This document shows positions 1 to 64,000 of a stretch of DNA of 64,000 nucleotides, one piece after another. This DNA comes from Pseudomonas sp. RC10 (GTDB taxonomy: Bacteria > Pseudomonadota > Gammaproteobacteria > Pseudomonadales > Pseudomonadaceae). The stretch lies in contig NZ_CP151650.1 in NCBI RefSeq assembly GCF_038397775.1, positions 3,162,001-3,226,000 on the forward strand, read 5' to 3'. The translations under genes and the position numbers were made by a program. The first letter of the stretch is position 1, and the number at the start of each line of letters is the position of its first letter. Under the pieces are notes generated by a model that saw only the letters and a list, made by a program, of their open reading frames with translations, did not search any database and was not told the DNA's origin.

Positions 1-626
1 AGCGTATGTCCACCGATGAAATTTGTGCGTTCCCGCCGGTCATCGTGTACACCGGTCGCAACCTGACCCGCGACGAAGAAGCCGAGCTGCTCAAGTATTC
101 GCGCACCATCATCATCAAGGGCGCGCGTTCCCCCGAGCGCCTGCTGGACGAGGTCACCCTGTTCCTGCACAAGGTCGAATCGCAGCTGTCGAACGAGCGG
201 CAGAAAATGCTCAAGACCGCCCGCAGCCGCGACCGCGTGTTCGAGGGCCGCAAGATCCTGGTGGTGGACGATGACGTGCGCAACATCTTCGCCCTGACCA
301 GCGCACTGGAGCACAAGGGCGCCATCGTCGAAGTGGGCCGCAACGGCTTCGAAGCGATCGAAAAGCTCAACACGGTGGATGACATCGACTTGGTGCTGAT
401 GGACGTGATGATGCCCGAGATGGATGGCTTCGAGGCCACCACGCAGATTCGTAAGGACCCCCGCTGGCGCAAGCTGCCCATCATCGCCGTGACAGCCAAA
501 GCCATGAAGGACGATCAGGAGCGCTGTCTGCAAGCGGGCTCCAACGACTACCTGGCCAAGCCGATCGACCTTGATCGCCTGTTCTCATTGATTCGCGTGT
601 GGCTGCCGAAAATGGAACGTATCTGA
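1..626 (+). CDS. C-terminal part of a multi-receiver hybrid histidine kinase (5' end outside window)
   Basis: The reading frame is open from the window edge, so the true start lies upstream. Counting from the first in-frame ATG (position 6), residues 1-65 look like the second half of one receiver domain, with an IIIKGA segment as in multi-receiver HAMP kinases. Residues 83-200 form a complete receiver with the acidic pair VVDDD, the phospho-acceptor in LVLMDVMMPEMDG and the conserved lysine in LAKPID. In this family the upstream part usually holds HAMP, HisKA and ATPase domains, but none of that is visible here. cheR follows 48 bp downstream on the same strand, which suggests one signalling operon. 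The receiver assignment is strong; the parent architecture is inferred. Confidence 0.85.
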   Translation, partial: RMSTDEICAFPPVIVYTGRNLTRDEEAELLKYSRTIIIKGARSPERLLDEVTLFLHKVESQLSNERQKMLKTARSRDRVFEGRKILVVDDDVRNIFALTSALEHKGAIVEVGRNGFEAIEKLNTVDDIDLVLMDVMMPEMDGFEATTQIRKDPRWRKLPIIAVTAKAMKDDQERCLQAGSNDYLAKPIDLDRLFSLIRVWLPKMERI

Positions 627-674
627 ATGGATCGGATCAATTGACCACGCCCGTAGAAAGACCAGGTTTGACCG

Positions 675-1496
675 ATGGCCCATGAGCGAAACACCGAGAT
701 CGAGCTGCGTTTGCTCATCGAGGCGATTTACCTGAAGTACAGCTATGATTTTCGCGATTACTCGGGCGCGTCGGTCAAACGACGCGTCGCTCATGCGTTG
801 CGTCATTTTGAGTTGAACACCATTTCCGCGCTGCAGGAGCGCGTGCTGCATGACCCGTCGGCGTTCATGCAGCTCCTGCAATTCCTGACGATCCCGGTCA
901 GCGAGATGTTTCGCGACCCGTCACACTTTCTGGCAATCCGTCAGGAAGTCGTGCCGCTGCTCAAGACCTATCCCTCGCTGAAAATCTGGATTGCAGGGTG
1001 CAGCACGGGGGAAGAGGTGTATTCGATGGCGATCCTGCTGCGTGAAGAAGGGCTGCTGGACCGCACGATCATCTACGCCACCGACATCAACCCCAGCTCG
1101 CTGGAAAAGGCCAAGCAGGGGATTTTCTCCATGGAGAACGTTCGCGGCTACAACGAGAATTACCTGAAAGCGGGCGGCAAGCGGGTGTTTTCCGAGTACT
1201 ACACGGCCGCCTACGATTACGCGATTTTCGACAAGACCCTGCGGGAGAACGTGACCTTTGCCGACCACAGCCTGGCCACTGACAGCGTGTTTTCCGAGAC
1301 ACACCTGATCTCCTGTCGCAATGTGCTGATCTACTTCAACAAGAAGCTGCAGGACCGGGCGTTCGGGCTGTTTCACGAATCCCTGTGTCATCGCGGCTTT
1401 CTGGTGCTGGGCAGCAAGGAAACCCTGGAGTTTTCCGGTTTCAAGGATCAATTCGAACCCTTGGTCAAACAAGAGCGGATTTATCGAAAATCATGA
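675..1496 (+). CDS. CheR-type protein-glutamate O-methyltransferase
   Basis: A 273-residue protein of normal length for the CheR family. These enzymes transfer methyl groups from S-adenosylmethionine to glutamates of chemoreceptor-like proteins in the cytoplasm. An N-terminal helical region (about 10-75) precedes the Rossmann methyltransferase domain, where the SAM-binding loop reads AGCSTGEEVYS and a later conserved segment reads SCRNVLIYF. No C-terminal pentapeptide-binding or TPR extension is visible. Its stop codon overlaps the cheB start (ATGA at 1493-1496), so the two are translationally coupled. No chemoreceptor, CheW or CheA lies nearby, so it probably belongs to a non-flagellar signalling system with the adjacent hybrid kinases. 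Confidence 0.93.
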   Translation: MAHERNTEIELRLLIEAIYLKYSYDFRDYSGASVKRRVAHALRHFELNTISALQERVLHDPSAFMQLLQFLTIPVSEMFRDPSHFLAIRQEVVPLLKTYPSLKIWIAGCSTGEEVYSMAILLREEGLLDRTIIYATDINPSSLEKAKQGIFSMENVRGYNENYLKAGGKRVFSEYYTAAYDYAIFDKTLRENVTFADHSLATDSVFSETHLISCRNVLIYFNKKLQDRAFGLFHESLCHRGFLVLGSKETLEFSGFKDQFEPLVKQERIYRKS

Positions 1497-2110
1497 GAAC
1501 GACGTTTTCGGGCGCCCAGTCGGACTCGCCAGCGTTACCCAGGGTCGATGCCATCGTCATCGGCGCTTCCGCGGGTGGGGTTGAGGCGCTGTTGAAGATA
1601 TTCAGGCCGCTGCGCAAAGGCTTCAAGCTGCCCATCGTTGCGGTGCTGCATTTGCCCGATGAGCGCCGTAGCCTGTTGGCCGAAGTGTTCGCTGCGCAAC
1701 TGGGGATTCCGGTCAAGGAAGCCGATGACAAGGAAAGCATCGCGCCCGGCACGCTGTACTTCGCCGGGCCCGGTTATCACCTGTCCGTGGAAGCGGACAA
1801 AACGTTTTCGTTCAGCCAGGAAGAACGGGTGTATCACTCACGCCCCAGCATCGACATTCTCTTCGAATCCGCTGCGGACGCTTATGATGCGCGGCTTGCC
1901 GGGGTGTTGCTGACCGGTGCCAACAACGATGGTGCCAAGGGAATGGCACGAATCAAGGAATACGGTGGTCTTACCGTGGTCCAGGACCCTGCCGACGCGG
2001 TGGCACGTACGATGCCCGACGCTGCGCTGGCCCTGCACACACCGGACTTTCTCCTGCCTTTGCCCGACATTGGCCTGTTGCTTGTCGAGCTGGAACGAAT
2101 TGCATGCTGA
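1493..2110 (+). CDS. CheB-type methylesterase lacking a receiver domain
   Basis: A 205-residue protein made only of the CheB catalytic domain, which removes methyl groups from, or deamidates, receptor glutamate/glutamine side chains. The triad elements are visible: serine in GASAGG, histidine in LHLPDE and aspartate in TGANNDGA. Chemotaxis CheB has about 350 residues with an N-terminal receiver; that domain is absent here, so activity must be controlled in another way. The frame is open upstream to 1385, but the ATG at 1493 overlapping the cheR stop is the sensible start. It also overlaps the downstream kinase gene by 7 bp (2104-2110), so cheR, cheB and the kinase form a tight unit. Confidence 0.9.
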   Translation: MRTTFSGAQSDSPALPRVDAIVIGASAGGVEALLKIFRPLRKGFKLPIVAVLHLPDERRSLLAEVFAAQLGIPVKEADDKESIAPGTLYFAGPGYHLSVEADKTFSFSQEERVYHSRPSIDILFESAADAYDARLAGVLLTGANNDGAKGMARIKEYGGLTVVQDPADAVARTMPDAALALHTPDFLLPLPDIGLLLVELERIAC

Positions 2111-3285
2111 GTGAAATAAAAGCCAAGTTGCTGATCGTCGACGATCTGCCGGAAAACCTCCTGGCGCTCGAAGCATTGATCAAGCGCGAAGACCGCCAGG
2201 TGTTCAAGGCGCTGTCCGCCGACGAAGCGTTGTCGCTGTTGTTGGAGCATGAATTCGCCATGGCGATCCTCGACGTGCAGATGCCGGGCATGAACGGGTT
2301 CGAGCTGGCCGAGATGATGCGCGGCACCGAAAAGACTAAAAGCATTCCCATCGTGTTCGTCAGCGCCGCCGGCCGTGAACTGAACTACGCGTTCAAGGGG
2401 TACGAGAGCGGCGCGGTGGACTTCCTGCACAAGCCGCTGGATATTCACGCGGTAAAGAGCAAGGTCAACGTCTTCGTCGACCTGTATCGCCAGCGCAAGG
2501 CGATGAAACAGCAGGTCGAGGAGCTGGAGCGCAGCCGACAGGAGCAGGAAGCGTTGCTGCGCGAACTGAAGTCCACCCAGAACGAACTAGAACACGCGAT
2601 TCGCATGCGCGACGACTTCATGTCGATCGTGTCCCATGAAGTGCGCACGCCGCTCAACGGGCTGATCCTGGAAACCCAGCTGCGCAAGTTGCACTTGGCC
2701 AAGGACAACGCCTCGGCGTTCACCATGGACAAGCTGAAAGCCATGGTCGAGCGTGACGAGCGGCAGATTCAGAGTCTCATCCGCTTGATCGAGGACATGC
2801 TCGACGTGTCGCGCATTCGCACCGGCAAACTGTCGATCCGCACCAGCGCGTTCGACCTGTCCGAGCTGGTGGTCAATCTGGTGGAAAGCTACTCGGCGCA
2901 GATCGCGGCGGCGGAAAGCGTGGTCACTTTGCACGCCGCCACACCGGTGATCGGCGTCTGGGACGAGTTCCGCATTGAGCAGGTGGTGGCCAATCTGCTG
3001 ACCAATGCCCTGCGCTACGGCGCGCACAAGCCTATCGAGGTTCGGGTGTACAGCGAAGGCGGCGAGGCGCGGGTCGAGGTCAAGGATCAGGGCATCGGCA
3101 TCAGCGTTGAAAACCAGAAGCGCATCTTTCAACAGTTCGAGCGCGTCTCGGCCAGCCATGCGGTCAACGGGCTGGGGTTGGGCCTGTTCATCTCCGACCA
3201 GATTGTCGCGGCCCACAACGGTACGATCACCGTGGAAAGCGAAGAGGGCTGCGGCTCGACCTTCCGCGTCAGCCTGCCGTTGTAA
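2104..3285 (+). CDS. Receiver-histidine kinase (REC-HisKA-HATPase) fusion
   Basis: A 393-residue soluble protein. Residues 8-125 are a receiver (acidic pair at 13-14, acceptor D57 in LDVQMPGMNG, lysine K110 in HKPLD). Residues 126-168 form a coiled coil. Residues 170-240 are the HisKA dimerisation domain with H178 in SHEVRTPLNG, followed by a HATPase domain with N, G1 (DQGIGIS) and G2 (GLGLGLF) boxes. The receiver-first order suggests that phosphorylation by an upstream kinase tunes the kinase activity. There is no membrane segment. It starts inside the end of cheB. No gene follows for 167 bp, so it may be the last gene of the cheRB operon. Confidence 0.92.
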   Translation: MLSEIKAKLLIVDDLPENLLALEALIKREDRQVFKALSADEALSLLLEHEFAMAILDVQMPGMNGFELAEMMRGTEKTKSIPIVFVSAAGRELNYAFKGYESGAVDFLHKPLDIHAVKSKVNVFVDLYRQRKAMKQQVEELERSRQEQEALLRELKSTQNELEHAIRMRDDFMSIVSHEVRTPLNGLILETQLRKLHLAKDNASAFTMDKLKAMVERDERQIQSLIRLIEDMLDVSRIRTGKLSIRTSAFDLSELVVNLVESYSAQIAAAESVVTLHAATPVIGVWDEFRIEQVVANLLTNALRYGAHKPIEVRVYSEGGEARVEVKDQGIGISVENQKRIFQQFERVSASHAVNGLGLGLFISDQIVAAHNGTITVESEEGCGSTFRVSLPL

Positions 3286-3452
3286 ACGCCCGTTTGGCCC
3301 GCCAGCCGCGGGCCAGAGCGATGTGTTGAGGGATGTTGACGCTTGCGTTGAAACAGCGACGACCGTCCGGGTAAATATCTGATTTTTCTGCGCAACCTCC
3401 AGAGCGGGCCATGGTCGTAATGGCAGCTATTTATAAGATTGAAGGCGTTCCA

Positions 3453-3830
3453 ATGAGCTCTGATGCTGAAAATGTCGTACTGATCGTTGAAGACGAGCCG
3501 CTGATCCTGATGCTGCTGTCCGACTATCTGTCAGGGGAGGGTTATCGGGTGTTGCAGGCGGAAAACGGCGAACAGGCCTTCGAAATCCTCGCCACCAAGC
3601 CGCACCTGGACTTGATGATCACCGACTATCGCCTGCCAGGCGGTGTGTCCGGGGTGATGATCGCCGAGCCTGCGGTCAAGCTGCGACCGGAACTGAAGGT
3701 CATTTTCATCAGCGGCTATCCAGCGGAAATCATCGAGACCGGCAGCCCCATCGTCGGCAAGGTGCCGATCCTGGCGAAGCCGTTCACCATGGAAACGCTG
3801 CACTCGAAGATTCAGAGTTTGTTGAATTAA
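3453..3830 (+). CDS. Single-domain response regulator (CheY-like)
   Basis: 125 residues, a stand-alone receiver with acidic pair EDE at 13-15, acceptor D58 in MITDYRLPGG and the conserved lysine in ILAKPF. There is no output domain, so it would act by protein contact or as a phosphate shuttle for the neighbouring kinases. The frame is open to an ATG at 3411, but the ATG at 3453 has a GAAGG site 8 nt upstream and begins directly before the fold. The C-terminal receiver of the convergent hybrid kinase (4031-6061) is of the same FixJ/CheY-like subtype. It ends before a REP-type repeat. Confidence 0.9.
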   Translation: MSSDAENVVLIVEDEPLILMLLSDYLSGEGYRVLQAENGEQAFEILATKPHLDLMITDYRLPGGVSGVMIAEPAVKLRPELKVIFISGYPAEIIETGSPIVGKVPILAKPFTMETLHSKIQSLLN

Positions 3831-3866
3831 GCGGCGGCGCCGAGCTGCTTCTGCCCGGAGGGCGTG

Positions 3867-3992
3867 GGAGTCCAGCTCGCTGACGATCTGCTGCGAAGCG
3901 GCAGTAGGGTCGGACACCTCGGTTGTTTCAGGCGTACCGCGTGCGCAGGTTTTGCTGCCGCTTCGCGCCAGATCGTCAGCAAGCTGGACTCC
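3867..3992. repeat. REP doublet, type B (inverted pair)
   Basis: Two REP-like palindromic arms in inverted orientation: GGAGTCCAGCT at 3867 and its complement ending at 3992. Within each arm lies a shorter hairpin with the motif CTGCTGCGAAGC or its complement GCTGCCGCTTCGCG. A second copy with near-identical inner arms occurs at 37645-37775. It fills the gap between two convergent genes, the usual location of Pseudomonas REPINs. The pairing is direct from sequence; the mobility mechanism (RAYT transposase in trans) is family knowledge. Confidence 0.8.
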
Positions 3993-4030
3993 TACGGCCT
4001 CCGGCCAGAACCAAGAGCGTGGCGCTTCGA

Positions 4031-6061
4031 TCACCCCTCAATCATCTCCCGCACCTTCGCGGTCAACTGATCGAACGCAAACGGCTTGGTGATCATCTGC
4101 ATTCCGTCTTCCAGAAACCCGGCCCGCGTGCCGGCGTTTTCCGCATAACCGGTGATGAACAGCACCCTGAGCTCAGGCCGTAACTGCCGTCCGATGTCCG
4201 CCAATTGACGGCCATTCATACCAGGCAGGCCGACGTCACTGATCATCAGGTCGATGCGCTGGCCGGATTCGAGAATCGGCACGGCGCCCACCGCATCCGC
4301 GGCTTCCAGATACCCGTAACCTAATTCACTCAGCACTTGGCTGACCAATGCGCGCACGGCGGGGTCGTCTTCCACGATGAGAATGGTCTCGCCTTCGCGG
4401 GCTTCTACGGCCCTCTGATCGTCGTTCAGGTCTTCCGCGTCTTTGTCGCCATGAAAGCGCGGCAGAAACAGTTGCACGGTGGTGCCGTGGCCAACCTGGC
4501 TTTCGATGGACACATGACCGCGAGACTGCTTGGTAAATCCGTAGATCATCGACAGGCCCAACCCGGTGCCCTGACCGATCGGCTTGGTGGTGAAGAACGG
4601 GTCGAACGCCCGACTGATCACGTTTTCGGGCATGCCGCAGCCGGTGTCGGTCACGCTGAGGACCACGTAATCACCGGGCAGCAGGTTTTCGTAGGCGTTG
4701 GTGAAGGTGCGGTCGAGCTTGCGGTTGAAGGTCTCGATCATCAGCATGCCGCCGTTGGGCATGGCATCCCGGGCGTTGAGCACCAGATTGAGCAGCGCGC
4801 TTTCGAGCTGATTGGGGTCGGCTTCGGCGGTCCAGAGGGCCGGGTCAAGGCACATGTCCAGACGCACGCTTTCGTTGACGCTGCGGTGCAGCAACTCGCC
4901 CATGGAGTGGACGAGCTCGTTCATCTCCACCGGCTTCGAATCCAGTGACTGGCGACGGGAGAATGCCAGAAGACGATGGGTCAGGGCGGCGGCGCGGTTG
5001 GCTGAGGTCACCCCCAGGTCGATCAGTCCGTCGAGGTCGTCGATCCGGCCCTTGGCGATACGACGCCGCAGCAGTTCAAGGCTGCCGATGATGCCGGTGA
5101 GCATGTTGTTGAAGTCGTGGGCAATGCCGCCGGTGAGTTGGCCAACGGCCTCCATCTTCTGCGATTGGCGCAAGACCTCCTCGTTGTGGCGCAGCTGGGA
5201 GGTGCGTTCTTCGACTTGCTGTTCGAGGGTTTCATTGAGCTGGCGCAGCTGGGTCTCGGCGAGCTTGCGCTCGGTAATGTCCGACGTCACGCCTGCCAGC
5301 AGGCTGACCCGGCCGTTGCGTGCGCGAAGGGCGCGGGCCCGCACATCGACCCAGTGAAGCGAGCCGTCCGGCCAGACGTTACGGTATTCGATAATGAAGT
5401 CGTCGCCGGTGTCCAGGCTGCGCTGCAATGCCGACTGCATGCGCGGCTGGTCGGCGGCGTACACCGACTCCAGCCACTCGTGATACGAGAAGGGCGCGTG
5501 TTCGTCGCGCCCAAAGTGACTTTTGCTGATGTCCGAACAATCCAGTTCGAGAAACTCGGCTTCCAGTTGCCACGAGCCCAGGCGTCCGGCCTTGAGCGCG
5601 TGTTGCAAGCGTTGCTCGCTTTCGAGCAGGTCTTCCATGCGGCTGCGGGCGTCGTACTGGCGACGGCGTCCGCGCACGGCAGTGGTGACCAGACTGACCA
5701 GCGTCGCCGGATGAAACGGGCGCTCCAGAAACGTGACGTTGCCGAGCAGCTTGCCGAGGCGCGAAGAGGGGTTTTGTTCCGGCCCGCCGTGGTGGGTGAG
5801 CAGCACGATGGGCAGGTCCGACCACGGCGCCTGATTGCTCAACAGGCTCAGCAACGGGTTCAGATCGACCCCGCGCAGCGCCTCATCGGCGACGATGGCC
5901 AGGCCCGCGCCGGAAATCATTTCCTTGCACAGACCGGCCAGATCATGGGTGATGAGCGCCGGGAACCCTGCTTCTTGCAGGATTCTCAAGGCGATCTGAC
6001 TGTCCCGGCCCCGAGGGGCCAGGATGATGGCGCGTTCCGACAGCTGTCCCGGTGTACTCAC
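4031..6061 (-). CDS. PAS hybrid histidine kinase with N-terminal pseudo-receiver
   Basis: 676 residues, soluble. Residues 9-125 look like a degenerate receiver: the usual KP near the end is ERPF, so phosphorylation is doubtful. Residues 150-265 are a PAS domain, 266-305 a coiled coil, and HisKA carries H315 in [12 protein letters not shown] HATPase domain follows, then a C-terminal receiver (about 555-672) with acceptor in [11 protein letters not shown] and lysine in TKPF. This is the typical layout of soluble PAS hybrid kinases. The start codon overlaps the stop of the upstream kaiC-like gene by 4 bp (6058-6061), so they are translationally coupled and the kinase is likely a partner or output of the KaiC-like ATPase. 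Confidence 0.9.
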
Positions 6062-7542
6062 ACGTCCTCGTCCCGTAACAGCGGATTGCTCTCGCCATAG
6101 TAATGGGGCACGCCGCGCAGCACGCCTTGAAAGGCTTCCAGCGGTGCGCCGATGGTCATGCCAGAGCCACTGATGCGGTATTCGCGAATGGTCGACTCAT
6201 GGGTGCCGGTGCGTTTCTTGATGATCGAAATGGCGCGACGGACTTTGCCAAGCGCTTCGAAATAACGCAACAGAATCACGGTGTCGGCGAGGTAGGTAAT
6301 GTCTACCGGCGCACGCATGTCGCCCACCAGACCGTGTTGGGCCACCGTCATGAACGTCGAGGCGCCTTGACGATTGAGGTAGAGCAGCAACTCGTGCATG
6401 TGCAGCACCAGCGCATTTTCTTCCGGCATCGCGGCCTGATAGCCGTTGAGGCTGTCAATCACCACCGTGCGGATGCCTTTCTCGTCCACGCTGCGGCGCA
6501 CCCGGTGGGAGAACTCACCTGGCGAGAGTTCGGCAGCGTCCACCTGCTCGATCAGCAGGTTTCCGGTCGCTTGCAATGCCTTCAGATCGATGCCCATCTT
6601 CCTCATGCGTTCGAACAGCAGGCCCATTTCTTCATCGAAAATGAACAGCCCGACTTTTTCACCACGGGCCACGGCGGCCGCTGCGAACACCAGCGCGATC
6701 AGCGATTTGCCGGTCCCGGCCGGGCCAAGAATCAGCGTGCTGGAACCGCTGTCGATGCCGCCGCCCAGCAAGGCGTCCAGTTCGGAAATGCCGCTGCCGA
6801 GTTGCGAACTCAGGTAACTGTTGCGGTGTTCAGCCGCGACCAGGCGCGGGAAGACGTGGATGCCGTCGGCCATGATGTTGAAGTCGTGATAGCCGCCACG
6901 GTACTTCTGCCCGCGATACTTGACCACCCGCAGGCGGCGACGCTCGGCGCCATAGGACGGGGTCAGCTCTTCCAGGCGGATGACACCGTGGGCCACGCTG
7001 TGCACGGTCTTGTCCAGGGATTCGGTGGTCAGGTCGTCGAGCAGGATCACCGTCGCGTCGTAGCGGGCGAAGTAGTGCTTGATCGCCAGAATCTGCCGAC
7101 GGTAACGCAACGAGCTTTGCGCCAGCAGACGAATTTCAGACAGGCTGTCGATGACCACCCGCGACGGCCGTACGCGCTCGACCACTTCGAAAATCTGCTT
7201 GGTGGCTTCGCCCAGCTCAAGGTCTGACGAGTACAGCAGGCTCTGCTGATGCTCGGCGTTGAGCAGGTCTTCCGGAGGTGTGAGCTCGAACACCTCAATG
7301 TGTTCATCAAGTTCCCAGGCATGGGAGCGGGCGCCTTCGCGCAACTCACGCTCGGTCTCGGACAGCGTGATGTAAAGACAGCGTTCACCCGCCATTGCGC
7401 CTGCCAACAGAAATTGCAGCGCCACGGTGGTCTTGCCGGTTCCGGGTTCTCCTTCGAGAAGAAAGACATGGCTGCGCGAAAGACCACCCGAGAGGATGTC
7501 GTCCAGGCCCACGATGCCGGTTGCCGCTTTTGATGTAGTCAA
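6058..7542 (-). CDS. KaiC-like double-domain ATPase
   Basis: 494 residues with two RecA-like KaiC domains. CI has Walker A GEPGTGKT at 31-38. CII has Walker A GPAGTGKS at 273-280 and the catalytic glutamate pair E304-E305 in IFDEEM. Aligning the segment that ends [10 protein letters not shown] with cyanobacterial KaiC puts T416-Y417 at the Ser431-Thr432 phosphorylation pair. In CI the usual first glutamate is replaced (LSE). No KaiA or KaiB gene is in the window. KaiC homologues outside cyanobacteria are linked to stress or signalling rather than proven clocks. The gene heads an operon with a hybrid kinase (ATGA overlap). The role here is inferred. Confidence 0.9.
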
Positions 7543-7578
7543 GAATCGCCCTCTTGCGACCTAAAAAAAGAGTGGGGG

Positions 7579-7593
7579 TCGATCAGTGATCGA
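7579..7593. promoter_or_regulatory. Perfect 7-1-7 palindrome upstream of the kaiC-like gene
   Basis: TCGATCA-G-TGATCGA is a perfect inverted repeat, flanked by imperfectly matching GGGG/CCCC, 37-51 bp upstream of the kaiC-like start in the divergent intergenic region. It could be an operator or the base of a leader hairpin. No known regulator motif is recognised. Confidence 0.35.
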
Positions 7594-7840
7594 TGCCCCT
7601 GGGCAACGGTAAACACTGCGTGATTGCGGTGCTTGGCTGCCATGTCTCTGGACCATGGCTGTACTTGGCGGTTCACTTTTTCTGGATGGCAGGATGATGT
7701 TGCGCAATGCGGGAGTGCCTGCGCCGCCCGCTTTCGAGTCCGGCAAATGGCGCAACCGAAGCCTGTTGCGTCCTGATCGTCTTGATATAGTCCGGCGTCT
7801 GGAGCTTTCACCCATCGCAGGCCATTCAAGGATCATCGCC

Positions 7841-8653
7841 GTGTCCGACTACAGCGCTTTCAAGGTCGAGTTGACCGACCATATCGCCCACGTGCAAATC
7901 AATCGCCCGGAAAAGATCAACGCCATGAATGCGGCATTCTGGAGCGAAATCATCGACATTTTCCAGTGGGTCGAAGACACCGATGACGTGCGCGTGGTGG
8001 TCCTCAGTGGCGCGGGCAAGCATTTCTCGTCGGGCATCGATTTGATGATGCTCGCCTCGGTGGCCAACGAGTTGGGCAAGGATGTGGGTCGCAACGCGCG
8101 CTTGCTGCGGCGCAAGATTCTGCAGATGCAGGAATCCTTCAGTGTGGTGGACCGTTGCAGCAAGCCGGTGCTGGCGGCCGTTCAGGGTTACTGCATCGGT
8201 GGCGCCATCGACCTGATCAGCGCCTGTGACATGCGCTATGCGGCGGACGACGCGCTGTTCTCCATTCGCGAGATCGACATGGGCATGGCCGCTGACGTCG
8301 GCACCCTGCAACGCCTGCCGCGTCTGATCGGCGACGGCATGATGCGGGAAATGGCCTACACCGGACGCAATGTCAAAGCCGACGAAGCGCTGCGCATCGG
8401 TCTGGTCAATCGCACGTACGTCGATCAGGCGCAATTGCTGGACGGTGTGTTCACCATCGCCCGCGAAATCGCTGCCAAATCCCCGATTGCCGTCAGCGGC
8501 AGCAAGCGCATGATCGGTTATATGCGCGATCACAGTGTCGATGACGGGCTTGAATACGTTGCCACTTGGAACGCTGCCATGTTGCAATCGGCAGACTTGA
8601 AGCTGGCGATGGTCGCCCACATGGGCAAGCAGAAGCCGGTTTTCGACAATTGA
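7841..8653 (+). CDS. Crotonase/enoyl-CoA hydratase family protein
   Basis: 270 residues from a GTG start at 7841, preceded by AAGGA about 8 nt upstream. The frame is open to 7655, but that extension has no family similarity. Crotonase features include the NRPEKINAMN segment, the oxyanion-hole region (GAGKHFSSGIDL) and the second hole region (GYCIGGAIDLISACDMRYA), followed by EIDMGMAADVGTL. The acidic residues suggest a delta3,5-delta2,4-dienoyl-CoA isomerase-like or hydratase-like activity in fatty-acid beta-oxidation, but the substrate cannot be fixed from sequence. It appears to be a single gene, with nudC 102 bp downstream. Confidence 0.88.
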   Translation: MSDYSAFKVELTDHIAHVQINRPEKINAMNAAFWSEIIDIFQWVEDTDDVRVVVLSGAGKHFSSGIDLMMLASVANELGKDVGRNARLLRRKILQMQESFSVVDRCSKPVLAAVQGYCIGGAIDLISACDMRYAADDALFSIREIDMGMAADVGTLQRLPRLIGDGMMREMAYTGRNVKADEALRIGLVNRTYVDQAQLLDGVFTIAREIAAKSPIAVSGSKRMIGYMRDHSVDDGLEYVATWNAAMLQSADLKLAMVAHMGKQKPVFDN

Positions 8654-8755
8654 CCGTGATTTTCAACAGGCAGGCACCTGCCGCCTCTGGGCCCTGATTC
8701 TCTACGCTGAATCGGGCTGCGGGTGGCGCAGGTCGCTGGCCAGAGGAGTGCTTTC

Positions 8756-9610
8756 ATGACGCGCCCCAGGCGTTGGACCACCGCTGTGCTCGATACTCAG
8801 GCAGCCGGCGGGTGGGCCGTGATCCACAGTGATCAGGGTTTTCTGCTCGACGACAACGGTGCGATGTTTCCCCGAGAATGGCTCAAGGGCCAGGAACTGC
8901 CGTTGATCAGCGAGCACGGTATCGGCCATTTCGATGGCGAGCCGGTCTACGTTTACGTGCTTAAACACCCGGTTGAGTGGGAAGGCACGCGTTGGCAGAC
9001 GCTGCGCCAATTCATGCTGGGGGACGATGCTGACCTGTTTCAGGTGCTGGGCTATGCGGCGCAAATCAGCACCTGGGCCAAAGAGCATCGCTTTTGCGGA
9101 AACTGTGGCAGCCCGAACGTGCAGATTCCCGGCGAGCGTGCGATGCACTGCACTCAGTGCGATTTGCGCGCCTACCCACGCATTTCGCCGAGCATGATCG
9201 TGCTGATCACCCGGGGCGACGAAGTTCTGCTCGCCCGTTCGCCGCGCTTCGTGACGGGGGTCTACAGCACTTTGGCGGGGTTTGCGGAGCCCGGTGAGTC
9301 GGCCGAAGATTGCGTGCGTCGCGAAGTCATGGAAGAGGTGCAGATCAAGGTCAAGAACATCGAGTACAAGGGCAGCCAATGCTGGCCGTTCCCGCACTCG
9401 ATGATGCTGGGCTTCCACGCCGAATACGACAGCGGCGAGATCGTGCCCCAGGTGGATGAGATCGAAGACGCGCAATGGTTCAGCATCCACGACATGCCGC
9501 CGTTGCCGGCCAGTCGTTCCATTGCGCGGTATCTGATTGATCTCTATCTGGCCAAGCGTTTGGGCCTAGTGGAACCAGTGTTGCCAGGCCAAGCGGATGG
9601 TCAGTCCTAA
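8756..9610 (+). CDS. nudC: NADH pyrophosphatase NudC
   Basis: 284 residues. NudC hydrolyses NAD(H) to NMN(H) and AMP and removes NAD caps from RNA 5' ends. A zinc ribbon is built from CGNC and CTQC about 20 residues apart in mid-protein. The Nudix box follows as [20 protein letters not shown], and the NudC-specific tail includes [11 protein letters not shown]. The start at 8756 has AGAGGAG upstream; the in-frame ATG at 8723 has no ribosome site. The last 45 bp overlap the end of the convergent TSUP permease gene, so the two transcripts are antisense at their 3' ends. Confidence 0.93.
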
Positions 9611-10339
9611 CACAACGGTGATAAAGACAGGGCGGATGAATTTGGCGCCGCCCTGGATAGCCGTTCTTGCCCCCAGAAACGCTCCTACCATCAGCGCCGA
9701 TCCCATCACCAGCCCGATGGCCCAGTCCACTGAGCCGTTGATGGCGAAGATGCTCAGCGCCGCCGCGTTGCTGACGAAGTTCATGCTGCGCGCCACGCCG
9801 CTGGCTTTCACCAGGTCCACCGGGTACATCAACAGCGTGCTCACCGTCCAGAACGCGCCGGTGCCGGGACCCGCCACGCCGTCGTAGAAACCCAGCCCCA
9901 GGCCTTGGGGAAGCTGCCACTTGGTTTTGATCAGCGCGTTGCTGTCCAGAGGGGCCTTGGGCGTACCGCCGAATAACAGGTACAGGCCGCAGCCGAAGAC
10001 GATCACCGGCAGCATCTGATTCAACAGCTCGGCGGGCAGGTAGTGAGCGATCACCGCACCCACCAGCGCACCAATGGCCGTGCCGATCAGCGCGCGGGTC
10101 CACTGTCTGGGGTGGAACAGCTTACGACGATAAAACGTGAACCCGGCAGTGGCCGAGCCGAAGGTCGAGCTGAGCTTGTTGGTGCCCAGCACCAGATGCG
10201 GCGGCAGGCCAGCGGTGAGCAGAGCAGGGGTGGTCAGCAGGCCGCCGCCCCCGGCAATGGCATCGATGAACCCTGCCACAAAAGCGACCAGGGCTAGCAC
10301 CACGAGGGTGGTGGGATCTACGGAAAGTTCGAACGGCAT
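9566..10339 (-). CDS. TSUP (TauE/SafE) family membrane permease
   Basis: 257 residues with about eight hydrophobic helices and the family hallmark of two repeats, each starting with a GxxxGxxDAIxGGGG-like loop (here [12 protein letters not shown] near the N-terminus, with [12 protein letters not shown] in the second half). TSUP proteins move small anions such as sulfite, sulfoacetate or organosulfur compounds across the inner membrane; the substrate cannot be read from sequence. It is transcribed towards nudC and overlaps it tail to tail by 45 bp. Upstream is a REP doublet. Confidence 0.88.
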
Positions 10340-10464
10340 GGGCAGGGCTTACTGGGCAGACGGGCAGAATGGCTGCCCGGAAGCGCGGCATTCTACCGGT
10401 AAGCCAAGCGAGTTGCAGGCCGATTCCTTTGTGTCCGCCCGAATATCGGCTCTGAAATGCAGAA

Positions 10465-10572
10465 CCTGTGGGAGCGAATTCATTCGCGAGACGGCTGTAC
10501 ATCCAAAACAGATTTATCGGATGTACTGGCCTCTCGTCGGTATGCCGAACAGAATGAATTCGCTCACACAGG
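10465..10572. repeat. REP doublet, type A (inverted pair)
   Basis: Left arm CTGTGGGAGCGAATTCATTC and an inverted, slightly decayed right arm (AATGAATTCGCTCACACAGG). This is one of eight type-A doublets in the window, all intergenic and 89-108 bp long. Confidence 0.85.
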
Positions 10573-10606
10573 TCGGGTATGCGTTTGGTTCGTTACATCG
10601 GGCGTT

Positions 10607-11746
10607 TCAAATATCCGAAACCTTCACCCAACGCATCTCCGTGGCTGCCACGCGAATCGCCGTTGCCAGCCGCTCCACCTCCAGTGCCTCGGCAAAATCC
10701 GGGCCTTCACTGCTCTGGCCAGTCAGCGCCTGAATCAGTGCGTGGACTTCCAGTGTCTTAAGTTCGTTGTAGCCCAGTTGATGCCCCGGTGCCGGGCAAA
10801 ACGCTGCGTAGCTGGGTTGCGTCGGGCCCGCGAGGATTCGCTGGAAACCATCTCGACCCGGCGCGCCGGAGCGGTACAGGCGAAGCTCGTTGAGACGCTC
10901 CTGATCGAAGGCCAACGTGCCCAACGTGCCGCTGATCTCGAAACTCAGATGGTTCTTGTAGCCATGCTTGAGCCAGCTCGTGCCAAACGTGCCCCGTGCG
11001 CCATTGGCGAAACGCAGCAGAGCGTACGTCTGGTCATCAATGGCGATGGGGCGCTGTTCCTGACTGCCTTGGGTCGCGGGGCGTTGTGCGTGGACGGTCT
11101 GCGAATCTGCGCTCACGGCTTCGACATCGCCCAACAGGTACCGCGCCATGGCCAGCAAATGGCTGCCGAGGTCCGCCAGTGCACCGCCGGCGTGGGCCTG
11201 CTCACAGCGCCACGACCATGGCTGCTGCGGGTTGCCCATGAAGTCTTCGCTGAATTCGCCCTGAAAGCTGACGATCTGCCCCAATTCACCGCTCTGAATC
11301 ATTTCGCGGGCCAAGCCGATGATCGGGTTGTGCTGGTAGTTGTAGCCGACGCGGGTCACGACCCCGGCCTTCTGCGCCGCGCTGTGCATCTCGCGGGCCT
11401 GCTCCAGACTCACCGCCAGCGGCTTCTCGCAATACACCGCTTTACCGGCTTCAAGCGCGCCCATGGCCATGGGGAAATGCAGGTGGTTGGGCGTGGTGAT
11501 CGCCACGAGATCGACGGCGGGGTCGCTGATCAGCTGCTGCCAATCGGCATGGCTGCGGTCAAACCCCCAGGAGCGCGCGCACTGCTCGGCGCGGGTGGCA
11601 TCGGCGTCGGCCAGTGCGGCGAGTTTGAGGTTGACGGGGAGGTCGAAGGTGGTGCGGGCATTGTGAAAGGCCAGAGCGTGTGCCCGCCCCATGAAACCTG
11701 TACCGATCAAGCCTACGCCCAGATCCGGAAGCGACGTTTCGCGCAT
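10607..11746 (-). CDS. Gfo/Idh/MocA family NAD(P)-dependent oxidoreductase
   Basis: 379 residues. An N-terminal Rossmann fold with GLIGTGFMGRAHA binds NAD(P). The EKPLA motif (CEKPLAVSLEQA) carries the conserved lysine of this family, and the C-terminal alpha/beta domain includes GGALADLGSHL, with the usual aspartate/histidine pair. Relatives oxidise sugars, inositols or related cyclic polyols; the substrate is unknown here. It sits alone between two REP doublets with no transporter or sugar operon nearby, so context does not help. Confidence 0.9.
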   Translation of the reverse strand: MRETSLPDLGVGLIGTGFMGRAHALAFHNARTTFDLPVNLKLAALADADATRAEQCARSWGFDRSHADWQQLISDPAVDLVAITTPNHLHFPMAMGALEAGKAVYCEKPLAVSLEQAREMHSAAQKAGVVTRVGYNYQHNPIIGLAREMIQSGELGQIVSFQGEFSEDFMGNPQQPWSWRCEQAHAGGALADLGSHLLAMARYLLGDVEAVSADSQTVHAQRPATQGSQEQRPIAIDDQTYALLRFANGARGTFGTSWLKHGYKNHLSFEISGTLGTLAFDQERLNELRLYRSGAPGRDGFQRILAGPTQPSYAAFCPAPGHQLGYNELKTLEVHALIQALTGQSSEGPDFAEALEVERLATAIRVAATEMRWVKVSDI

Positions 11747-11876
11747 GACAGCGTCCTTGAAGGAATGTTGTTGTGCGGAAAATGTATTCGCGGATGGGGT
11801 TTGATGGAATCTTTATTCCATCAAATACACCTCAGATTCGCCTCAGTGAGGAGTGACTGGCCTGACGCAAGCTCAA

Positions 11877-11965
11877 CTGTGGGAGCGAATTCATTCGCGA
11901 AGGCGGTTCATCCGACGCAGATGCATCGTCTGGACGACCATTCGCGAATGAATTCGCTCCCACAG
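11877..11965. repeat. REP doublet, type A (inverted pair)
   Basis: CTGTGGGAGCGAATTCATTC at the left and its nearly exact inverse ending CGCTCCCACAG at the right, 89 bp in all, between two minus-strand genes. Confidence 0.88.
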
Positions 11966-11995
11966 AGGGATCACGGACAGGGCCGAAGGCGGTGG

Positions 11996-12763
11996 TCAGG
12001 ACAGGAACCCGCCATCGACATTCAACGCCACACCCGTGGTATAGCTCGACGCATCGCTGGCCAGGTACAACACGGTCCCGGCCATCTCGCTCGGGGCGGC
12101 CACGCGCTTGAGTGGGATCTGCGCCAATGCGGTTTTCAAAATGGCGTCGTTGCTCACCAGCGCCGAGGCGAACTTGGTGTCGGTCAGGCCCGGCAGCAAC
12201 GCGTTGCAGCGAATCCCGAACTGCGCGCATTCCTTGGCGAAGACCTTGGTCATGTTGATCACGGCTGCCTTGGTCACCGAATAGATGCCCTGGAACACCC
12301 CCGGTGAGACCCCGTTGATCGAGGCCACATTGATGATGCTGCCGCCGCCGTGTTCGCGCATCAGCTTGCCCGCTTCCACCGACATGAAGAAGTAGCCGCG
12401 AATGTTCACGTCCACGGTTTTCTGGAAGGCGCCGAGGTCGGTGTCCAGTACGTTGCAGAATTGCGGGTTGGTGGCCGCGTTGTTGACCAGAATGTCGAGG
12501 CGTCCGAACTCTTCACGAATGCGCGCAAAGACCCCGCTGATCTGTTCCATCTCGCCAATGTGGCAGGCAATCGCGGTGGCCTTGCCGCCGTCGGCGATGA
12601 TTGCGTCAGCCACGTGCTGGCAGCCGTCAAGCTTGCGGCTGGAGACGATGACGTGGGCGCCTTGCTGGGCCAGCAGTTTGGCGATGGCCTCGCCGATGCC
12701 ACGGCTGGCGCCGGACACGAAGGCGATCTTGCCGTCGAGGTCGAACAGTTGAGTCTTGGACAT
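11996..12763 (-). CDS. Short-chain dehydrogenase/reductase (SDR)
   Basis: 255 residues, classical SDR. The cofactor loop is SGASRGIGEAIA near residue 18, then NNAATN, and the catalytic Ser-Tyr-Lys set is visible as INVASINGV and YSVTKAAV. The start at 12763 (MSKTQLF) has AAGGAAG upstream; the frame extends 8 codons further without support. The gene lies 38 bp downstream of an APH-like kinase gene on the same strand, a pair common in Pseudomonas where SDR, phosphotransferase and acyl-CoA dehydrogenase-like genes occur together in acyl or alcohol catabolism. The substrate is unknown. Confidence 0.9.
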   Translation of the reverse strand: MSKTQLFDLDGKIAFVSGASRGIGEAIAKLLAQQGAHVIVSSRKLDGCQHVADAIIADGGKATAIACHIGEMEQISGVFARIREEFGRLDILVNNAATNPQFCNVLDTDLGAFQKTVDVNIRGYFFMSVEAGKLMREHGGGSIINVASINGVSPGVFQGIYSVTKAAVINMTKVFAKECAQFGIRCNALLPGLTDTKFASALVSNDAILKTALAQIPLKRVAAPSEMAGTVLYLASDASSYTTGVALNVDGGFLS

Positions 12764-12801
12764 GTTGTCTTCCTTATCCTGTCGCAAAGGGTTAAGCGCC
12801 G

Positions 12802-13869
12802 TCAGAGGCTAGAGCGGTCAATCACTTGCAAGGCCATGTGTTCCAGCAGTTTGTTCATGTGAATGAACTGGGCAAAACGCTTGTCCTGAGTCTGGCCGTG
12901 GAAAAACCGGTAGTAAATCTGCTGGACGATGCCTGCCAGTCGGAACAGCCCGTAGGTGTAGTAAAAGTCGAAGTTATCGATGCGAATCCCGGAGCGTTGG
13001 GCGTAATACGCGACGATTTGCTCGCGGGTCAGCATGCCGGGTGCGTGGCTCGGCTGGCGGCGCATCAATTGGACTGGGGCGGGGTCATCGGCCTGAATCC
13101 AGTAGGCCAGGCTGTTGCCCAGGTCCATCAGCGGGTCGCCGAGGGTGGTCAGCTCCCAGTCGAGCACGCCGATGATCTGCATCGGGTTGTCGGGGTCGAG
13201 GATCACGTTGTCGAAGCGGTAATCGTTGTGCACCAGGCTCGACGTTGGGTGATCGGCGGGTTTCTTGTCGTCGAGCCAACGGGCGACCTTTTCCCAGCTG
13301 GGTGCGTCCGGGGTGCGGGCCTTTTCATAGCGCTCGGCCCAGCCACGAATCTGTCGCTCGACATAGCCCTGCGGTTTGCCCAGATCGCCAAGGCCGCACG
13401 CCGTGTAATCCACCTGATGCAAGTCCACCAGTTTGTCGATGAAGCTTTTGCACAGCGCTTCGGTCCGCGCGGTATCGAAGTTCAGTTCGGCAGGCAGTTC
13501 GGCGCGCAAAATGATGCCCTTGACCCGCTCCATGACGTAGAACTCAGCGCCAATCACCGAGTCGTCGGTGCAGTGCACGTAAGCCTTGGGGCAGTAGGGA
13601 AAGGCGTCTTTGAGCTGGTTGAGGATGCGGAATTCGCGGCCCATGTCGTGGGCGCTTTTCGCCTTGTGGCCGAACGGTGGGCGGCGCAAGACGAATTCCT
13701 GCTCGGGGTATTTCAGCAGGTAGGTCAGGTTGGACGCGCCACCGGGAAACTGGCTGATCTGCGCGGTGCCGCTCAGGCCCGGAATATGGGCTTTGAGGTA
13801 CGGATCGATCAGCGCGGCATCGAGTTCTTCGCCGGATCGAACCTGGGTGGACTGGTCGGTGAGCGCCAT
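12802..13869 (-). CDS. APH-family phosphotransferase (ACAD10-like kinase)
   Basis: 355 residues, aminoglycoside-phosphotransferase/choline-kinase fold. The Brenner motif reads LVHNDYRFDNVI and the metal-binding segment reads GVLDWELTTLGDPLMDLG, both complete. The family includes the kinase domain of ACAD10/11, which phosphorylates 4-hydroxy acids or acyl-CoAs before dehydrogenation; drug resistance is not implied. The SDR gene follows 38 bp downstream, so the two are probably cotranscribed. It is separated from the upstream SCP2 gene by a terminator at about 14020-14050. Confidence 0.87.
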   Translation of the reverse strand: MALTDQSTQVRSGEELDAALIDPYLKAHIPGLSGTAQISQFPGGASNLTYLLKYPEQEFVLRRPPFGHKAKSAHDMGREFRILNQLKDAFPYCPKAYVHCTDDSVIGAEFYVMERVKGIILRAELPAELNFDTARTEALCKSFIDKLVDLHQVDYTACGLGDLGKPQGYVERQIRGWAERYEKARTPDAPSWEKVARWLDDKKPADHPTSSLVHNDYRFDNVILDPDNPMQIIGVLDWELTTLGDPLMDLGNSLAYWIQADDPAPVQLMRRQPSHAPGMLTREQIVAYYAQRSGIRIDNFDFYYTYGLFRLAGIVQQIYYRFFHGQTQDKRFAQFIHMNKLLEHMALQVIDRSSL

Positions 13870-14019
13870 GCTTATCCCTGTTGTTTATTTTGGAGGGTCA
13901 TGATCATTGACTAATCTAATGCGCGCACCGCCTGCCGGACAAGCCGTGCCGGGCCTTATTGGCGAGCGTGTTACGGGTCAATCAGCCGCTTTGATCCGGG
14001 TATCCGGAAACCATGGAGC

Positions 14020-14050
14020 AAAAAAAACCGAAGCCCGGAAGCTTCGGTTT
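14020..14050 (-). terminator. Rho-independent terminator after the SCP2 gene
   Basis: Stem CCGAAGC/GCTTCGG with a 6-nt loop at 14028-14047. It is flanked by eight A residues on the left (a U tract on the minus-strand transcript), as expected for termination of the SCP2 gene, whose stop lies about 40 bp upstream. Confidence 0.85.
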
Positions 14051-14088
14051 TCAGGATTCACATCGCAGCTCGTAGTGAAACCTGAGTT

Positions 14089-14403
14089 TTATGACGGGAA
14101 CAGCTCGCTCAATTTCATCGCCAGCATCATGTCGCCTTCGGCGCGCAGTTTGCCGCCCATGAAGGCCTGCATGCCGTCGGTCTCGCCGCTGACGATGCCT
14201 TCCAGGGTTTCGCCGTCCATGACCAGGGTCACTTGGGCGTCAGGGTTTTCGCCTTCCTGCAGCTCGCAGGTCTTGTCCTTGACGATCAGCGAGAAGTTCT
14301 TGGTTTCGTCGATACGGAAACCGAACACCAGGTCCAGGCCCGCAGCGGCTTCCGGGTTGAACTTGGCTTTCATGGCTTGTACGGCGTCGGCTACGGAGGT
14401 CAT
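14089..14403 (-). CDS. SCP2 sterol-binding domain protein
   Basis: A 104-residue single-domain SCP2 protein, the usual length for stand-alone bacterial members. The body begins MTSVADAVQAMKAKFNPEAA and contains the family segment VTLVMDGETLEGIVSGE with a C-terminal KLRAEGDMMLAMKLSELF helix. SCP2 folds bind acyl-CoA, fatty acids or other hydrophobic ligands in the cytosol. It follows a histidine phosphatase gene by 57 bp on the same strand and ends at a clear terminator, so these two probably form one operon. Confidence 0.9.
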   Translation of the reverse strand: MTSVADAVQAMKAKFNPEAAAGLDLVFGFRIDETKNFSLIVKDKTCELQEGENPDAQVTLVMDGETLEGIVSGETDGMQAFMGGKLRAEGDMMLAMKLSELFPS

Positions 14404-14460
14404 GGGGTCATCCTTTTATATGAGTGATTGCTGGCACCTTGCGGGTGCGATTGGCCGGGC

Positions 14461-15171
14461 TCAGCGGTAGGTGATGAGCTCCGGCGCCTTCATCAGTTGC
14501 AGGTGCGCAAGACTGTTGAAGGAAGCCAGGGACACCTCGCGACCCCGGAATTTCAGGTGGTTGAGCGAGGTGTTGACGATTTGCCAGTTGAGTTCGAATG
14601 CCTGCGTTGCAGGCATCCGGGTGATCAGGTGGAGCAGGGCGGTGATGGTGCCGCCGGAGGTGAACACGGCGATGCGGTCGTTGTGACTGGCGCTCTCGAG
14701 AATCCGGTCGAGGCCTGCCTTCACCTGTTCGACGAACGCCAGCCAGCTTTGCAACGCCGGAGTGTCGTGCTCGCCGCCGAGCCAGCGACCGACGATCAGC
14801 GCAAACAGGCGCTGGAATTCGGCGCGGTTGTGCGCCGCATTGCGCATGATCTCCAGCGCGTGCGGCTCATCGCTCAACATCGCGGGGAGCAGGGCGCGGA
14901 TCACCGCTTCGGCGTCGAATTCGTTGAAGGCGGGATCGGTTTCAAGCGGAGGCGTGGTAAGGCCTGCGGCGTCCATTTGCGCCAGCGCCGTTTCGGCAGT
15001 GTGGCGTTGACGAAACAGATTGCCCGATAGGCAGCGATCAAACGTCAGACCCAACTGCGCCAGGTGCGCGCCGAGGACTTCGGCCTGGCGATAACCGGTC
15101 GGCGACAGAACGTCGTAATCGTCCGCACCAAAAGAAGCCTGGCCATGTCGTATCAGATAGATGCTGCCCAC
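14461..15171 (-). CDS. Histidine phosphatase family protein
   Basis: 236 residues from a GTG start. The catalytic LIRHGQ motif is at residues 5-10, and the conserved second arginine and the C-terminal histidine region (TSGGTITALLHLI) are recognisable, although the usual second-His motif reads TSGGTI rather than SHGG. It is a phosphoglycerate-mutase-like phosphatase with unknown substrate. It is upstream of the SCP2 gene and divergent from sohB (204 bp apart). Confidence 0.85.
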   Translation of the reverse strand: MGSIYLIRHGQASFGADDYDVLSPTGYRQAEVLGAHLAQLGLTFDRCLSGNLFRQRHTAETALAQMDAAGLTTPPLETDPAFNEFDAEAVIRALLPAMLSDEPHALEIMRNAAHNRAEFQRLFALIVGRWLGGEHDTPALQSWLAFVEQVKAGLDRILESASHNDRIAVFTSGGTITALLHLITRMPATQAFELNWQIVNTSLNHLKFRGREVSLASFNSLAHLQLMKAPELITYR

Positions 15172-15375
15172 GTCCGCGTCGTCCCGGTACGTTGAAAGTG
15201 TTGGGAGGTTATGAGGACGGTGCAGGGTCTGTCAATGAAAAAACATACGCTTGTTTGAATTGGTCGATTGTCATGATCTTTGACGGTTGCGCGACTGGCC
15301 CGGCGCAAGGCACGCCGGTATGCTGGGCTCATTCGCGATCCTGTCCCGGATCAGACGTACAGGTGAGGAGTTTCT

Positions 15376-16398
15376 GTGGAGTTCATGTTCGATTACGCCA
15401 GCTTTCTGGCAAAGACCGTCACGGTGGTGGTCGCGATTGTCGTGGTGCTGGTTGTCATCGCGTCAATGCGCGGTCGCGGTCGTCGTGGCGCCGGGGGTCA
15501 GTTGCACGTGACCAAGCTCAATGATTTCTACAAGGGCCTGCGCGACCGCCTCGAAGGCTCGCTGCTGGACAAGGCCCGCCTGAAGGCGCTGCGCAAGGCC
15601 CAGGCCAAGGAGCAGAAGAAGGATAAGAAACAGCCGGTGGTCAAGCCGCGCGTCTATGTGCTGGATTTCGACGGTGACATCAAGGCCTCGGCCACCGAGA
15701 GCATGCGCCACGAGATCACTGCGCTGTTGACCCTCGCCACTGACAAGGACGAAGTGGTGCTGCGTCTGGAAAGTGGCGGCGGCATGGTGCACAGCTACGG
15801 CCTGGCGTCGTCGCAACTGGCGCGGATTCGTCAGGCGGGCATTCCGCTGACGATCTGCATCGACAAGGTGGCGGCCAGCGGCGGCTACATGATGGCCTGT
15901 ATCGGCAACCGCATCATCAGCGCGCCGTTCGCCGTGCTGGGCTCGATTGGCGTGGTGGCGCAGCTGCCGAACGTGAATCGCCTGCTGAAGAAGCACGACA
16001 TCGACTTCGAAGTGCTGACTGCCGGTGAATACAAACGCACGCTGACCGTGTTTGGCGAAAACACCGAGAAGGGCCGCGAGAAATTCCAGCAAGACCTGGA
16101 CATCACTCACGAGTTATTCAAGAACTTCGTCGCCAGCTACCGCCCGCAATTGCAGATCGATGAAGTGGCCACCGGTGAAGTCTGGCTGGGCATGGCCGCC
16201 AAGGACAAACAGTTGGTTGATGAGCTGAAGACCAGCGACGAGTACCTGGCCGACAAGGCCAAGACCGCCGAGGTTTTCCATTTGCACTATGCCGAGCGCA
16301 AGAGTTTGCAGGAGCGCGTGGGCCTGGCGGCCAGCGGCTCGGTGGATCGTCTGGTGACAGGCTGGTGGAGCCGGTTGATGCAGCAGCGGTTCTGGTGA
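15376..16398 (+). CDS. sohB: Inner-membrane peptidase SohB (S49 family)
   Basis: 340 residues. An N-terminal membrane helix (about 8-31) precedes a charged region and the S49 protease domain. The nucleophilic serine lies in DKVAASGGYMMA, and an upstream VLRLESGGGMVHSYG segment matches the signal-peptide-peptidase fold. The catalytic lysine is probably in TAGEYKRTL. SohB degrades membrane or signal peptides at the cytoplasmic membrane. The start is GTG at 15376, preceded by GAGGAG at 5-6 nt; the in-frame ATG 9 bp later is spaced too far. A terminator follows at 16540-16575. Confidence 0.92.
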   Translation: MEFMFDYASFLAKTVTVVVAIVVVLVVIASMRGRGRRGAGGQLHVTKLNDFYKGLRDRLEGSLLDKARLKALRKAQAKEQKKDKKQPVVKPRVYVLDFDGDIKASATESMRHEITALLTLATDKDEVVLRLESGGGMVHSYGLASSQLARIRQAGIPLTICIDKVAASGGYMMACIGNRIISAPFAVLGSIGVVAQLPNVNRLLKKHDIDFEVLTAGEYKRTLTVFGENTEKGREKFQQDLDITHELFKNFVASYRPQLQIDEVATGEVWLGMAAKDKQLVDELKTSDEYLADKAKTAEVFHLHYAERKSLQERVGLAASGSVDRLVTGWWSRLMQQRFW

Positions 16399-16401
16399 TC
16401 G

Positions 16402-16422
16402 TTCCCACGCTCCGCGTGGGAA
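16402..16422. repeat. Short palindrome (TTCCCACGC-tcc-GCGTGGGAA)
   Basis: A perfect 9-bp inverted repeat with a 3-nt loop immediately after sohB. It resembles a dispersed Pseudomonas REP-like hairpin and may stabilise the 3' end of the transcript. Confidence 0.6.
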
Positions 16423-16480
16423 TGCAGCCCTCGACGCTCGCGTCGCCCCTGGCGGGTCATCACTGACACAGCGCCTCACG

Positions 16481-16508
16481 TGTAGGAGCCGGCTTGCTGG
16501 CTCCTACA
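16481..16508. repeat. Single REP-like palindrome (GTAGGAGCC..GGCTCCTAC)
   Basis: TGTAGGAGCCGGCTTGCTGG followed by its inverse CTCCTACA. It has the same core as the doublet at 26952-27040 but as one short hairpin, perhaps a deletion remnant. Confidence 0.65.
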
Positions 16509-16539
16509 GGTGTGTGACTCACTTCAAAATAGCCATACG

Positions 16540-16575
16540 AAAAAGCCCCGGCTTCTCACGGAGCCGGGGCTTTTT
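16540..16575. terminator. Strong bidirectional rho-independent terminator
   Basis: AAAAAGCCCCGGCT and AGCCGGGGCTTTTT form a 9-bp GC-rich stem extended by A-T pairs. It lies between convergent sohB (+) and the DUF934 gene (-) and can serve both. Confidence 0.93.
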
Positions 16576-16598
16576 GTTGCTCGCTTTTCAGCGTCGAA

Positions 16599-17093
16599 TC
16601 AACGACGACGGAACAGCGGCAGTGGCTCGTCAGTGGCAGCCTGGTAGGTCACGGAGAAGTCTTTCAGGCTTTCCAGCGCCTCATACGGGTCTTTGTCCGC
16701 GCGAATGGCGAAGGCGTCGAAGCCGCAACGGCGCAGGTAGAACAGTTGATCGCGCAACACGTCGCCAATCGCCCGCAGTTCGCCCTTGAAGCCGTAGCGG
16801 TCGCGCAGCAGGCGCGCATTGGAGTAGCTGCGGCCGTCGGTGAATGCCGGAAAGTTCAGGGCAATGACCTGGAACTGGCTGGCGTCCTCACCGATTTCTT
16901 CGGCTTCTTCGTCGGCATCGAGCCACACGCCAAGGCCACCATCGCGAGCCTTGAGCGCATGGCCGTGGTCACGCCACAGCGCCAGCGGCACGATCAGGTC
17001 GTCGCAGTTGGACAGGCCGTCGAGGGTGGTGTCCTTCGGCAGCAGGTGCCAGGTCTCGTCGATGACTGCGTTGTTCTTAATGATTCGCTGCAT
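16599..17093 (-). CDS. DUF934 protein linked to sulfite reductase
   Basis: 164 residues. It contains the DUF934 core around FPAFTDGRSYSNARLLRDRYGFKGELRAIGDVLRDQLFYLRRCGFDAF (19-residue pieces of this are highly conserved). The family is almost always encoded next to cysI-type or nir-type sulfite/nitrite reductases and is thought to be an accessory protein; its biochemical role is not established. The start codon lies 17 bp inside the end of the upstream reductase gene (overlap 17077-17093), so it is translationally coupled. It ends just before a bidirectional terminator. Confidence 0.88.
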   Translation of the reverse strand: MQRIIKNNAVIDETWHLLPKDTTLDGLSNCDDLIVPLALWRDHGHALKARDGGLGVWLDADEEAEEIGEDASQFQVIALNFPAFTDGRSYSNARLLRDRYGFKGELRAIGDVLRDQLFYLRRCGFDAFAIRADKDPYEALESLKDFSVTYQAATDEPLPLFRRR

Positions 17094-18735
17094 AGACGCG
17101 CTCCTTGAAAGGGTCGATGCCGATACGCTGGTACGTGTCGATGAAACGCTCGTCTTCGTTGCGTTTTTCGACGTAGACGTTGATCAGCTTCTCGATCACG
17201 TCCGGCATGGCGTCCTGTGCGAACGACGGGCCAAGAATCTTGCCCAGGCTTGCATCCCGGCTGGCGCTGCCGCCCAGGGAAACCTGATAGAACTCTTCGC
17301 CTTTCTTGTCCACGCCCAGAATGCCGATATGGCCGACGTGGTGGTGGCCGCAAGCGTTCATGCAGCCGGAGATGTTCAGGTCCAGTTCGCCGATGTCGAA
17401 CAGGTAATCCAGGTCGTCGAAACGGCGCTGGATGGATTCGGCGATCGGGATCGACTTGGCGTTGGCCAGTGAGCAGAAATCACCGCCAGGGCAGCAGATG
17501 ATGTCGGTCAGCAGGCCGATGTTCGGGGTCGCAAAGCCTTGCTCACGCAGCTCGCCCCACATCGCGAACAGTTGGCTCTGCTCGACGTCGGCCAGAATCA
17601 CGTTCTGCTCGTGAGAGGTGCGCAATTGGCCGAAGCTGTAGCGGTCGGCCAGGTCGGCGATGCCGTCCAGCTGTTTGTCGGTGACGTCGCCCGGCGCCAC
17701 GCCGGTGGATTTAAGCGACAGGGTCACGGCCGCGTAGCCCGGCTTTTTATGGGCCAGGACGTTTCGGGTGCGCCAGCGGGCGAAACCCGGGTGTTCCTTG
17801 TCGAGTTGAGCCAGCTCGGCGCTGAAATCAGACAGCGCTTTATATTCAGGGTCGACGAAGTGCTTGGCGATGCGATGCACTTCGGCTTCGGTCAGGGTGG
17901 TCTGGCCGCCGCGCAGGTGCGCCATTTCGGCCTCGACTTTTTCAGCGAAGACTTCAGGCGTCAGGGCCTTGACCAGAATCTTGATGCGAGCCTTGTACTT
18001 GTTGTCACGACGGCCATAGCGGTTGTACACGCGCAGGATGGCGTCAAGGTAGCTCAACAGGTCTTGCCACGGCAGGAATTCGTTGATGAACGCACCCACC
18101 ACCGGTGTACGACCGAGGCCACCACCGACCAGCACGCGGAAGCCCAGCTCGCCCGCGGCGTTCTTGATCGGCTCCAGGCCGATGTCGTGCACTTCGATGG
18201 CGGCGCGGTCGGACGTCGAACCGTTGATCGCAATCTTGAACTTGCGCGGCAGGTAGGCGAATTCCGGGTGAAAGGTCGTCCACTGACGCACGATCTCGCA
18301 CCATGGGCGCGGGTCAACCAGTTCATCGGCAGCGACGCCGGCAAATTGGTCCGTGGTGACGTTGCGCAGGCAGTTGCCGCTGGTCTGGATCGCGTGCATC
18401 TGCACGGTCGCCAGTTCGGCGAGGATGTCGGGAATGTCTTCCAGCGCGGGCCAGTTGAACTGCACGTTCTGGCGGGTGCTGATGTGCGCGTAGCCTTTGT
18501 CGTAGTCGCGGGCGATTTTCGCCAGCATCCGTGTCTGACGCGAGGTCAGTTGTCCGTAAGGCACCGCCACGCGCAGCATCGGGGCGAAGCGCTGGATGTA
18601 GAGGCCGTTTTGCAGGCGGAGCGGGCGGAACTCTTCTTCGCTGAGTTCGCCGGCCAGATAGCGGCGGGTCTGGTCGCGGAACTGCTTGACGCGGTCCTCG
18701 ACGATCCGCTGATCGTACTCGTCGTATACGTACAT
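17077..18735 (-). CDS. cysI: Sulfite reductase hemoprotein (CysI-type, nitrite/sulfite reductase family)
   Basis: 552 residues with two ferredoxin-like repeats and siroheme-[4Fe-4S] ligands. The last cluster motif reads CPGGDFCSLA, then SGCMNACGHHH, which fits the C-x5-C ... C-x3-C pattern. TSGNCLRN and QNVQFNW supply siroheme contacts. It reduces sulfite to sulfide for cysteine synthesis. The frame runs to 18804, but the ATG at 18735 (MYVYDEYDQ) begins the conserved protein. The DUF934 gene overlaps its 3' end. The ferredoxin-type electron donor is not in the window. Confidence 0.92.
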   Translation of the reverse strand: MYVYDEYDQRIVEDRVKQFRDQTRRYLAGELSEEEFRPLRLQNGLYIQRFAPMLRVAVPYGQLTSRQTRMLAKIARDYDKGYAHISTRQNVQFNWPALEDIPDILAELATVQMHAIQTSGNCLRNVTTDQFAGVAADELVDPRPWCEIVRQWTTFHPEFAYLPRKFKIAINGSTSDRAAIEVHDIGLEPIKNAAGELGFRVLVGGGLGRTPVVGAFINEFLPWQDLLSYLDAILRVYNRYGRRDNKYKARIKILVKALTPEVFAEKVEAEMAHLRGGQTTLTEAEVHRIAKHFVDPEYKALSDFSAELAQLDKEHPGFARWRTRNVLAHKKPGYAAVTLSLKSTGVAPGDVTDKQLDGIADLADRYSFGQLRTSHEQNVILADVEQSQLFAMWGELREQGFATPNIGLLTDIICCPGGDFCSLANAKSIPIAESIQRRFDDLDYLFDIGELDLNISGCMNACGHHHVGHIGILGVDKKGEEFYQVSLGGSASRDASLGKILGPSFAQDAMPDVIEKLINVYVEKRNEDERFIDTYQRIGIDPFKERVYAANH

Positions 18736-19062
18736 GGTGGTCCTGTTCTCAGGCGGTTCACTGCTGTCCGGACGATCTGAGAGGCGATGCGATGCCGCCT
18801 GCATTCAGGATGTCCCGACAAATCTGCGCGCACGGTCGCGCAGCCTCAACGAGGCCGGGCGGAGGTTACCAGTTTGTGGATATGCGCAAAAGTGATGTTT
18901 GAATATAAGCAAAGAACCGAACGTGCTAAGCGCTTCGTCAGTTGCCCACGGTCCCCCTTGTGATAAGGACACGCCTCAACTTTACTCACGAGACAGCCGG
19001 GGTCAACCGTCTCCGGCAGGCTGGATCTGCAATCACCCATAAGACCGACAAGAGGCGATGCA
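18736..19062. other. Intergenic region between cysI and a 38-codon gene
   Basis: 327 bp holding the upstream region of cysI (minus) and of the small gene (plus). It has an AT-richer stretch near 18885-18915, where a sulfur regulator such as CysB might bind. No clear hairpin, riboswitch or RNA gene was seen. Confidence 0.4.
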
Positions 19063-19179
19063 ATGAGCAACCACCACCCTAAAACTGCCAAGTCCGACAG
19101 TCATGTAGATGCCTGGGCGATTTTCTTTCTCATCGTACTCGTCGTGGGGGCCGCCGTTTTCTGGGTCAGTCACCAGTAG
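19063..19179 (+). CDS. Small single-pass membrane protein, 38 residues
   Basis: ATG at 19063 with AGAGG 8-9 nt upstream, ending in TAG at 19177. The product has a polar, histidine-containing N-terminus (MSNHHPKTAKSDSHVDAW) and one strongly hydrophobic helix (AIFFLIVLVVGAAVFWVSHQ). The good ribosome site, the perfect membrane helix and a position in an otherwise empty gap support a real gene. Size and layout recall small subunits of respiratory oxidases such as CcoM, but I do not recognise the sequence. It is divergent from cysI and 111 bp upstream of a periplasmic binding protein gene. Confidence 0.6.
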   Translation: MSNHHPKTAKSDSHVDAWAIFFLIVLVVGAAVFWVSHQ

Positions 19180-19290
19180 CGCGGACACCGGGCTGACGCG
19201 GGGTACAACTTACCCGGCCGCTGCCGATAAGGTATAAGCAGACCTGTGCAAGGTCGTCTGCATACTTTATGGCGTTGAGGCTCGGTGTCC

Positions 19291-20379
19291 ATGATCAGGT
19301 TTTTCAGTGGCTGCCTCATTGGCGTCGTGGGCTGGCTGTGGCTGGGCGGTGCCTGGGCCGCGTCGGTGGTGTTTCTCAATCCGGGTTCGACGCCTGATCC
19401 TTACTGGAACAGCTATTCCCGATTCATGGAGGCGGCTGCCAGTCGGCTGGGCATGGACCTGACCGTCTATTACACCGATCGCGATACGCGCACCTTGCTG
19501 ACCCTCGCGCGCAAAGCGTTGCAGGGCAGCCCGCGTCCGGATTATCTGGTGTTTTCCAATGAGCTGAATGTGGCGCCGGAGGTGCTACGTCTGTCCGTGG
19601 GCAGCGGCGTGAAACTGCTGGCAGTGAACAACACGTTCACAGACGACCAACTGGCCATTCTCGGCGACCTGCACAGTCGCTACCCGGATTTCCTCGGCAG
19701 TGTGGTGGCCAACGACGAGGAGGGCGGGTATCTCGTCGCCAAGCGTTTGATTGACTCGCATCCTCCGGTGCTGCCCGGCCAGACCATTGACATGCTGGCG
19801 TTTTCCGGCACCAACAGCACGCCGGTGTCGTTGCAGCGCGAGCGCGGCCTTTATCGCGCCTTGGCCGAACACCCGGAGATACGTCTTCGGCAGATCGTCC
19901 TTGGCGGCTGGCGCCGGGACCGTGCGTATGAACAGGCGCAAGTGCTGCTCAAGCGCTACCCCAACGTGCACCTCATCTGGACGGCGAGCGATCAAATGGC
20001 GTTTGGTGTCATCGATGCTGTGCGCGAGGCGGGCAAGCAGCCGGGCAAGGACATCTGGCTCGGCACCATCAACGACTCCACGGCAGCCTTGCAAGCCTTG
20101 CTGGAAGGGCGTCTGACGGTGGTGGCGGGCGGGCATTTCACGCTGGGCGGCTGGGCGCTGGTGCTGTTGAATGATTACGATCATGCTGACCCCAAAACCC
20201 GTCAGGCCATCGGCTCATGGATCGTGCGCGCGATGCAGATCAGGGAGCGTCGCGACAGCGTGCACTTCATGCAGGCCAATGCCCGCGACGATTACGACAT
20301 TGACGTGCGTGAGTTTGTCGGGGGGCACAGCCCGCCGAGCGTGACGTACCCCTTCGTGCGGCTGGAAACGTCCAACTGA
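19291..20379 (+). CDS. Periplasmic substrate-binding protein (type I fold)
   Basis: 362 residues. A signal peptide (MIRFFSGCLIGVVGWLWL, cleavage after AWA) is followed by a two-lobe periplasmic-binding-protein-I fold. Recognisable parts are the first-lobe segment with SVVFLNPGSTPDPYW, a DMLAFSGTNSTPVSLQRERG hinge region, and WTASDQMAFGVIDAVREAG as found in sugar-binding or LacI-like proteins. The ATG at 19291 has GAGG 10 nt upstream; a GTG two codons earlier is only 4 nt away. No ABC permease or ATPase gene is adjacent, so it may serve a sensor kinase rather than a transporter. The ligand is unknown. Confidence 0.82.
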   Translation: MIRFFSGCLIGVVGWLWLGGAWAASVVFLNPGSTPDPYWNSYSRFMEAAASRLGMDLTVYYTDRDTRTLLTLARKALQGSPRPDYLVFSNELNVAPEVLRLSVGSGVKLLAVNNTFTDDQLAILGDLHSRYPDFLGSVVANDEEGGYLVAKRLIDSHPPVLPGQTIDMLAFSGTNSTPVSLQRERGLYRALAEHPEIRLRQIVLGGWRRDRAYEQAQVLLKRYPNVHLIWTASDQMAFGVIDAVREAGKQPGKDIWLGTINDSTAALQALLEGRLTVVAGGHFTLGGWALVLLNDYDHADPKTRQAIGSWIVRAMQIRERRDSVHFMQANARDDYDIDVREFVGGHSPPSVTYPFVRLETSN

Positions 20380-20388
20380 GCGCCGCTA

Positions 20389-20631
20389 TCAGTTTAGGGC
20401 GAAATACAGCACTAGTTGCACGATGCCCAACAACACCAACGCGAAAATCGCCGTGAATGCCACGCCCAGGATCACGAAATGCGAGGGTTTGCCATGGGTA
20501 AAGTCTCGCTCCCGATTCTTGTGACTTTGCACGCCAAAGGCTGCCGCCATGACGCTGTGCAGCATCTGCCAGAAGGTGGGTGGTTTGGGATCTTCGGGGT
20601 GTTGAGGGGAATCGTTGGATGAGGGTTCCAT
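20389..20631 (-). CDS. DUF2970 family membrane protein
   Basis: 80 residues. A proline-rich N-terminus leads into PPTFWQMLHSVMAAAFGVQS and a C-terminal membrane helix (FVILGVAFTAIFALVLLGIV), the DUF2970 pattern. The function is unknown. It is convergent with the binding-protein gene and leaves a 9 bp gap. The ribosome site is AGGAGG about 6-8 nt before the ATG on the minus strand. Confidence 0.87.
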   Translation of the reverse strand: MEPSSNDSPQHPEDPKPPTFWQMLHSVMAAAFGVQSHKNRERDFTHGKPSHFVILGVAFTAIFALVLLGIVQLVLYFALN

Positions 20632-20721
20632 GACATCCTCCTTGTATCCAAGGAGGATAGCTCACGGTCCGCGCTGCGGTATCTACGCCTTCGGCAGACG
20701 CAGGCTTGCGCGGGAGCGACG

Positions 20722-24432
<3,711 letters not shown>

Positions 24433-24501
24433 TGGCTTACCCGGACGAAGAAATACGAAAAAAAGGGGACGCAGAAAGGTGCGAAATAATAGCAAACCTG
24501 T

Positions 24502-24516
24502 ACGGTTTTAAACCGT
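24502..24516. promoter_or_regulatory. Perfect 7-1-7 palindrome between metH and cti
   Basis: ACGGTTT-T-AAACCGT, flanked by CCTG and CAGG, lies in the 174 bp divergent gap between metH and cti. A dyad in this position could be an operator for either gene or both. No regulator is recognised. Confidence 0.4.
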
Positions 24517-24606
24517 CGCAGGATTTAGATGAATTCTGCTCATGTTGATGGCGGCTCGCCACGGGTAGAATCGTCGCAGGTTTTTTTCTTTCAGGACGTC
24601 CGTTCC

Positions 24607-26922
24607 ATGTTGCATCGCGTGTTCGCCACGGTGTTGGCCCTTCTGTTATGCGGTGCGGCGCTCGCGCAATCACCTCTTCCGCCATCCTCTATCCCCCATC
24701 CGGCCATTTCCTACAGCCGGGACATTCAGCCGATCTTCACCGAGAAGTGCGTGGCCTGCCATGCCTGTAACGATGCCGCATGCCAACTGAATCTGGGCAG
24801 CGGGGAAGCGGTGTTGCGCGGGGCGTCCAAGGTGCCCGTGTATCAGGGCGAGCGCAGCCAGGCGATTGCGCCGACGCGGATTTTCTACGACGCCGAAGGC
24901 CCTGACGCCTGGCGCAAGAAAGGCTTTTATTCAGTGCTGGATGGCCAAAGCAATCAGGCGGCGTTGCTGTCGAAGATGCTCGAATTCGGCCACAGTGCGC
25001 CGCTGGTGCCCAACGCCAAGCTGCCGGACGACATCGTGCTGGGGCTTAATCGCGAGAACATGTGCCCGCTGCCTCAGGAGTTCGAGGGCTACGCCAAGTC
25101 GCACCCGGGTCAGGGCATGCCGCTGGCGGTCACCGGCCTGAGTGACGCTCAGTACACCACTCTGCAAACCTGGCTGGCCCAGGGCGCGCCGGTCGAGCAA
25201 ACACCGGTGCAGCCGAGCGCGGGGGAAGCGGCGGAAATCACTGAGTGGGAAAACCTGTTCAACCGGCCGGGTTCCACCGAGGCGCTGGTAGCCCGCTGGC
25301 TGTACGAGCACCTGTTCCTGGCGCACGTCTATTTCACTGACGGCGAGCAGGGGCATTTCTTCCAGTGGGTGCGTTCACGGACGCCAAGTGGTCAGCCGGT
25401 CAACCTCATCGCTACCCGCCGTCCCGATGACGATCCGGGCACCACCTTTTATTACCGCCTGATGCCCATTCAGGGCGTCATCGTGCACAAGACCCACATC
25501 ACCTACCCAATGGGGCCGCAGAAACTGGCGCGGGTGAAGCAGCTGTTTTACAGCGGCGACTGGCACGCCACGCAGCTGCCGGGCTACGGGCCTCAGCGCC
25601 GGGCCAACCCGTTCGACACGTTCAAGGAAATCCCGGCCGTGGCGCGTTACCAGTTCATGCTGGATAACGCCGAATACTTCGTGCGCACCTTCATTCGTGG
25701 GCCAGTCTGCCGAGGCCAGATCGCCACCGACGTGATCCGCGACCATTTCTGGGCGCTGTTCCAGGAGCCCGCCCATGACCGCTACATCACCGACGCGGTC
25801 TATCGCGGCAAGGCCACGCCGTTGCTGGCGATGCCGGGGCAGAACGACGACGTCGGCAGCGTGTTGAGCCTGTGGCACGACTACCGCAACAAGCGCAACG
25901 CCTATGAAGACCTGCGCAGCGACGCCTACGCGCACATGCCGCCACCGGGCTGGGCGACGCTGTGGGCGGGCAACGACAGTGCCTTGCTGACCATCTTCCG
26001 CCACTTCGACAGCGCCACCGTCAACAAGGGCCTGATCGGCGACCTGCCGACCACAGTCTGGCTGTTCGACTACCCGCTGCTGGAACGCACCTATTACCAG
26101 TTGGTGGTGAACTTCGACGTCTATGGCAACGTGTCCCATCAGGTGCAGACCCGTCTGTACTTCGACCTGATCCGCAACGGCGCCGAAGTTAACTTCCTGC
26201 GCCTGATGCCGGCCGACAAGCGCGACGACATCCTCGGCAGTTGGTATCAGGACAGCGGCAAAGTGAAGATGTGGCTGGATTATCAGGCCATCGACGACGA
26301 CACGCCGACCGGCCTGAAGCTGGACGAAAAAGATCCCAAGCGCGACTTCGAACGCAAGCTGATCGAGCGGGCAGGGACGTTGAACGCTGCCCCTGATCCG
26401 ATCAACCGCTGCACCGGCGCGTATTGCTCGCGTCCGGGTCTAGGGCCGGTATTTAGCGATGTGGAACAGTCGTTGAGCCGTCTCGTGTCGCGTCCGGCGG
26501 CGGGCTTGCGTGTCATCGACCAACTGCCGGAAGCGACGATGCTGCGGATTCAGGACGGAAACGGCAAACGCGTCGTCTACAGCCTGCTGCGCAACCGCGC
26601 CCACAGCAACGTCGCGTTCCTGCTCGGCGAGGCGTACCGCTACCAGCCGGGGCTGGATACGCTGACGATCTATCCGGGTGTGTTGAGCAGCTACCCGAAT
26701 TTCATCTTCAACATCCCGGCCAACGAAGTGAACGCGTTCGTCGACGCAATGGAGCAGGCCCGCGAGCACAAAGCGGCCTTCGAGAAGATCGTCGAGCGGT
26801 GGGGTGTACGCCGCAGTCATCCGCTGTTCTGGACGTATTTCCATGACCTGGACCGCTACATTCAGGAGACCGAACCGCGAGAAGCGGGGGTGTTGGACAT
26901 GAACCGGTATGAGAATCTGTAA
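24607..26922 (+). CDS. cti: Fatty acid cis/trans isomerase Cti
   Basis: 771 residues. A signal peptide (MLHRVFATVLALLLCGAALA) sends it to the periplasm. The heme c motif CVACH is at about residues 49-53, near the N-terminus as in known Cti. The protein converts cis-unsaturated acyl chains of membrane phospholipids to trans, stiffening the membrane under solvent or heat stress. Length matches the about 766 residues of Pseudomonas putida Cti, where the gene is also a neighbour of metH. The ATG at 24607 begins the signal peptide; the open frame upstream to 24529 is not supported. A REP doublet follows. Confidence 0.95.
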   Translation: MLHRVFATVLALLLCGAALAQSPLPPSSIPHPAISYSRDIQPIFTEKCVACHACNDAACQLNLGSGEAVLRGASKVPVYQGERSQAIAPTRIFYDAEGPDAWRKKGFYSVLDGQSNQAALLSKMLEFGHSAPLVPNAKLPDDIVLGLNRENMCPLPQEFEGYAKSHPGQGMPLAVTGLSDAQYTTLQTWLAQGAPVEQTPVQPSAGEAAEITEWENLFNRPGSTEALVARWLYEHLFLAHVYFTDGEQGHFFQWVRSRTPSGQPVNLIATRRPDDDPGTTFYYRLMPIQGVIVHKTHITYPMGPQKLARVKQLFYSGDWHATQLPGYGPQRRANPFDTFKEIPAVARYQFMLDNAEYFVRTFIRGPVCRGQIATDVIRDHFWALFQEPAHDRYITDAVYRGKATPLLAMPGQNDDVGSVLSLWHDYRNKRNAYEDLRSDAYAHMPPPGWATLWAGNDSALLTIFRHFDSATVNKGLIGDLPTTVWLFDYPLLERTYYQLVVNFDVYGNVSHQVQTRLYFDLIRNGAEVNFLRLMPADKRDDILGSWYQDSGKVKMWLDYQAIDDDTPTGLKLDEKDPKRDFERKLIERAGTLNAAPDPINRCTGAYCSRPGLGPVFSDVEQSLSRLVSRPAAGLRVIDQLPEATMLRIQDGNGKRVVYSLLRNRAHSNVAFLLGEAYRYQPGLDTLTIYPGVLSSYPNFIFNIPANEVNAFVDAMEQAREHKAAFEKIVERWGVRRSHPLFWTYFHDLDRYIQETEPREAGVLDMNRYENL

Positions 26923-26951
26923 ACGGCTTCATTGACTGGCCACGTTCCTCC

Positions 26952-27040
26952 TGTAGGAGCCGGCTTGCTGGCGAAGGCGTCGTGTCAGGGTTGAATGCAT
27001 CTGCTGACACACCGCCTTCGCCAGCAAGCCGGCTCCTACA
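26952..27040. repeat. REP doublet, type D (GGAGCCGGCTTGCTGGCGAAGG core)
   Basis: TGTAGGAGCCGGCTTGCTGG at the left and its exact inverse at the right, with inner GCGAAGGCG and CGCCTTCGC. This is the doublet form of the single hairpin at 16481. It fills most of the gap between cti and the acyltransferase gene. The remaining 215 bp up to 27258 show no other feature. Confidence 0.88.
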
Positions 27041-27257
27041 CTTTTTTGCGCCATCCGAACGCGCTGCGTCACCCCATTTTCGTTGAGTGAAACCCGAAAA
27101 GCCTTATAAAACATGGCCTGCAGCCATTATGCAGCCCGTCAGTCCTGCCGAACCTTTTTGCAAAACACGCAGTCGGACCCCGTAAGCCGTTCCTTCATCG
27201 TGGGCATTTTTGATGTCCAGGGGCGTGGGTCAAACCCGAGCAAGCAAGAGGTTACAG

Positions 27258-28280
27258 ATGTTGATTTCGGTTCAAGCCCTGCGGGCACTCGCCGCGTGGG
27301 TCGTTGTGTGTCACCACTTCATGCAGATTTTTTTCGACTTTCATCCCAGCGGCCCGGTCGGCCGGTTTTTCACTGAAAAAGGCGCCGTCGGCGTCGACAT
27401 CTTCTTCGTCATCAGCGGTTTGGTGATTTACCTCTCGACGGTGGACAAAGACATTCCCGTCCGCCGCTTCATGCTTAACCGCATCATTCGCATCGTCCCT
27501 GCTTATTGGCTCTACACGCTGGTCATGGGCTTGCTGGTCGTCGTCGCGCATCCGCTGCTGCCGCACCAGGTGGTCGACTGGCAAAGCTTCATTCTGTCGC
27601 TGATGTTTATCCCCTCGGAAAACCCTGGCGGCTACGGGCTGTACCCGACGCTGAACGTGGGTTGGACGCTGAATTACGAGATGCTGTTCTACGTGCTGTT
27701 TTCGATGGTCTTCCTCTTTCAGCAGCGTTTGCGTCCGCTGATCATCGCCGCCGCGCTGTTTGCAGTAACCGACGTGCTGGGCCGCTCCGGCCTGATCAGC
27801 CGGTTCTACGCCAACGACATCGTCTACGAATTTCTGCTCGGGATCGGCATTGGCGTCATCTACCGCCGTGGCTGGATCACCGAGCGTCTGTGGTTGCCAC
27901 TGATGGCGATTGGCGGGGCGCTGCTGACGATCAAGCAGTTGCCACCGGACGTGCGCATCATCAATTGGGGCCTGCCGAGCGCGGTCATCGTTGTGGCGTG
28001 CATTTCCCTCGAACCCTACCTGCGCGGCAGTCGTTTGCTGAAAACCATGGGCGATTGTTCGTATTCGGTGTACCTGCTGCACGTGTTGGTACTGTACGGC
28101 GGCTGGCTGGCGACCAAGCGTTTCGGGCTGAACCCGTACGCAGCGTTCGCGGTGTGCGTGCCGGTCATCGCGTTGGGTGCGTGGCTCAGTTACGAGTGGA
28201 TCGAAAAGGGCTTGTATCGCCGCATGAAGGGATGGCTGGACAGTCGCCGGGCGCTCAAGGACGCGGCTGCGTTGTCGTGA
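27258..28280 (+). CDS. Acyltransferase 3 family membrane protein (OafA/YrhL-like)
   Basis: 340 residues with about ten hydrophobic helices. The N-terminus holds the family motif [18 protein letters not shown] (catalytic-type histidine and RxxA) and [29 protein letters not shown] follows. These proteins O-acylate sugars of lipopolysaccharide, exopolysaccharide or Nod-like molecules at the inner membrane. The target is unknown and no polysaccharide genes are adjacent. The ATG at 27258 has AGAGG upstream; an earlier in-frame ATG (27210) is less likely. Confidence 0.9.
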
Positions 28281-28401
28281 AGGGCGGTGTGACGGGCGGG
28301 ATGAAAGTGGCTCGCAGGTGCATTACCTGACCGATTTACTAGGACTTTGTCAGTTGCCGTGGAATGGCGTAAACTCCGTCCCACGTCTGCGAGGAATTTT
28401 C

Positions 28402-28995
28402 ATGACCGCTATTACTATTACCGATGCCGCCCACGATTACCTGGCCGATCTGCTGCAAAAGCAGAACACCCCCGGCATCGGCATCCGCGTGTTTATTACC
28501 CAGCCTGGCACCCAATACGCTGAAACCTGCATCGCCTACTGCAAGCCGGGCGAAGAGAAGCCGGAAGACAAGGCCATTGGCCTGAAGAGCTTCACGGCGT
28601 GGATCGACTCGTTCAGCGAAGCGTTTCTGGATGACGCGGTGGTCGATTATGCGACCGACCGCATGGGTGGCCAACTGACGATCAAGGCGCCGAATGCGAA
28701 GGTGCCGATGGTCAATGCTGACAGTCCGATCAACGAGCGCATCAATTATTACTTGCAGACGGAGATCAATCCGGGTCTGGCGAGTCACGGCGGGCAGGTT
28801 ACGCTGATTGATGTGGTTGAGGAAGATGAGGCAAACATTGCTGTGTTGCAGTTCGGTGGCGGTTGCCAGGGCTGTGGGCAGGCGGATGTGACGTTGAAGG
28901 AAGGGATTGAGCGTACGTTGCTGGAGCGGATTCCCGAGTTGTCGGGTGTGCGTGATGTGACGGACCATACTCAGAAAGAGAATGCTTACTACTGA
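28402..28995 (+). CDS. nfuA: Fe/S biogenesis protein NfuA
   Basis: 197 residues. The N-terminal degenerate A-type scaffold domain (about 1-95) is followed by the NifU-like domain with the cluster-binding CxxC in [19 protein letters not shown]. NfuA carries [4Fe-4S] clusters to apo-enzymes, especially in iron limitation or oxidative stress. The start at 28402 has GAGGAA upstream. A short hairpin terminator lies 20 bp after the stop. It is monocistronic. Confidence 0.96.
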
Positions 28996-29013
28996 GTGAT
29001 GGGTGTTATCCAG

Positions 29014-29040
29014 AAAGCCTGCAGAGATGCGGGCTTTTTT
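29014..29040 (+). terminator. Rho-independent terminator of nfuA
   Basis: AAGCCTGC and GCGGGCTT pair (one G-U) around a 6-nt loop, followed by six T residues. Confidence 0.88.
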
Positions 29041-29475
29041 ATGGGTGGCGTTTGGGGGATTGGGGTTTGGGTACGGTAAGGGCGGGTGTGTTGTGTGCTT
29101 GGGAGTGGGGGCATACCCGGTTTTTCCGTCGCGACTGGCTAAGGTTCCGCCCTTACGGCGGGTCACTTTTGGCAAGAGCGCCCCAAAAGTAACCAAAAAC
29201 GCTTTGCTCCTGGTTTGGCCCTGACTTCGTCAGGGTTCCCTCACTTCGGCGACGCTCCGTGGGCCCGCGCCGAACGGACATCCATGTCCTTGCGGCGCTC
29301 TCGCGGCATCCATGCCGCTCGACCCACTCCGCGCACCTGCGTTCGGCCTGCACCCAAGTCGCGTTCTGCGGTGTCTGGACTGGCGAGGGAGAAGATCAAA
29401 AGCGATCTGGCTGGAGCTAACGCTCATCGCGGGATAAGGGTGTATGCACGGCTTCGCTCCTTGCACGATCTTCAA
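29041..29475. other. Long gene-free tract, probable dispersed repeat
   Basis: No convincing gene. The part at about 29130-29420 has a nested inverted segment (CTTTTGG..CCAAAAG around 29166-29188), then a GC-rich stretch with many stops in all frames or only weak ORFs. In style it matches multi-copy intergenic sequence that I know from Pseudomonas genomes, but there is only one copy here, so the repeat status is not shown by this window. Confidence 0.4.
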
Positions 29476-29476
29476 A

Positions 29477-29567
29477 CTGTGGGAGCGAATTCATTCGCGA
29501 AGAAGGTTCAGACGATGGAGATGGGGTGGCTGTACCGGCCCATTCGCGAATGAATTCGCTCCCACAG
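29477..29567. repeat. REP doublet, type A (inverted pair)
   Basis: CTGTGGGAGCGAATTCATTC and its inverse ending GCTCCCACAG, 91 bp. Confidence 0.88.
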
Positions 29568-29607
29568 GACTGGCTTTTTCCATCCGGCCGCGGCACACGT
29601 TGATCCT

Positions 29608-29641
29608 TGTAGGAGACGCCGGAGGTTACGACGGCAGCGAA
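29608..29641. repeat. REP-like element, type C (single arm)
   Basis: GTAGGAGACGCCGGAGGTTA and the adjoining CGACGGCAGCGAA are identical to one arm of the pair at 55290-55441, 25.8 kb away. Confidence 0.7.
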
Positions 29642-29687
29642 GGCGGACGATCAGACAACCCCCGTTTCACAGGCCTCAGCTGAAATA

Positions 29688-30434
29688 TCACGGCCTGTAC
29701 ACATGCGCATGCCCTGCGCGGTACAGCGATGATTCGCTAAAGGCGTCGTTGCCGAGCACGCGGCCGACGAGGATTAGTGCCGTTCGGCGAAAGCCTTTGG
29801 CAGCTACCTTGCCTTCAATATCGGCGAGGGTGCCGGTGACCCAGTCCTGGTCCGGCCAGCTGGCGCGGTGGACGACGGCGATCGGGCAGTCTTCGCCGTA
29901 ATGGGGCGTGAGTTCAGCGACGATTTTGCCGAGGTTGTTCACGCCCAGGTGGATGGCCATGGTGGCCTTGTGTCGCGCCAGTTCGCTCAGTTCTTCGCCC
30001 TCAGGCATGGCGGTTTTGTCGCCGTAGCGGGTGAGGATGACGCTTTGCGAGATGTCCGGCAGGGTCAGTTCGGTGCCAAGCAGCGCGGCGCAGGCGGCGG
30101 TGGCGGTGACGCCTGGGATGATTTTGAAGGGGATGCCCAGTTCGCGCAGGTGACGAATCTGTTCACCGATGGCGCCGTAAAGGCTGGGGTCGCCGGAGTG
30201 GACGCGTGCCACGTCTTGGCCTTGTGCATGAGCAGATTTCATCAAGGCGATGATCTGTTCGAGGTGCAGTTCGGCGCTGTTGGTCACCTGAACGGCTTGA
30301 TGACCCTCTAAAACGGCCTCGGGCACCAGCGATCCGGCGTAGATGATGACGGGGCATGTGCGGATCAGGCGCTGGCCTTTGACCGTGATCAGGTCAGGGT
30401 CGCCGGGGCCTGCGCCGATGAAGTAAACGGTCAT
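29688..30434 (-). CDS. cobM: Precorrin-4 C11-methyltransferase CobM
   Basis: 248 residues, tetrapyrrole methylase fold. The N-terminal VYFIGAGPGDPDLITVKG loop and the ARVHSGDPSLYGAIGEQ motif bind SAM; the GVTATAACAALLGTELTLP segment and the overall length are typical of CobM/CbiF. It methylates precorrin-4 at C11 in aerobic cobalamin synthesis. It is the last gene of the minus-strand cbtB-cbtA-cobE-cobM group, separated from cobE by a 140 bp gap with a REP doublet that could lower its expression. Confidence 0.95.
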   Translation of the reverse strand: MTVYFIGAGPGDPDLITVKGQRLIRTCPVIIYAGSLVPEAVLEGHQAVQVTNSAELHLEQIIALMKSAHAQGQDVARVHSGDPSLYGAIGEQIRHLRELGIPFKIIPGVTATAACAALLGTELTLPDISQSVILTRYGDKTAMPEGEELSELARHKATMAIHLGVNNLGKIVAELTPHYGEDCPIAVVHRASWPDQDWVTGTLADIEGKVAAKGFRRTALILVGRVLGNDAFSESSLYRAGHAHVYRP

Positions 30435-30464
30435 TGAATCTCCAACGTATAGCGGGGTTGATCC

Positions 30465-30554
30465 TCTGTGGGAGCGAATTCATTCGCGAAGGGTGGGTAC
30501 AGCCAATACATCTCTAGCGCCCGAACCGCTTCGCGAATGAATTCGCTCCTACAG
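30465..30554. repeat. REP doublet, type A (inverted pair)
   Basis: CTGTGGGAGCGAATTCATTC and an inverse ending CGCTCCTACAG. It lies inside the presumed cobE-cobM transcript, which is unusual because most copies here lie between operons. Confidence 0.86.
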
Positions 30555-30574
30555 AGACTGCATCGCCAAATGCG

Positions 30575-30976
30575 TCATGGGCTGGCGGCCAACGCAAACG
30601 TGGCCCGTGAGCTGTTTCGCCGTTCGATCACCAACCTCGCCGACGACCCGCCCAACCGCGCCGCCATCGCCAGTGCTGCGCTTTCGGCCACGCCGTAGCA
30701 GCCGGTGCTGTCGAACGCAATCTGCGAATGATGACTCAGCCGCGGCTCAAACGCTGTCAGTTCTTCGGCGCTGAAGAACGCCAACGGCAGGCCCAGCCGT
30801 TCAGCCAGTTCCAGCAACCCCGCCTCTGACGCTTTGCTGTCGATAGAGGCGAGGGCGGTGATGTCGGACAGCGACAAGCAATGTTCCAGCAGGCTGACCT
30901 CTATCAACCCTTGCAGCACTGACGCCGGGCAATCGCGCTGGCAGCCGAGGCCGATCACACGAATGTCCGGGTTCAT
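30575..30976 (-). CDS. cobE: Cobalamin biosynthesis protein CobE
   Basis: 133 residues. It matches the CobE/CbiG C-terminal domain, with VIGLGCQRDCPAS at the start and FDSTGCYGVAESAALAMAAR in the second half. CbiG-type domains open the precorrin ring or bind the intermediate; in the aerobic pathway the exact role of CobE is uncertain. The ATG at 30976 overlaps the cbtA stop by one base (TGATG), so translation is coupled. Confidence 0.92.
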   Translation of the reverse strand: MNPDIRVIGLGCQRDCPASVLQGLIEVSLLEHCLSLSDITALASIDSKASEAGLLELAERLGLPLAFFSAEELTAFEPRLSHHSQIAFDSTGCYGVAESAALAMAARLGGSSARLVIERRNSSRATFALAASP

Positions 30977-31701
30977 CAAGCGTGGCTCAACTCGGTTGCG
31001 GTCAGTTGCGCGTTGTAACGACGGAACAGCCAGGCGCTGATCAGGCCCATCGCGACCCAGAATGCGGCGTTGGTCAGCAGCGAAGCGATCTTGAATTGTG
31101 CCTCCAGCGCTTCAGGGGCCAAAGCCGAATGAACCTCCGGCTGCGGCGCACCGATCACGTGAGGCACGACCAGAATCGCTGCGCCCAGCACTTTCAGCAG
31201 CCAATGGCGGGCGAAGACGATCAGCGCCAGGCCGACGGCGGTTGACGCTGCGGTGCTGACCCACCAGGTCTGGCGCAGGGTCAGGTCGGCGGCGGCGGTG
31301 CCCGGTAATTCAGGCGGCAGACCGAGGGTCGGCGCGAGGACAAACACCGCGAAACCGGCCAGCCCCCACAGCGCGCCTTCGCGAACGCTGTTTGGCGTGC
31401 GCAGTGTGTACAGCGCCGCGAGCATCAGGGCGAAACCGACCGCGACCACCAGGTTGCCGCCGGTCGTCGACAGCACGCGCTGCCAGCCGTCTTCCGGTTC
31501 CCAGGCTTCTTCGTCATGAACGTGGGCCGCCATGGCGCCTTCGGCGTGCGCGTGCTCATGCACTTCTGCAGCGGCAGGGGCGTGTTCGTAGGTTTCCGCT
31601 TCGAGGATCAGTGGCGCGACCCAGAAGCTTTGCAGCAAGGTCAGCAACAGGGCGGCGAGCAGTCCGGTGAAACCGGCCGTTTGAGCGATTCGCTTGAACA
31701 T
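30976..31701 (-). CDS. cbtA: Cobalt transporter subunit CbtA
   Basis: About 241 residues with five or more hydrophobic helices. After the first helix comes a histidine/acid-rich external loop (HAPAAAEVHEHAHAEGAMAA, then HVHDEE), a plausible cobalt-collecting site. CbtA is the predicted membrane part of a B12-regulated cobalt uptake system in proteobacteria. The start at 31701 (MFKRIAQTAG) matches family members; an in-frame start 7 codons upstream is possible. cbtB ends 11 bp upstream and cobE starts at its stop. Confidence 0.9.
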   Translation of the reverse strand: MFKRIAQTAGFTGLLAALLLTLLQSFWVAPLILEAETYEHAPAAAEVHEHAHAEGAMAAHVHDEEAWEPEDGWQRVLSTTGGNLVVAVGFALMLAALYTLRTPNSVREGALWGLAGFAVFVLAPTLGLPPELPGTAAADLTLRQTWWVSTAASTAVGLALIVFARHWLLKVLGAAILVVPHVIGAPQPEVHSALAPEALEAQFKIASLLTNAAFWVAMGLISAWLFRRYNAQLTATELSHA

Positions 31702-31712
31702 GGCGGCAGGTC

Positions 31713-31898
31713 TCAGTGGCAAGGGAAGGCGGAACTGTGACGGGTGTCGTGGGCGGCGTTGTGCACGGCGGCGATGTGCGAGAAACCGGCGAAGTAGACC
31801 AGGCAGGCGCCAAGGATCATCGCGCTGATGGCGGCAGTGAGGCGTTGGCTTTGGGTGCTGGCAGTGCTTGCGGATTGGGATGTGGTGCTGATCGACAT
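31713..31898 (-). CDS. cbtB: Cobalt transporter subunit CbtB
   Basis: 61 residues. One membrane helix (AISAMILGACLVYFAGF) is followed by a histidine-rich C-terminus (HIAAVHNAAHDTRHSS and a terminal CH). This is the CbtB pattern, the small partner of CbtA with presumed metal-binding histidines. It is the first gene after a cobalamin riboswitch on the minus strand. The start at 31898 is preceded by GAGGGAAG; the frame is open further upstream but only into the leader. Confidence 0.9.
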   Translation of the reverse strand: MSISTTSQSASTASTQSQRLTAAISAMILGACLVYFAGFSHIAAVHNAAHDTRHSSAFPCH

Positions 31899-32004
31899 GG
31901 CGCTTCCCTCTGAGGTCTCAGCGAAGGGAAGGCGCAAAGCAAACCACTGACCGACGTCAGTAGCCAACTCAACAGCGCCCGCCCACCGCGGGTTTGTTAT
32001 GTGA

Positions 32005-32190
32005 ATGTGTCGGGCCGGTCTCCGGGCTTGCGAGGGGCAGTGGACCTGCCGTCAAGAATCACCTTCCCGTGCCGCAATGACACAGTGGATCTGATTCTTC
32101 GCTCGCTTACCGTTGCGGGGGCAGCGCCGGACTTGCACAGACAAGAGGTCTGCACGCACCGGTTTCCCGTTTCACCCTGTGAAGGGCACC
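32005..32190 (-). ncRNA. Cobalamin riboswitch controlling cbtB-cbtA-cobE-cobM
   Basis: On the minus strand, in order: a GGTGC start of the aptamer near 32185, the AAGTCCGG and GCTGCCCCCGCAACGGTA core (complement of about 32100-32140), a GGGAAGG stretch (about 32062-32070) and the AAGCCCGGAGACC closing segment (about 32020-32035). This is the normal order of B12-box elements. It ends about 110 bp before the cbtB start, leaving room for an expression platform. High adenosylcobalamin should turn off cobalt uptake and the cob genes. Confidence 0.9.
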
Positions 32191-32289
32191 CGTAACAAGG
32201 CGTGTAGGAGACCACGGAGCCGGTTGGCAGTCAATCGCAGCGCCGTTTCCTCGTTGACCTTCCCCCGGCCACTGCGTAGCCTTGCGCAC

Positions 32290-32490
32290 TTGAGGTTCGC
32301 TGCTCTGCTTGAGTCGGACGCGGCGCTAAGAAGGGAATGTGGTGCAAGCCACAGCTGCCCCCGCAACTGTAAACGGTCATGTTCATTGCACAGCCACTGC
32401 GCGAGCGGGAAGGCGCGATGAATGCGTCTGATCTGGCAACCCTGCCAGCCATTCGCCGCCGTGAGCCAGGAGACCTGCCTCGAACACGGG
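32290..32490 (+). ncRNA. Cobalamin riboswitch controlling cobW-cobN
   Basis: On the plus strand: AAGAAGGGAATGTGGTGCAA, CCACAGCTGCCCCCGCAACT and GTAA at 32329-32373, then CCACTGCGCGAGCGGGAAGG at 32394-32413, and GTGAGCCAGGAGACCTGCCT at 32461-32480. These are the conserved aptamer blocks of the cobalamin family. The cobW start is 140 bp further on. It faces away from the other riboswitch, so the 730 bp gap holds two back-to-back B12-controlled leaders. Confidence 0.93.
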
Positions 32491-32629
32491 CCTGTTTTTC
32501 AGACAGCCCGACGCATTCTCAACACAACCGGGCGGGGTGATCCGGTGGCGAATTGAACGGCAGGCCTGTCTTCTGCGAGGGCAACGCGGTTCTCGTCCTG
32601 TTTGCCCGCCGCTGCGCCTGAGGGCAACC

Positions 32630-33700
32630 ATGAAAACACTGGCCAAACTTCCCGTCACCATCGTCACCGGCTTTCTCGGCTCGGGCAAAACCACGCTGCT
32701 GCGCCACATGCTCGACAACGCCGAAGGCCGTCGCATCGCGGTGATCGTCAACGAATTCGGCGAGCTGGGCATCGACGGTGAAATCCTCAAGCAATGCACC
32801 ATCGGTTGCACCGAAGAAGAGGCCAACGGCCGCGTCTACGAACTGGCCAACGGCTGCCTGTGCTGCACCGTTCAGGAAGAATTTTTCCCGGTGATGCAAG
32901 AACTGGTTGCCCGTCGCGGCGATCTGGACCACATCCTCATCGAAACCTCGGGCCTGGCGCTGCCAAAGCCGCTGGTCCAGGCTTTCCAGTGGCCGGAAAT
33001 CCGCAACGCCTGCACCGTTGACGCCGTGATCACCGTGGTCGACAGCCCGGCCGTCATCGCCGGCACCTTCGCCGCCTTCCCGGATCAGGTCGATGCCCAG
33101 CGCAAACTCGACCCGAACCTGGACCACGAATCGCCGCTGCACGAACTGTTCGCCGACCAACTGGCCAGCGCTGACCTCGTCATCCTCAATAAGGCCGACA
33201 TGCTCGACGCTGCTGCCTTGGCTTCCGTGCGCGCCGAAGTCGCCGAAGAACTGCCGCCTGCGGTGAAAGTCATCGAAGCCAGCAACGGCCAGCTGCCGAT
33301 CAGCGTGCTGTTGGGCCTGGGTGCCGAATCCGAGCTGCACATCGATGGCCGCAAGACCCACCACGATCATCACGACGGCGATGACCACGACGACCACGAT
33401 CACGATGCTTTCGATTCGATCTCCATCTCGCTGCCCCAGGCGGACGAAGCGCTGTTGCTCGACGCGCTGACCCAGGCCGTCGTGCAGCACGGCATCCTGC
33501 GCGTCAAAGGCTTCGCGGCGATTCCGGGCAAGCCGATGCGCCTGCTGGTGCAAGGCGTCGGCACCCGTTTCGACAAACACTTCGACCGCGCGTGGAAAGC
33601 CGATGAAGAGCGCGTCAGCCACTTCGTGCTGATCGGTCAGGAACTGGACGCTGCCGTGCTGGAAGCCCAGCTGCGCGCCGCGCTTGAGATCAAAGGCTAA
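32630..33700 (+). CDS. cobW: CobW-type metallochaperone GTPase
   Basis: 356 residues. G3E GTPase with P-loop GFLGSGKT at 14-21, the zinc/cobalt cysteine motif GCLCCTV, and an acid/histidine tract (HHDHHDGDDHDDHDHD, about residues 240-258) between the GTPase and the C-terminal CobW_C domain. It is thought to deliver cobalt to the CobN-type chelatase. It directly follows a cobalamin riboswitch and precedes cobN by 2 bp. The ATG at 32630 begins the conserved N-terminus; the upstream open frame lies in the riboswitch leader. Confidence 0.95.
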   Translation: MKTLAKLPVTIVTGFLGSGKTTLLRHMLDNAEGRRIAVIVNEFGELGIDGEILKQCTIGCTEEEANGRVYELANGCLCCTVQEEFFPVMQELVARRGDLDHILIETSGLALPKPLVQAFQWPEIRNACTVDAVITVVDSPAVIAGTFAAFPDQVDAQRKLDPNLDHESPLHELFADQLASADLVILNKADMLDAAALASVRAEVAEELPPAVKVIEASNGQLPISVLLGLGAESELHIDGRKTHHDHHDGDDHDDHDHDAFDSISISLPQADEALLLDALTQAVVQHGILRVKGFAAIPGKPMRLLVQGVGTRFDKHFDRAWKADEERVSHFVLIGQELDAAVLEAQLRAALEIKG

Positions 33701-33702
33701 CC

Positions 33703-36700
33703 ATGCACCTGCTGCGCACCCAGCCCGGCGGCTTCGTCCCCGACGACTGCATCGCTGACCTCGGTCAGACCCCCGCCGATCTGGTGATCCTGTGCAGCGG
33801 CGATTCCCATCTGGCATTGCTCGCGGAAACCGCGCAGCAGCTGCCGGACGACTACCCCAGCCTGCGCCTGGCCAACCCCATGCAGGTGCAGAACCACGCC
33901 TCGGTCGACCTGTACGTCGAAGAGGTGTTGCAGCACGCCAAGGTCATCCTCATTTCGCTGCACGGCGGCATCGGCTACTGGCGCTACGGTGTGGAGCGGT
34001 TGGTGGAGCTGGCCTCTAGAAAGCGCGGCGGGGTGAAGCTGATTCTGGTGCCCGGCGATGACCGTCCCGACCCGGAACTCAGCGACCTCAGCACCGAACC
34101 TGCCGAGGACCGCGACCGGCTTTGGCACTACCTGCGCCAGGGCGGAAAACACAACGCCCTGCAGCTATTCAATTGCCTGGCCAATCGTTGGCTGGACCGC
34201 GATTACCCCTGGGACGAACCGCAGACATTGCCCCGTGTCGCGATTTATCACCCGCGCAAGGCCAGCGCCGACCTCGCTGACTGGCAAGCCGACTGGCGCG
34301 CCGACCAACCGGTGGCGGCAGTGCTGTTCTATCGCTCGCACTTGCAGGCGGCCAACACCAGGTTCATCGATGTGTTCTGTGAGCGGCTGTTGGCCCAGGG
34401 CCTTAACCCGCTGCCCATTGCGGTGGCCAGCCTGAAGGAACCGGCGTGCCTCAGCGCCGTGCAGGACTGGCTCGACGAGACCGATTGCGAGGTCATACTC
34501 AACACCACCGGTTTCGCCCAATCCAGCCCCGAAGTGCCGCACCTGCGACCGTTTCGCCGCAACATTCCGGTGATTCAGGCGATCTGCGCCCAAGACAACG
34601 AACCTGCGTGGCGAGCCAGCGAACAGGGCCTCGGCGCTCGGGATCTGGCCATGCACATTGCGCTGCCGGAACTGGACGGACGCATCATCAGCCGGCCCAT
34701 CAGCTTCAAGGACCTGGCCTGGCACAGCGAGCGCAGTCAGTCCGATGTGGTCTGCTACCGCGCCCAGCCTGAGCGCATGGATTTCGTCGCCGAACTGGCG
34801 CGACGCTGGGTGTTGCTGGCGCGCACGGCCAACGCCGACAAGCGCGTGGCGCTGATTCTGGCCAACTACCCGACCCGCGACGGGCGCATCGGTAATGGCG
34901 TCGGCCTGGATACCCCGGCAGCAGCGCTGAACATCCTCAAGGCCCTGCAAGACGAGGGCTATCCCGTCGAAGGTTTGCCGGAATCGGGCACCGCGCTGAT
35001 TCATGCCTTGCTGGGCGGCGTCACCAACGACCCGGACAGCCTCGATCAGCGCCCTTGCCACCAGAGCATGGCGATGGACGATTACCTGGCGGCCTTTGAT
35101 GCGCTACCTGAGGCCAATCGCGACGCCGTGATCGAGCGCTGGGGTTCACCGCAGAGCGACCCGATGTGTCGCAACGGCCGAATGATGATCGCCGGGCTGC
35201 GTTTCGGCCTGACCTTTGTCGGCATTCAGCCGGCTCGGGGCTACAACGTCGATCACAGCGCGGTTTATCACGATCCGGACCTCGTTCCGCCCCACGGCTA
35301 CCTGGCCTTCTATTTCTGGCTGCGCAAGGCGTATGGCGCACACGCGGTCATTCACGTCGGCAAACACGGCAATCTGGAATGGCTGCCGGGCAAGGGCGTC
35401 GGCCTGTCCGAACAGTGCTGGCCGGACGCGATCCTCGGGCCGATGCCGAACATTTATCCGTTCATCGTCAACGACCCGGGTGAGGGCGCCCAAGCCAAGC
35501 GTCGCACGCAGGCCGTCATCATCGACCACCTGATGCCGCCCCTGACCCGCGCCGAAACCTACGGCCCATTACGCAATCTGGAATTGCTCGCGGACGAGTA
35601 TTACGAAGCGCAGCTGCTCGATCCGCGCCGCGCCCGTGAGCTGCAAAAGGATATTCTCAGGCTGGTGCGCGAAACCCACATCGACCGGGAACTGGCGCTG
35701 AGCGAAGACCTCGACAGCGATGCCGATGCCGCGATCTGGTTGCCCCGGCTGGACACGTACCTGTGTGATCTGAAGGAATCGCAGATCCGCGACGGGCTGC
35801 ACGTGTTTGGCGAATCCCCGAGCGGGCGACTGCGTATTGATACCTTGGTGGCGATCCTGCGGGTGCCCCGTGGCGATGGCCGGGGGGCGAATGCCAGTCT
35901 ACTGCGGACCTTGAGCAACGCGCTGGCGCTGGGTTTTGACCCGTTGGACTGCGAGTTGGGTGCGCCGTGGGCGGGGCCGACACCTCAGGTTTTACATGAA
36001 GTCAGTGATGATCCGTGGCGCACGGTAGGGGATACACGGGAGCGGCTGGAGCTGTATGCAGCGCATCTGGTTGAGCAGATCGCGAGCGATATTCAAGAAA
36101 TTAATTCGTTTGCAAACAATGAATTATCTGAAGTTATTAATGCAATTAGAGAGGTTGTGATACCGCGTCTCGACAGCTGTGGGCCTGTAGAAATTCAAGG
36201 CTTGCTGGATGCGCTGAGTGGCCGTTTTGTCCCGGCAGGCCCCAGTGGCGCGCCGAGTCGCGGGCGGCTGGACGTGCTGCCGACAGGGCGTAATTTCTTC
36301 TCGGTGGACGTGCGCAACCTGCCGACCATGACCGCGTGGCGCATCGGATTTAAATCCGCAAATCTCTTGCTGGAAAGGCACTTACAAGACAATGGTGACT
36401 ATTTACGTCAACTTGGCTTGTCGGTCTGGGGCACGGCGACCATGCGCACCGGAGGCGACGACATTGCCCAGGCCATGGCGCTGATGGGCGTGCGTCCGGT
36501 GTGGGCGACGGGGAGTCAGCGGGTTGACGATTTCGAGATTTTGCCCCTGAGTTTGCTGGACCGGCCACGGGTGGATGTCACGCTGAGGGTGTCGGGATTC
36601 TTCCGCGATGCTTTCGCCAACCTCATTCGCTTGTTTGATGCCGCCGTGCAAGCCGTCGCCGCGCTGGATGAGCCGGACGACATGAATCCGCTCGCCGCCC

Positions 36701-37476
36701 GCGTTCGTCAGGAGCGCGAGCAACTGGAGCGCGAAGGCTTGAGCGTCGAACAGGCGGCGAAACAGGCTGGCTGGCGCATCTTTGGTGCCAAACCGGGGGC
36801 CTATGGCGCGGGTGTGCAGAACGCCATTGACGGCCGCCTGTGGCAAACGCGGGAAGACCTGGCTGAGGTGTACCTGAACTGGGGCGGCTATGCCTATGGC
36901 GCCGCCGATGAAGGCACCCCCGCGCGCAACGACTTCGCCAAACGCCTGAGCCAGGTCCAAGCCGTGGTGCAGAATCAGGACAACCGCGAGCACGACCTGC
37001 TCGACTCCAACGACTATTACCAGTTTCAGGGCGGCATGCTGGCGGCGGTGGAAAGCCTCAGCGGCGACAAGGTGGCGAGCTACCACGGCGACCACAGCCA
37101 GCCAGACTTGCCGAAAATCCGTACCTTGAAAGAAGAGTTGAACCGGGTGGTGCGTTCGCGGGCGGCGAATCCGAAGTGGATCGAAGGCGTCAAACGGCAC
37201 GGCTATAAAGGCGCGTTCGAAATGGCGGCGACCGTGGATTTCCTGTTCGCGTTTGATGCGACGACCGAGCTGATCGACGATCACCAATACGCGCTGCTAG
37301 CCGACGCCTACCTGCTCGACGCCTCGACGCGGGACTTCATCCAGCAACACAATCCCGATGCCCTGCGCGACATGACCGAGCGGATGCTGGAAGCTCAGCA
37401 GCGGGGCCTGTGGCAAGAGCCGGGCGACTACCGCGCGGCGCTGGAAAACTTGTTGTTGGATATAGAAGAAAGCTGA
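33703..37476 (+). CDS. cobN: Cobaltochelatase large subunit CobN
   Basis: 1257 residues, usual for CobN/BchH-type large subunits that insert cobalt into hydrogenobyrinic acid a,c-diamide using ATP. Conserved blocks include VIHVGKHGNLEWLPGKGVGL, LEWLPGKG being the family hallmark, FIVNDPGEGAQAKRR and GGYAYG. It needs ATPase and VWA partners (CobS/CobT or ChlI/ChlD type); these are supplied by the frameshift gene downstream. Two short stretches (36083-36165 and 36345-36415) are AT-rich and use TTA, AGA, ATA and AGG codons that are otherwise avoided in this gene. Confidence 0.96.
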   Translation: MHLLRTQPGGFVPDDCIADLGQTPADLVILCSGDSHLALLAETAQQLPDDYPSLRLANPMQVQNHASVDLYVEEVLQHAKVILISLHGGIGYWRYGVERLVELASRKRGGVKLILVPGDDRPDPELSDLSTEPAEDRDRLWHYLRQGGKHNALQLFNCLANRWLDRDYPWDEPQTLPRVAIYHPRKASADLADWQADWRADQPVAAVLFYRSHLQAANTRFIDVFCERLLAQGLNPLPIAVASLKEPACLSAVQDWLDETDCEVILNTTGFAQSSPEVPHLRPFRRNIPVIQAICAQDNEPAWRASEQGLGARDLAMHIALPELDGRIISRPISFKDLAWHSERSQSDVVCYRAQPERMDFVAELARRWVLLARTANADKRVALILANYPTRDGRIGNGVGLDTPAAALNILKALQDEGYPVEGLPESGTALIHALLGGVTNDPDSLDQRPCHQSMAMDDYLAAFDALPEANRDAVIERWGSPQSDPMCRNGRMMIAGLRFGLTFVGIQPARGYNVDHSAVYHDPDLVPPHGYLAFYFWLRKAYGAHAVIHVGKHGNLEWLPGKGVGLSEQCWPDAILGPMPNIYPFIVNDPGEGAQAKRRTQAVIIDHLMPPLTRAETYGPLRNLELLADEYYEAQLLDPRRARELQKDILRLVRETHIDRELALSEDLDSDADAAIWLPRLDTYLCDLKESQIRDGLHVFGESPSGRLRIDTLVAILRVPRGDGRGANASLLRTLSNALALGFDPLDCELGAPWAGPTPQVLHEVSDDPWRTVGDTRERLELYAAHLVEQIASDIQEINSFANNELSEVINAIREVVIPRLDSCGPVEIQGLLDALSGRFVPAGPSGAPSRGRLDVLPTGRNFFSVDVRNLPTMTAWRIGFKSANLLLERHLQDNGDYLRQLGLSVWGTATMRTGGDDIAQAMALMGVRPVWATGSQRVDDFEILPLSLLDRPRVDVTLRVSGFFRDAFANLIRLFDAAVQAVAALDEPDDMNPLAARVRQEREQLEREGLSVEQAAKQAGWRIFGAKPGAYGAGVQNAIDGRLWQTREDLAEVYLNWGGYAYGAADEGTPARNDFAKRLSQVQAVVQNQDNREHDLLDSNDYYQFQGGMLAAVESLSGDKVASYHGDHSQPDLPKIRTLKEELNRVVRSRAANPKWIEGVKRHGYKGAFEMAATVDFLFAFDATTELIDDHQYALLADAYLLDASTRDFIQQHNPDALRDMTERMLEAQQRGLWQEPGDYRAALENLLLDIEES

Positions 37477-37491
37477 GAGCCGTTGCTGGTT

Positions 37492-37644
37492 TTTTGATTC
37501 TGGCCGAAGGCGCTGAATGGCGTTCGAAATACCTGCGATGCTGCGACAGATTGGAGGCCTTTGATTCTGGCCGAAGGCCTTGATGGACGTTGAAGGGCTT
37601 GTAGGGTTGCAGCAGATTGATGACTTTTGATTCTGGCCGAAGGC
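37492..37644. repeat. Degenerate tandem repeat, about 67-bp unit
   Basis: TTTTGATTCTGGCCGAAGGC starts at 37492, recurs (19 of 20 bases) at 37560 and exactly at 37625. The rest of each unit is similar but diverged. The third copy runs straight into the type-B REP doublet. Confidence 0.8.
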
Positions 37645-37775
37645 CGTAGGAGCTGGCTTGCCTGCGATCTGCTGCGAAGCAGTAGTAAACCCTGATTGCT
37701 CGATGTGCCTGACACATCGGGTGCACCGGATTTGCTGCCGCTTCGCGCCAGATCGCAGGCAAGCCAGCTCCTACG
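37645..37775. repeat. REP doublet, type B (inverted pair)
   Basis: CGTAGGAGCTGGCTTGCCTG and its inverse ending CCAGCTCCTACG. The inner arms CTGCTGCGAAGC and GCTGCCGCTTCGCG match the copy at 3867-3992. Together with the tandem repeats it fills the 426 bp gap between cobN and the ATPase gene. Confidence 0.85.
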
Positions 37776-37902
37776 CCTATCGGCAGAAGCAGGATGGCGG
37801 CGTTATGGCCCTCCGGCAGAAGCAGCACCGCGGTATTTGTCCGCTCTTTGGGAAAAACGAACCGTGTGAACATTAATTTTGATGCATGAACAGAGCCGAA
37901 CC

Positions 37903-38913
37903 ATGACCAACACCCCTCACTTTCCCCTGGCCGCCGTCGTGGGCGCCGACGCGCTGAAACTGGCGCTGTGCCTGACCGCCATCGACCCGAAAATCGGCGG
38001 GGTGTTGATCGAGGGGCCGCGGGGTATGGCCAAGTCCACCCTGGCCCGTGGGCTCGCTGACCTGTTGGCCAGCGGTCAGTTCGTCACGCTGCCGTTGGGC
38101 GCGACCGAGGAGCGGCTGGTGGGCACGCTGGACCTGGACGCGGCGCTGGGGGAAGGGCGGGCGCGTTTTTCGCCGGGGGTCTTGGCCAAGGCTGATGGCG
38201 GCGTGCTCTATGTCGATGAAGTCAACCTGTTGCCGGATCATCTGGTCGACCTGCTGCTGGACGTGGCGGCCAGCGGAATCAATCAGGTCGAGCGCGACGG
38301 TATTTCCCATCGTCACCCGGCGCGCTTCGTGCTGATCGGCACCATGAACCCGGAAGAAGGTGAATTGCGTCCACAGCTGCTCGACCGCTTCGGTTTGAAC
38401 GTCGCGTTGAGCGGCCAGACCTTGCCCGAGCAGCGTGGCCAGATCATTCGCCGTCGGCTGGCCTTTGACGCGGACCCTGAGGGCTTTTGTCAGCACTGGG
38501 CGACCCAACAGCAACAGCTCAAAGACCGTTGCGAAAACGCCCGAGGCCTGCTGTCGGGCATCGAACTGGACGACGTCAGCCTCGCTGCCATCACTGAGCG
38601 CTGTTTCGCGGCGGGGGTCGATGGCCTGCGGGCGGACCTCGTCTGGCTGCGCGCTGCCCGTGCCCATGCGGCATGGCGAGGCGCTTCGGCCATTACGGAC
38701 GAAGACATCGATGCCGTGGCCGAATTCGCCTTGCGCCATCGACGTCGTGAGGCTCCGCCACCCCAGTCGCCAGCGGCCTCGCAACCGGACGCGCCCGCGC
38801 ACGCACCCCACACGCAAAAAGAGCAGGGCGACGGCCAATGGGGTGAACTGCCCGCCCAGACGGTTGCCACCGGCGTTCGCCGAGAAGTGCCCAGCTGGCC
38901 AAAAAAGCCCTAG
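37903..38913 (+). CDS. ChlI-like AAA+ ATPase, small chelatase subunit (zero-frame product)
   Basis: 336 residues. AAA+ Mg/Co-chelatase domain with Walker A GPRGMAKST, the ChlI segment LPLGATEERLVGTLDLDAAL, Walker B VLYVDEVNLL and sensor region GTMNPEEGELRPQLLDRFG. It ends in a proline-rich tail and PKKP-stop. With a VWA partner it drives metal insertion by CobN, whose gene is 426 bp upstream. The last codons contain A AAA AAG, and a -1 shift continues into the VWA domain. The ATG at 37903 fits the family N-terminus (MTNTPHFPLAAVVGADALK); an ATG at 37882 is an alternative. Confidence 0.93.
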   Translation: MTNTPHFPLAAVVGADALKLALCLTAIDPKIGGVLIEGPRGMAKSTLARGLADLLASGQFVTLPLGATEERLVGTLDLDAALGEGRARFSPGVLAKADGGVLYVDEVNLLPDHLVDLLLDVAASGINQVERDGISHRHPARFVLIGTMNPEEGELRPQLLDRFGLNVALSGQTLPEQRGQIIRRRLAFDADPEGFCQHWATQQQQLKDRCENARGLLSGIELDDVSLAAITERCFAAGVDGLRADLVWLRAARAHAAWRGASAITDEDIDAVAEFALRHRRREAPPPQSPAASQPDAPAHAPHTQKEQGDGQWGELPAQTVATGVRREVPSWPKKP

Positions 38914-38948
38914 GCATTCGCCCTCGCCCTAAGACGGGGGCGGATGCC
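38901..38948 (+). promoter_or_regulatory. Programmed -1 ribosomal frameshift signal
   Basis: The slippery heptamer A AAA AAG (38901-38907) is in the zero-frame phase CCA AAA AAG, as in dnaX. After a 5-nt spacer a hairpin begins: 38913-38926 pairs with 38935-38948 (14 bp including two G-U) with an 8-nt loop. The zero-frame stop TAG is at 38911, so unshifted ribosomes end inside the signal. The -1 frame is open from here to 39578. All three elements (heptamer phase, spacer length, stem) match a classical signal. Confidence 0.9.
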
Positions 38949-39578
38949 AGCCCCCGACCGGGTCGACTCAGCGGCGGTAAAAGCGGTGCTGCCCGCTCTG
39001 GGACCGAGGGCGCCATTGCCTGGCTCCCTACGTTGCTGAAAGGCCGCCCCCAGCGCCGCGCCGATCTGGTTCGTCAGCCGCGAACCCGGCGTGAGCACGT
39101 GCTGTGGCTGGTGATTGTCGACGCCTCGGCCTCGACCCGACGCCATCAAGCGTTGAGCCTCGCCAAAGGCGTTCTCGCGCAACTGTTCGATGACGCGTAT
39201 CGCCAGCGGGCGAGGATGGCGTTGTTGACCGCCAGCGGTGTGCAGGCGCGCTGGCAGCATCACGGCCTGAAAGCAGGCTCGGCGTTGCAGCCGTGGCTGG
39301 AAACGTTGGGGGCGGGGGGTGGGACGCCGCTGTTCGAGGCCATCGAACAGGCAGGGCAGTGGCTGGGCAAACGCCAGCAACGTCATCCGGGCGAATCGCA
39401 ACGGGTGCTGATCCTGACAGATGGCCGCGTGAAGGACATTCCGCCTCTCACGGGTTTCCACTGCCCGAGCCTGTTGATCGACATCGAGCGTGGGCCCATC
39501 CGGCTGGGAAGGGCCGTCGAACTCGCCCGTCAATTGCACGCCGAATACCGGCATATCGATGCATTGACGGACGCTTGA
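38907..39578 (+). CDS. VWA-domain extension, made as ATPase-VWA (ChlD-like) fusion by -1 frameshift
   Basis: 223 residues after the shift, giving a fusion of about 558 residues from 37903. A basic, glycine-rich linker (GGKSGAARSG) leads to a von Willebrand A domain whose MIDAS motif is DASAS (in VIVDASASTRR), with the second element GGGTPLFEAI and the third LTDGR. This is the medium (ChlD/CobT-like) chelatase subunit. Between the heptamer and 39033 there is no ATG or GTG in this frame; the first candidate is a TTG at 39033 with no ribosome site, and it would cut off the linker. Independent initiation is therefore unlikely. Confidence 0.88.
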   Translation, partial: ALGIRPRPKTGADASPRPGRLSGGKSGAARSGTEGAIAWLPTLLKGRPQRRADLVRQPRTRREHVLWLVIVDASASTRRHQALSLAKGVLAQLFDDAYRQRARMALLTASGVQARWQHHGLKAGSALQPWLETLGAGGGTPLFEAIEQAGQWLGKRQQRHPGESQRVLILTDGRVKDIPPLTGFHCPSLLIDIERGPIRLGRAVELARQLHAEYRHIDALTDA

Positions 39579-39635
39579 AGCTGCTCCCTATAAAAAGCAG
39601 CTAAAGGGCGGCCCGTATAGTGCCGAGTCCGATGA

Positions 39636-39902
39636 TCAGGCGGGCATGGTCCAGGGTTCGAGGCGGTAGCCTTCGTCGCTGATTTCTGCACGGGCCTGTT
39701 CGAGGAATTGCGCCAATTGCTTCGGATCGGAGTAGGCGCTGCTTGGAATCTGTTTGCGGCCAATACGGGTGCTGGTGCGATCAACCACGGTCAGGCTCAA
39801 CTCGCCGTTACCGTCCTGTGGTGCCCAGGCGACGCAACGGAAAGGTTCGAAGGCGTGACCGGCGATCAAGAGAGCATCGTTAAAGCGCAAAGGGGCGTTC
39901 AT
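39636..39902 (-). CDS. DUF3509 family protein
   Basis: 88 residues. A small Pseudomonas-specific family recognised by FRCVAWAPQDGNGELSLTVV and the C-terminal ISDEGYRLEPW. The function is unknown. The start has GAGGA about 7 nt upstream. It is convergent with the chelatase gene; a 7-bp hairpin (AGCTGCT..AGCAGCT, 39579-39602) lies between them but lacks a T tract. Confidence 0.87.
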   Translation of the reverse strand: MNAPLRFNDALLIAGHAFEPFRCVAWAPQDGNGELSLTVVDRTSTRIGRKQIPSSAYSDPKQLAQFLEQARAEISDEGYRLEPWTMPA

Positions 39903-39989
39903 GGAAAGTCCTCAAAGTGCCCGTATCAGTTCAATCACCGTTGGCGGGCGTCCCAAGCGGTGCGTACTTGTACTGATGACCTTCGCGGG

Positions 39990-40262
39990 GGGGTGAGTCA
40001 CACGATGTGCCGCTTTTTTTCAAATTATTTCATAAGGGCCGTTTTATTTTTCGGCGCATGTCCGTGTTTCGTGGCGTTTACGGGTGTTAAAGGCCTGATT
40101 CAGTCGGCTGATACCCCTTTTAGTGCCATTTCGCCAATGCTAATCGCGTTTAGTTCTTAGGCTTATAGATAAACAATCCAAGCGAGTGTCAAATATTTGC
40201 TAATGTAACAACCGAGGTCGCCAAGACACTGTTTCTAAAACTTTTTTTATTCTGAAATGTTA
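39990..40262 (+). promoter_or_regulatory. AT-rich upstream region of the VpsR-like regulator
   Basis: The 388 bp between the DUF3509 gene and the regulator is much richer in A+T than the rest of the window, with T and A runs at about 40013-40055 and 40185-40265 and a repeated TGCTAAT at 40138 and 40198. No ORF of note. It probably holds a long regulatory region (nucleoid-protein or FleQ-type binding), but no specific site can be named. Confidence 0.4.
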
Positions 40263-40290
40263 TTTGAATCCTGGCGCCAAGGAATCTCCC

Positions 40291-41610
40291 ATGCATGAAA
40301 TGGCATCGATCCGCCGCCTGTTAATTGTCGAACCCTGCGAGGAATGTTTGCGTCTGATTCCCGGTTTACGTACAGCCGGCTGGGAAGTGGACAGTTGCAC
40401 CCTTGCGTCCGCCGCGTCCCGCCAATGCGACGTCGGCCTGATTCGCTTGATGCCTCAGCATTTCGAGCAGCCTCAGCTCATCAAGGACCTGATTACCCGC
40501 AGCCATACGGAATGGATCGCTGTGCTGACCGCCGACGACTTGCGGCGGGAGTTGATCGGGGATTTCGTCTGCGAATGGTTTTTTGATTTCCACACCTTGC
40601 CGTTCGACGTCGCCCGCGTCCAGGTAACCCTCGGTCGCGCCTATGGCATGGCCCGTCTCAGGGCTCAAGGCGCTCGATACGGGAATGGGGCCGAGCACGA
40701 AATGCTCGGGGAAAGTCGGCCGATTCGCGAGCTGCGTCGCTTGCTGACCAAGTTGGCGCCGACCGAATCGCCGGTGTTGATCCGCGGCGAAACCGGCACC
40801 GGCAAGGAGTTGGTGGCGCGCACGCTGCACATGCAATCCCAGCGGCGGCTACAGCCGTTCATCTCGATCAACTGTGGCGCCGTCGCCGAGCATCAATTGC
40901 AGGCGGAGTTGTTCGGCTACGAGACCGAAGGCCCCAACGGCAACGTGCAACGCAAGCCCGGTCGGATCGAGGCCGCGAATGGGGGAACTCTGTTTCTCGA
41001 CGAGATCGGTGACCTGCCGCTGGACGTCCAGGCCAATCTGCTGCGTTTTTTGCAGGAGCGTCATGTCGAAACGGGAGGCGAGCGGATTCCGGTGGACGTG
41101 CGGATTCTGGCCGCGACCCATGTGGACCTTGAGGCCGCCATTCGCAAGAAGCGGTTTCGTGAAGACCTGTATTACCGGCTGAATGTGCTGCAAGTCGGCA
41201 CGGCGCCGCTGCGGGAGCGGCATGGCGATCTGGCGTTGCTGGCCAACCATTTTGCGCATTTCTACAGCCAGGAAACCGGTCGACGTCCGCGTAATTTCAG
41301 CCAGGACGCCTTGGTCGCCATGGGCAAGCATGATTGGCCCGGCAACGTCCGCGAGCTGGAAAACCGCGTGCGACGCGGCCTGGTGCTGGCGGAAGGGCGG
41401 CAGATCGAAGCGTTCGACCTCGGGTTGCTGGGGGAAGAGGAAATCAGCTCCAGCATGGGCACGCTGGACGAATACAAATGCCGGGCGGAGCGTCAGGCGC
41501 TGTGTGACGTACTGACCCGCCACAGCGACAACCTCAGCGTCGCGGCGAAAGTCCTGGGGATTTCACGACCGACGTTTTACCGGTTGTTGCATAAGCATCA
41601 GATTCGGTGA
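40291..41610 (+). CDS. VpsR-like enhancer-binding-protein homologue with degenerate GAFTGA loop
   Basis: 439 residues. The N-terminal receiver-like domain (about 8-125) has no aspartate at the expected site (DVGLIRLM). The AAA+ domain has Walker A GETGTGKE at 166-173 and Walker B TLFLDEIG at 233-240. Between them, where sigma-54 activators carry GAFTGA, the sequence is EGPNGN (214-219). The C-terminal Fis-type HTH is NLSVAAKVLGISRPTFYRLL. Loss of GAFTGA predicts action without sigma-54, as in VpsR of Vibrio, which controls exopolysaccharide with c-di-GMP. The start has AAGGA upstream. The target genes are unknown. Confidence 0.88.
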   Translation: MHEMASIRRLLIVEPCEECLRLIPGLRTAGWEVDSCTLASAASRQCDVGLIRLMPQHFEQPQLIKDLITRSHTEWIAVLTADDLRRELIGDFVCEWFFDFHTLPFDVARVQVTLGRAYGMARLRAQGARYGNGAEHEMLGESRPIRELRRLLTKLAPTESPVLIRGETGTGKELVARTLHMQSQRRLQPFISINCGAVAEHQLQAELFGYETEGPNGNVQRKPGRIEAANGGTLFLDEIGDLPLDVQANLLRFLQERHVETGGERIPVDVRILAATHVDLEAAIRKKRFREDLYYRLNVLQVGTAPLRERHGDLALLANHFAHFYSQETGRRPRNFSQDALVAMGKHDWPGNVRELENRVRRGLVLAEGRQIEAFDLGLLGEEEISSSMGTLDEYKCRAERQALCDVLTRHSDNLSVAAKVLGISRPTFYRLLHKHQIR

Positions 41611-41678
41611 GTGGCCTGACAGTAGGGGTTGGAATCAAGCCCCGTTTCGCCCGAGGGCCTTGGCGTGACGGGGATCAT

Positions 41679-41770
41679 CTGTAGGAGCGAATTCATTCGC
41701 GAATCGGTGGTACAGACGACGTATCTGCGTTGAATGTACCGACGTCTCGCGAATGAATTCGCTCCCACAG
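41679..41770. repeat. REP doublet, type A (inverted pair)
   Basis: CTGTAGGAGCGAATTCATTC and an inverse ending CGCTCCCACAG, 92 bp, between the VpsR-like gene and the NadR-like gene. Confidence 0.88.
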
Positions 41771-41862
41771 TTGAGATCCCGTGGGGCCCGGATGCGAAGG
41801 TGATCACGAGTCCTGTGGAAGGGTGTTCGACTTGGTAACTCAGGTTGCTGCCACCACCGGAG

Positions 41863-42387
41863 TCAGCCGTTCAACAACCGCTCCACCGCCGCAACCGCCC
41901 TGTCCCTGCGGTAGCTCCAACTGCCGCCGATCACTTCATAGCGTTGGCCGTGCAGGTCCAGCCATTCCCGGCTGGCGTCGAAGAATGCTTGACGCTCGGC
42001 CAGCCAGGGCTGGCAACGCTGGCCGTCGCCGATCCACTCCACGCCTTCGGGGGAGAGCAGCAGGTGCAGGTCGTAGTGCCGGTCAAGCAGGGCCTGTTCC
42101 AGCCAGGGTGGGCAGTCGCCGAACAACGTGCGACTCCACAGGATGTTGCTCAGCAAATGCGTGTCGAGAATCAGCAGTTCAGGCACATGTGCCCGGGCGG
42201 CGTCTTCCTGCGCCAGTTGACCCCGTGCGATCGCCGGGATGTCGTCGTAACAGGTGTCACGTTGTTCCTCATCGATGAACTGGCGCACGTATTCGCCCAC
42301 CAGTTCGCCGCCGAAGCGCTGTTGAAGGTGATCGGCCAGCCAGCTTTTGCCGCTGGACTCAGGGCCTGTCAATACCAGAGTTTTCAT
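41863..42387 (-). CDS. NadR-like nucleoside kinase (AAA ATPase)
   Basis: 174 residues. P-loop GPESSGKSWL near the N-terminus, then VGEYVRQFID, typical of the ribosylnicotinamide-kinase domain of NadR. LILDTHLLSNILWS forms Walker B. It has no NMN adenylyltransferase or HTH domain, so it corresponds to the kinase half only. It lies 6 bp after pnuC, so the pair would import and phosphorylate nicotinamide riboside for NAD recovery. Confidence 0.88.
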   Translation of the reverse strand: MKTLVLTGPESSGKSWLADHLQQRFGGELVGEYVRQFIDEEQRDTCYDDIPAIARGQLAQEDAARAHVPELLILDTHLLSNILWSRTLFGDCPPWLEQALLDRHYDLHLLLSPEGVEWIGDGQRCQPWLAERQAFFDASREWLDLHGQRYEVIGGSWSYRRDRAVAAVERLLNG

Positions 42388-42393
42388 GAAACC

Positions 42394-42957
42394 TCAGCGA
42401 GCCAGCGCAGGGTCGGCTCGCCAGTCGCGCCACCCTTGCACAGCCAGCAAGGTGAACAACGCGTACAACGCGGCGGTCAGGTACAGCGCCTTATAAAGGA
42501 ACAGCCCGACGAAAATGACATCGAGCACGATCCACAGCGGCCAGCATTGCACGCGCTTCTGGGCCATCCACACCTGCGCCACCAGGCTGAAGCCGGTGAG
42601 GGCGGCGTCGAGCCATGGCTGCGCCGCGTCGGTGAAGTGCGCCATCGCGGCCCCCAAGGCAAGGCTGACCACCGCGCCGATGGCCAGGCTCAAGGCCAAC
42701 GCGCTGCCGCCCAGTGCCGTGACCTGACGGCCTTCGGCGACGGCGCCACGACGGGTCCATTGCCACCAGCCATACAATTGCAACACGGCGTAGACACCCT
42801 GCAACAGCATGTCGGAATACAGCTTCACGTCGAAGAAGATCCAGACGTACAGCAGCACCATCACCAGCCCGATCGGCCAGCACCAGGGGTTTTGTTTGAC
42901 TGTCAGCCAGACGGCAATGACACCGAGTGCTGCGGCGAACAGTTCAAGCCCGGACAT
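42394..42957 (-). CDS. pnuC: Nicotinamide riboside transporter PnuC
   Basis: 187 residues with about seven membrane helices. The family motif is YGWWQWTRRG, and conserved QNPWCWPIGLVMVLLYVWIF is near the N-terminus. PnuC is a facilitative channel; accumulation depends on the kinase encoded 6 bp downstream. The ATG at 42957 has AGGAG at good spacing; the open frame beyond it lies in the leader. A related family, PnuT, carries thiamine, but the coupled NadR-like kinase favours nicotinamide riboside. Confidence 0.9.
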   Translation of the reverse strand: MSGLELFAAALGVIAVWLTVKQNPWCWPIGLVMVLLYVWIFFDVKLYSDMLLQGVYAVLQLYGWWQWTRRGAVAEGRQVTALGGSALALSLAIGAVVSLALGAAMAHFTDAAQPWLDAALTGFSLVAQVWMAQKRVQCWPLWIVLDVIFVGLFLYKALYLTAALYALFTLLAVQGWRDWRADPALAR

Positions 42958-43293
42958 GGAGACTCCTGCGAAGGGGAAGGGGAAGAGAGAAAAAAGGCCT
43001 GCGATTGTAAGCGGTTTGAGGACCGTTGTGGCGCGCAGATTTCTAGGCGGGCAAAGACCCGCCAGCAACCGGTCAGATACACGTTTCTGCCGCTCCACAT
43101 GAAAGATTGCGCACCCGTATCCGGGCTAGAGCGTTCGTCGTGAAGGTCTGTTAGGATCGCGCCGCTCGCGTGTTCGAGCCGCGATCTTGACTGTTCATGC
43201 TGTTTTTACATCGGACCGTTTATCGTGTCCTGAACAGTGCTGGAAACATATCAAGAGAGCCCTGCCACGAGCAGGCTCCACTCTGGGGGAATG
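42958..43293. other. Divergent upstream region of pnuC and uppP
   Basis: 336 bp. On the pnuC side a hairpin GGCGGG-CAAAGA-CCCGCC (43046-43063) lies about 90 bp upstream of the start, followed by a purine-rich leader. It could be a regulatory leader. I looked for a TPP or NAD-type riboswitch and found no matching core. Nothing else is recognised. Confidence 0.35.
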
Positions 43294-44124
43294 ATGGATC
43301 TTTGGACCGCCGCACAGGCGTTAATACTGGGTGTCGTGGAAGGGTTGACGGAGTTCTTGCCGATCTCCAGCACCGGGCACCAGATCATCGTCGCCGACCT
43401 CATCGGCTTCGGCGGCGAACGGGCAATGGCCTTCAACATCATCATCCAGCTGGGGGCGATCCTGGCGGTGATGTGGGAGTTTCGGCACAAGATTTTCCAG
43501 GTCGTCACCGGCCTGCCGACCCAGCCCCAGGCCCGCCGTTTCACCGTGAACCTGATCATCGGCGTACTGCCGGCGGTGGTACTGGGTGTGCTGTTTTCCG
43601 ACCTGATCCATGAATACCTGTTCAACCCCATTACGGTGGCGGCGGCGTTGGTCATTGGTGGTTTCATCATGCTGTGGGCTGAACGCCGCCAGCACGAAGT
43701 GCACGCTGAAACCGTTGATGAAATGACATGGTCCGACGCGCTCAAGGTGGGTTTCGCCCAGTGTCTGGCGATGATTCCCGGCACCTCGCGTTCTGGCTCG
43801 ACGATCATCGGTGGCCTGCTGTTCGGCCTGTCACGCAAAACGGCGACGGAGTTTTCGTTCTTCCTCGCCATGCCGACGATGATCGCTGCGTCGCTGTACT
43901 CCGGTTACAAATACCGCAACCTGTTCCAGCCCGATGACTTCGCGGTATTCGCCGTCGGATTCATCACCTCGTTCATCTTCGCGATGATCGCGGTGCGTGC
44001 CTTGCTGAAGTTCATCGCGACCCACAGTTATGCGGTGTTTGCCTGGTACCGGATCGCGTTTGGTTTGCTGATTCTGGCGACTTGGGTATTCGGTTGGGTC
44101 GATTGGTCCAGCGTGCAGGGCTGA
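43294..44124 (+). CDS. uppP: Undecaprenyl-diphosphatase UppP (BacA)
   Basis: 276 residues, integral membrane enzyme that recycles the lipid carrier of cell-wall synthesis. Both signature regions are present: [17 protein letters not shown] near residues 13-29 and [10 protein letters not shown] in mid-protein. About eight helices follow the usual topology. Two ATG codons are adjacent (43291 and 43294); the second gives the standard [13 protein letters not shown] start. Four bases separate its stop from the GTG start of the next gene. Confidence 0.95.
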
Positions 44125-44128
44125 TGCG

Positions 44129-44563
44129 GTGAATCAACGCGTCAAACCCGACGTCTCCCGTCGCAACGACAACGGCCCGGTACGCGGGCTGAAATTCAAG
44201 CTGCTCGTCCTGGCCGTGCTGTGCGCCTTGCCGCTGTACGGCCTGATCGTGTCGGGCGTGCGCGGCGGATCGTGGTGGCCGTTGGCGGTCTATCCGCTCA
44301 TGAGCCTGCTGGCGGTCGCGTTGTACGGCTATGACAAGAAACAGGCCCGCACTCAAGGCCAGCGCACACCGGAGAAAATCCTGCACGCCGTCGAGCTGCT
44401 GGGCGGTTGGCCGGGCGCATTGATCGGCCAGCAACTGTTCCGCCACAAAACACGCAAAGTGTCCTATCAGGCGGTGTTCTGGCTGATCGTGCTGCTGCAC
44501 GAATTGTTCTGGGTCGACCGGGTGCTGATGGGCGGGCGTTTTTTGGTCCGGCACCTGTACTGA
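44129..44563 (+). CDS. DUF1294 membrane protein
   Basis: 144 residues from GTG at 44129. After a basic N-terminus there are three to four membrane helices. The DUF1294 core is recognised as YGYDKKQA, then GGWPGALIGQQLFRHKTRKVSY. The family often carries a cold-shock domain at the N-terminus; that domain is absent here. The function is unknown. The gene follows uppP by 4 bp and is probably cotranscribed. Confidence 0.87.
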   Translation: MNQRVKPDVSRRNDNGPVRGLKFKLLVLAVLCALPLYGLIVSGVRGGSWWPLAVYPLMSLLAVALYGYDKKQARTQGQRTPEKILHAVELLGGWPGALIGQQLFRHKTRKVSYQAVFWLIVLLHELFWVDRVLMGGRFLVRHLY

Positions 44564-44581
44564 CAACGCGGTCGAGGGCGT

Positions 44582-44926
44582 TCAGAGCTTGAGCGCGACC
44601 TGCCGCCGTTTCGGCAATTTGCTCACCACCAGTTGGTGAGAGCGGGTCAATAATTCACGCAATTCTTCATCACCCATGGCGTAGGGATGCGACAGGGTGA
44701 TCCAGTGCGCGCGTGCGAGGTAGGGCGCAGGGCGCACGCCGGGCCGGTCCACGTAACCCAAAAACAGGTCCGGGCCGACCTTGAACGCCAGATCGTTCCC
44801 CGCCAGCCCCATGACCGCGAACATCTTGGTCTCGGCGATGGAGAACACCCGCACGCCACCCCATTTGTAGTCCTCCCTAGCGCCGGGCAATCCCAGGCAA
44901 AAGGCGGCAACGTCTTCGATATCCAT
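44582..44926 (-). CDS. MmcQ/YjbR family protein
   Basis: 114 residues. CyaY-like fold of the YjbR family, with LGLPGAREDYKWGG at the start, FAVMGLAGNDLAFKVGPD, and the tail HPYAMGDEELRELLTRSH. Members are described as DNA-binding, but the cellular role is not established. The start at 44926 (MDIEDVAAF) is preferred over an in-frame ATG 11 codons upstream. It is convergent with the DUF1294 gene and divergent from a Tat-signal protein gene. Confidence 0.88.
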   Translation of the reverse strand: MDIEDVAAFCLGLPGAREDYKWGGVRVFSIAETKMFAVMGLAGNDLAFKVGPDLFLGYVDRPGVRPAPYLARAHWITLSHPYAMGDEELRELLTRSHQLVVSKLPKRRQVALKL

Positions 44927-44997
44927 AGGCTTCCTGTAGAAAAACTTCTGCCGATGCACGTTTTAACAGAATCAGTGTGAATTTGGGGGATACCGCA

Positions 44998-46083
44998 ATG
45001 CCTCTTACACGTCGTGGGTTTCTGATGGGTGGCGCAGCGCTGTGCCTGCCGAGCGCGGCCAGTGCCGCAGTGGGTTTTAACTGGACGAAATGGCCGGAGC
45101 TGCTGGCGGGGGTCGGCGGCCACGCTCAAGCCGCCGGGCTGCCGGATGCGGCCATCGAGCACATTCTCGAACGAGGGGGCTGGTCGCCGTCGGCGGACGA
45201 CAACATTCAGGGCGAAACCCTGGACGTCGGGTTCGTCAAAACACTGATGCTCGATTATCGCGACCACCCACAGGACTCCACGGCGCAACGAGGATTGGGG
45301 CTGATCGCCTTGACCCTTGGCGTCGCACAGTGGGGCATCGACGATCCCTCGGGCCTGCCCCCCGACCCGGTGCAGAATGACTGGAAGTCACGGACCAGCG
45401 CCAACACCGGCAAGCACCTCATGAGTTATGGCGTAGGCGGGATCGGCATTGCCCACATGGATCAGGGCGATCTGTTGGAGTTCATCACCTACGTCGGACA
45501 GTCCGGGCTGGTGCCTTCGGAACACAAGGCCGCGTTCCTGCGCCTGGCGGACCCCGCGCTGTACCCGGCCGAAGGGGTCGGCGTTTATGGTCAGCTTCGA
45601 GCGGCGGGTTTATGTGCGCCGGTGCAGATCGAGGCCGACCTGGAAGGCGCCGCGTTCAAGCACTTTTCAAACCCCCATTACCCCAGCTACTGCCACAAGT
45701 ATCGCAACCCTTCGCTGACGTCGCTGGACTGGCAAACGTTCCGGACCTTCATCCGCGCGGCGCTGCGCACCAAGGCCGGGCAACGCTGGCTGTTTCGGAG
45801 CTGGCTGGAAAAGTACTGGTCCAGAAGCCTTGCTGCCGTGCCTGCGGGCGAGGGCGCTGCGGAAGAGCTGTTGGTCAACGTGCGCCTGCGCAACTCCCTG
45901 CCGGCCTGCGCCGATCGTGCCGTGAAAACCCCGGCCACTGACGTCGAGGGTCGGGTGCGACGTGAGCTGGAGGAATACGCCAAGTGCGCGCCCAGTGCCT
46001 ATGAGCGTCGGGCGACGGTGATGCTCCGTTCGGTCGTGCTGTACCGACATTTCACCGGCGCCGCGCCGCTGAATCTGACGTGA
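44998..46083 (+). CDS. Exported protein with Tat signal, function unknown
   Basis: 361 residues. The N-terminus MPLTRRGFLMGGAALCLPSA has the twin arginine followed by a hydrophobic stretch and an ASA cleavage site, so export folded by the Tat route is likely. The mature part has no domain I can name. It includes YGVGGIGIAHMDQGDLLEFI and a C-terminal region with spaced cysteines (CAPVQ, CHKY, CADR, AKCAPS), possibly disulphides or a cofactor. It is well expressed-looking (GGGGGA site 7 nt upstream). It might be a peptidoglycan- or polysaccharide-active enzyme, but there is no motif to prove it. Confidence 0.75.
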   Translation: MPLTRRGFLMGGAALCLPSAASAAVGFNWTKWPELLAGVGGHAQAAGLPDAAIEHILERGGWSPSADDNIQGETLDVGFVKTLMLDYRDHPQDSTAQRGLGLIALTLGVAQWGIDDPSGLPPDPVQNDWKSRTSANTGKHLMSYGVGGIGIAHMDQGDLLEFITYVGQSGLVPSEHKAAFLRLADPALYPAEGVGVYGQLRAAGLCAPVQIEADLEGAAFKHFSNPHYPSYCHKYRNPSLTSLDWQTFRTFIRAALRTKAGQRWLFRSWLEKYWSRSLAAVPAGEGAAEELLVNVRLRNSLPACADRAVKTPATDVEGRVRRELEEYAKCAPSAYERRATVMLRSVVLYRHFTGAAPLNLT

Positions 46084-46107
46084 CCCGCCAGAAACATCAG
46101 GATTGGC

Positions 46108-47016
46108 TCATGGGCACGCCGAGGCGAACTGGCTGAAGCCCTCTGTCACGTGGTCGAGCCATGCGCGCACGGCGGGCAACGCGCCCCGTCGCTGGGTGTA
46201 GGCCGCCTGCAGGTTGCCGGTGGACATGGACCAGTCCGGCAGCAATCGCACCAGCGTTCCGTCGGCCAGGGCGTCCTTGCAATTCATCATCGGCAGCATG
46301 GTCATGCCCAGCCCCGCCAGTGCGCCCGCCTTGCGGATGTTGAAATCGTCCACGGCCAGTCGCGCGTCGAGCACCACTTCCTGGCGACGGCCGTCTTCGT
46401 GAATCAGCAGGAAGTGCACCTTGCGGTCGGCTTCGATGGCGCCCAGCACAGGCAGGGCGCTCAAGTCGTCTGGGGTGCGGATGTCCATTCCAGCGATCAG
46501 CGAAGGAGAAGCGACCAGCGCTGCGAACGCCGGCACCAATTGGCGGACAATGAGGTTCGGGTCTTCATCACCGATGTCGCGCACGCGCAGGGCGACGTCG
46601 ATGCCTTCATTGACCAGATCGACCCGACGGTTCACCAGCAGCAGCTCCAGCTGGACCTGGGGGTAGCGCGCCAAAAACTCCGTGACCACGTTGCTCAGGT
46701 TCCAGTGGGTCATGCCGACCGGGCAGGACACCCGCAGGCGCCCCCTCGGTTCGGCCGACAGCGACGCCACCGCCTCATCGGCCATTTCAGCCTCCAGCAG
46801 CATCGCCTGGCAGTGTTGCAGGTAACGTTCGCCCACCGCCGTGAGCGCCAGTTTGCGGGTGGTGCGCTGCAGCAGGCTGGCGTTGAGGCGGATTTCCAAC
46901 TCGGCAATCCGCCGTGACAAGCGCGACTTGGGAATGCCCAGCGCACGCCCGGCCGCCGCGAAACCGCCGCATTCGACCACCTTGGCGAAGTAATAAAGGT
47001 CGTTGAGATCTTGCAT
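46108..47016 (-). CDS. LysR-type transcriptional regulator
   Basis: 302 residues. N-terminal winged HTH (DLYYFAKVVECGGFAAAGRA to SRLSRRIAELE) and a LysR substrate-binding domain typical of the CrgA-like subgroup (GRLRVSCPVGMTHWNLS). It is divergent from azoR with a 129 bp gap, the classical arrangement in which the regulator controls the adjacent gene. The inducer is unknown, possibly a quinone or aromatic compound. A partial dyad around GCCATTGGC (47074-47082) in the gap is a possible operator. Confidence 0.92.
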   Translation of the reverse strand: MQDLNDLYYFAKVVECGGFAAAGRALGIPKSRLSRRIAELEIRLNASLLQRTTRKLALTAVGERYLQHCQAMLLEAEMADEAVASLSAEPRGRLRVSCPVGMTHWNLSNVVTEFLARYPQVQLELLLVNRRVDLVNEGIDVALRVRDIGDEDPNLIVRQLVPAFAALVASPSLIAGMDIRTPDDLSALPVLGAIEADRKVHFLLIHEDGRRQEVVLDARLAVDDFNIRKAGALAGLGMTMLPMMNCKDALADGTLVRLLPDWSMSTGNLQAAYTQRRGALPAVRAWLDHVTEGFSQFASACP

Positions 47017-47145
47017 GGTGAACTCGATTGTCCTGTGAGTGGGACGAACTATCGCATTTTTGCCGACTAATCAGCCATTGGCTTACCCGGTAGGATTATC
47101 GTCACTTGATCGCCAAGCGGCGATTCCCACTCAGGAAGCACATTC

Positions 47146-47751
47146 ATGACTCTTTTGCACATCGATTCCAGCATCCTCGGCGATCACTCCGCTTCGCGCC
47201 AATTGAGCCGCAGCGTCGTTCAATCCTACGTCGCCGCTCACCCTGGCACCGACGTGGTCTATCGCGATCTGGCCAGCGAAGCACTGGGTCACTTCTCCGG
47301 CACGGCGCTGGCCGCTGCGGGCACACCGGCTGAGGGCCGCGACGCCGCTCAGAACCTGGAAGTGGACACCAACGAAGCGACCCTGCAGCAATTCCTGGCG
47401 GCTGACGTCGTGGTCATCGGCGCGCCGATGTACAACTTCACCATCCCAAGCCAGCTGAAAGCCTGGATCGACCGCATCACTGTCGCTGGCCGCACGTTCC
47501 GTTACACCGAAGCCGGTCCGGAAGGCCTGTGCAAAGGCAAGAAAGTCATCATCGTCTCCACGTCGGGCGGCCTGCACGTGGGTCAACCTACCGGTGTTGG
47601 CCATGACGCGCTGCTCAAGGTGCTGTTCGGCTTCCTGGGCGTTACTGACCTGGAATTCGTCACCGCTCACGGCCTGGCCTATGGCGACGAGCCTCGTGTC
47701 GCCGCACTGACTGCCGCCCAGAAGCACATCGACGAAACGCTGTTCGCGTAA
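47146..47751 (+). CDS. azoR: FMN-dependent NADH:quinone oxidoreductase/azoreductase AzoR
   Basis: 201 residues, flavodoxin-like fold. The N-terminal [20 protein letters not shown] binds the FMN phosphate, and the FMN loop is [18 protein letters not shown]. The tail TSGGLHVG is also conserved. AzoR enzymes reduce azo compounds and quinones with NADH and protect against thiol-reactive and quinone stress. It is divergent from a LysR regulator and ends at a terminator. Confidence 0.95.
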
Positions 47752-47796
47752 GTCCTCGATAGCGGACGCCGCTCGTCCGCTTTCGCAATGCCGTCG

Positions 47797-47831
47797 AAAG
47801 CCCCGTCATCCCATCGATGCCGGGGCTTTTG
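47797..47831 (+). terminator. Rho-independent terminator of azoR
   Basis: AAAGCCCCG and CGGGGCTTT pair perfectly with a 15-nt loop, followed by T residues, 45 bp after the azoR stop. The remaining 300 bp to the next gene hold no other clear feature apart from an AT-richer tract near 47930-48060. Confidence 0.88.
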
Positions 47832-48132
47832 TCGTTTCAGGCCCGGTTGAAACGCGCGCGTTCAGCCGGGCGACAGACTTTGCGATTTCTTTGCGGGTAA
47901 GCTATCCCCGGATAGCGCTAAAATTGCCGTAACCGGCCGCTTATTGATTACAAATGGCCAGCTTTTCTCATATTTCCGAGCTTGGCCCGCCTTGTGCAAT
48001 ATCGATCTAAGCACCGCACCGAATGTTATCGATCTTTACCGGTCAGATAGCGACAGGCTGCGGTTTACAAGGAGTTCAGGCCCATCGGGTCTGATTCGAC
48101 GGGCACGGATTGAGAAGGTGAGGGGCATTGCG

Positions 48133-49173
48133 ATGATGCGTCTTTGTGCAGTGATGGTGATTAGCCTGTTCAGCGGCCTGATTTCAGTGCAGGCCAGTGA
48201 ATCGGAAAACTGGAGTGTCGGCTTTCATGAGCTGACGTTTCTTGATCCGCTGGATTCCCAGCCGATGCACGCCTACGCCTTTTACCCGTCCACCGACCCG
48301 GACAGCGTGACCCGCGTTCAGGGTTATCCGATCCGGGCCACCGAGGACGCGACCATCGCCATGGGCCGCTTCCCGATGCTCATGCTGTCCCACGGCAACA
48401 CCGGCACTCCACTCGCTCAACACGACCTGGCCACGTCCTTGGCCCGTAAAGGCTTCGTGGTGGTGGCGGTTTTTCACCCCGGCGATAACTACCTCGATCA
48501 CAGCCGCCTCGGCAGCTTGAGCAATCTGTATGGTCGACCGTTGCAGATCTCGGAAGCGATCAGCGCGGCGTTGCTCGACCCGATGCTTTCGCCTTACATC
48601 AGCGCCCGCCGCGTGGGCGTCATCGGCTATTCCGCCGGGGGCGAGACCGCGTTGATTCTCGCGGGGGCCAAACCTGATCTCAAACGCCTGCGCCAGTACT
48701 GTATCGAGCGTCCGCAAGACATTGACGCTTGCAAGACTCAAGGCGAATTGCTGGTGGATCGTGAGGACTTGCATGCCCAGGCGGACCCTCGCGTCAGCGC
48801 GCTGATGTTGATGGCACCGCTGGGCATCATGTTCGGGCGTCAGACCCTGGCGGATGTGCACGTGCCGGTGTTGCTGTATAGCGGCGATGGCGATGAGCTG
48901 CTGGCCATCGACAAAAATGCCGAAGCACTGGCGCGCAAGCTGCCGGACGTGTCGAACTTCAAGCTGTTGGCCGGGGCAGGGCACTTCGTGTTCATGGCGC
49001 CGTGTGACGACATGCAGCGCGCCACCCAACCGGGGCTGTGCACCGACGCCGTGGGCGTGGACCGCGAAGACATTCACCGCAACCTGAGCAGCGAGGCAGT
49101 GGAGTTCTTCGGTTCGACCCTGGGTACGCCGTTGAGCACGGCAGGCATGCAGCAGGCGGCGGCGGTGCATTAA
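48133..49173 (+). CDS. Exported alpha/beta hydrolase (PAF-acetylhydrolase/dienelactone hydrolase-like)
   Basis: 346 residues. A signal peptide (MMRLCAVMVISLFSGLISVQA) precedes an alpha/beta hydrolase fold. The nucleophile elbow is GYSAGGE, the acid is in GDGDELL and the histidine in GAGHFVF. The GNTGTPLAQHDLATSLARKG segment resembles platelet-activating-factor acetylhydrolase-like enzymes. The substrate is unknown, probably an ester in the periplasm. The first of two adjacent ATGs (48133) is 8 nt from GAGGGG. Confidence 0.87.
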   Translation: MMRLCAVMVISLFSGLISVQASESENWSVGFHELTFLDPLDSQPMHAYAFYPSTDPDSVTRVQGYPIRATEDATIAMGRFPMLMLSHGNTGTPLAQHDLATSLARKGFVVVAVFHPGDNYLDHSRLGSLSNLYGRPLQISEAISAALLDPMLSPYISARRVGVIGYSAGGETALILAGAKPDLKRLRQYCIERPQDIDACKTQGELLVDREDLHAQADPRVSALMLMAPLGIMFGRQTLADVHVPVLLYSGDGDELLAIDKNAEALARKLPDVSNFKLLAGAGHFVFMAPCDDMQRATQPGLCTDAVGVDREDIHRNLSSEAVEFFGSTLGTPLSTAGMQQAAAVH

Positions 49174-49198
49174 CGCCCATTTGCGCGTTCAAGGGCCC

Positions 49199-49289
49199 CT
49201 GCGGAAGCGAATTCATTCGCGAAAGATTGGCCAGACGCTGGAGATGCATCGTCTGTGAGGGCCATTCGCGAATAAATTCGCTCTTACAG
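49199..49289. repeat. REP doublet, type A (inverted pair, decayed)
   Basis: GCGGAAGCGAATTCATTCGC and an inverse with two substitutions (AATAAATTCGCTCTTACAG). Confidence 0.82.
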
Positions 49290-49308
49290 TTGGATCGCAT
49301 CCAAGCGC

Positions 49309-50175
49309 CTATCTCGCTCTGATCACTTTCCCCTGACGCTCCCCAATCTTCCTCGCTTGACCATCCCGCTGCTTCCCCGTCCGTGCCTCGCTGATCAATG
49401 CGGGGATCAGCGGGCCTTCGGGCAGGTTTTTCCAGAAGCGGGCAGGGAGGTGGCCCTGCATGACCTTGGGGTTGAGCCGGGCGGGGTTGAAGATGTGGCT
49501 GTAATAGGTCAGCCACAGCTCGCCGTGGGGATCGTCGGCGTTGCGCGCCAACGCTTGCCAGGCGTCGGGGCATTGGCGCTTGTGGATCAGTTGCTGACCG
49601 TCGTAGAACACGCCGTCCTGGGGCGTCGCGATCATCCAGCGATGACGGCCCAACCGGCCAATGAAATGCTCGCTGGCGGTGCGCAAAATGTCGTGTGCGG
49701 GTTCATGCCACGCCACGTATTCCGGCAATGACCGGGTTTCCAGCAGTGCTGCCTTGACGGCCAGATCCTTCGGGTTCGGATCGACGGGCAAGGCGATAAA
49801 GCGCAGAAACGCATGCAGGTGATGGGCTTCGCGGCTGACCTGCTTCAGTCTCCGGTGAAGCTCGCTGCCCAGCTTGTCGCCTGCGAGCATCGCCGTGCGG
49901 TCGCCATGAACGACGCGCCACAACACCTCATACAACACACTCCAGCGCTGTTCGCCGCGATATTGCGCTGCGTTTTGCAGCAGTTCGATCAGCTCCAACG
50001 GCACCCGCGCCTGAAACGGGCCGGGGTGATCGGGATAGTCGTGTTCGCTGGCAAACAGGTCCGCGTCTTCGCGTACGGTCCAACTCACCTGATCCGGATT
50101 GATCTGATGACTGAGCAACCAGCGGGCTTGCTGTCGCCAGGTCTCGAACAGATCGTCGCAATCGAGAATGATCAT
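49309..50175 (-). CDS. TIGR03915-type DNA metabolism protein
   Basis: 288 residues. It belongs to the family always paired with a putative DNA-modification/repair radical SAM protein. Recognisable stretches are VLYEVLWRVVHGDR, HHLHAFLRFIAL, EHFIGRLGRHRWMI and the C-terminal FWKNLPEG. In other bacteria the family is often fused to a uracil-DNA-glycosylase-like domain; that domain is absent here. The start overlaps the stop of the upstream radical SAM gene (ATGA), so the two are coupled. The biochemical activity is unknown. A LexA box precedes the operon. Confidence 0.88.
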   Translation of the reverse strand: MIILDCDDLFETWRQQARWLLSHQINPDQVSWTVREDADLFASEHDYPDHPGPFQARVPLELIELLQNAAQYRGEQRWSVLYEVLWRVVHGDRTAMLAGDKLGSELHRRLKQVSREAHHLHAFLRFIALPVDPNPKDLAVKAALLETRSLPEYVAWHEPAHDILRTASEHFIGRLGRHRWMIATPQDGVFYDGQQLIHKRQCPDAWQALARNADDPHGELWLTYYSHIFNPARLNPKVMQGHLPARFWKNLPEGPLIPALISEARTGKQRDGQARKIGERQGKVIRAR

Positions 50176-51392
50176 GCCCACAGCGCCATCTGTTGAGGCT
50201 GCGGGCGGTCGCGCAGCTGCTCGCGCAGCATGACGCTGGAGCTTTCTGCCTGCCGGGGGTGGTAATCGCTGGTGATGATGAAAGGCTTGGCCTTGGCCAG
50301 CACGCACCGCAGGCGGGTCAGGTCTTCATAACGAATCCGCCGTTGGCGACGCAGTTCGACGAGGCGCTTGGTGGTGCGGATGCCGATGCCGGGAATCCGA
50401 GCGATCATCGCCGGTTCGGCGCGGTTGAGGTCCAGCGGAAAAATATCGCGGTGTTCCAGCGCCCACGCCAGCTTCGGATCGATGTCGAGCGCCAGGTGCC
50501 CCGGTCCGCTCAGCAGCTCGTTGGCACTGTAGCCATACCCCCGGAGCAGAAAATCCGCCTGATACAGCCGGTGTTCGCGCATCAGCGGCGGGGCCGCCAG
50601 AGGCACGCTTTTCGGGCTGTTGGGGATCGGGCTGAAGGCCGAGTAATAGACGCGTTTGAGCCGGTAATCGCCATATAGCGATTCAGCGGTGTGCAGCAGG
50701 GTGCTGTCGTCAGTGTCATCCGCGCCGACAATCATCTGTGTGCTTTGCCCAGCCGGGGTAAAACGCGGGGCCTTGGGCTCGTTGAGAATCGTCTGCTGGC
50801 CGGTATAAATGGTCTGCATGGCCTGCTTGATCGAGCCCATTTCCTTCTCGGGGGCCAGTGTCTGCAAGCCGAGTTGGGTGGGCAGCTCAATGTTCACGCT
50901 CAAGCGGTCGGCATAACGCCCGGCTTCCTCGATCAGGGCCGGGTCGGCTTCGGGAATGGTCTTGAGGTGGATGTAGCCGCGAAACTCGTGTTCCTCGCGC
51001 AGCAGTTTGGCGACGCGCACCAGTTGTTCCATCGTGTAGTCCGCCGAGCGAATGATCCCGGAGCTGAGGAACAACCCGCTGACGCAGTTGCGGCGGTAGA
51101 AATCCAGGGTGAGGGTCACGACCTCTTCCGGGCTGAACCGTGCGCGGGGCACATCGCTGGAGCGGCGATTGACGCAATACTGGCAGTCGTAAAGGCAGAA
51201 GTTGGTCAGGAGGATTTTCAGCAGCGAGACGCAGCGCCCGTCAGGCGTGTAGCTGTGGCAAATGCCCATGCCGGTGCTGGAACCGATCCCGGATTTGCCC
51301 TCGGAACTGCGCTTGGGTGCGGCACTGCTGGCGCAGGAAGCATCGTATTTGGCGGCGTCAGCGAGGATGCTGAGCTTGTCGATCAGCTGCAT
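50172..51392 (-). CDS. Putative DNA-modification/repair radical SAM protein (TIGR03916-type)
   Basis: 406 residues. The radical SAM cluster motif is CLYDCQYC (CxxxCxxC) in the N-terminal third; an extra cysteine pair (CHSYTPDGRC) lies just before it. The C-terminal part has a helix-hairpin-helix segment (MIARIPGIGIRTTKRLVELR), which suggests DNA binding. It is the first gene of an operon with the TIGR03915 gene, and a consensus-like LexA box sits 15 bp upstream, so SOS induction is expected. The ATG at 51392 (MQLIDKLSIL) is preferred over a start 16 codons upstream that would span the box. Confidence 0.92.
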   Translation of the reverse strand: MQLIDKLSILADAAKYDASCASSAAPKRSSEGKSGIGSSTGMGICHSYTPDGRCVSLLKILLTNFCLYDCQYCVNRRSSDVPRARFSPEEVVTLTLDFYRRNCVSGLFLSSGIIRSADYTMEQLVRVAKLLREEHEFRGYIHLKTIPEADPALIEEAGRYADRLSVNIELPTQLGLQTLAPEKEMGSIKQAMQTIYTGQQTILNEPKAPRFTPAGQSTQMIVGADDTDDSTLLHTAESLYGDYRLKRVYYSAFSPIPNSPKSVPLAAPPLMREHRLYQADFLLRGYGYSANELLSGPGHLALDIDPKLAWALEHRDIFPLDLNRAEPAMIARIPGIGIRTTKRLVELRRQRRIRYEDLTRLRCVLAKAKPFIITSDYHPRQAESSSVMLREQLRDRPQPQQMALWA

Positions 51393-51406
51393 GGGATTTC
51401 TCGATA

Positions 51407-51422
51407 CTGGTTTTATGTACAG
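51407..51422. promoter_or_regulatory. LexA (SOS) box upstream of the radical SAM operon
   Basis: CTGGTTTTATGTACAG fits the gamma-proteobacterial CTG-N10-CAG pattern. It is set in a longer perfect dyad, TCGATACTG and CAGTATCGA, around the same ten central bases. It lies 15-30 bp upstream of the start codon, where repressor binding would block transcription. Confidence 0.75.
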
Positions 51423-51534
51423 TATCGAGTTCCGCGACAATCAACAAGGGCCGATTGAAGGGATGAGGGAGTGCTGACTCATTCAGACGACCGAAAAGCC
51501 CGGACCACAAATATTATTTACGACGCCAAGCGCT

Positions 51535-51625
51535 CTGTAGGAGCGAATTCATTCGCGAGAGGCCGGCATTGCCGACGCATCTCTATCACCTGAACCACCT
51601 TTCGCGAATGAATTCGCTCCTACAG
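51535..51625. repeat. REP doublet, type A (inverted pair)
   Basis: CTGTAGGAGCGAATTCATTC and an exact inverse ending CGCTCCTACAG, 91 bp. Confidence 0.9.
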
Positions 51626-51654
51626 GGTTGAGTTCGTGCCGTCTGCAAAAGTGC

Positions 51655-52320
51655 TTAGCTGATCCGCTGCACCAATTCCCGCAGCTCACCGAAATTTTTC
51701 ACCGGGTGAAAGTTGACGTGGTCTTCGAAGTCCGAAAAATCCGTGTCGCCATACCCGGCCACTTGCGCGCCTGCGCCGAGCCCCGCCATGACGCCGGGGA
51801 TGCTGTCTTCCACCAACAGGCATTCCTCCGGTTTCAGGCCCAGCAAATCGGCCGCATGCTCGATAAGAATGGGCGACGGTTTCCACGCATCCACTTCGTA
51901 CGCGCTGACGATCAGGCCATGAAACACGTCCAGCAGACCGACCGTGCTCAGGCAGGTTTCGATTTTGCTGCGCGGGCCGTTCGATGCCACGCATTTGGGC
52001 AGGGACAGGCTGCGCACGAAGTCCACCGCACCGGGCATTTCTTCGAGTTCGGCCTGCAACAGCGGAAGAGTGCGCGCCCGGAAACTGTTGACGATTTCGA
52101 GGTTGGGCAGCCACGGGTAATCGCGGCACAGGCCTTCCATGCACAGCGCGAATTGCACGCCACGGAAGCGTTCCAGCACTTCATCAAGGGTCAGGGTGAC
52201 CCGGTGTTCCTGCAATATGTCGCGCAAAAGCCCCGCAGCCAGCCGCTCGCTGTCCACCAGGGTTCCGTCGCAGTCGAAAATGACGCCTGCAATGTTCAAA
52301 CAGGATTCTCCCGTGTTCAT
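51655..52320 (-). CDS. HAD superfamily phosphatase (phosphoglycolate phosphatase-like)
   Basis: 221 residues. HAD motif I is VIFDCDGTLVDSE, motif II lies in CVASNGPRSK, motif III uses the lysine in AWKPSP and motif IV is LLVEDSIPGV, all intact. The helical cap lies between motifs I and II, as in YieH-like sugar phosphatases. The substrate is unknown. The ATG at 52320 is given as the start, but an in-frame TTG at 52299 has a better ribosome site (GGGAG, 7-8 nt) and starts directly at the fold, so the true protein may be 7 residues shorter. Confidence 0.9.
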   Translation of the reverse strand: MNTGESCLNIAGVIFDCDGTLVDSERLAAGLLRDILQEHRVTLTLDEVLERFRGVQFALCMEGLCRDYPWLPNLEIVNSFRARTLPLLQAELEEMPGAVDFVRSLSLPKCVASNGPRSKIETCLSTVGLLDVFHGLIVSAYEVDAWKPSPILIEHAADLLGLKPEECLLVEDSIPGVMAGLGAGAQVAGYGDTDFSDFEDHVNFHPVKNFGELRELVQRIS

Positions 52321-52465
52321 GTTCGGGGCGGTTGGACCGGCATTATCCAGAAAAGTTGGCGGGGAGGGGGGAAGACTGACCTACGGTCATAAAAGCATCG
52401 GCCTACGGACCAAGGCGAATATGATCACGCCCTGGACTGTAGGCCATATAGCAACAGCGGCCGGT

Positions 52466-53419
52466 TTACACGGAAACCGGGGTCACCAGCTTACCTTCGT
52501 CGAAGAAACCGCTGACGTTGGCGAACACCAGATCGGCCATAGCTTGACGGGTTTCGTGTGTGCCGCTGCCGATGTGCGGCGTCAGGACCACGTTGTCGAG
52601 GGTCAGCAGTTCGGCCGGTACGTTCGGTTCATCTTCGAACACGTCGAGACCTGCACCCGCGATGCCCGACTCCAGCAACGACGCGACCAGCGCCTTCTCA
52701 TCGACCACAGAACCACGGGCCACGTTGATCAGGAAGGATTTCGGCCCCAGGGCTTTCAAGACTTCGGCGTTGACCATGTGCTGCGTGTCGACCCCGCCCG
52801 GCACAATCAGGATCAGATAATCCGACGCCTTGGCCAGCTCGATGAGATTGCCGTAGTGGGTGTAGGAAACATCCGGATAGGCCTGACCACGACGGTAATA
52901 GGCGATGTCCATGTCGAACGCAGCGGCGCGTTTGGCAATCGTCTTACCGATCTTGCCGAGGCCGACAATGCCGCAGGTCTTGCCATTGAGGCTGTTGCCC
53001 AGCGGCAGTTTGGCGTTTAGCCATTTGCCGGCCCGCACGAAGCGCTCGGCTTCACCGATACGACGGGACACGGCCAGCATCAGGGCCAAGGCGGTTTCGG
53101 CCACGGCATTGTTCAGAACATCGGGGGTATTACTCAGTGGGATGCCGCGTTTGGCCAGGTAGGCGGTGTCGATGGGGTCGTAACCCACGCCGAAGCTGTT
53201 GACCACTTGCAGGTTTGGCAGCTTGTCGAGCAAAGCGTTGTCGGTGCCGTAGACGCCGCTGGTGACCACGCCGCGAATCTTGGCGCCATGTTCGGCGGCC
53301 CAGGCGTCGATGTCCTTGATCTCCCAGCGGTTGTGCACGGTGAAGTCACGTTCCAGGTTTTGCGTCAGTGCGGCATGCACCGGACCCCAGACCAGCACAT
53401 CGGCTTTCTTGTCGCTCAT
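52466..53419 (-). CDS. D-2-hydroxyacid dehydrogenase (glyoxylate/hydroxypyruvate reductase-like)
   Basis: 317 residues. NAD(P)-binding GLGKIGKTIA, the catalytic arginine in NVARGSVVDE, the glutamate in DVFEDEPNVP and the histidine in TPHIGSGTHE are all visible. It reduces 2-keto acids such as glyoxylate or hydroxypyruvate, or oxidises D-2-hydroxy acids. It is 64 bp downstream of a sodium:solute symporter gene on the same strand, so the symporter probably imports the hydroxy acid that this enzyme oxidises. The ribosome site is AAGGAGG. Confidence 0.92.
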   Translation of the reverse strand: MSDKKADVLVWGPVHAALTQNLERDFTVHNRWEIKDIDAWAAEHGAKIRGVVTSGVYGTDNALLDKLPNLQVVNSFGVGYDPIDTAYLAKRGIPLSNTPDVLNNAVAETALALMLAVSRRIGEAERFVRAGKWLNAKLPLGNSLNGKTCGIVGLGKIGKTIAKRAAAFDMDIAYYRRGQAYPDVSYTHYGNLIELAKASDYLILIVPGGVDTQHMVNAEVLKALGPKSFLINVARGSVVDEKALVASLLESGIAGAGLDVFEDEPNVPAELLTLDNVVLTPHIGSGTHETRQAMADLVFANVSGFFDEGKLVTPVSV

Positions 53420-53483
53420 TGTTTCCTCCTTGCGGCGCGCCCTCTGACCGAGGCGCGCCTGGGTGACAGCATCGAAAAACGTT

Positions 53484-54887
53484 TCAGCCGTTCTTGTTTA
53501 ACACAGGTTGCGGTTCGGAACGCCCGGTTTTGAGCAGTTCGGCGATGGCCATCGTCAGCAGCGGGGCGAAAAGCGCGAAGTACGAACTGTCGATGCCGTA
53601 TGGATTGCCCGCCAGAAACCAGCCGATGGTCGAGAACACCGACAGGATCACGCCTGCCAGTGCGCCGCGACCGCTGCCGAACTTTGGCGCGTAGAAGCAC
53701 ATCAGCACGATCACCGCGAGCGTGGCCCGCAGGGCTTTGCCGAGGAAGGCGATCAGCAGAATCTTGTCGGCGAACAGCGCCAGGATCAACGGCAGAAAGC
53801 CGATGACGATGATTGCCAGACGAATGAACACCACCGATTTGCGGTCGTTTTTCTCTTTGTTGAAGAACGGGTCGTAGAAGTCCTTCATCGCCAGTGTTGC
53901 GGAGGCGAGGGTGTTGGCCGAAATACCACCGAACAGCGCGCCCGCCAGACCGATCACCACCAGGCTCGCCGAGAAGGTCGGCATGTGGGCGATGAGCGCG
54001 GGGAAGGCGTCGATGGATTTGATGCCGGGGTACAAGTAGGCGCTGCACATGCCGATGAGCGCGGCCATCAGGCCGAAAGGAATCATCAGCGAAGACACAT
54101 AGAAGCAGGCGCGCTTGGCGGTCTTTTCGTCCTTGGTGCTGACCAGCGCTTGAATCACGTATTGGGTGGCGAAGATCGAGCCAACGCCGCCGATCATCCA
54201 CGCGAAGATCTGGCCCCAGCCCACGCCGGTGAAATCGAACATGGTCGCAGGCAGCTTGGCTTGCAGCGCGCCGATGCCACCGCTTGCGCTCAGCGCGAAC
54301 GCCAGCGCGAGGGCGATGCCGATGTATTTGATCACGGCGTGCACGAAGTTGGTGTAGACCACCGAGCGCATGCCGCCGACGCTGACATAGAACACGGTGA
54401 TCACGCCCACCAGCAGGATGGCGAGAGTCTTGTCGATGTTCAGCACCGCCGCCAACACCGCGCCGCCGCTCGCGTAAAGCGCCACGGAAACGATGCTCAG
54501 CGCACAGATGGTCAGCACCGAAGCGGCGTAGCGTGTGCCTTGGCCGTAGTTCTGCGCGAGGATGCCGGAGATCGTGTTCAGGCCGGTCTCGCGGTATTTC
54601 TTCGCCAGTACCAAGGCCAGCAATAGAAAGCCGAGGGACAGCGCGACCAGGTTCCAGGCCGCGGAAATCCCGGCTTCAAAACCCTTTTGTGCTGTACCGA
54701 TGCTCACCGAACTGCCGATGAACTCGGAGAGCAGCAGGGCACCGATCAAAAAGGGTGGAAAGCTGCGGCCGCCACCGGTGAAACCGTCGCTGCTTTTCGC
54801 GTGTTTGCGCACGCTGTAGCCGATGTAGGACATGACCACGAAGTAGCCGGCGGTCAAGCACAGGATGATTGTTATTCTTGGGTCCAT
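53484..54887 (-). CDS. Sodium:solute symporter (SSS family)
   Basis: 467 residues with about 12-13 membrane helices. Family hallmarks include LLLSEFIGSSVSIGTAQKGF in helices 1-2, SVGGMRSVVYTNFVHAVIKY and GLAGALFGGISANTLASATL. It carries a small organic solute with sodium; the adjacent dehydrogenase suggests a 2-hydroxy acid. The ATG at 54887 has GGAGA upstream; the 42-codon open extension upstream is without similarity. It is the first gene of a two-gene operon with a long upstream region. Confidence 0.9.
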   Translation of the reverse strand: MDPRITIILCLTAGYFVVMSYIGYSVRKHAKSSDGFTGGGRSFPPFLIGALLLSEFIGSSVSIGTAQKGFEAGISAAWNLVALSLGFLLLALVLAKKYRETGLNTISGILAQNYGQGTRYAASVLTICALSIVSVALYASGGAVLAAVLNIDKTLAILLVGVITVFYVSVGGMRSVVYTNFVHAVIKYIGIALALAFALSASGGIGALQAKLPATMFDFTGVGWGQIFAWMIGGVGSIFATQYVIQALVSTKDEKTAKRACFYVSSLMIPFGLMAALIGMCSAYLYPGIKSIDAFPALIAHMPTFSASLVVIGLAGALFGGISANTLASATLAMKDFYDPFFNKEKNDRKSVVFIRLAIIVIGFLPLILALFADKILLIAFLGKALRATLAVIVLMCFYAPKFGSGRGALAGVILSVFSTIGWFLAGNPYGIDSSYFALFAPLLTMAIAELLKTGRSEPQPVLNKNG

Positions 54888-55185
54888 GTTCTCTCCGTTC
54901 CCCTTTTTCAGGGCGCGTGGAAGGTAATGCGGGCGTGAGCGGGCTGCACAGTGACAGGTCGTTGTAGGACGACAGGGCTGATTCAAAGCCGAATGTAGAA
55001 AAGGCAGATTCAACCTGCCTAGGGCTATGCTGTGCCGGGAGACGGATTGGGAGACTGATTGGGAGAAGAGCGGTCGGGCGTAAAGGCCCAGTCAGCGCGG
55101 GATGCAAGGCGGAAAATCGTGTGTGTATTCATTTTTATTAGAGGCTCGTGATTTACGTTGGAAAGCAACTCAATACGAAGCGTTC

Positions 55186-55205
55186 GTTATACGTCATCGT
55201 ACAAC
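55186..55205. promoter_or_regulatory. Operator-like dyad upstream of the symporter operon
   Basis: GTTATACG-TCAT-CGTACAAC is an 8-bp inverted repeat with one mismatch, followed 8 bp on by a related half (ATCGTACCGTTG). The style resembles GntR-family operators. It lies about 300 bp upstream of the symporter in the 567 bp gap; the regulator gene is not in the window. Confidence 0.35.
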
Positions 55206-55289
55206 GTCATGCAATCGTACCGTTGTGCTCCGGTGAATCAAGGGCCGTTTGTCGCTGGCCAGGTGGTAGAGAAGGTCTGCGCGATCGGC

Positions 55290-55441
55290 TTCGCTGCCGT
55301 CGTGACCTCCGGCGTCTGCCACCGGTTCTGCGTCGAATTTGCATGTTCGGTCTGACGCTGTTTTGCCATTCAGCGTCGATTACACATGTTGAGTTCGACA
55401 TTGATCTCGTAGGAGACGCCGGAGGTTACGACGGCAGCGAA
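55290..55441. repeat. REP doublet, type C (inverted pair)
   Basis: TTCGCTGCCGTCGTGACCTC with CGGCGTCT at 55290-55317 is the inverse, with one change, of 55414-55441. The right arm is identical to the single element at 29608-29641. Confidence 0.82.
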
Positions 55442-55454
55442 AAGCCCTACCGCC

Positions 55455-56000
55455 TCAGCCTAGAAACGCCTCAGTCGAAATGACCTCTGCATAGGCAAAC
55501 CCCAACGCCGACATGAACGCTGCATGCACCTGTGCGGCAGGGACGGTCGTGCCGTTGAATTCCAGGTCGCGGGTCGCGCAGGCGTCATGGATGACGTTGA
55601 CCTTGTAACCCAGGTCCGCTGCTGCACGAACCGTGGCGTCGATGCACATGTGGCTCATCGAGCCGATCACCACCAGATTCTTGATGCCCTGTTCGTCCAG
55701 CAGCGCCTTCAGGCCGGTCTCGCGAAAGGCGTTGGGAAAATGCTTGAGCACCACTGACTCCCGTCCCTGATTCGCCGCTTTGGGGTGCAACTGCGCCCCC
55801 TCCGAGCCCGGCACGAAAAACGGGGCGTCGGGGCTTGTGAATTCGTGGCGCACGAAGATCACCGGGTGGCCTGCATCACGGCTCGCCTGAACGACACGGG
55901 CGGCGTTGTCGACGGCGGCGTCGGCCCCGGCCAACGGCCATTTGCCGCCAGGGAAATAATCGTTCTGGATGTCGACGACGATGAGTGCGGTGTGGGACAT
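55455..56000 (-). CDS. Isochorismatase-family cysteine hydrolase
   Basis: 181 residues. The catalytic aspartate is in VVDIQNDYFPGG, a lysine follows in VLKHFPNAF, and the cysteine nucleophile is in IGSMSHMCIDATVRAA. Such enzymes cleave amides or N-carbamoyl groups (nicotinamidase, N-carbamoylsarcosine amidase and others); the substrate is unknown. It is divergent from a GlxA-type regulator by about 100 bp, a frequent pairing in Pseudomonas that suggests the regulator controls it. Confidence 0.9.
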   Translation of the reverse strand: MSHTALIVVDIQNDYFPGGKWPLAGADAAVDNAARVVQASRDAGHPVIFVRHEFTSPDAPFFVPGSEGAQLHPKAANQGRESVVLKHFPNAFRETGLKALLDEQGIKNLVVIGSMSHMCIDATVRAAADLGYKVNVIHDACATRDLEFNGTTVPAAQVHAAFMSALGFAYAEVISTEAFLG

Positions 56001-56103
56001 GTCTGTTTCCTCGGTGGGATGTGTGTGATGTAGCGTTCAGTATTGACCTCTCTGCCGCGCAGGAGGATTGTCAGCACCGACATATGGCGAGGGAAAACTG
56101 ACA

Positions 56104-57111
56104 ATGAGCGTTGAACGGGCGGTGGCCGACATCGGGGTGCTGATTTACCCCGGCGCGCAAATGGCGGCGGTGCATGGGCTGACCGACCTGTTCGAAGTCG
56201 CCAACCGCATGGCCGACGAACAGCAGTCTTCTCAACTGCCACGGCTGCGCGTCAGTCACTGGCAGGTTGATGCGCAATGCGAACCGCAGCGGGTGTTCGA
56301 GACGTTTGCCTCGGACGGGGAGGGACCGTTGGCCGCCGTGCTGATTCCGCCCTCGTTGATGGGGCTACCGGGAACGGAGGCCATGGACGGCCTTTCGCGC
56401 TGGGTGCTGGCGCAGCATGGGGCCGGAGCGACCATCGGCACGGTGTGTCTGGGCGCTTTTGTCCTCGCTCAAACGGGGCTGCTCGACGGTCGTGCCGCGA
56501 CCACCCACTGGAGTCAGGCGAGTCCTTTGAGCGAACGTTTTCCCAACATCAAGGTGAATGTGGACAAACCCATCATCGACGACGGCGACATCATCACCAC
56601 GGCGGGGCTGATGGCCTGGTCCGACCTGGGGTTGCGTCTGGTGAGCCGATTGCTCGGCCCCGGGATCGCCTCCCGGACGGCACGTTTTCTGGTGATCGAA
56701 CACAGCGAAAGCGAGCAGGAATACGGCAGCAACTTTGCGCCGATTCTGAACCACGGCGATGCCCCGGTGTTGAAGGTCCAGCATTGGCTGCAAAGCGTCG
56801 GTGCGGTGGACGTGTCGGTCGATGAGATGGCGCGGCGCGCCGGGCTGGAGGAGCGCACCTTTCTGCGACGCTTTCGGGCCGCAACGGGCCTGAGACCCAC
56901 CGAGTATTGCCAGCATCTGCGCGTGGGCAAGGCACGGGAGATGCTCGAATTCACCACGTCCACGGTCGACCACATCGCCTGGACCGTGGGCTATCAGGAT
57001 CCTGCGGCATTCCGTTCCACCTTCAGAAAAGTCACGGGACTGGCCCCCAGCGAGTACCGCAGCAAATACGGCGTTGGCTCGCAGGGGCGTCATCCCGTGG
57101 TTGAATCATGA
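56104..57111 (+). CDS. GlxA-type AraC regulator with DJ-1/PfpI domain
   Basis: 335 residues. The N-terminal DJ-1/PfpI-like domain (about 8-190) contains the elbow GTVCLGAFVLAQTGLL, where a cysteine is retained. The C-terminal AraC HTH pair is VDEMARRAGLEERTFLRRF and HIAWTVGYQDPAAFRSTFRK. Related regulators control arginine, carnitine or choline catabolism. It is divergent from the cysteine hydrolase. Its stop overlaps a possible upstream ATG of the DUF1615 frame (57108). Confidence 0.9.
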   Translation: MSVERAVADIGVLIYPGAQMAAVHGLTDLFEVANRMADEQQSSQLPRLRVSHWQVDAQCEPQRVFETFASDGEGPLAAVLIPPSLMGLPGTEAMDGLSRWVLAQHGAGATIGTVCLGAFVLAQTGLLDGRAATTHWSQASPLSERFPNIKVNVDKPIIDDGDIITTAGLMAWSDLGLRLVSRLLGPGIASRTARFLVIEHSESEQEYGSNFAPILNHGDAPVLKVQHWLQSVGAVDVSVDEMARRAGLEERTFLRRFRAATGLRPTEYCQHLRVGKAREMLEFTTSTVDHIAWTVGYQDPAAFRSTFRKVTGLAPSEYRSKYGVGSQGRHPVVES

Positions 57112-57170
57112 GCCACTCGACGCACAGCGCTGTCCAACTCGACAGTTCTCTTCTGGAAGACCGACATTTC

Positions 57171-58292
57171 ATGCTCACGAACGGACTCACTCGCCACGCC
57201 CATGCCCTTGCCGCCGCGCTGCTGCTGGCATTGCTGGCCGGGTGCGGCTCGCAGCGCATACAGGCGCCGCCACCCCCGCCCGACGTGGTGCGCAGCGAAA
57301 TCGTGCGGCTGTTGCCCGCCAGCGTCCCTGATCGCAAAGGCTGGGCGACCGACATCTACACCGCGTTCGATGCGCAGAAAATCGACCCCACTGTCGAAAA
57401 CCTCTGTTCGGTGCTGGCGGTGGCGGAGCAAGAATCCAACTATCAGGTCGACCCGGCCGTGCCCGGCATGGGCAAGATCGCCCAAGACGAGATTGACCGT
57501 CGCGCCAGCAAGGCCCACATCCCCAATCTGCTGGTGCGCAGTGCGCTGGACATCCGCTCGCCCACTGGCAAAACCTACAACGAACGCCTCAGCGCGGCCC
57601 GTACCGAAAAAGACCTCAGTGCGATCTTCGACGACTTCATTGGCATGGTGCCTTTGGGTCGCACGTTGTTCGGCAACTTTAACCCGGTGCACACGGCGGG
57701 GCCGATGCAGGTCAGCATCGAATTCGCCGAACAGCAGGCGCGGGGCTATCCGTACCCGGTTGAGGATTCGATTCGCCATGAAGTGTTCAGCCGTCGTGGC
57801 GGGGTGTATTTCGGCATCGCCCATTTGCTCGGCTACCCGGTCAGCTACGACAAGCCGATTTACCGTTTCGCCGACTTCAACGCCGGTTGGTACGCCAGCC
57901 GCAACGCTGCGTTCCAAAGTGCAGTCGCGCGTTTGACCGGCAAGCGCCTGGCGCTGGATGGCGACCTGATCAGCTACGGTTTCGGCCCTTCGCTAGGGCA
58001 GACCGAACTGGCCGTGCGCAGCCTGCACACGCAATTGGGCATGCGCAATCCGACCATTCGCAGCGCGCTGGAAAAAGGCGAGACGCTTGAGTTTGAAGAC
58101 ACCGATCTCTACAAACAGGTGTTCGCCCTGGCGGACAAGGCGGCAGGCAAGCCGCTGCCACGGGCGATTTTGCCGGGCATTGTGCTGGAAAGCCCGAAGA
58201 TCACCCGCAAGCTGACCACTGCGTGGTTCGCGCAACGGGTCGAAGAGCGTCGCGTGCGCTGCATGGCGCGGGCTTCGGGCGCGTTGAAATGA
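57171..58292 (+). CDS. DUF1615 lipoprotein
   Basis: 373 residues. The lipoprotein signal is MLTNGLTRHAHALAAALLLA with lipobox LLAGC, so it is likely anchored in the outer membrane. The DUF1615 body includes ILRS-like helices, VAEQESNYQVDPAVPGMGKI (a lysozyme-like glutamate region) and FNPVHTAGPMQVSIEFAEQQ. The fold suggests a lytic-transglycosylase-like role in the periplasm, but activity is unproven. The frame is open from 57108, overlapping the regulator stop; the signal sequence argues for 57171. Confidence 0.87.
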   Translation: MLTNGLTRHAHALAAALLLALLAGCGSQRIQAPPPPPDVVRSEIVRLLPASVPDRKGWATDIYTAFDAQKIDPTVENLCSVLAVAEQESNYQVDPAVPGMGKIAQDEIDRRASKAHIPNLLVRSALDIRSPTGKTYNERLSAARTEKDLSAIFDDFIGMVPLGRTLFGNFNPVHTAGPMQVSIEFAEQQARGYPYPVEDSIRHEVFSRRGGVYFGIAHLLGYPVSYDKPIYRFADFNAGWYASRNAAFQSAVARLTGKRLALDGDLISYGFGPSLGQTELAVRSLHTQLGMRNPTIRSALEKGETLEFEDTDLYKQVFALADKAAGKPLPRAILPGIVLESPKITRKLTTAWFAQRVEERRVRCMARASGALK

Positions 58293-58401
58293 AAGCAACG
58301 GCCGTAGAGGCGACCGCTGGTCATATTCGTGGCACCTCTGGGCGTCGACTGCTTCGAATATGAGACAGCCCGATCGTTGGGCTCAGCCGAGAGAGGTGCT
58401 T

Positions 58402-58647
58402 ATGTCAGTCGATCCCACCACGCCGATCACCCGCCCCGAAGAGCTGCCGACCGCGGATCAGGACCTCGATCCCGATGCCAAGGATGACGAAGACTTCGAG
58501 GAGGACAAAAAGGAAAGCGCTGAAGCGCGACCCGAGGATTGGCAAAAGCCCGACGCGCCGCGTCCCCCGGACTGGAATGAGCCGCCGGCCGCCACTCCGG
58601 TGCCTCCGCCCGACGAGCCGACGCCGCTGTCCGATGATCTGCGTTAA
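58402..58647 (+). CDS. Small acidic proline-rich protein
   Basis: 81 residues, highly charged and probably disordered. The middle is acid-rich (DLDPDAKDDEDFEEDKKESA) and the C-terminal half is rich in proline (PDAPRPPDWNEPP). No domain is recognised. AGAGAGG about 6-9 nt upstream of ATG 58402 and a gap free of other genes support it as real. It is 109 bp after the DUF1615 gene. Confidence 0.7.
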   Translation: MSVDPTTPITRPEELPTADQDLDPDAKDDEDFEEDKKESAEARPEDWQKPDAPRPPDWNEPPAATPVPPPDEPTPLSDDLR

Positions 58648-58724
58648 CAACCCCGTATCTGCGCCGGAGCGAACACGATGTCCGCTCCGGCCTTTTATCG
58701 TTGTGAATCAGGGAGCTTTTGGCT

Positions 58725-59279
58725 GTGAAGCGTGAAACCGTGTCACCCGGCATTATCACCAGCAGCGTGCCGATTTCCGACGTCGAAACCGCCGAGACGA
58801 TGCTGTTCGGCACCCCCAAGGAACGGCTGGATTTCTACCGAAAGGAAATCCAGTACGAGACCGCCATCCTGTCCAACCGCACTAACGCCTATTTGTCGGC
58901 CCAGTCATTTCTGGTGATCGCGTTTGCCTCGTCGATGGCGAACTTGAATCCGGAGTGGGGCAAGCTGTTCACCCTGGTCGTGCCGCCGTTTTTGACGCTG
59001 TTGGGGCTGATCAGCTCAATGCACGCGTGGCCGGGGATTCGCGCGGCCTACGAGATCATCGATCATTGGCACTTCAAGCAAAGTCAGCTGCTGCACAGCC
59101 AGCCCGCCATGGGCTTGGCCTATGATGATTCGCCGTTGTTCAGTGAGCACGAGTCGAGCGAGAAGGGGTATCGGAAGTCGCTGATGTTCTCGATGCGCAC
59201 GCCGTGGCTGTTCAGTGGGTTCTGGTTTTTGCTGGGCGCGTTTTCGATTTATGCGCAGACGACTGATATGGCGTTTTGA
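58725..59279 (+). CDS. Two-helix membrane protein (SLATT/RipA-like)
   Basis: 184 residues from GTG 58725, with GGGAG 9 nt upstream. A cytoplasmic start (ERLDFYRKEIQYETAILSNR) leads to a first helix pair (YLSAQSFLVIAFASSMANL and LFTLVVPPFLTLLGLIS), then a soluble segment and a final hydrophobic segment near the C-terminus. The pattern of an N-terminal amphipathic helix before two membrane helices resembles SLATT or RipA-type proteins, which can be stress or defence effectors. No toxin partner is adjacent. Tentative. Confidence 0.65.
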   Translation: MKRETVSPGIITSSVPISDVETAETMLFGTPKERLDFYRKEIQYETAILSNRTNAYLSAQSFLVIAFASSMANLNPEWGKLFTLVVPPFLTLLGLISSMHAWPGIRAAYEIIDHWHFKQSQLLHSQPAMGLAYDDSPLFSEHESSEKGYRKSLMFSMRTPWLFSGFWFLLGAFSIYAQTTDMAF

Positions 59280-59303
59280 GAGGGGCTGTGCAGGCTGCAA
59301 AAC

Positions 59304-59395
59304 CTGTAGGAGCGAATTTATTCGCGAAGCGGTGGTGTGATTGATGAGGATGTGTCGGCTGTACCGGCCCCTCGCGAATGAATTCGCTCCTACAG
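59304..59395. repeat. REP doublet, type A (inverted pair)
   Basis: CTGTAGGAGCGAATTTATTC and an inverse ending CGCTCCTACAG, 92 bp. The rest of the gap to 59577 shows only the ribosome site of the next gene. Confidence 0.88.
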
Positions 59396-59576
59396 GCTCG
59401 AGTGTGGTCATGCTGCTGGGTGTGCTGCCGTGTATAGCGCCGGCATGAATCTGTGATCAAGCCCGCAATTTCCGCTGAGCGAGCCGGACGCTCGCCCATC
59501 CCGACCTACACTCCATCATCGGCCCGGAAAGGCAGGCACACCGGTGCCCGGCCCCGATCAACATGGAGGTGGTGCG

Positions 59577-59855
59577 ATGCTGTTTACCCCGGAACTGCGC
59601 AGGACGCTGGAAAGCGCGTTTCTGCCCTTGGCCTGTGAATGCACCCTCATGCCCGGCGGCGGCCTGCTGGTGAAAATCTACGACGCCACCACCGGTACAG
59701 TCGCCATGCAGGTCGAGAACGTGTCCATTTCCAATATCACCACCATGCGCGCCGTGGCCGAACTGGTGGCCGAATTGCGCTACGACTTGCGCACCACCCG
59801 CACGCCCTTCGGCTCGACCCCGACACGCTTCGCCGCTGCCAGCGGGGGGCTCTGA
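59577..59855 (+). CDS. DUF1652 family protein
   Basis: 92 residues. Starts MLFTPELRRTLESAFLPLAC and carries the DUF1652 core ISNITTMRAVAELVAELRYD. This small family is nearly confined to Pseudomonas and its function is unknown. GGAGG lies 8 nt upstream of the ATG. It is upstream of the stressosome operon by about 250 bp and is probably independent. Confidence 0.88.
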   Translation: MLFTPELRRTLESAFLPLACECTLMPGGGLLVKIYDATTGTVAMQVENVSISNITTMRAVAELVAELRYDLRTTRTPFGSTPTRFAAASGGL

Positions 59856-60006
59856 AAAGCGCCAGGCGCAGCGTGGTCTATTATCTTCACCGGACATGGA
59901 ACCTTTTGTCGGTGGTGATGTTACCTTGACACCAAGCGGGCGGCGGGTTATTCGTCGCACCCGCTCGCCGTAGCAAAAGCGCTTTATATTGAACCAGTTA
60001 GGTCCC

Positions 60007-60023
60007 GATTCGGTAGCCGAATC
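60007..60023. promoter_or_regulatory. Perfect 7-3-7 palindrome upstream of rsbR
   Basis: GATTCGG-TAG-CCGAATC, about 87 bp before the rsbR start in the 254 bp gap after the DUF1652 gene. It may be an operator or a leader hairpin; no T tract follows, so a terminator is unlikely. Confidence 0.4.
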
Positions 60024-60109
60024 CGCGCCTGACTCATTTTCGTGTGTCCGCCCGTCGTCGTGTCCTCACTCTATTGGACCCGACGAGCGCACCTTCAGGA
60101 GCCAACCTC

Positions 60110-60961
60110 ATGGCAGTACTGCAGCAAACCACCGTGGATTCTCTCAAACGCGCCGAAGCCGAGCTGGCATCCAGCTGGCGCGCCGATCTGGAGACGAGCG
60201 GCGCTACGCGCAATCTGAAAGCGGACGATGTCGACCAGCAGACCAAAGAGTTTTTGCGCCTTCTCATCGCCGTGCTGGAAAAGGGCGGCTCGCAGAACAT
60301 CACCACGGCTGATTGGGACGAAGCCCGTCAGTTCCTCGAAAAACTGTCCCACCAGCGCGCGTTGGCCGGGCAGGATTCCCAGCAGACGGCCAGTTTTATT
60401 TTTGCTCTCAAAGGCCCCGTGTTCACGCTGCTGCAAAAGCAATACGCCGACAGCCCGGTCGCGCTGGCCGAACAACTCTGGGAAATCTCGCAACTGCTGG
60501 ACGTGCTGGGCATGCACACCATTCGCACCTATCAGAAATCCCGCGAGTCGGTGATCAAGCGTCAGCAAGAAGAACTGCTGGAGCTGTCCACCCCCGTGGT
60601 CAAACTGTGGGATGGCGTGCTCGCCCTGCCGATGATCGGCACCCTGGATTCCCAGCGCACCCAAGTGGTCATGGAGTCCCTGCTGCAACGCATCGTCGAC
60701 ACCGGTTCCGAAATCGCGATCATCGACATCACCGGCGTGCCGACCGTCGACACCCTAGTCGCCCAGCACCTGCTGAAAACCGTGACCGCGATTCGCTTGA
60801 TGGGCGCCGATTGCATCATCAGCGGCGTGCGTCCGCAGATCGCCCAGACCATCGTCCATCTGGGTCTGGACCTGCAAGGCGTCGTCACCAAGGCCAATCT
60901 CGCCGACGCGCTGGCGCTGGCCTTGCGCCGTCTGGGCCTGACCGTCACCAAGGCGGTATAA
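60110..60961 (+). CDS. rsbR: Stressosome protein RsbR (RsbRD-type sensor plus STAS)
   Basis: 283 residues. The N-terminal helical domain (about 10-150, with WEISQLLDVLGMHTIRTY) is of the RsbRD type. The C-terminal STAS domain (about 160-280) matches RsbRA: VMPLVGTID of the Bacillus protein corresponds to ALPMIGTLDS here. The Thr171 equivalent is S181 and the Thr205 equivalent is T215 (GVPTVDTLVAQ), both phosphorylatable. It would build the shell of a stressosome with RsbS. The start has AGGAG at 8-9 nt; rsbS follows by 4 bp. Confidence 0.93.
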   Translation: MAVLQQTTVDSLKRAEAELASSWRADLETSGATRNLKADDVDQQTKEFLRLLIAVLEKGGSQNITTADWDEARQFLEKLSHQRALAGQDSQQTASFIFALKGPVFTLLQKQYADSPVALAEQLWEISQLLDVLGMHTIRTYQKSRESVIKRQQEELLELSTPVVKLWDGVLALPMIGTLDSQRTQVVMESLLQRIVDTGSEIAIIDITGVPTVDTLVAQHLLKTVTAIRLMGADCIISGVRPQIAQTIVHLGLDLQGVVTKANLADALALALRRLGLTVTKAV

Positions 60962-60965
60962 GCCC

Positions 60966-61328
60966 ATGGAGCGGATTCCGATTCTGCAAATGGGTGACTT
61001 CCTGCTGGTCACCATTCAAGTGGACATGCACGACCAATTGGCGCTGACGCTCCAGGACGATCTGTCCGAGCGCATCAGCAAGACCTCTGCCCGAGGCGTG
61101 CTCATCGACATTTCGGCGCTGGACATGGTCGATTCGTTCATCGGGCGCATGATTGGCATGATTTCCGGCCTGTCCCGCATCATGGACGCCGAAACCGTGC
61201 TGGTCGGCATGCAGCCTGCGGTGGCGATCACGCTGGTGGAACTGGGCATGACCTTGCCGGGTGTGAGCACGGCGCTCAATGTCGAGCGCGGCATGACGCT
61301 GTTGCGCGAGCGGGCTTATTCCCAATGA
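60966..61328 (+). CDS. rsbS: Stressosome STAS protein RsbS
   Basis: 120 residues, a single STAS domain. The phospho-serine equivalent to Ser59 of Bacillus RsbS is S57 in DISALDMVDSFIGRM. RsbS forms the stressosome core and holds RsbT until phosphorylated by it. Start 4 bp after rsbR; its last 4 bases overlap the rsbT start (ATGA at 61325-61328). Confidence 0.94.
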   Translation: MERIPILQMGDFLLVTIQVDMHDQLALTLQDDLSERISKTSARGVLIDISALDMVDSFIGRMIGMISGLSRIMDAETVLVGMQPAVAITLVELGMTLPGVSTALNVERGMTLLRERAYSQ

Positions 61329-61729
61329 GCGTGCGCAGCAGCGGCACCCAAGGCATTCAGATCGAACAGGATGTGGTGCTGGCGCGGCAACTGGCGCGCA
61401 AGCTGGCGCAGGAATGCGGCATGCGCCTGATCGACCTGACCAAACTGGTGACGGCGGTCAGCGAGCTGGCGCGTAACACCATGGTCTACGGCGGTGGCGG
61501 CGACATGGACTGGGAGATCGTCGAAGACGGCGCCCGCACCGGCCTGAGGTTGACCTTTCGCGACGAAGGCCCCGGCATTCCCGACCTGAAACTGGCGATG
61601 ACCGACGGCTGGACGTCGGGCGGTGGCCTTGGCCTCGGGCTGACCGGCGCCAAACGGTTGGTGGACGATTTCGAGCTGGACACGGCGCCCGGCGCGGGCA
61701 CTCGGGTGATGATCTGTAAATGGACCTGA
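61325..61729 (+). CDS. rsbT: Switch kinase RsbT
   Basis: 134 residues, GHKL-type ATPase. The N box is SELARNTMVYGGGG, the G1 box is DEGPGIPD, and the G2 part reads GLGLGLTGAKRLVDDFEL. RsbT phosphorylates RsbS and RsbR and, once released, activates an output phosphatase (RsbU in Bacillus) or another partner. No rsbU is seen, but the next gene encodes a phosphatase. It overlaps that gene by 10 bp. Confidence 0.94.
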   Translation: MSVRSSGTQGIQIEQDVVLARQLARKLAQECGMRLIDLTKLVTAVSELARNTMVYGGGGDMDWEIVEDGARTGLRLTFRDEGPGIPDLKLAMTDGWTSGGGLGLGLTGAKRLVDDFELDTAPGAGTRVMICKWT

Positions 61730-62733
61730 GACTGCACAGCAGCCTGACCCGCGTGTTGGCGATCGAAGACACGAGTCAGGTGGGGCACGCGCGGCGCATC
61801 GCGCAAAAACTCGCCGAACAGCTGGGCTTCGACGCCACGGATTCCGGTCGCGTGGCGCTGGTCGTCACGGAAGTTGCCAGCAATATCCTAAAGCACGCCA
61901 GCAACGGCGAGCTGCACCTGCGTGCGCTGCCGGGTGCTGTGCCGGGTGTCGAAGTCATCGCTATTGATAGAGGGCAAGGCTTCGCCCTTGACGACTGCAT
62001 GGCTGACGGCTTTTCCACCCGGGGCACCCAAGGCATCGGCCTCGGCGCCATGCTGCGTCAGGCCCAGGTGTTCGATGTGCATTCGGACAACCGGGGCACA
62101 GTGGTGCTTACCCGGTTCTACCCGCGTCAGGCGACCGTCAAGGACGTGCGGCTCGGCGTCTCCCAACATTCGCTGCACGACGACCCGGCCTGTGGCGATG
62201 CCTGGGAAGTGGCGATCACAGGGCAGCAGCTCAGCATTCTGGTAATCGATGGCCTTGGCCACGGCCCGGAGGCTGAAAGCGCGGCGACGGCGGGTACCCT
62301 CGCATTTGGCCGCGAACCGTTTGCCGATCCCACCCTGCTTCTTGAGGAGATTCACCACGAGATGCGCGGAACCCGTGGCGGGGCCGTTGCGATCGCGCAA
62401 TTCGATGGAGCACAGGACCATCTGCGCTTCATTGGCATCGGCAACATCGGCGCGTCGCTGATTGGCGAGGACAAACCGCGAGGGCTGGCGTCGCACCCCG
62501 GCATCGTCGGCCTGCAATACCGGAAGGTGCCGCCGGTGGGCTACCCTCAAAGCGCCGGACAGCTTTTGATCATGTACAGCGACGGCCTGCAATCGCGTTG
62601 GAATCTTCGCGATTATCCGGGTCTGATGTATCGACACCCGGCCATTATCGCGGCGGTGCTGCACCGCGATTTCTGCCGCGGCAGGGATGATGTAACGGTA
62701 TTGGCGATGGCTCTGGAGACGCTCGATGATTGA
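61720..62733 (+). CDS. Fused anti-sigma-type ATPase and PP2C phosphatase (RsbX-like)
   Basis: 337 residues. The N-terminal GHKL ATPase (about 1-135; N box VTEVASNILKHA, G1 box DRGQGFA, G2 TQGIGLGAML) is joined to a SpoIIE-type PP2C domain (about 145-335) with metal aspartates in LVIDGLGHGPEA, MYSDGL and GRDDVTVLAM. RsbX of Bacillus is only the phosphatase (about 200 residues) and resets the stressosome, so the ATPase fusion is extra. It overlaps rsbT by 10 bp and the kinase gene by 8 bp. Confidence 0.92.
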   Translation: MDLRLHSSLTRVLAIEDTSQVGHARRIAQKLAEQLGFDATDSGRVALVVTEVASNILKHASNGELHLRALPGAVPGVEVIAIDRGQGFALDDCMADGFSTRGTQGIGLGAMLRQAQVFDVHSDNRGTVVLTRFYPRQATVKDVRLGVSQHSLHDDPACGDAWEVAITGQQLSILVIDGLGHGPEAESAATAGTLAFGREPFADPTLLLEEIHHEMRGTRGGAVAIAQFDGAQDHLRFIGIGNIGASLIGEDKPRGLASHPGIVGLQYRKVPPVGYPQSAGQLLIMYSDGLQSRWNLRDYPGLMYRHPAIIAAVLHRDFCRGRDDVTVLAMALETLDD

Positions 62734-63601
62734 CAACCCTGCCCACGGCGCTCCCGAAGAGTCAGCGGAACTGAAGCAAGTGCGCAACGAGGCCGCCGCG
62801 TTGCGTGCTGAACTGGATGAGACCAATCAGGGCGTGCTCGCCCTGTACGCCGAACTGGACACCCAGGCCGAGCAATTGCGTCAGGCCTCTGATCTCAAGA
62901 GCCGCTTTCTGTCGTACATGAGCCACGAGTTCCGCACGCCGCTGGGCTCGATCCTGAGCATCGCGAGCCTGCTGAGCGACGAACTCGACGGTCCGCTCAG
63001 CCCGGAACAGCACAAGCAAGTGACTTTCGTCAGCACGGCCGCCCGCGAGTTGAGCGACATGGTCGACGACTTGCTTGACCTGGCGAAGATCGAGGCGGGG
63101 CGGATCAGTATTTCGCCCGCCTGGTTCGACATGTTCGACCTGTTTTCAGCGCTGCGTGGCATGTTTCGGCCTATCGTCGACACCTCGGCGGTGGACCTGA
63201 TTTTCGAGGAGCCGGTGGGTCTGCCAAGGCTGTACACCGACGACAAGAAGCTCGCGCAGATCCTGCGCAATTTCATTTCCAATTCATTGAAGTTCACTCA
63301 GCGTGGTGAAGTGCGTGTGTCTGCCCGCCTCGAAAGCGAGCGGGAAGTGCGCTTCGCCGTGACCGACACCGGTATCGGCATTCCGTCGGAGCTGCACGGC
63401 GCGTTGTTCGAAGATTTCGCCCAGGTCGATTCACCGTTGCAAAAACGCTTGCGTGGTACCGGCCTGGGGTTGTCGCTGTGCAAACGTTTTGCCGAGCTGT
63501 TGGGCGGCCGCGTGGGGCTGGAAAGCCAGCCGGGCGTGGGTTCGACGTTCTATGTGGTGATCCCGTTGGCGCTGGCGCAGGAGCACGGCGATGAAAGCTG
63601 A
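62726..63601 (+). CDS. Soluble histidine kinase of the stressosome operon
   Basis: 291 residues. A coiled coil (about 15-58) leads into HisKA with H67 in SYMSHEFRTPLGS, then a HATPase domain with N box (ILRNFISNSLKF), G1 (DTGIGIP) and G2 (GTGLGLSLCKRF). It has no membrane helix or sensor domain of its own, so its signal probably comes from the stressosome proteins. Both ends overlap neighbours (8 bp with the phosphatase gene, 11 bp with the receiver gene). Confidence 0.93.
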   Translation: MIDNPAHGAPEESAELKQVRNEAAALRAELDETNQGVLALYAELDTQAEQLRQASDLKSRFLSYMSHEFRTPLGSILSIASLLSDELDGPLSPEQHKQVTFVSTAARELSDMVDDLLDLAKIEAGRISISPAWFDMFDLFSALRGMFRPIVDTSAVDLIFEEPVGLPRLYTDDKKLAQILRNFISNSLKFTQRGEVRVSARLESEREVRFAVTDTGIGIPSELHGALFEDFAQVDSPLQKRLRGTGLGLSLCKRFAELLGGRVGLESQPGVGSTFYVVIPLALAQEHGDES

Positions 63602-64000
63602 CACCCGGCTGTTGATCGTCGACGACAACGCCGCGACCCGTTACGCCTTGCGCCGACGCATGGAGCGACAAGGTTTTATCGTGGCGGAGGCGGGCACCGG
63701 CACCGAAGGCCTGGCGCTGATCGCCGCCCAGGTGCCGGACGCGCTGATCCTCGACGTCAACCTGCCGGACATGAGCGGCTTCGACATCGTGCGGCAGTTG
63801 CGCAGCGAGGCGCGCACCGCGTTGCTGCCGGTGGTGCACGTGTCCGCAGCTTCGATCCAGACCGGCGACATCGTCACCGGGCTGGAAGCCGGGGCAGACG
63901 CCTATCTCGTCCACCCGGTGGACCCGGACGTGCTGCTGGCGACCCTGCGCACGCTATTGCGGGTGCGCGACACCGAATTTGCCCTGCGTGACAGCGAGGA
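63591..64000 (+). CDS. Receiver protein, probably hybrid kinase (3' end outside window)
   Basis: Open to the window edge, 136 codons visible. Residues 5-122 are a receiver with acidic pair D11-D12 and acceptor D55 (ILDVNLPDMSG). The usual lysine of the KP motif is histidine here (YLVHPVDP), so the switch may be altered. After it, LRVRDTEFALRDSEE looks like the coiled-coil linker that precedes PAS or HisKA domains, so the full protein is probably a kinase. The start overlaps the upstream kinase gene by 11 bp. Confidence 0.87.
   Translation, partial: MKADTRLLIVDDNAATRYALRRRMERQGFIVAEAGTGTEGLALIAAQVPDALILDVNLPDMSGFDIVRQLRSEARTALLPVVHVSAASIQTGDIVTGLEAGADAYLVHPVDPDVLLATLRTLLRVRDTEFALRDSE

What the first reader, a model, noticed from the sequence alone, without database searches (positions are those of the whole stretch)
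38901..39578. Programmed -1 frameshift making two cobalt-chelatase subunits from one gene
The ChlI-like ATPase frame ends (TAG 38911) right after an in-phase A AAA AAG heptamer. A 14-bp hairpin begins 5 nt later, and the -1 frame runs straight into a glycine-rich linker and a VWA domain. No ATG or GTG initiates the VWA frame. The gene lies downstream of cobW and cobN, and no cobS/cobT or second small subunit is in the window. Unshifted ribosomes would give the small subunit and shifted ones the ChlD-like medium subunit. Such chlD frameshifting has been reported for cobalamin producers (I recall Antonov, 2020, not checked here); this locus appears to be a clean Pseudomonas example.
Basis: partly seen in the sequence, partly recalled or inferred. 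Interest (0 to 1): 0.9.

Follow-up and report, generated by a model that had tools for sequence, protein, structure and literature searches.

The report
Frameshift gene encoding two cobalt-chelatase subunits
A Pseudomonas vitamin B12 gene appears to make two enzyme subunits from one message by letting some ribosomes slip back one base, a trick already published for this gene and genus; a related marine genus may use the same trick in the opposite direction.

Summary
In-phase A AAA AAG at 38901-38907 is followed by one codon, a TAG stop and, 5 nt after the heptamer, a 14-bp stem; the -1 frame runs into a VWA domain with no ATG or GTG start near the junction. Best explanation: -1 frameshifting in a fused chlI/chlD gene serving CobN. 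Of 157 Pseudomonas loci with both halves (160 fetched), 153 keep the heptamer in phase, each with one codon before the stop; codon choices point to selection on heptamer, stop and stem core. The genome has no second strong ChlI match, no CobT match, and only UUU tRNA-Lys. This is published: PMC3711429, PMC5009743 (printing a P. protegens stem) and PMC9227772 name Pseudomonas. Not found in the held papers: in Marinomonas both halves share one frame, yet 38 of 43 distinct ORFs carry in-phase G GGA AAG in the linker, 35 with an SD-like element, and a -1 stop within 11 codons. That suggests a mirror-image, dnaX-like signal whose shift makes the small subunit; it is untested, and most fused genes of other genera show none.

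The parts
32276..32496 (+). cobalamin riboswitch aptamer ahead of cobW-cobN-chlID
   Evidence: Rfam RF00174, 102.3 bits, gathering 31.5
32630..33700 (+). cobW
   Evidence: TIGR02475, 529.1 bits, over cut-off
33703..37476 (+). cobN, large cobaltochelatase subunit
   Evidence: TIGR02257, 1749.3 bits, over cut-off
37903..38913 (+). zero frame: AAA+ ATPase, ChlI-like small subunit, 336 aa (an earlier in-frame ATG at 37882 is possible)
   Evidence: TIGR02442, TIGR02030 and Pfam AAA matches; ORF
38901..38907 (+). slippery heptamer A AAA AAG, in phase
   Evidence: sequence; in phase in 153 of 157 Pseudomonas loci
38911..38913 (+). zero-frame stop TAG, one codon after the heptamer
   Evidence: same spacing in 153 of 153 loci with the heptamer
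38913..38948 (+). 14-bp stem-loop, 5 nt after the heptamer
   Evidence: fold and shuffles; pair conservation, core only
38907..39578 (+). -1 frame: linker and VWA domain; with the codons up to 38907 predicted to give the ChlD-like medium subunit
   Evidence: TIGR02442 459-641 and PF13519; aligns to the C-terminal part of an uninterrupted Marinomonas orthologue

Best explanation
This is an fs-chlD gene of the aerobic B12 pathway. Ribosomes that stay in frame stop at TAG 38911 and release the ChlI-like ATPase (small subunit). Ribosomes that slip back one base on A AAA AAG, helped by the downstream stem, read into the -1 frame and make an ATPase-linker-VWA protein of 558 residues if translation starts at 37903 (medium subunit). 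Both then form the motor that acts with CobN to insert cobalt. Shown here: the anatomy, its conservation, codon-level constraint, no second strong ChlI match and no CobT match in the genome, and the gene's place downstream of a B12 riboswitch, cobW and cobN. Inferred: that shifting happens in this species, its rate, and the assembly of the two products.
For: 153 of 157 loci keep the in-phase heptamer and all 153 have one codon plus stop after it; 152 of 153 have the VWA frame at -1. The heptamer's first A is the wobble base of a codon whose amino acid varies (CCA 108, GCA 31, ACA 7, TCA 3, GAA 2, CTA 2), while CCA is 11.7% of Pro codons elsewhere. The -1-frame codon that holds the first two bases of the zero-frame stop is CTA, CTG, TTA, TTG or GTA and never CTC or CTT (CTC is 13% of Leu codons elsewhere). 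Stem codons avoid common synonyms: AAT 44 and AAC 0, GCG 127 and GCC 3, against 70% AAC and 31% GCG elsewhere. In 95 distinct in-register stems pair 10-35 is C-G 56, U-A 28, U-G 11 and never C-A, where 16.5 would be expected by chance. Only UUU tRNA-Lys among 65 tRNA matches. CobN is over its cut-off in 24 of 26 Pseudomonas tested with the gene and in 1 of the 24 without. Published: -1 shifting of 63, 40 and 10% in E. coli for three genes of this cluster.
Against: No shift was measured in Pseudomonas here, and the three published cassettes have 7-11 As, not A AAA AAG. The outer part of the 14-bp stem is not general: pairs 5-40, 14-31, 16-29, 17-28 and 18-27 hold in 58-76 of 95 distinct stems, and 13 of 153 loci are out of the stem's register altogether. 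The RNAalifold covariation term was unfavourable (+0.46) although the energy was lower than in 100 of 100 column shuffles. An SD-like element upstream, as in dnaX, is present in only 25 of 153 by my pattern list. The synonymous-constraint peak at the lysine codons is partly built in, because the 153 were chosen for the heptamer. One of 17 Pseudomonas genomes with the gene that were searched for CobT (G235) has a weak CobT match (E 9.4e-7). Many fused genes of other genera, some with CobN checked, have no visible signal, so the small subunit may not always be needed.
Confidence: 0.93

Rival explanations
1. Two separate genes: the VWA protein starts by internal initiation or by re-initiation after the stop.
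For: A TTG at 39033 could open a 181-aa VWA frame.
Against: No start codon is conserved in position near the junction in 153 loci; the first one at or after the heptamer varies from codon 1 to 70, with codon 42 the commonest, in 42. It would leave codon-level constraint on the heptamer unexplained.
Confidence: 0.03
2. RNA polymerase slips on the A run and some messages carry an extra A.
For: A slippage-prone A run is present; five split loci of other genera have A9-A10 at the same place.
Against: In Pseudomonas the run is six As in 151 of 153 loci and seven in 2 (base before the heptamer C 149, T 2, A 2), with a G after it and a stem 5 nt on in this locus, which fit ribosomal slippage better. 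The conservation data alone do not exclude it.
Confidence: 0.03
3. A frameshift mutation or sequencing error in a dying gene.
For: Two halves in different frames is what an error gives.
Against: The same arrangement in 153 of 157 Pseudomonas loci with both frames conserved.
Confidence: 0.01

Closest known systems
fs-chlD / magnesium chelatase recoding cluster (PMC3711429; PMC5009743 section 18; PMC9227772)
   Same: Genus Pseudomonas, -1 direction, A_AAA_AAR site, downstream stem potential, small and medium Co-chelatase subunits proposed.
   Different: Nothing essential; this is another Pseudomonas locus with a stem like the one printed for P. protegens.
dnaX of E. coli (as described in passages of PMC3711429)
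   Same: A_AAA_AAG with a downstream hairpin; one gene, two subunits.
   Different: There the shift gives the short product; here it gives the long one. The upstream SD-like stimulator of dnaX is not conserved here (25 of 153). The Marinomonas orthologues look like dnaX in polarity.
Separate chlI and chlD genes
   Same: Same two products.
   Different: Among 244 genomes of the order, both genes were seen in G437, G509 and G614; G559 shows a stand-alone chlI-like ORF only and G533 two partial pieces at contig ends.

Membership tests
fs-chlD (published recoding family) | ChlI-like part and VWA part in overlapping frames, shift -1 | tested here: met
fs-chlD (published recoding family) | A-rich slippery heptamer in phase | tested here: met
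fs-chlD (published recoding family) | Downstream RNA structure | tested here: met
   the core is conserved in in-register loci, the outer stem is not
fs-chlD (published recoding family) | cobN present, no separate small-subunit gene | tested here: met
   CobS's own model was not searched and two weak ATPase matches were not classified
fs-chlD (published recoding family) | Measured frameshifting | not testable with these tools
   needs a reporter or mass spectrometry
TIGR02442 putative cobaltochelatase | Score over the curated cut-off 779.45 | tested here: not met
   halves score 417.8 and 71.6; the joined product was not scored; an uninterrupted Marinomonas orthologue also falls short, 461.2
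CobS/CobT type cobaltochelatase | CobT (PF06213) match | tested here: not met
   0 matches in the genome

The most novel reading that the evidence does not exclude
One-gene cobaltochelatase recoding exists in both polarities. In Pseudomonas the shift makes the long subunit. In Marinomonas, where both halves share one frame, an SD-like element plus in-phase G GGA AAG and an early -1 stop makes the short subunit by a dnaX-like shift. The signal sits at three different places in the linker in different Marinomonas clades, so it was moved or gained more than once while the need for two products stayed.
Probability: 0.65. Interest if true: 0.6.

Novelty: already known. Interest (0 to 1): 0.35.

Why it matters
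For the window itself, little is new: the mechanism, genus and heptamer class are in print. The genus survey adds numbers for constraint on the heptamer, the stop and the stem core. If the Marinomonas reading holds, orthologous genes reach the same pair of proteins by opposite frameshift logic, which would make the need for both a short and a long chelatase subunit testable and give a natural experiment in how recoding signals arise and move.

Tried and rejected
Transcript slippage, internal initiation and pseudogene were weighed and set aside (see rivals). A conserved upstream SD-like element in Pseudomonas: found in only 25 of 153. A conserved hairpin after the Marinomonas heptamer: not found (RNAalifold -0.22; 16 of 200 column shuffles as low; single-sequence z below -1.5 in 13 of 30). 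A general dnaX-like signal in fused orthologues of other genera: not found; in 57 distinct ORFs GGGAAAG lies in the linker 3 times, all in phase, one with an SD-like element (L332, Amphritea MAG), and 4 times elsewhere; AAAAAAG is in phase in 2 of 16 linker occurrences, one with an SD-like element (L362, Osedax symbiont); runs of seven As show no phase preference. CobT-like ORFs of 551-657 aa occur in 10 of 48 Marinomonas genomes, among them G567, the source of L223; one of the ten (G648) has neither cobN nor the chelatase gene. I take them for another VWA protein, unproven. No structure was predicted. Papers seen only as passages without bearing on the verdict: PMC8211752, PMC7242693, PMC7689651.

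Full report
Anatomy. The zero frame from ATG 37903 (or an earlier in-frame start) encodes an AAA+ ATPase and ends ...CCA AAA AAG CCC TAG at 38913. A AAA AAG at 38901-38907 is in the X XXY YYZ phase. A 14-bp stem with an 8-nt loop starts 5 nt after it. The -1 frame is open through 38907 to the TGA at 39576-39578 and holds a linker and a VWA domain (PF13519). Both parts align, in order, to a single uninterrupted orthologue from Marinomonas: 51% identity over its residues 1-349 and 31% over 375-583. Upstream lie cobW and cobN and, ahead of them, a cobalamin riboswitch at 32276-32496; a second one at 31996-32208 points the other way. The nearest solved structures by sequence to the ATPase part are ChlI/BchI chains.

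Genome. The window lies in a complete 6.7-Mb chromosome. The ATPase part has one strong match there (E 1.7e-224) and six weaker ones (E 7.6e-9 to 9.3e-4). The four best of those match Pfam AAA_3 (two, MoxR-type as I recall that family) and sigma-54 activators (two); the last two were not classified. CobT (PF06213) has no match. CobS's own model was not searched. Of 65 tRNA-model matches, all within stretches read by ARAGORN, the only lysine anticodon is UUU, at two genes; that lack of a CUU tRNA favours slipping on A AAA AAG is recalled.

Genus survey. Of 398 Pseudomonas genomes, 374 match the ATPase part at E below 1e-90 and 24 only above 1e-11. I fetched 160 loci from 159 of those genomes, not all 374, taking the best matches and a set of weaker ones. 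Of the 160, 157 hold both halves and 3 lack the VWA half (L146, L152 and L153, all of which end with their contigs). In 153 of 157 the heptamer is in phase, followed in all 153 by exactly one codon and a stop (TAG 95, TGA 55, TAA 3); the VWA frame is -1 in 152. The four exceptions: L149 has the heptamer but an upstream break in the ATPase frame; L158, L159 and L210 have altered A runs, L158 and L159 in genomes where the ATPase frame or cobN is also in pieces. The wobble base before the lysine codons, the zero-frame stop and the stem core all show codon choices that the protein does not require (numbers under evidence).

Synonymous constraint. A scan puts the top window of the ATPase frame at the heptamer, and the top windows of the -1 frame at the 3' arm of the stem, codons 8 to 15. 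Two cautions: the lysine codons are fixed by the choice of the 153, and the highest single column of the ATPase frame lies elsewhere (a serine, column 138). The stem counts use the 140 of 153 loci (95 distinct stems) that have GAT or AAT at codon 12, a filter that fixes two bases of the 3' arm and limits a third to G or A; within it C-A is never seen at pair 10-35 although 16.5 would be expected. On a tree of the loci that pair shows two same-branch double changes and 13 single ones, and the stop changed kind 8 times but was never lost among the 153, which were chosen for the heptamer, not for the stop.

Co-occurrence. In 50 Pseudomonas genomes chosen to include all 24 without the gene, CobN (TIGR02257) exceeds its cut-off in 24 of 26 with the gene; the other two have pieces (G162 on two contigs, G330 a short stretch). 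Of the 24 without it, one (G273, whose cobN match ends at base 93 of its contig) has CobN, seven have a distant 1,400-1,490-aa CobN-like ORF, and 16 have no match.

What is known. PMC3711429 (passages and section 24 read) reports a cluster of 23 magnesium chelatase genes with a -1 shift, naming Pseudomonas, and 63, 40 and 10% shifting for three cassettes in E. coli. PMC5009743 (passages and section 18 read) names Pseudomonas and A_AAA_AAR under purifying selection, prints the stem sequence of P. protegens and says that the stem sequence is not strongly conserved. PMC9227772 (parts 1-3 of 4 and passages read) lists Pseudomonas aeruginosa as a species using fs-chlD for both subunits. The 2020 paper by Antonov is not held; what I know of it is recalled. 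The window's feature is therefore already known.

The mirror image. In 244 genomes of the same order, 54 match TIGR02442 at E 1e-60, in three layouts: split frames, separate chlI and chlD, and one uninterrupted ORF of about 570-680 aa. Five split loci of other genera carry A9-A10 runs (L250, L251, L253, L256, L257; a sixth, L259, has seven As further from its stop) where Pseudomonas has A6G and a stem. Genus g28 is Marinomonas by match to named records. There, 45 of 48 genomes match TIGR02442 once and none twice at E 1e-50 (in G655 the frame is only 328 aa), and 45 of 48 have CobN. In a first set of 45 loci, 30 share the linker motif E-V-T-P-G-K, typically written GAG GTR ACG CCG GGA AAG: GGA 29 of 30 (8% of glycine codons elsewhere), AAG 30 of 30 (27%), CCG 29 of 29 (28%), GAG 29 of 29 (38%). 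This is the strongest synonymous-constraint window of the 596-column alignment. It spells an SD-like GAGG, then 7 nt, then G GGA AAG in phase, a heptamer that PMC5009743 calls highly shift-prone in E. coli. In these 30 the -1 stop comes after 1 codon in 19, 3 in 6, 11 in 4 and 17 in 1 (two of the 30, L281 and L288, lack the heptamer); elsewhere in these ORFs the median is 10 and 23% are within 3.

Other Marinomonas clades carry the same heptamer elsewhere in the linker, some 50 codons upstream, in a different protein context: seven loci with a -1 stop after 7 codons, two with 5. Over 43 distinct ORFs, GGGAAAG is in the linker in 38, in phase each time, and nowhere else in those ORFs; 35 have an SD-like element 4-18 nt upstream by a pattern list of my own. 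Two ORFs were dropped from that count because my VWA anchor missed them: L270 has the in-phase heptamer, L278 has only an out-of-phase GGGAAAG before the linker. Including them, one search gives 39 of 45 (it files L270 with the far class, although its motif is the near one). Of three named loci that the script also missed, L333 has the same context as L270, L328 the same as L278, and L330 has none. Six of the 45 lack the signal: L263, L274, L278, L281, L288, L295. The simplest reading is a dnaX-like -1 shift that makes the short subunit from a gene whose zero frame makes the long one.

Limits. No conserved hairpin follows the Marinomonas heptamer. In 57 distinct fused ORFs of other genera a comparable signal is rare, so either they make the small subunit otherwise or do not need it. 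Ten of 48 Marinomonas genomes have a CobT-like ORF of unknown role. Searches of the held library for print on this mirror image; none of the titles and abstract starts listed describes it (one search listed 10 of 51 papers), and the 2020 paper remains unread, so it may already be described there.

These do not change my odds.

Noticed in passing
L217, L223, L229, L232, L234, L244, L262-L298 (Marinomonas, not every one): In-phase G GGA AAG with, in most, an SD-like element and an early -1 stop in the linker of uninterrupted chlID genes, at three placements in different clades.
   Followed up: yes
L332 (Amphritea MAG), L362 (Osedax symbiont): Single cases of SD-like element plus in-phase GGGAAAG or AAAAAAG with a -1 stop 1 and 11 codons on, in fused chlID genes of other genera.
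   Followed up: partly
G060, G082, G180, G185, G242, G260, G317: Pseudomonas genomes without fs-chlD that carry a distant 1,400-1,490-aa CobN-like ORF; four of them (G060, G185, G242, G260) also have a CobT-like ORF of 768-921 aa. A HmuS-like or other class I chelatase is a guess.
   Followed up: partly
window 37475-37784: Between cobN and the chelatase gene: three 38-nt direct repeats spaced 66-67 nt and a 72-nt inverted repeat, 79% complementary; a sub-threshold Rfam miRNA hit falls on it.
   Followed up: no
window 31996-32208 and 32276-32496: Two divergent cobalamin riboswitches back to back; one faces cobW-cobN, the other the opposite strand.
   Followed up: no
L250, L251, L253, L256, L257: Split chelatase genes of other genera use A9-A10 runs where Pseudomonas uses A6G plus a stem, a possible trade-off between run length and stem.
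   Followed up: no
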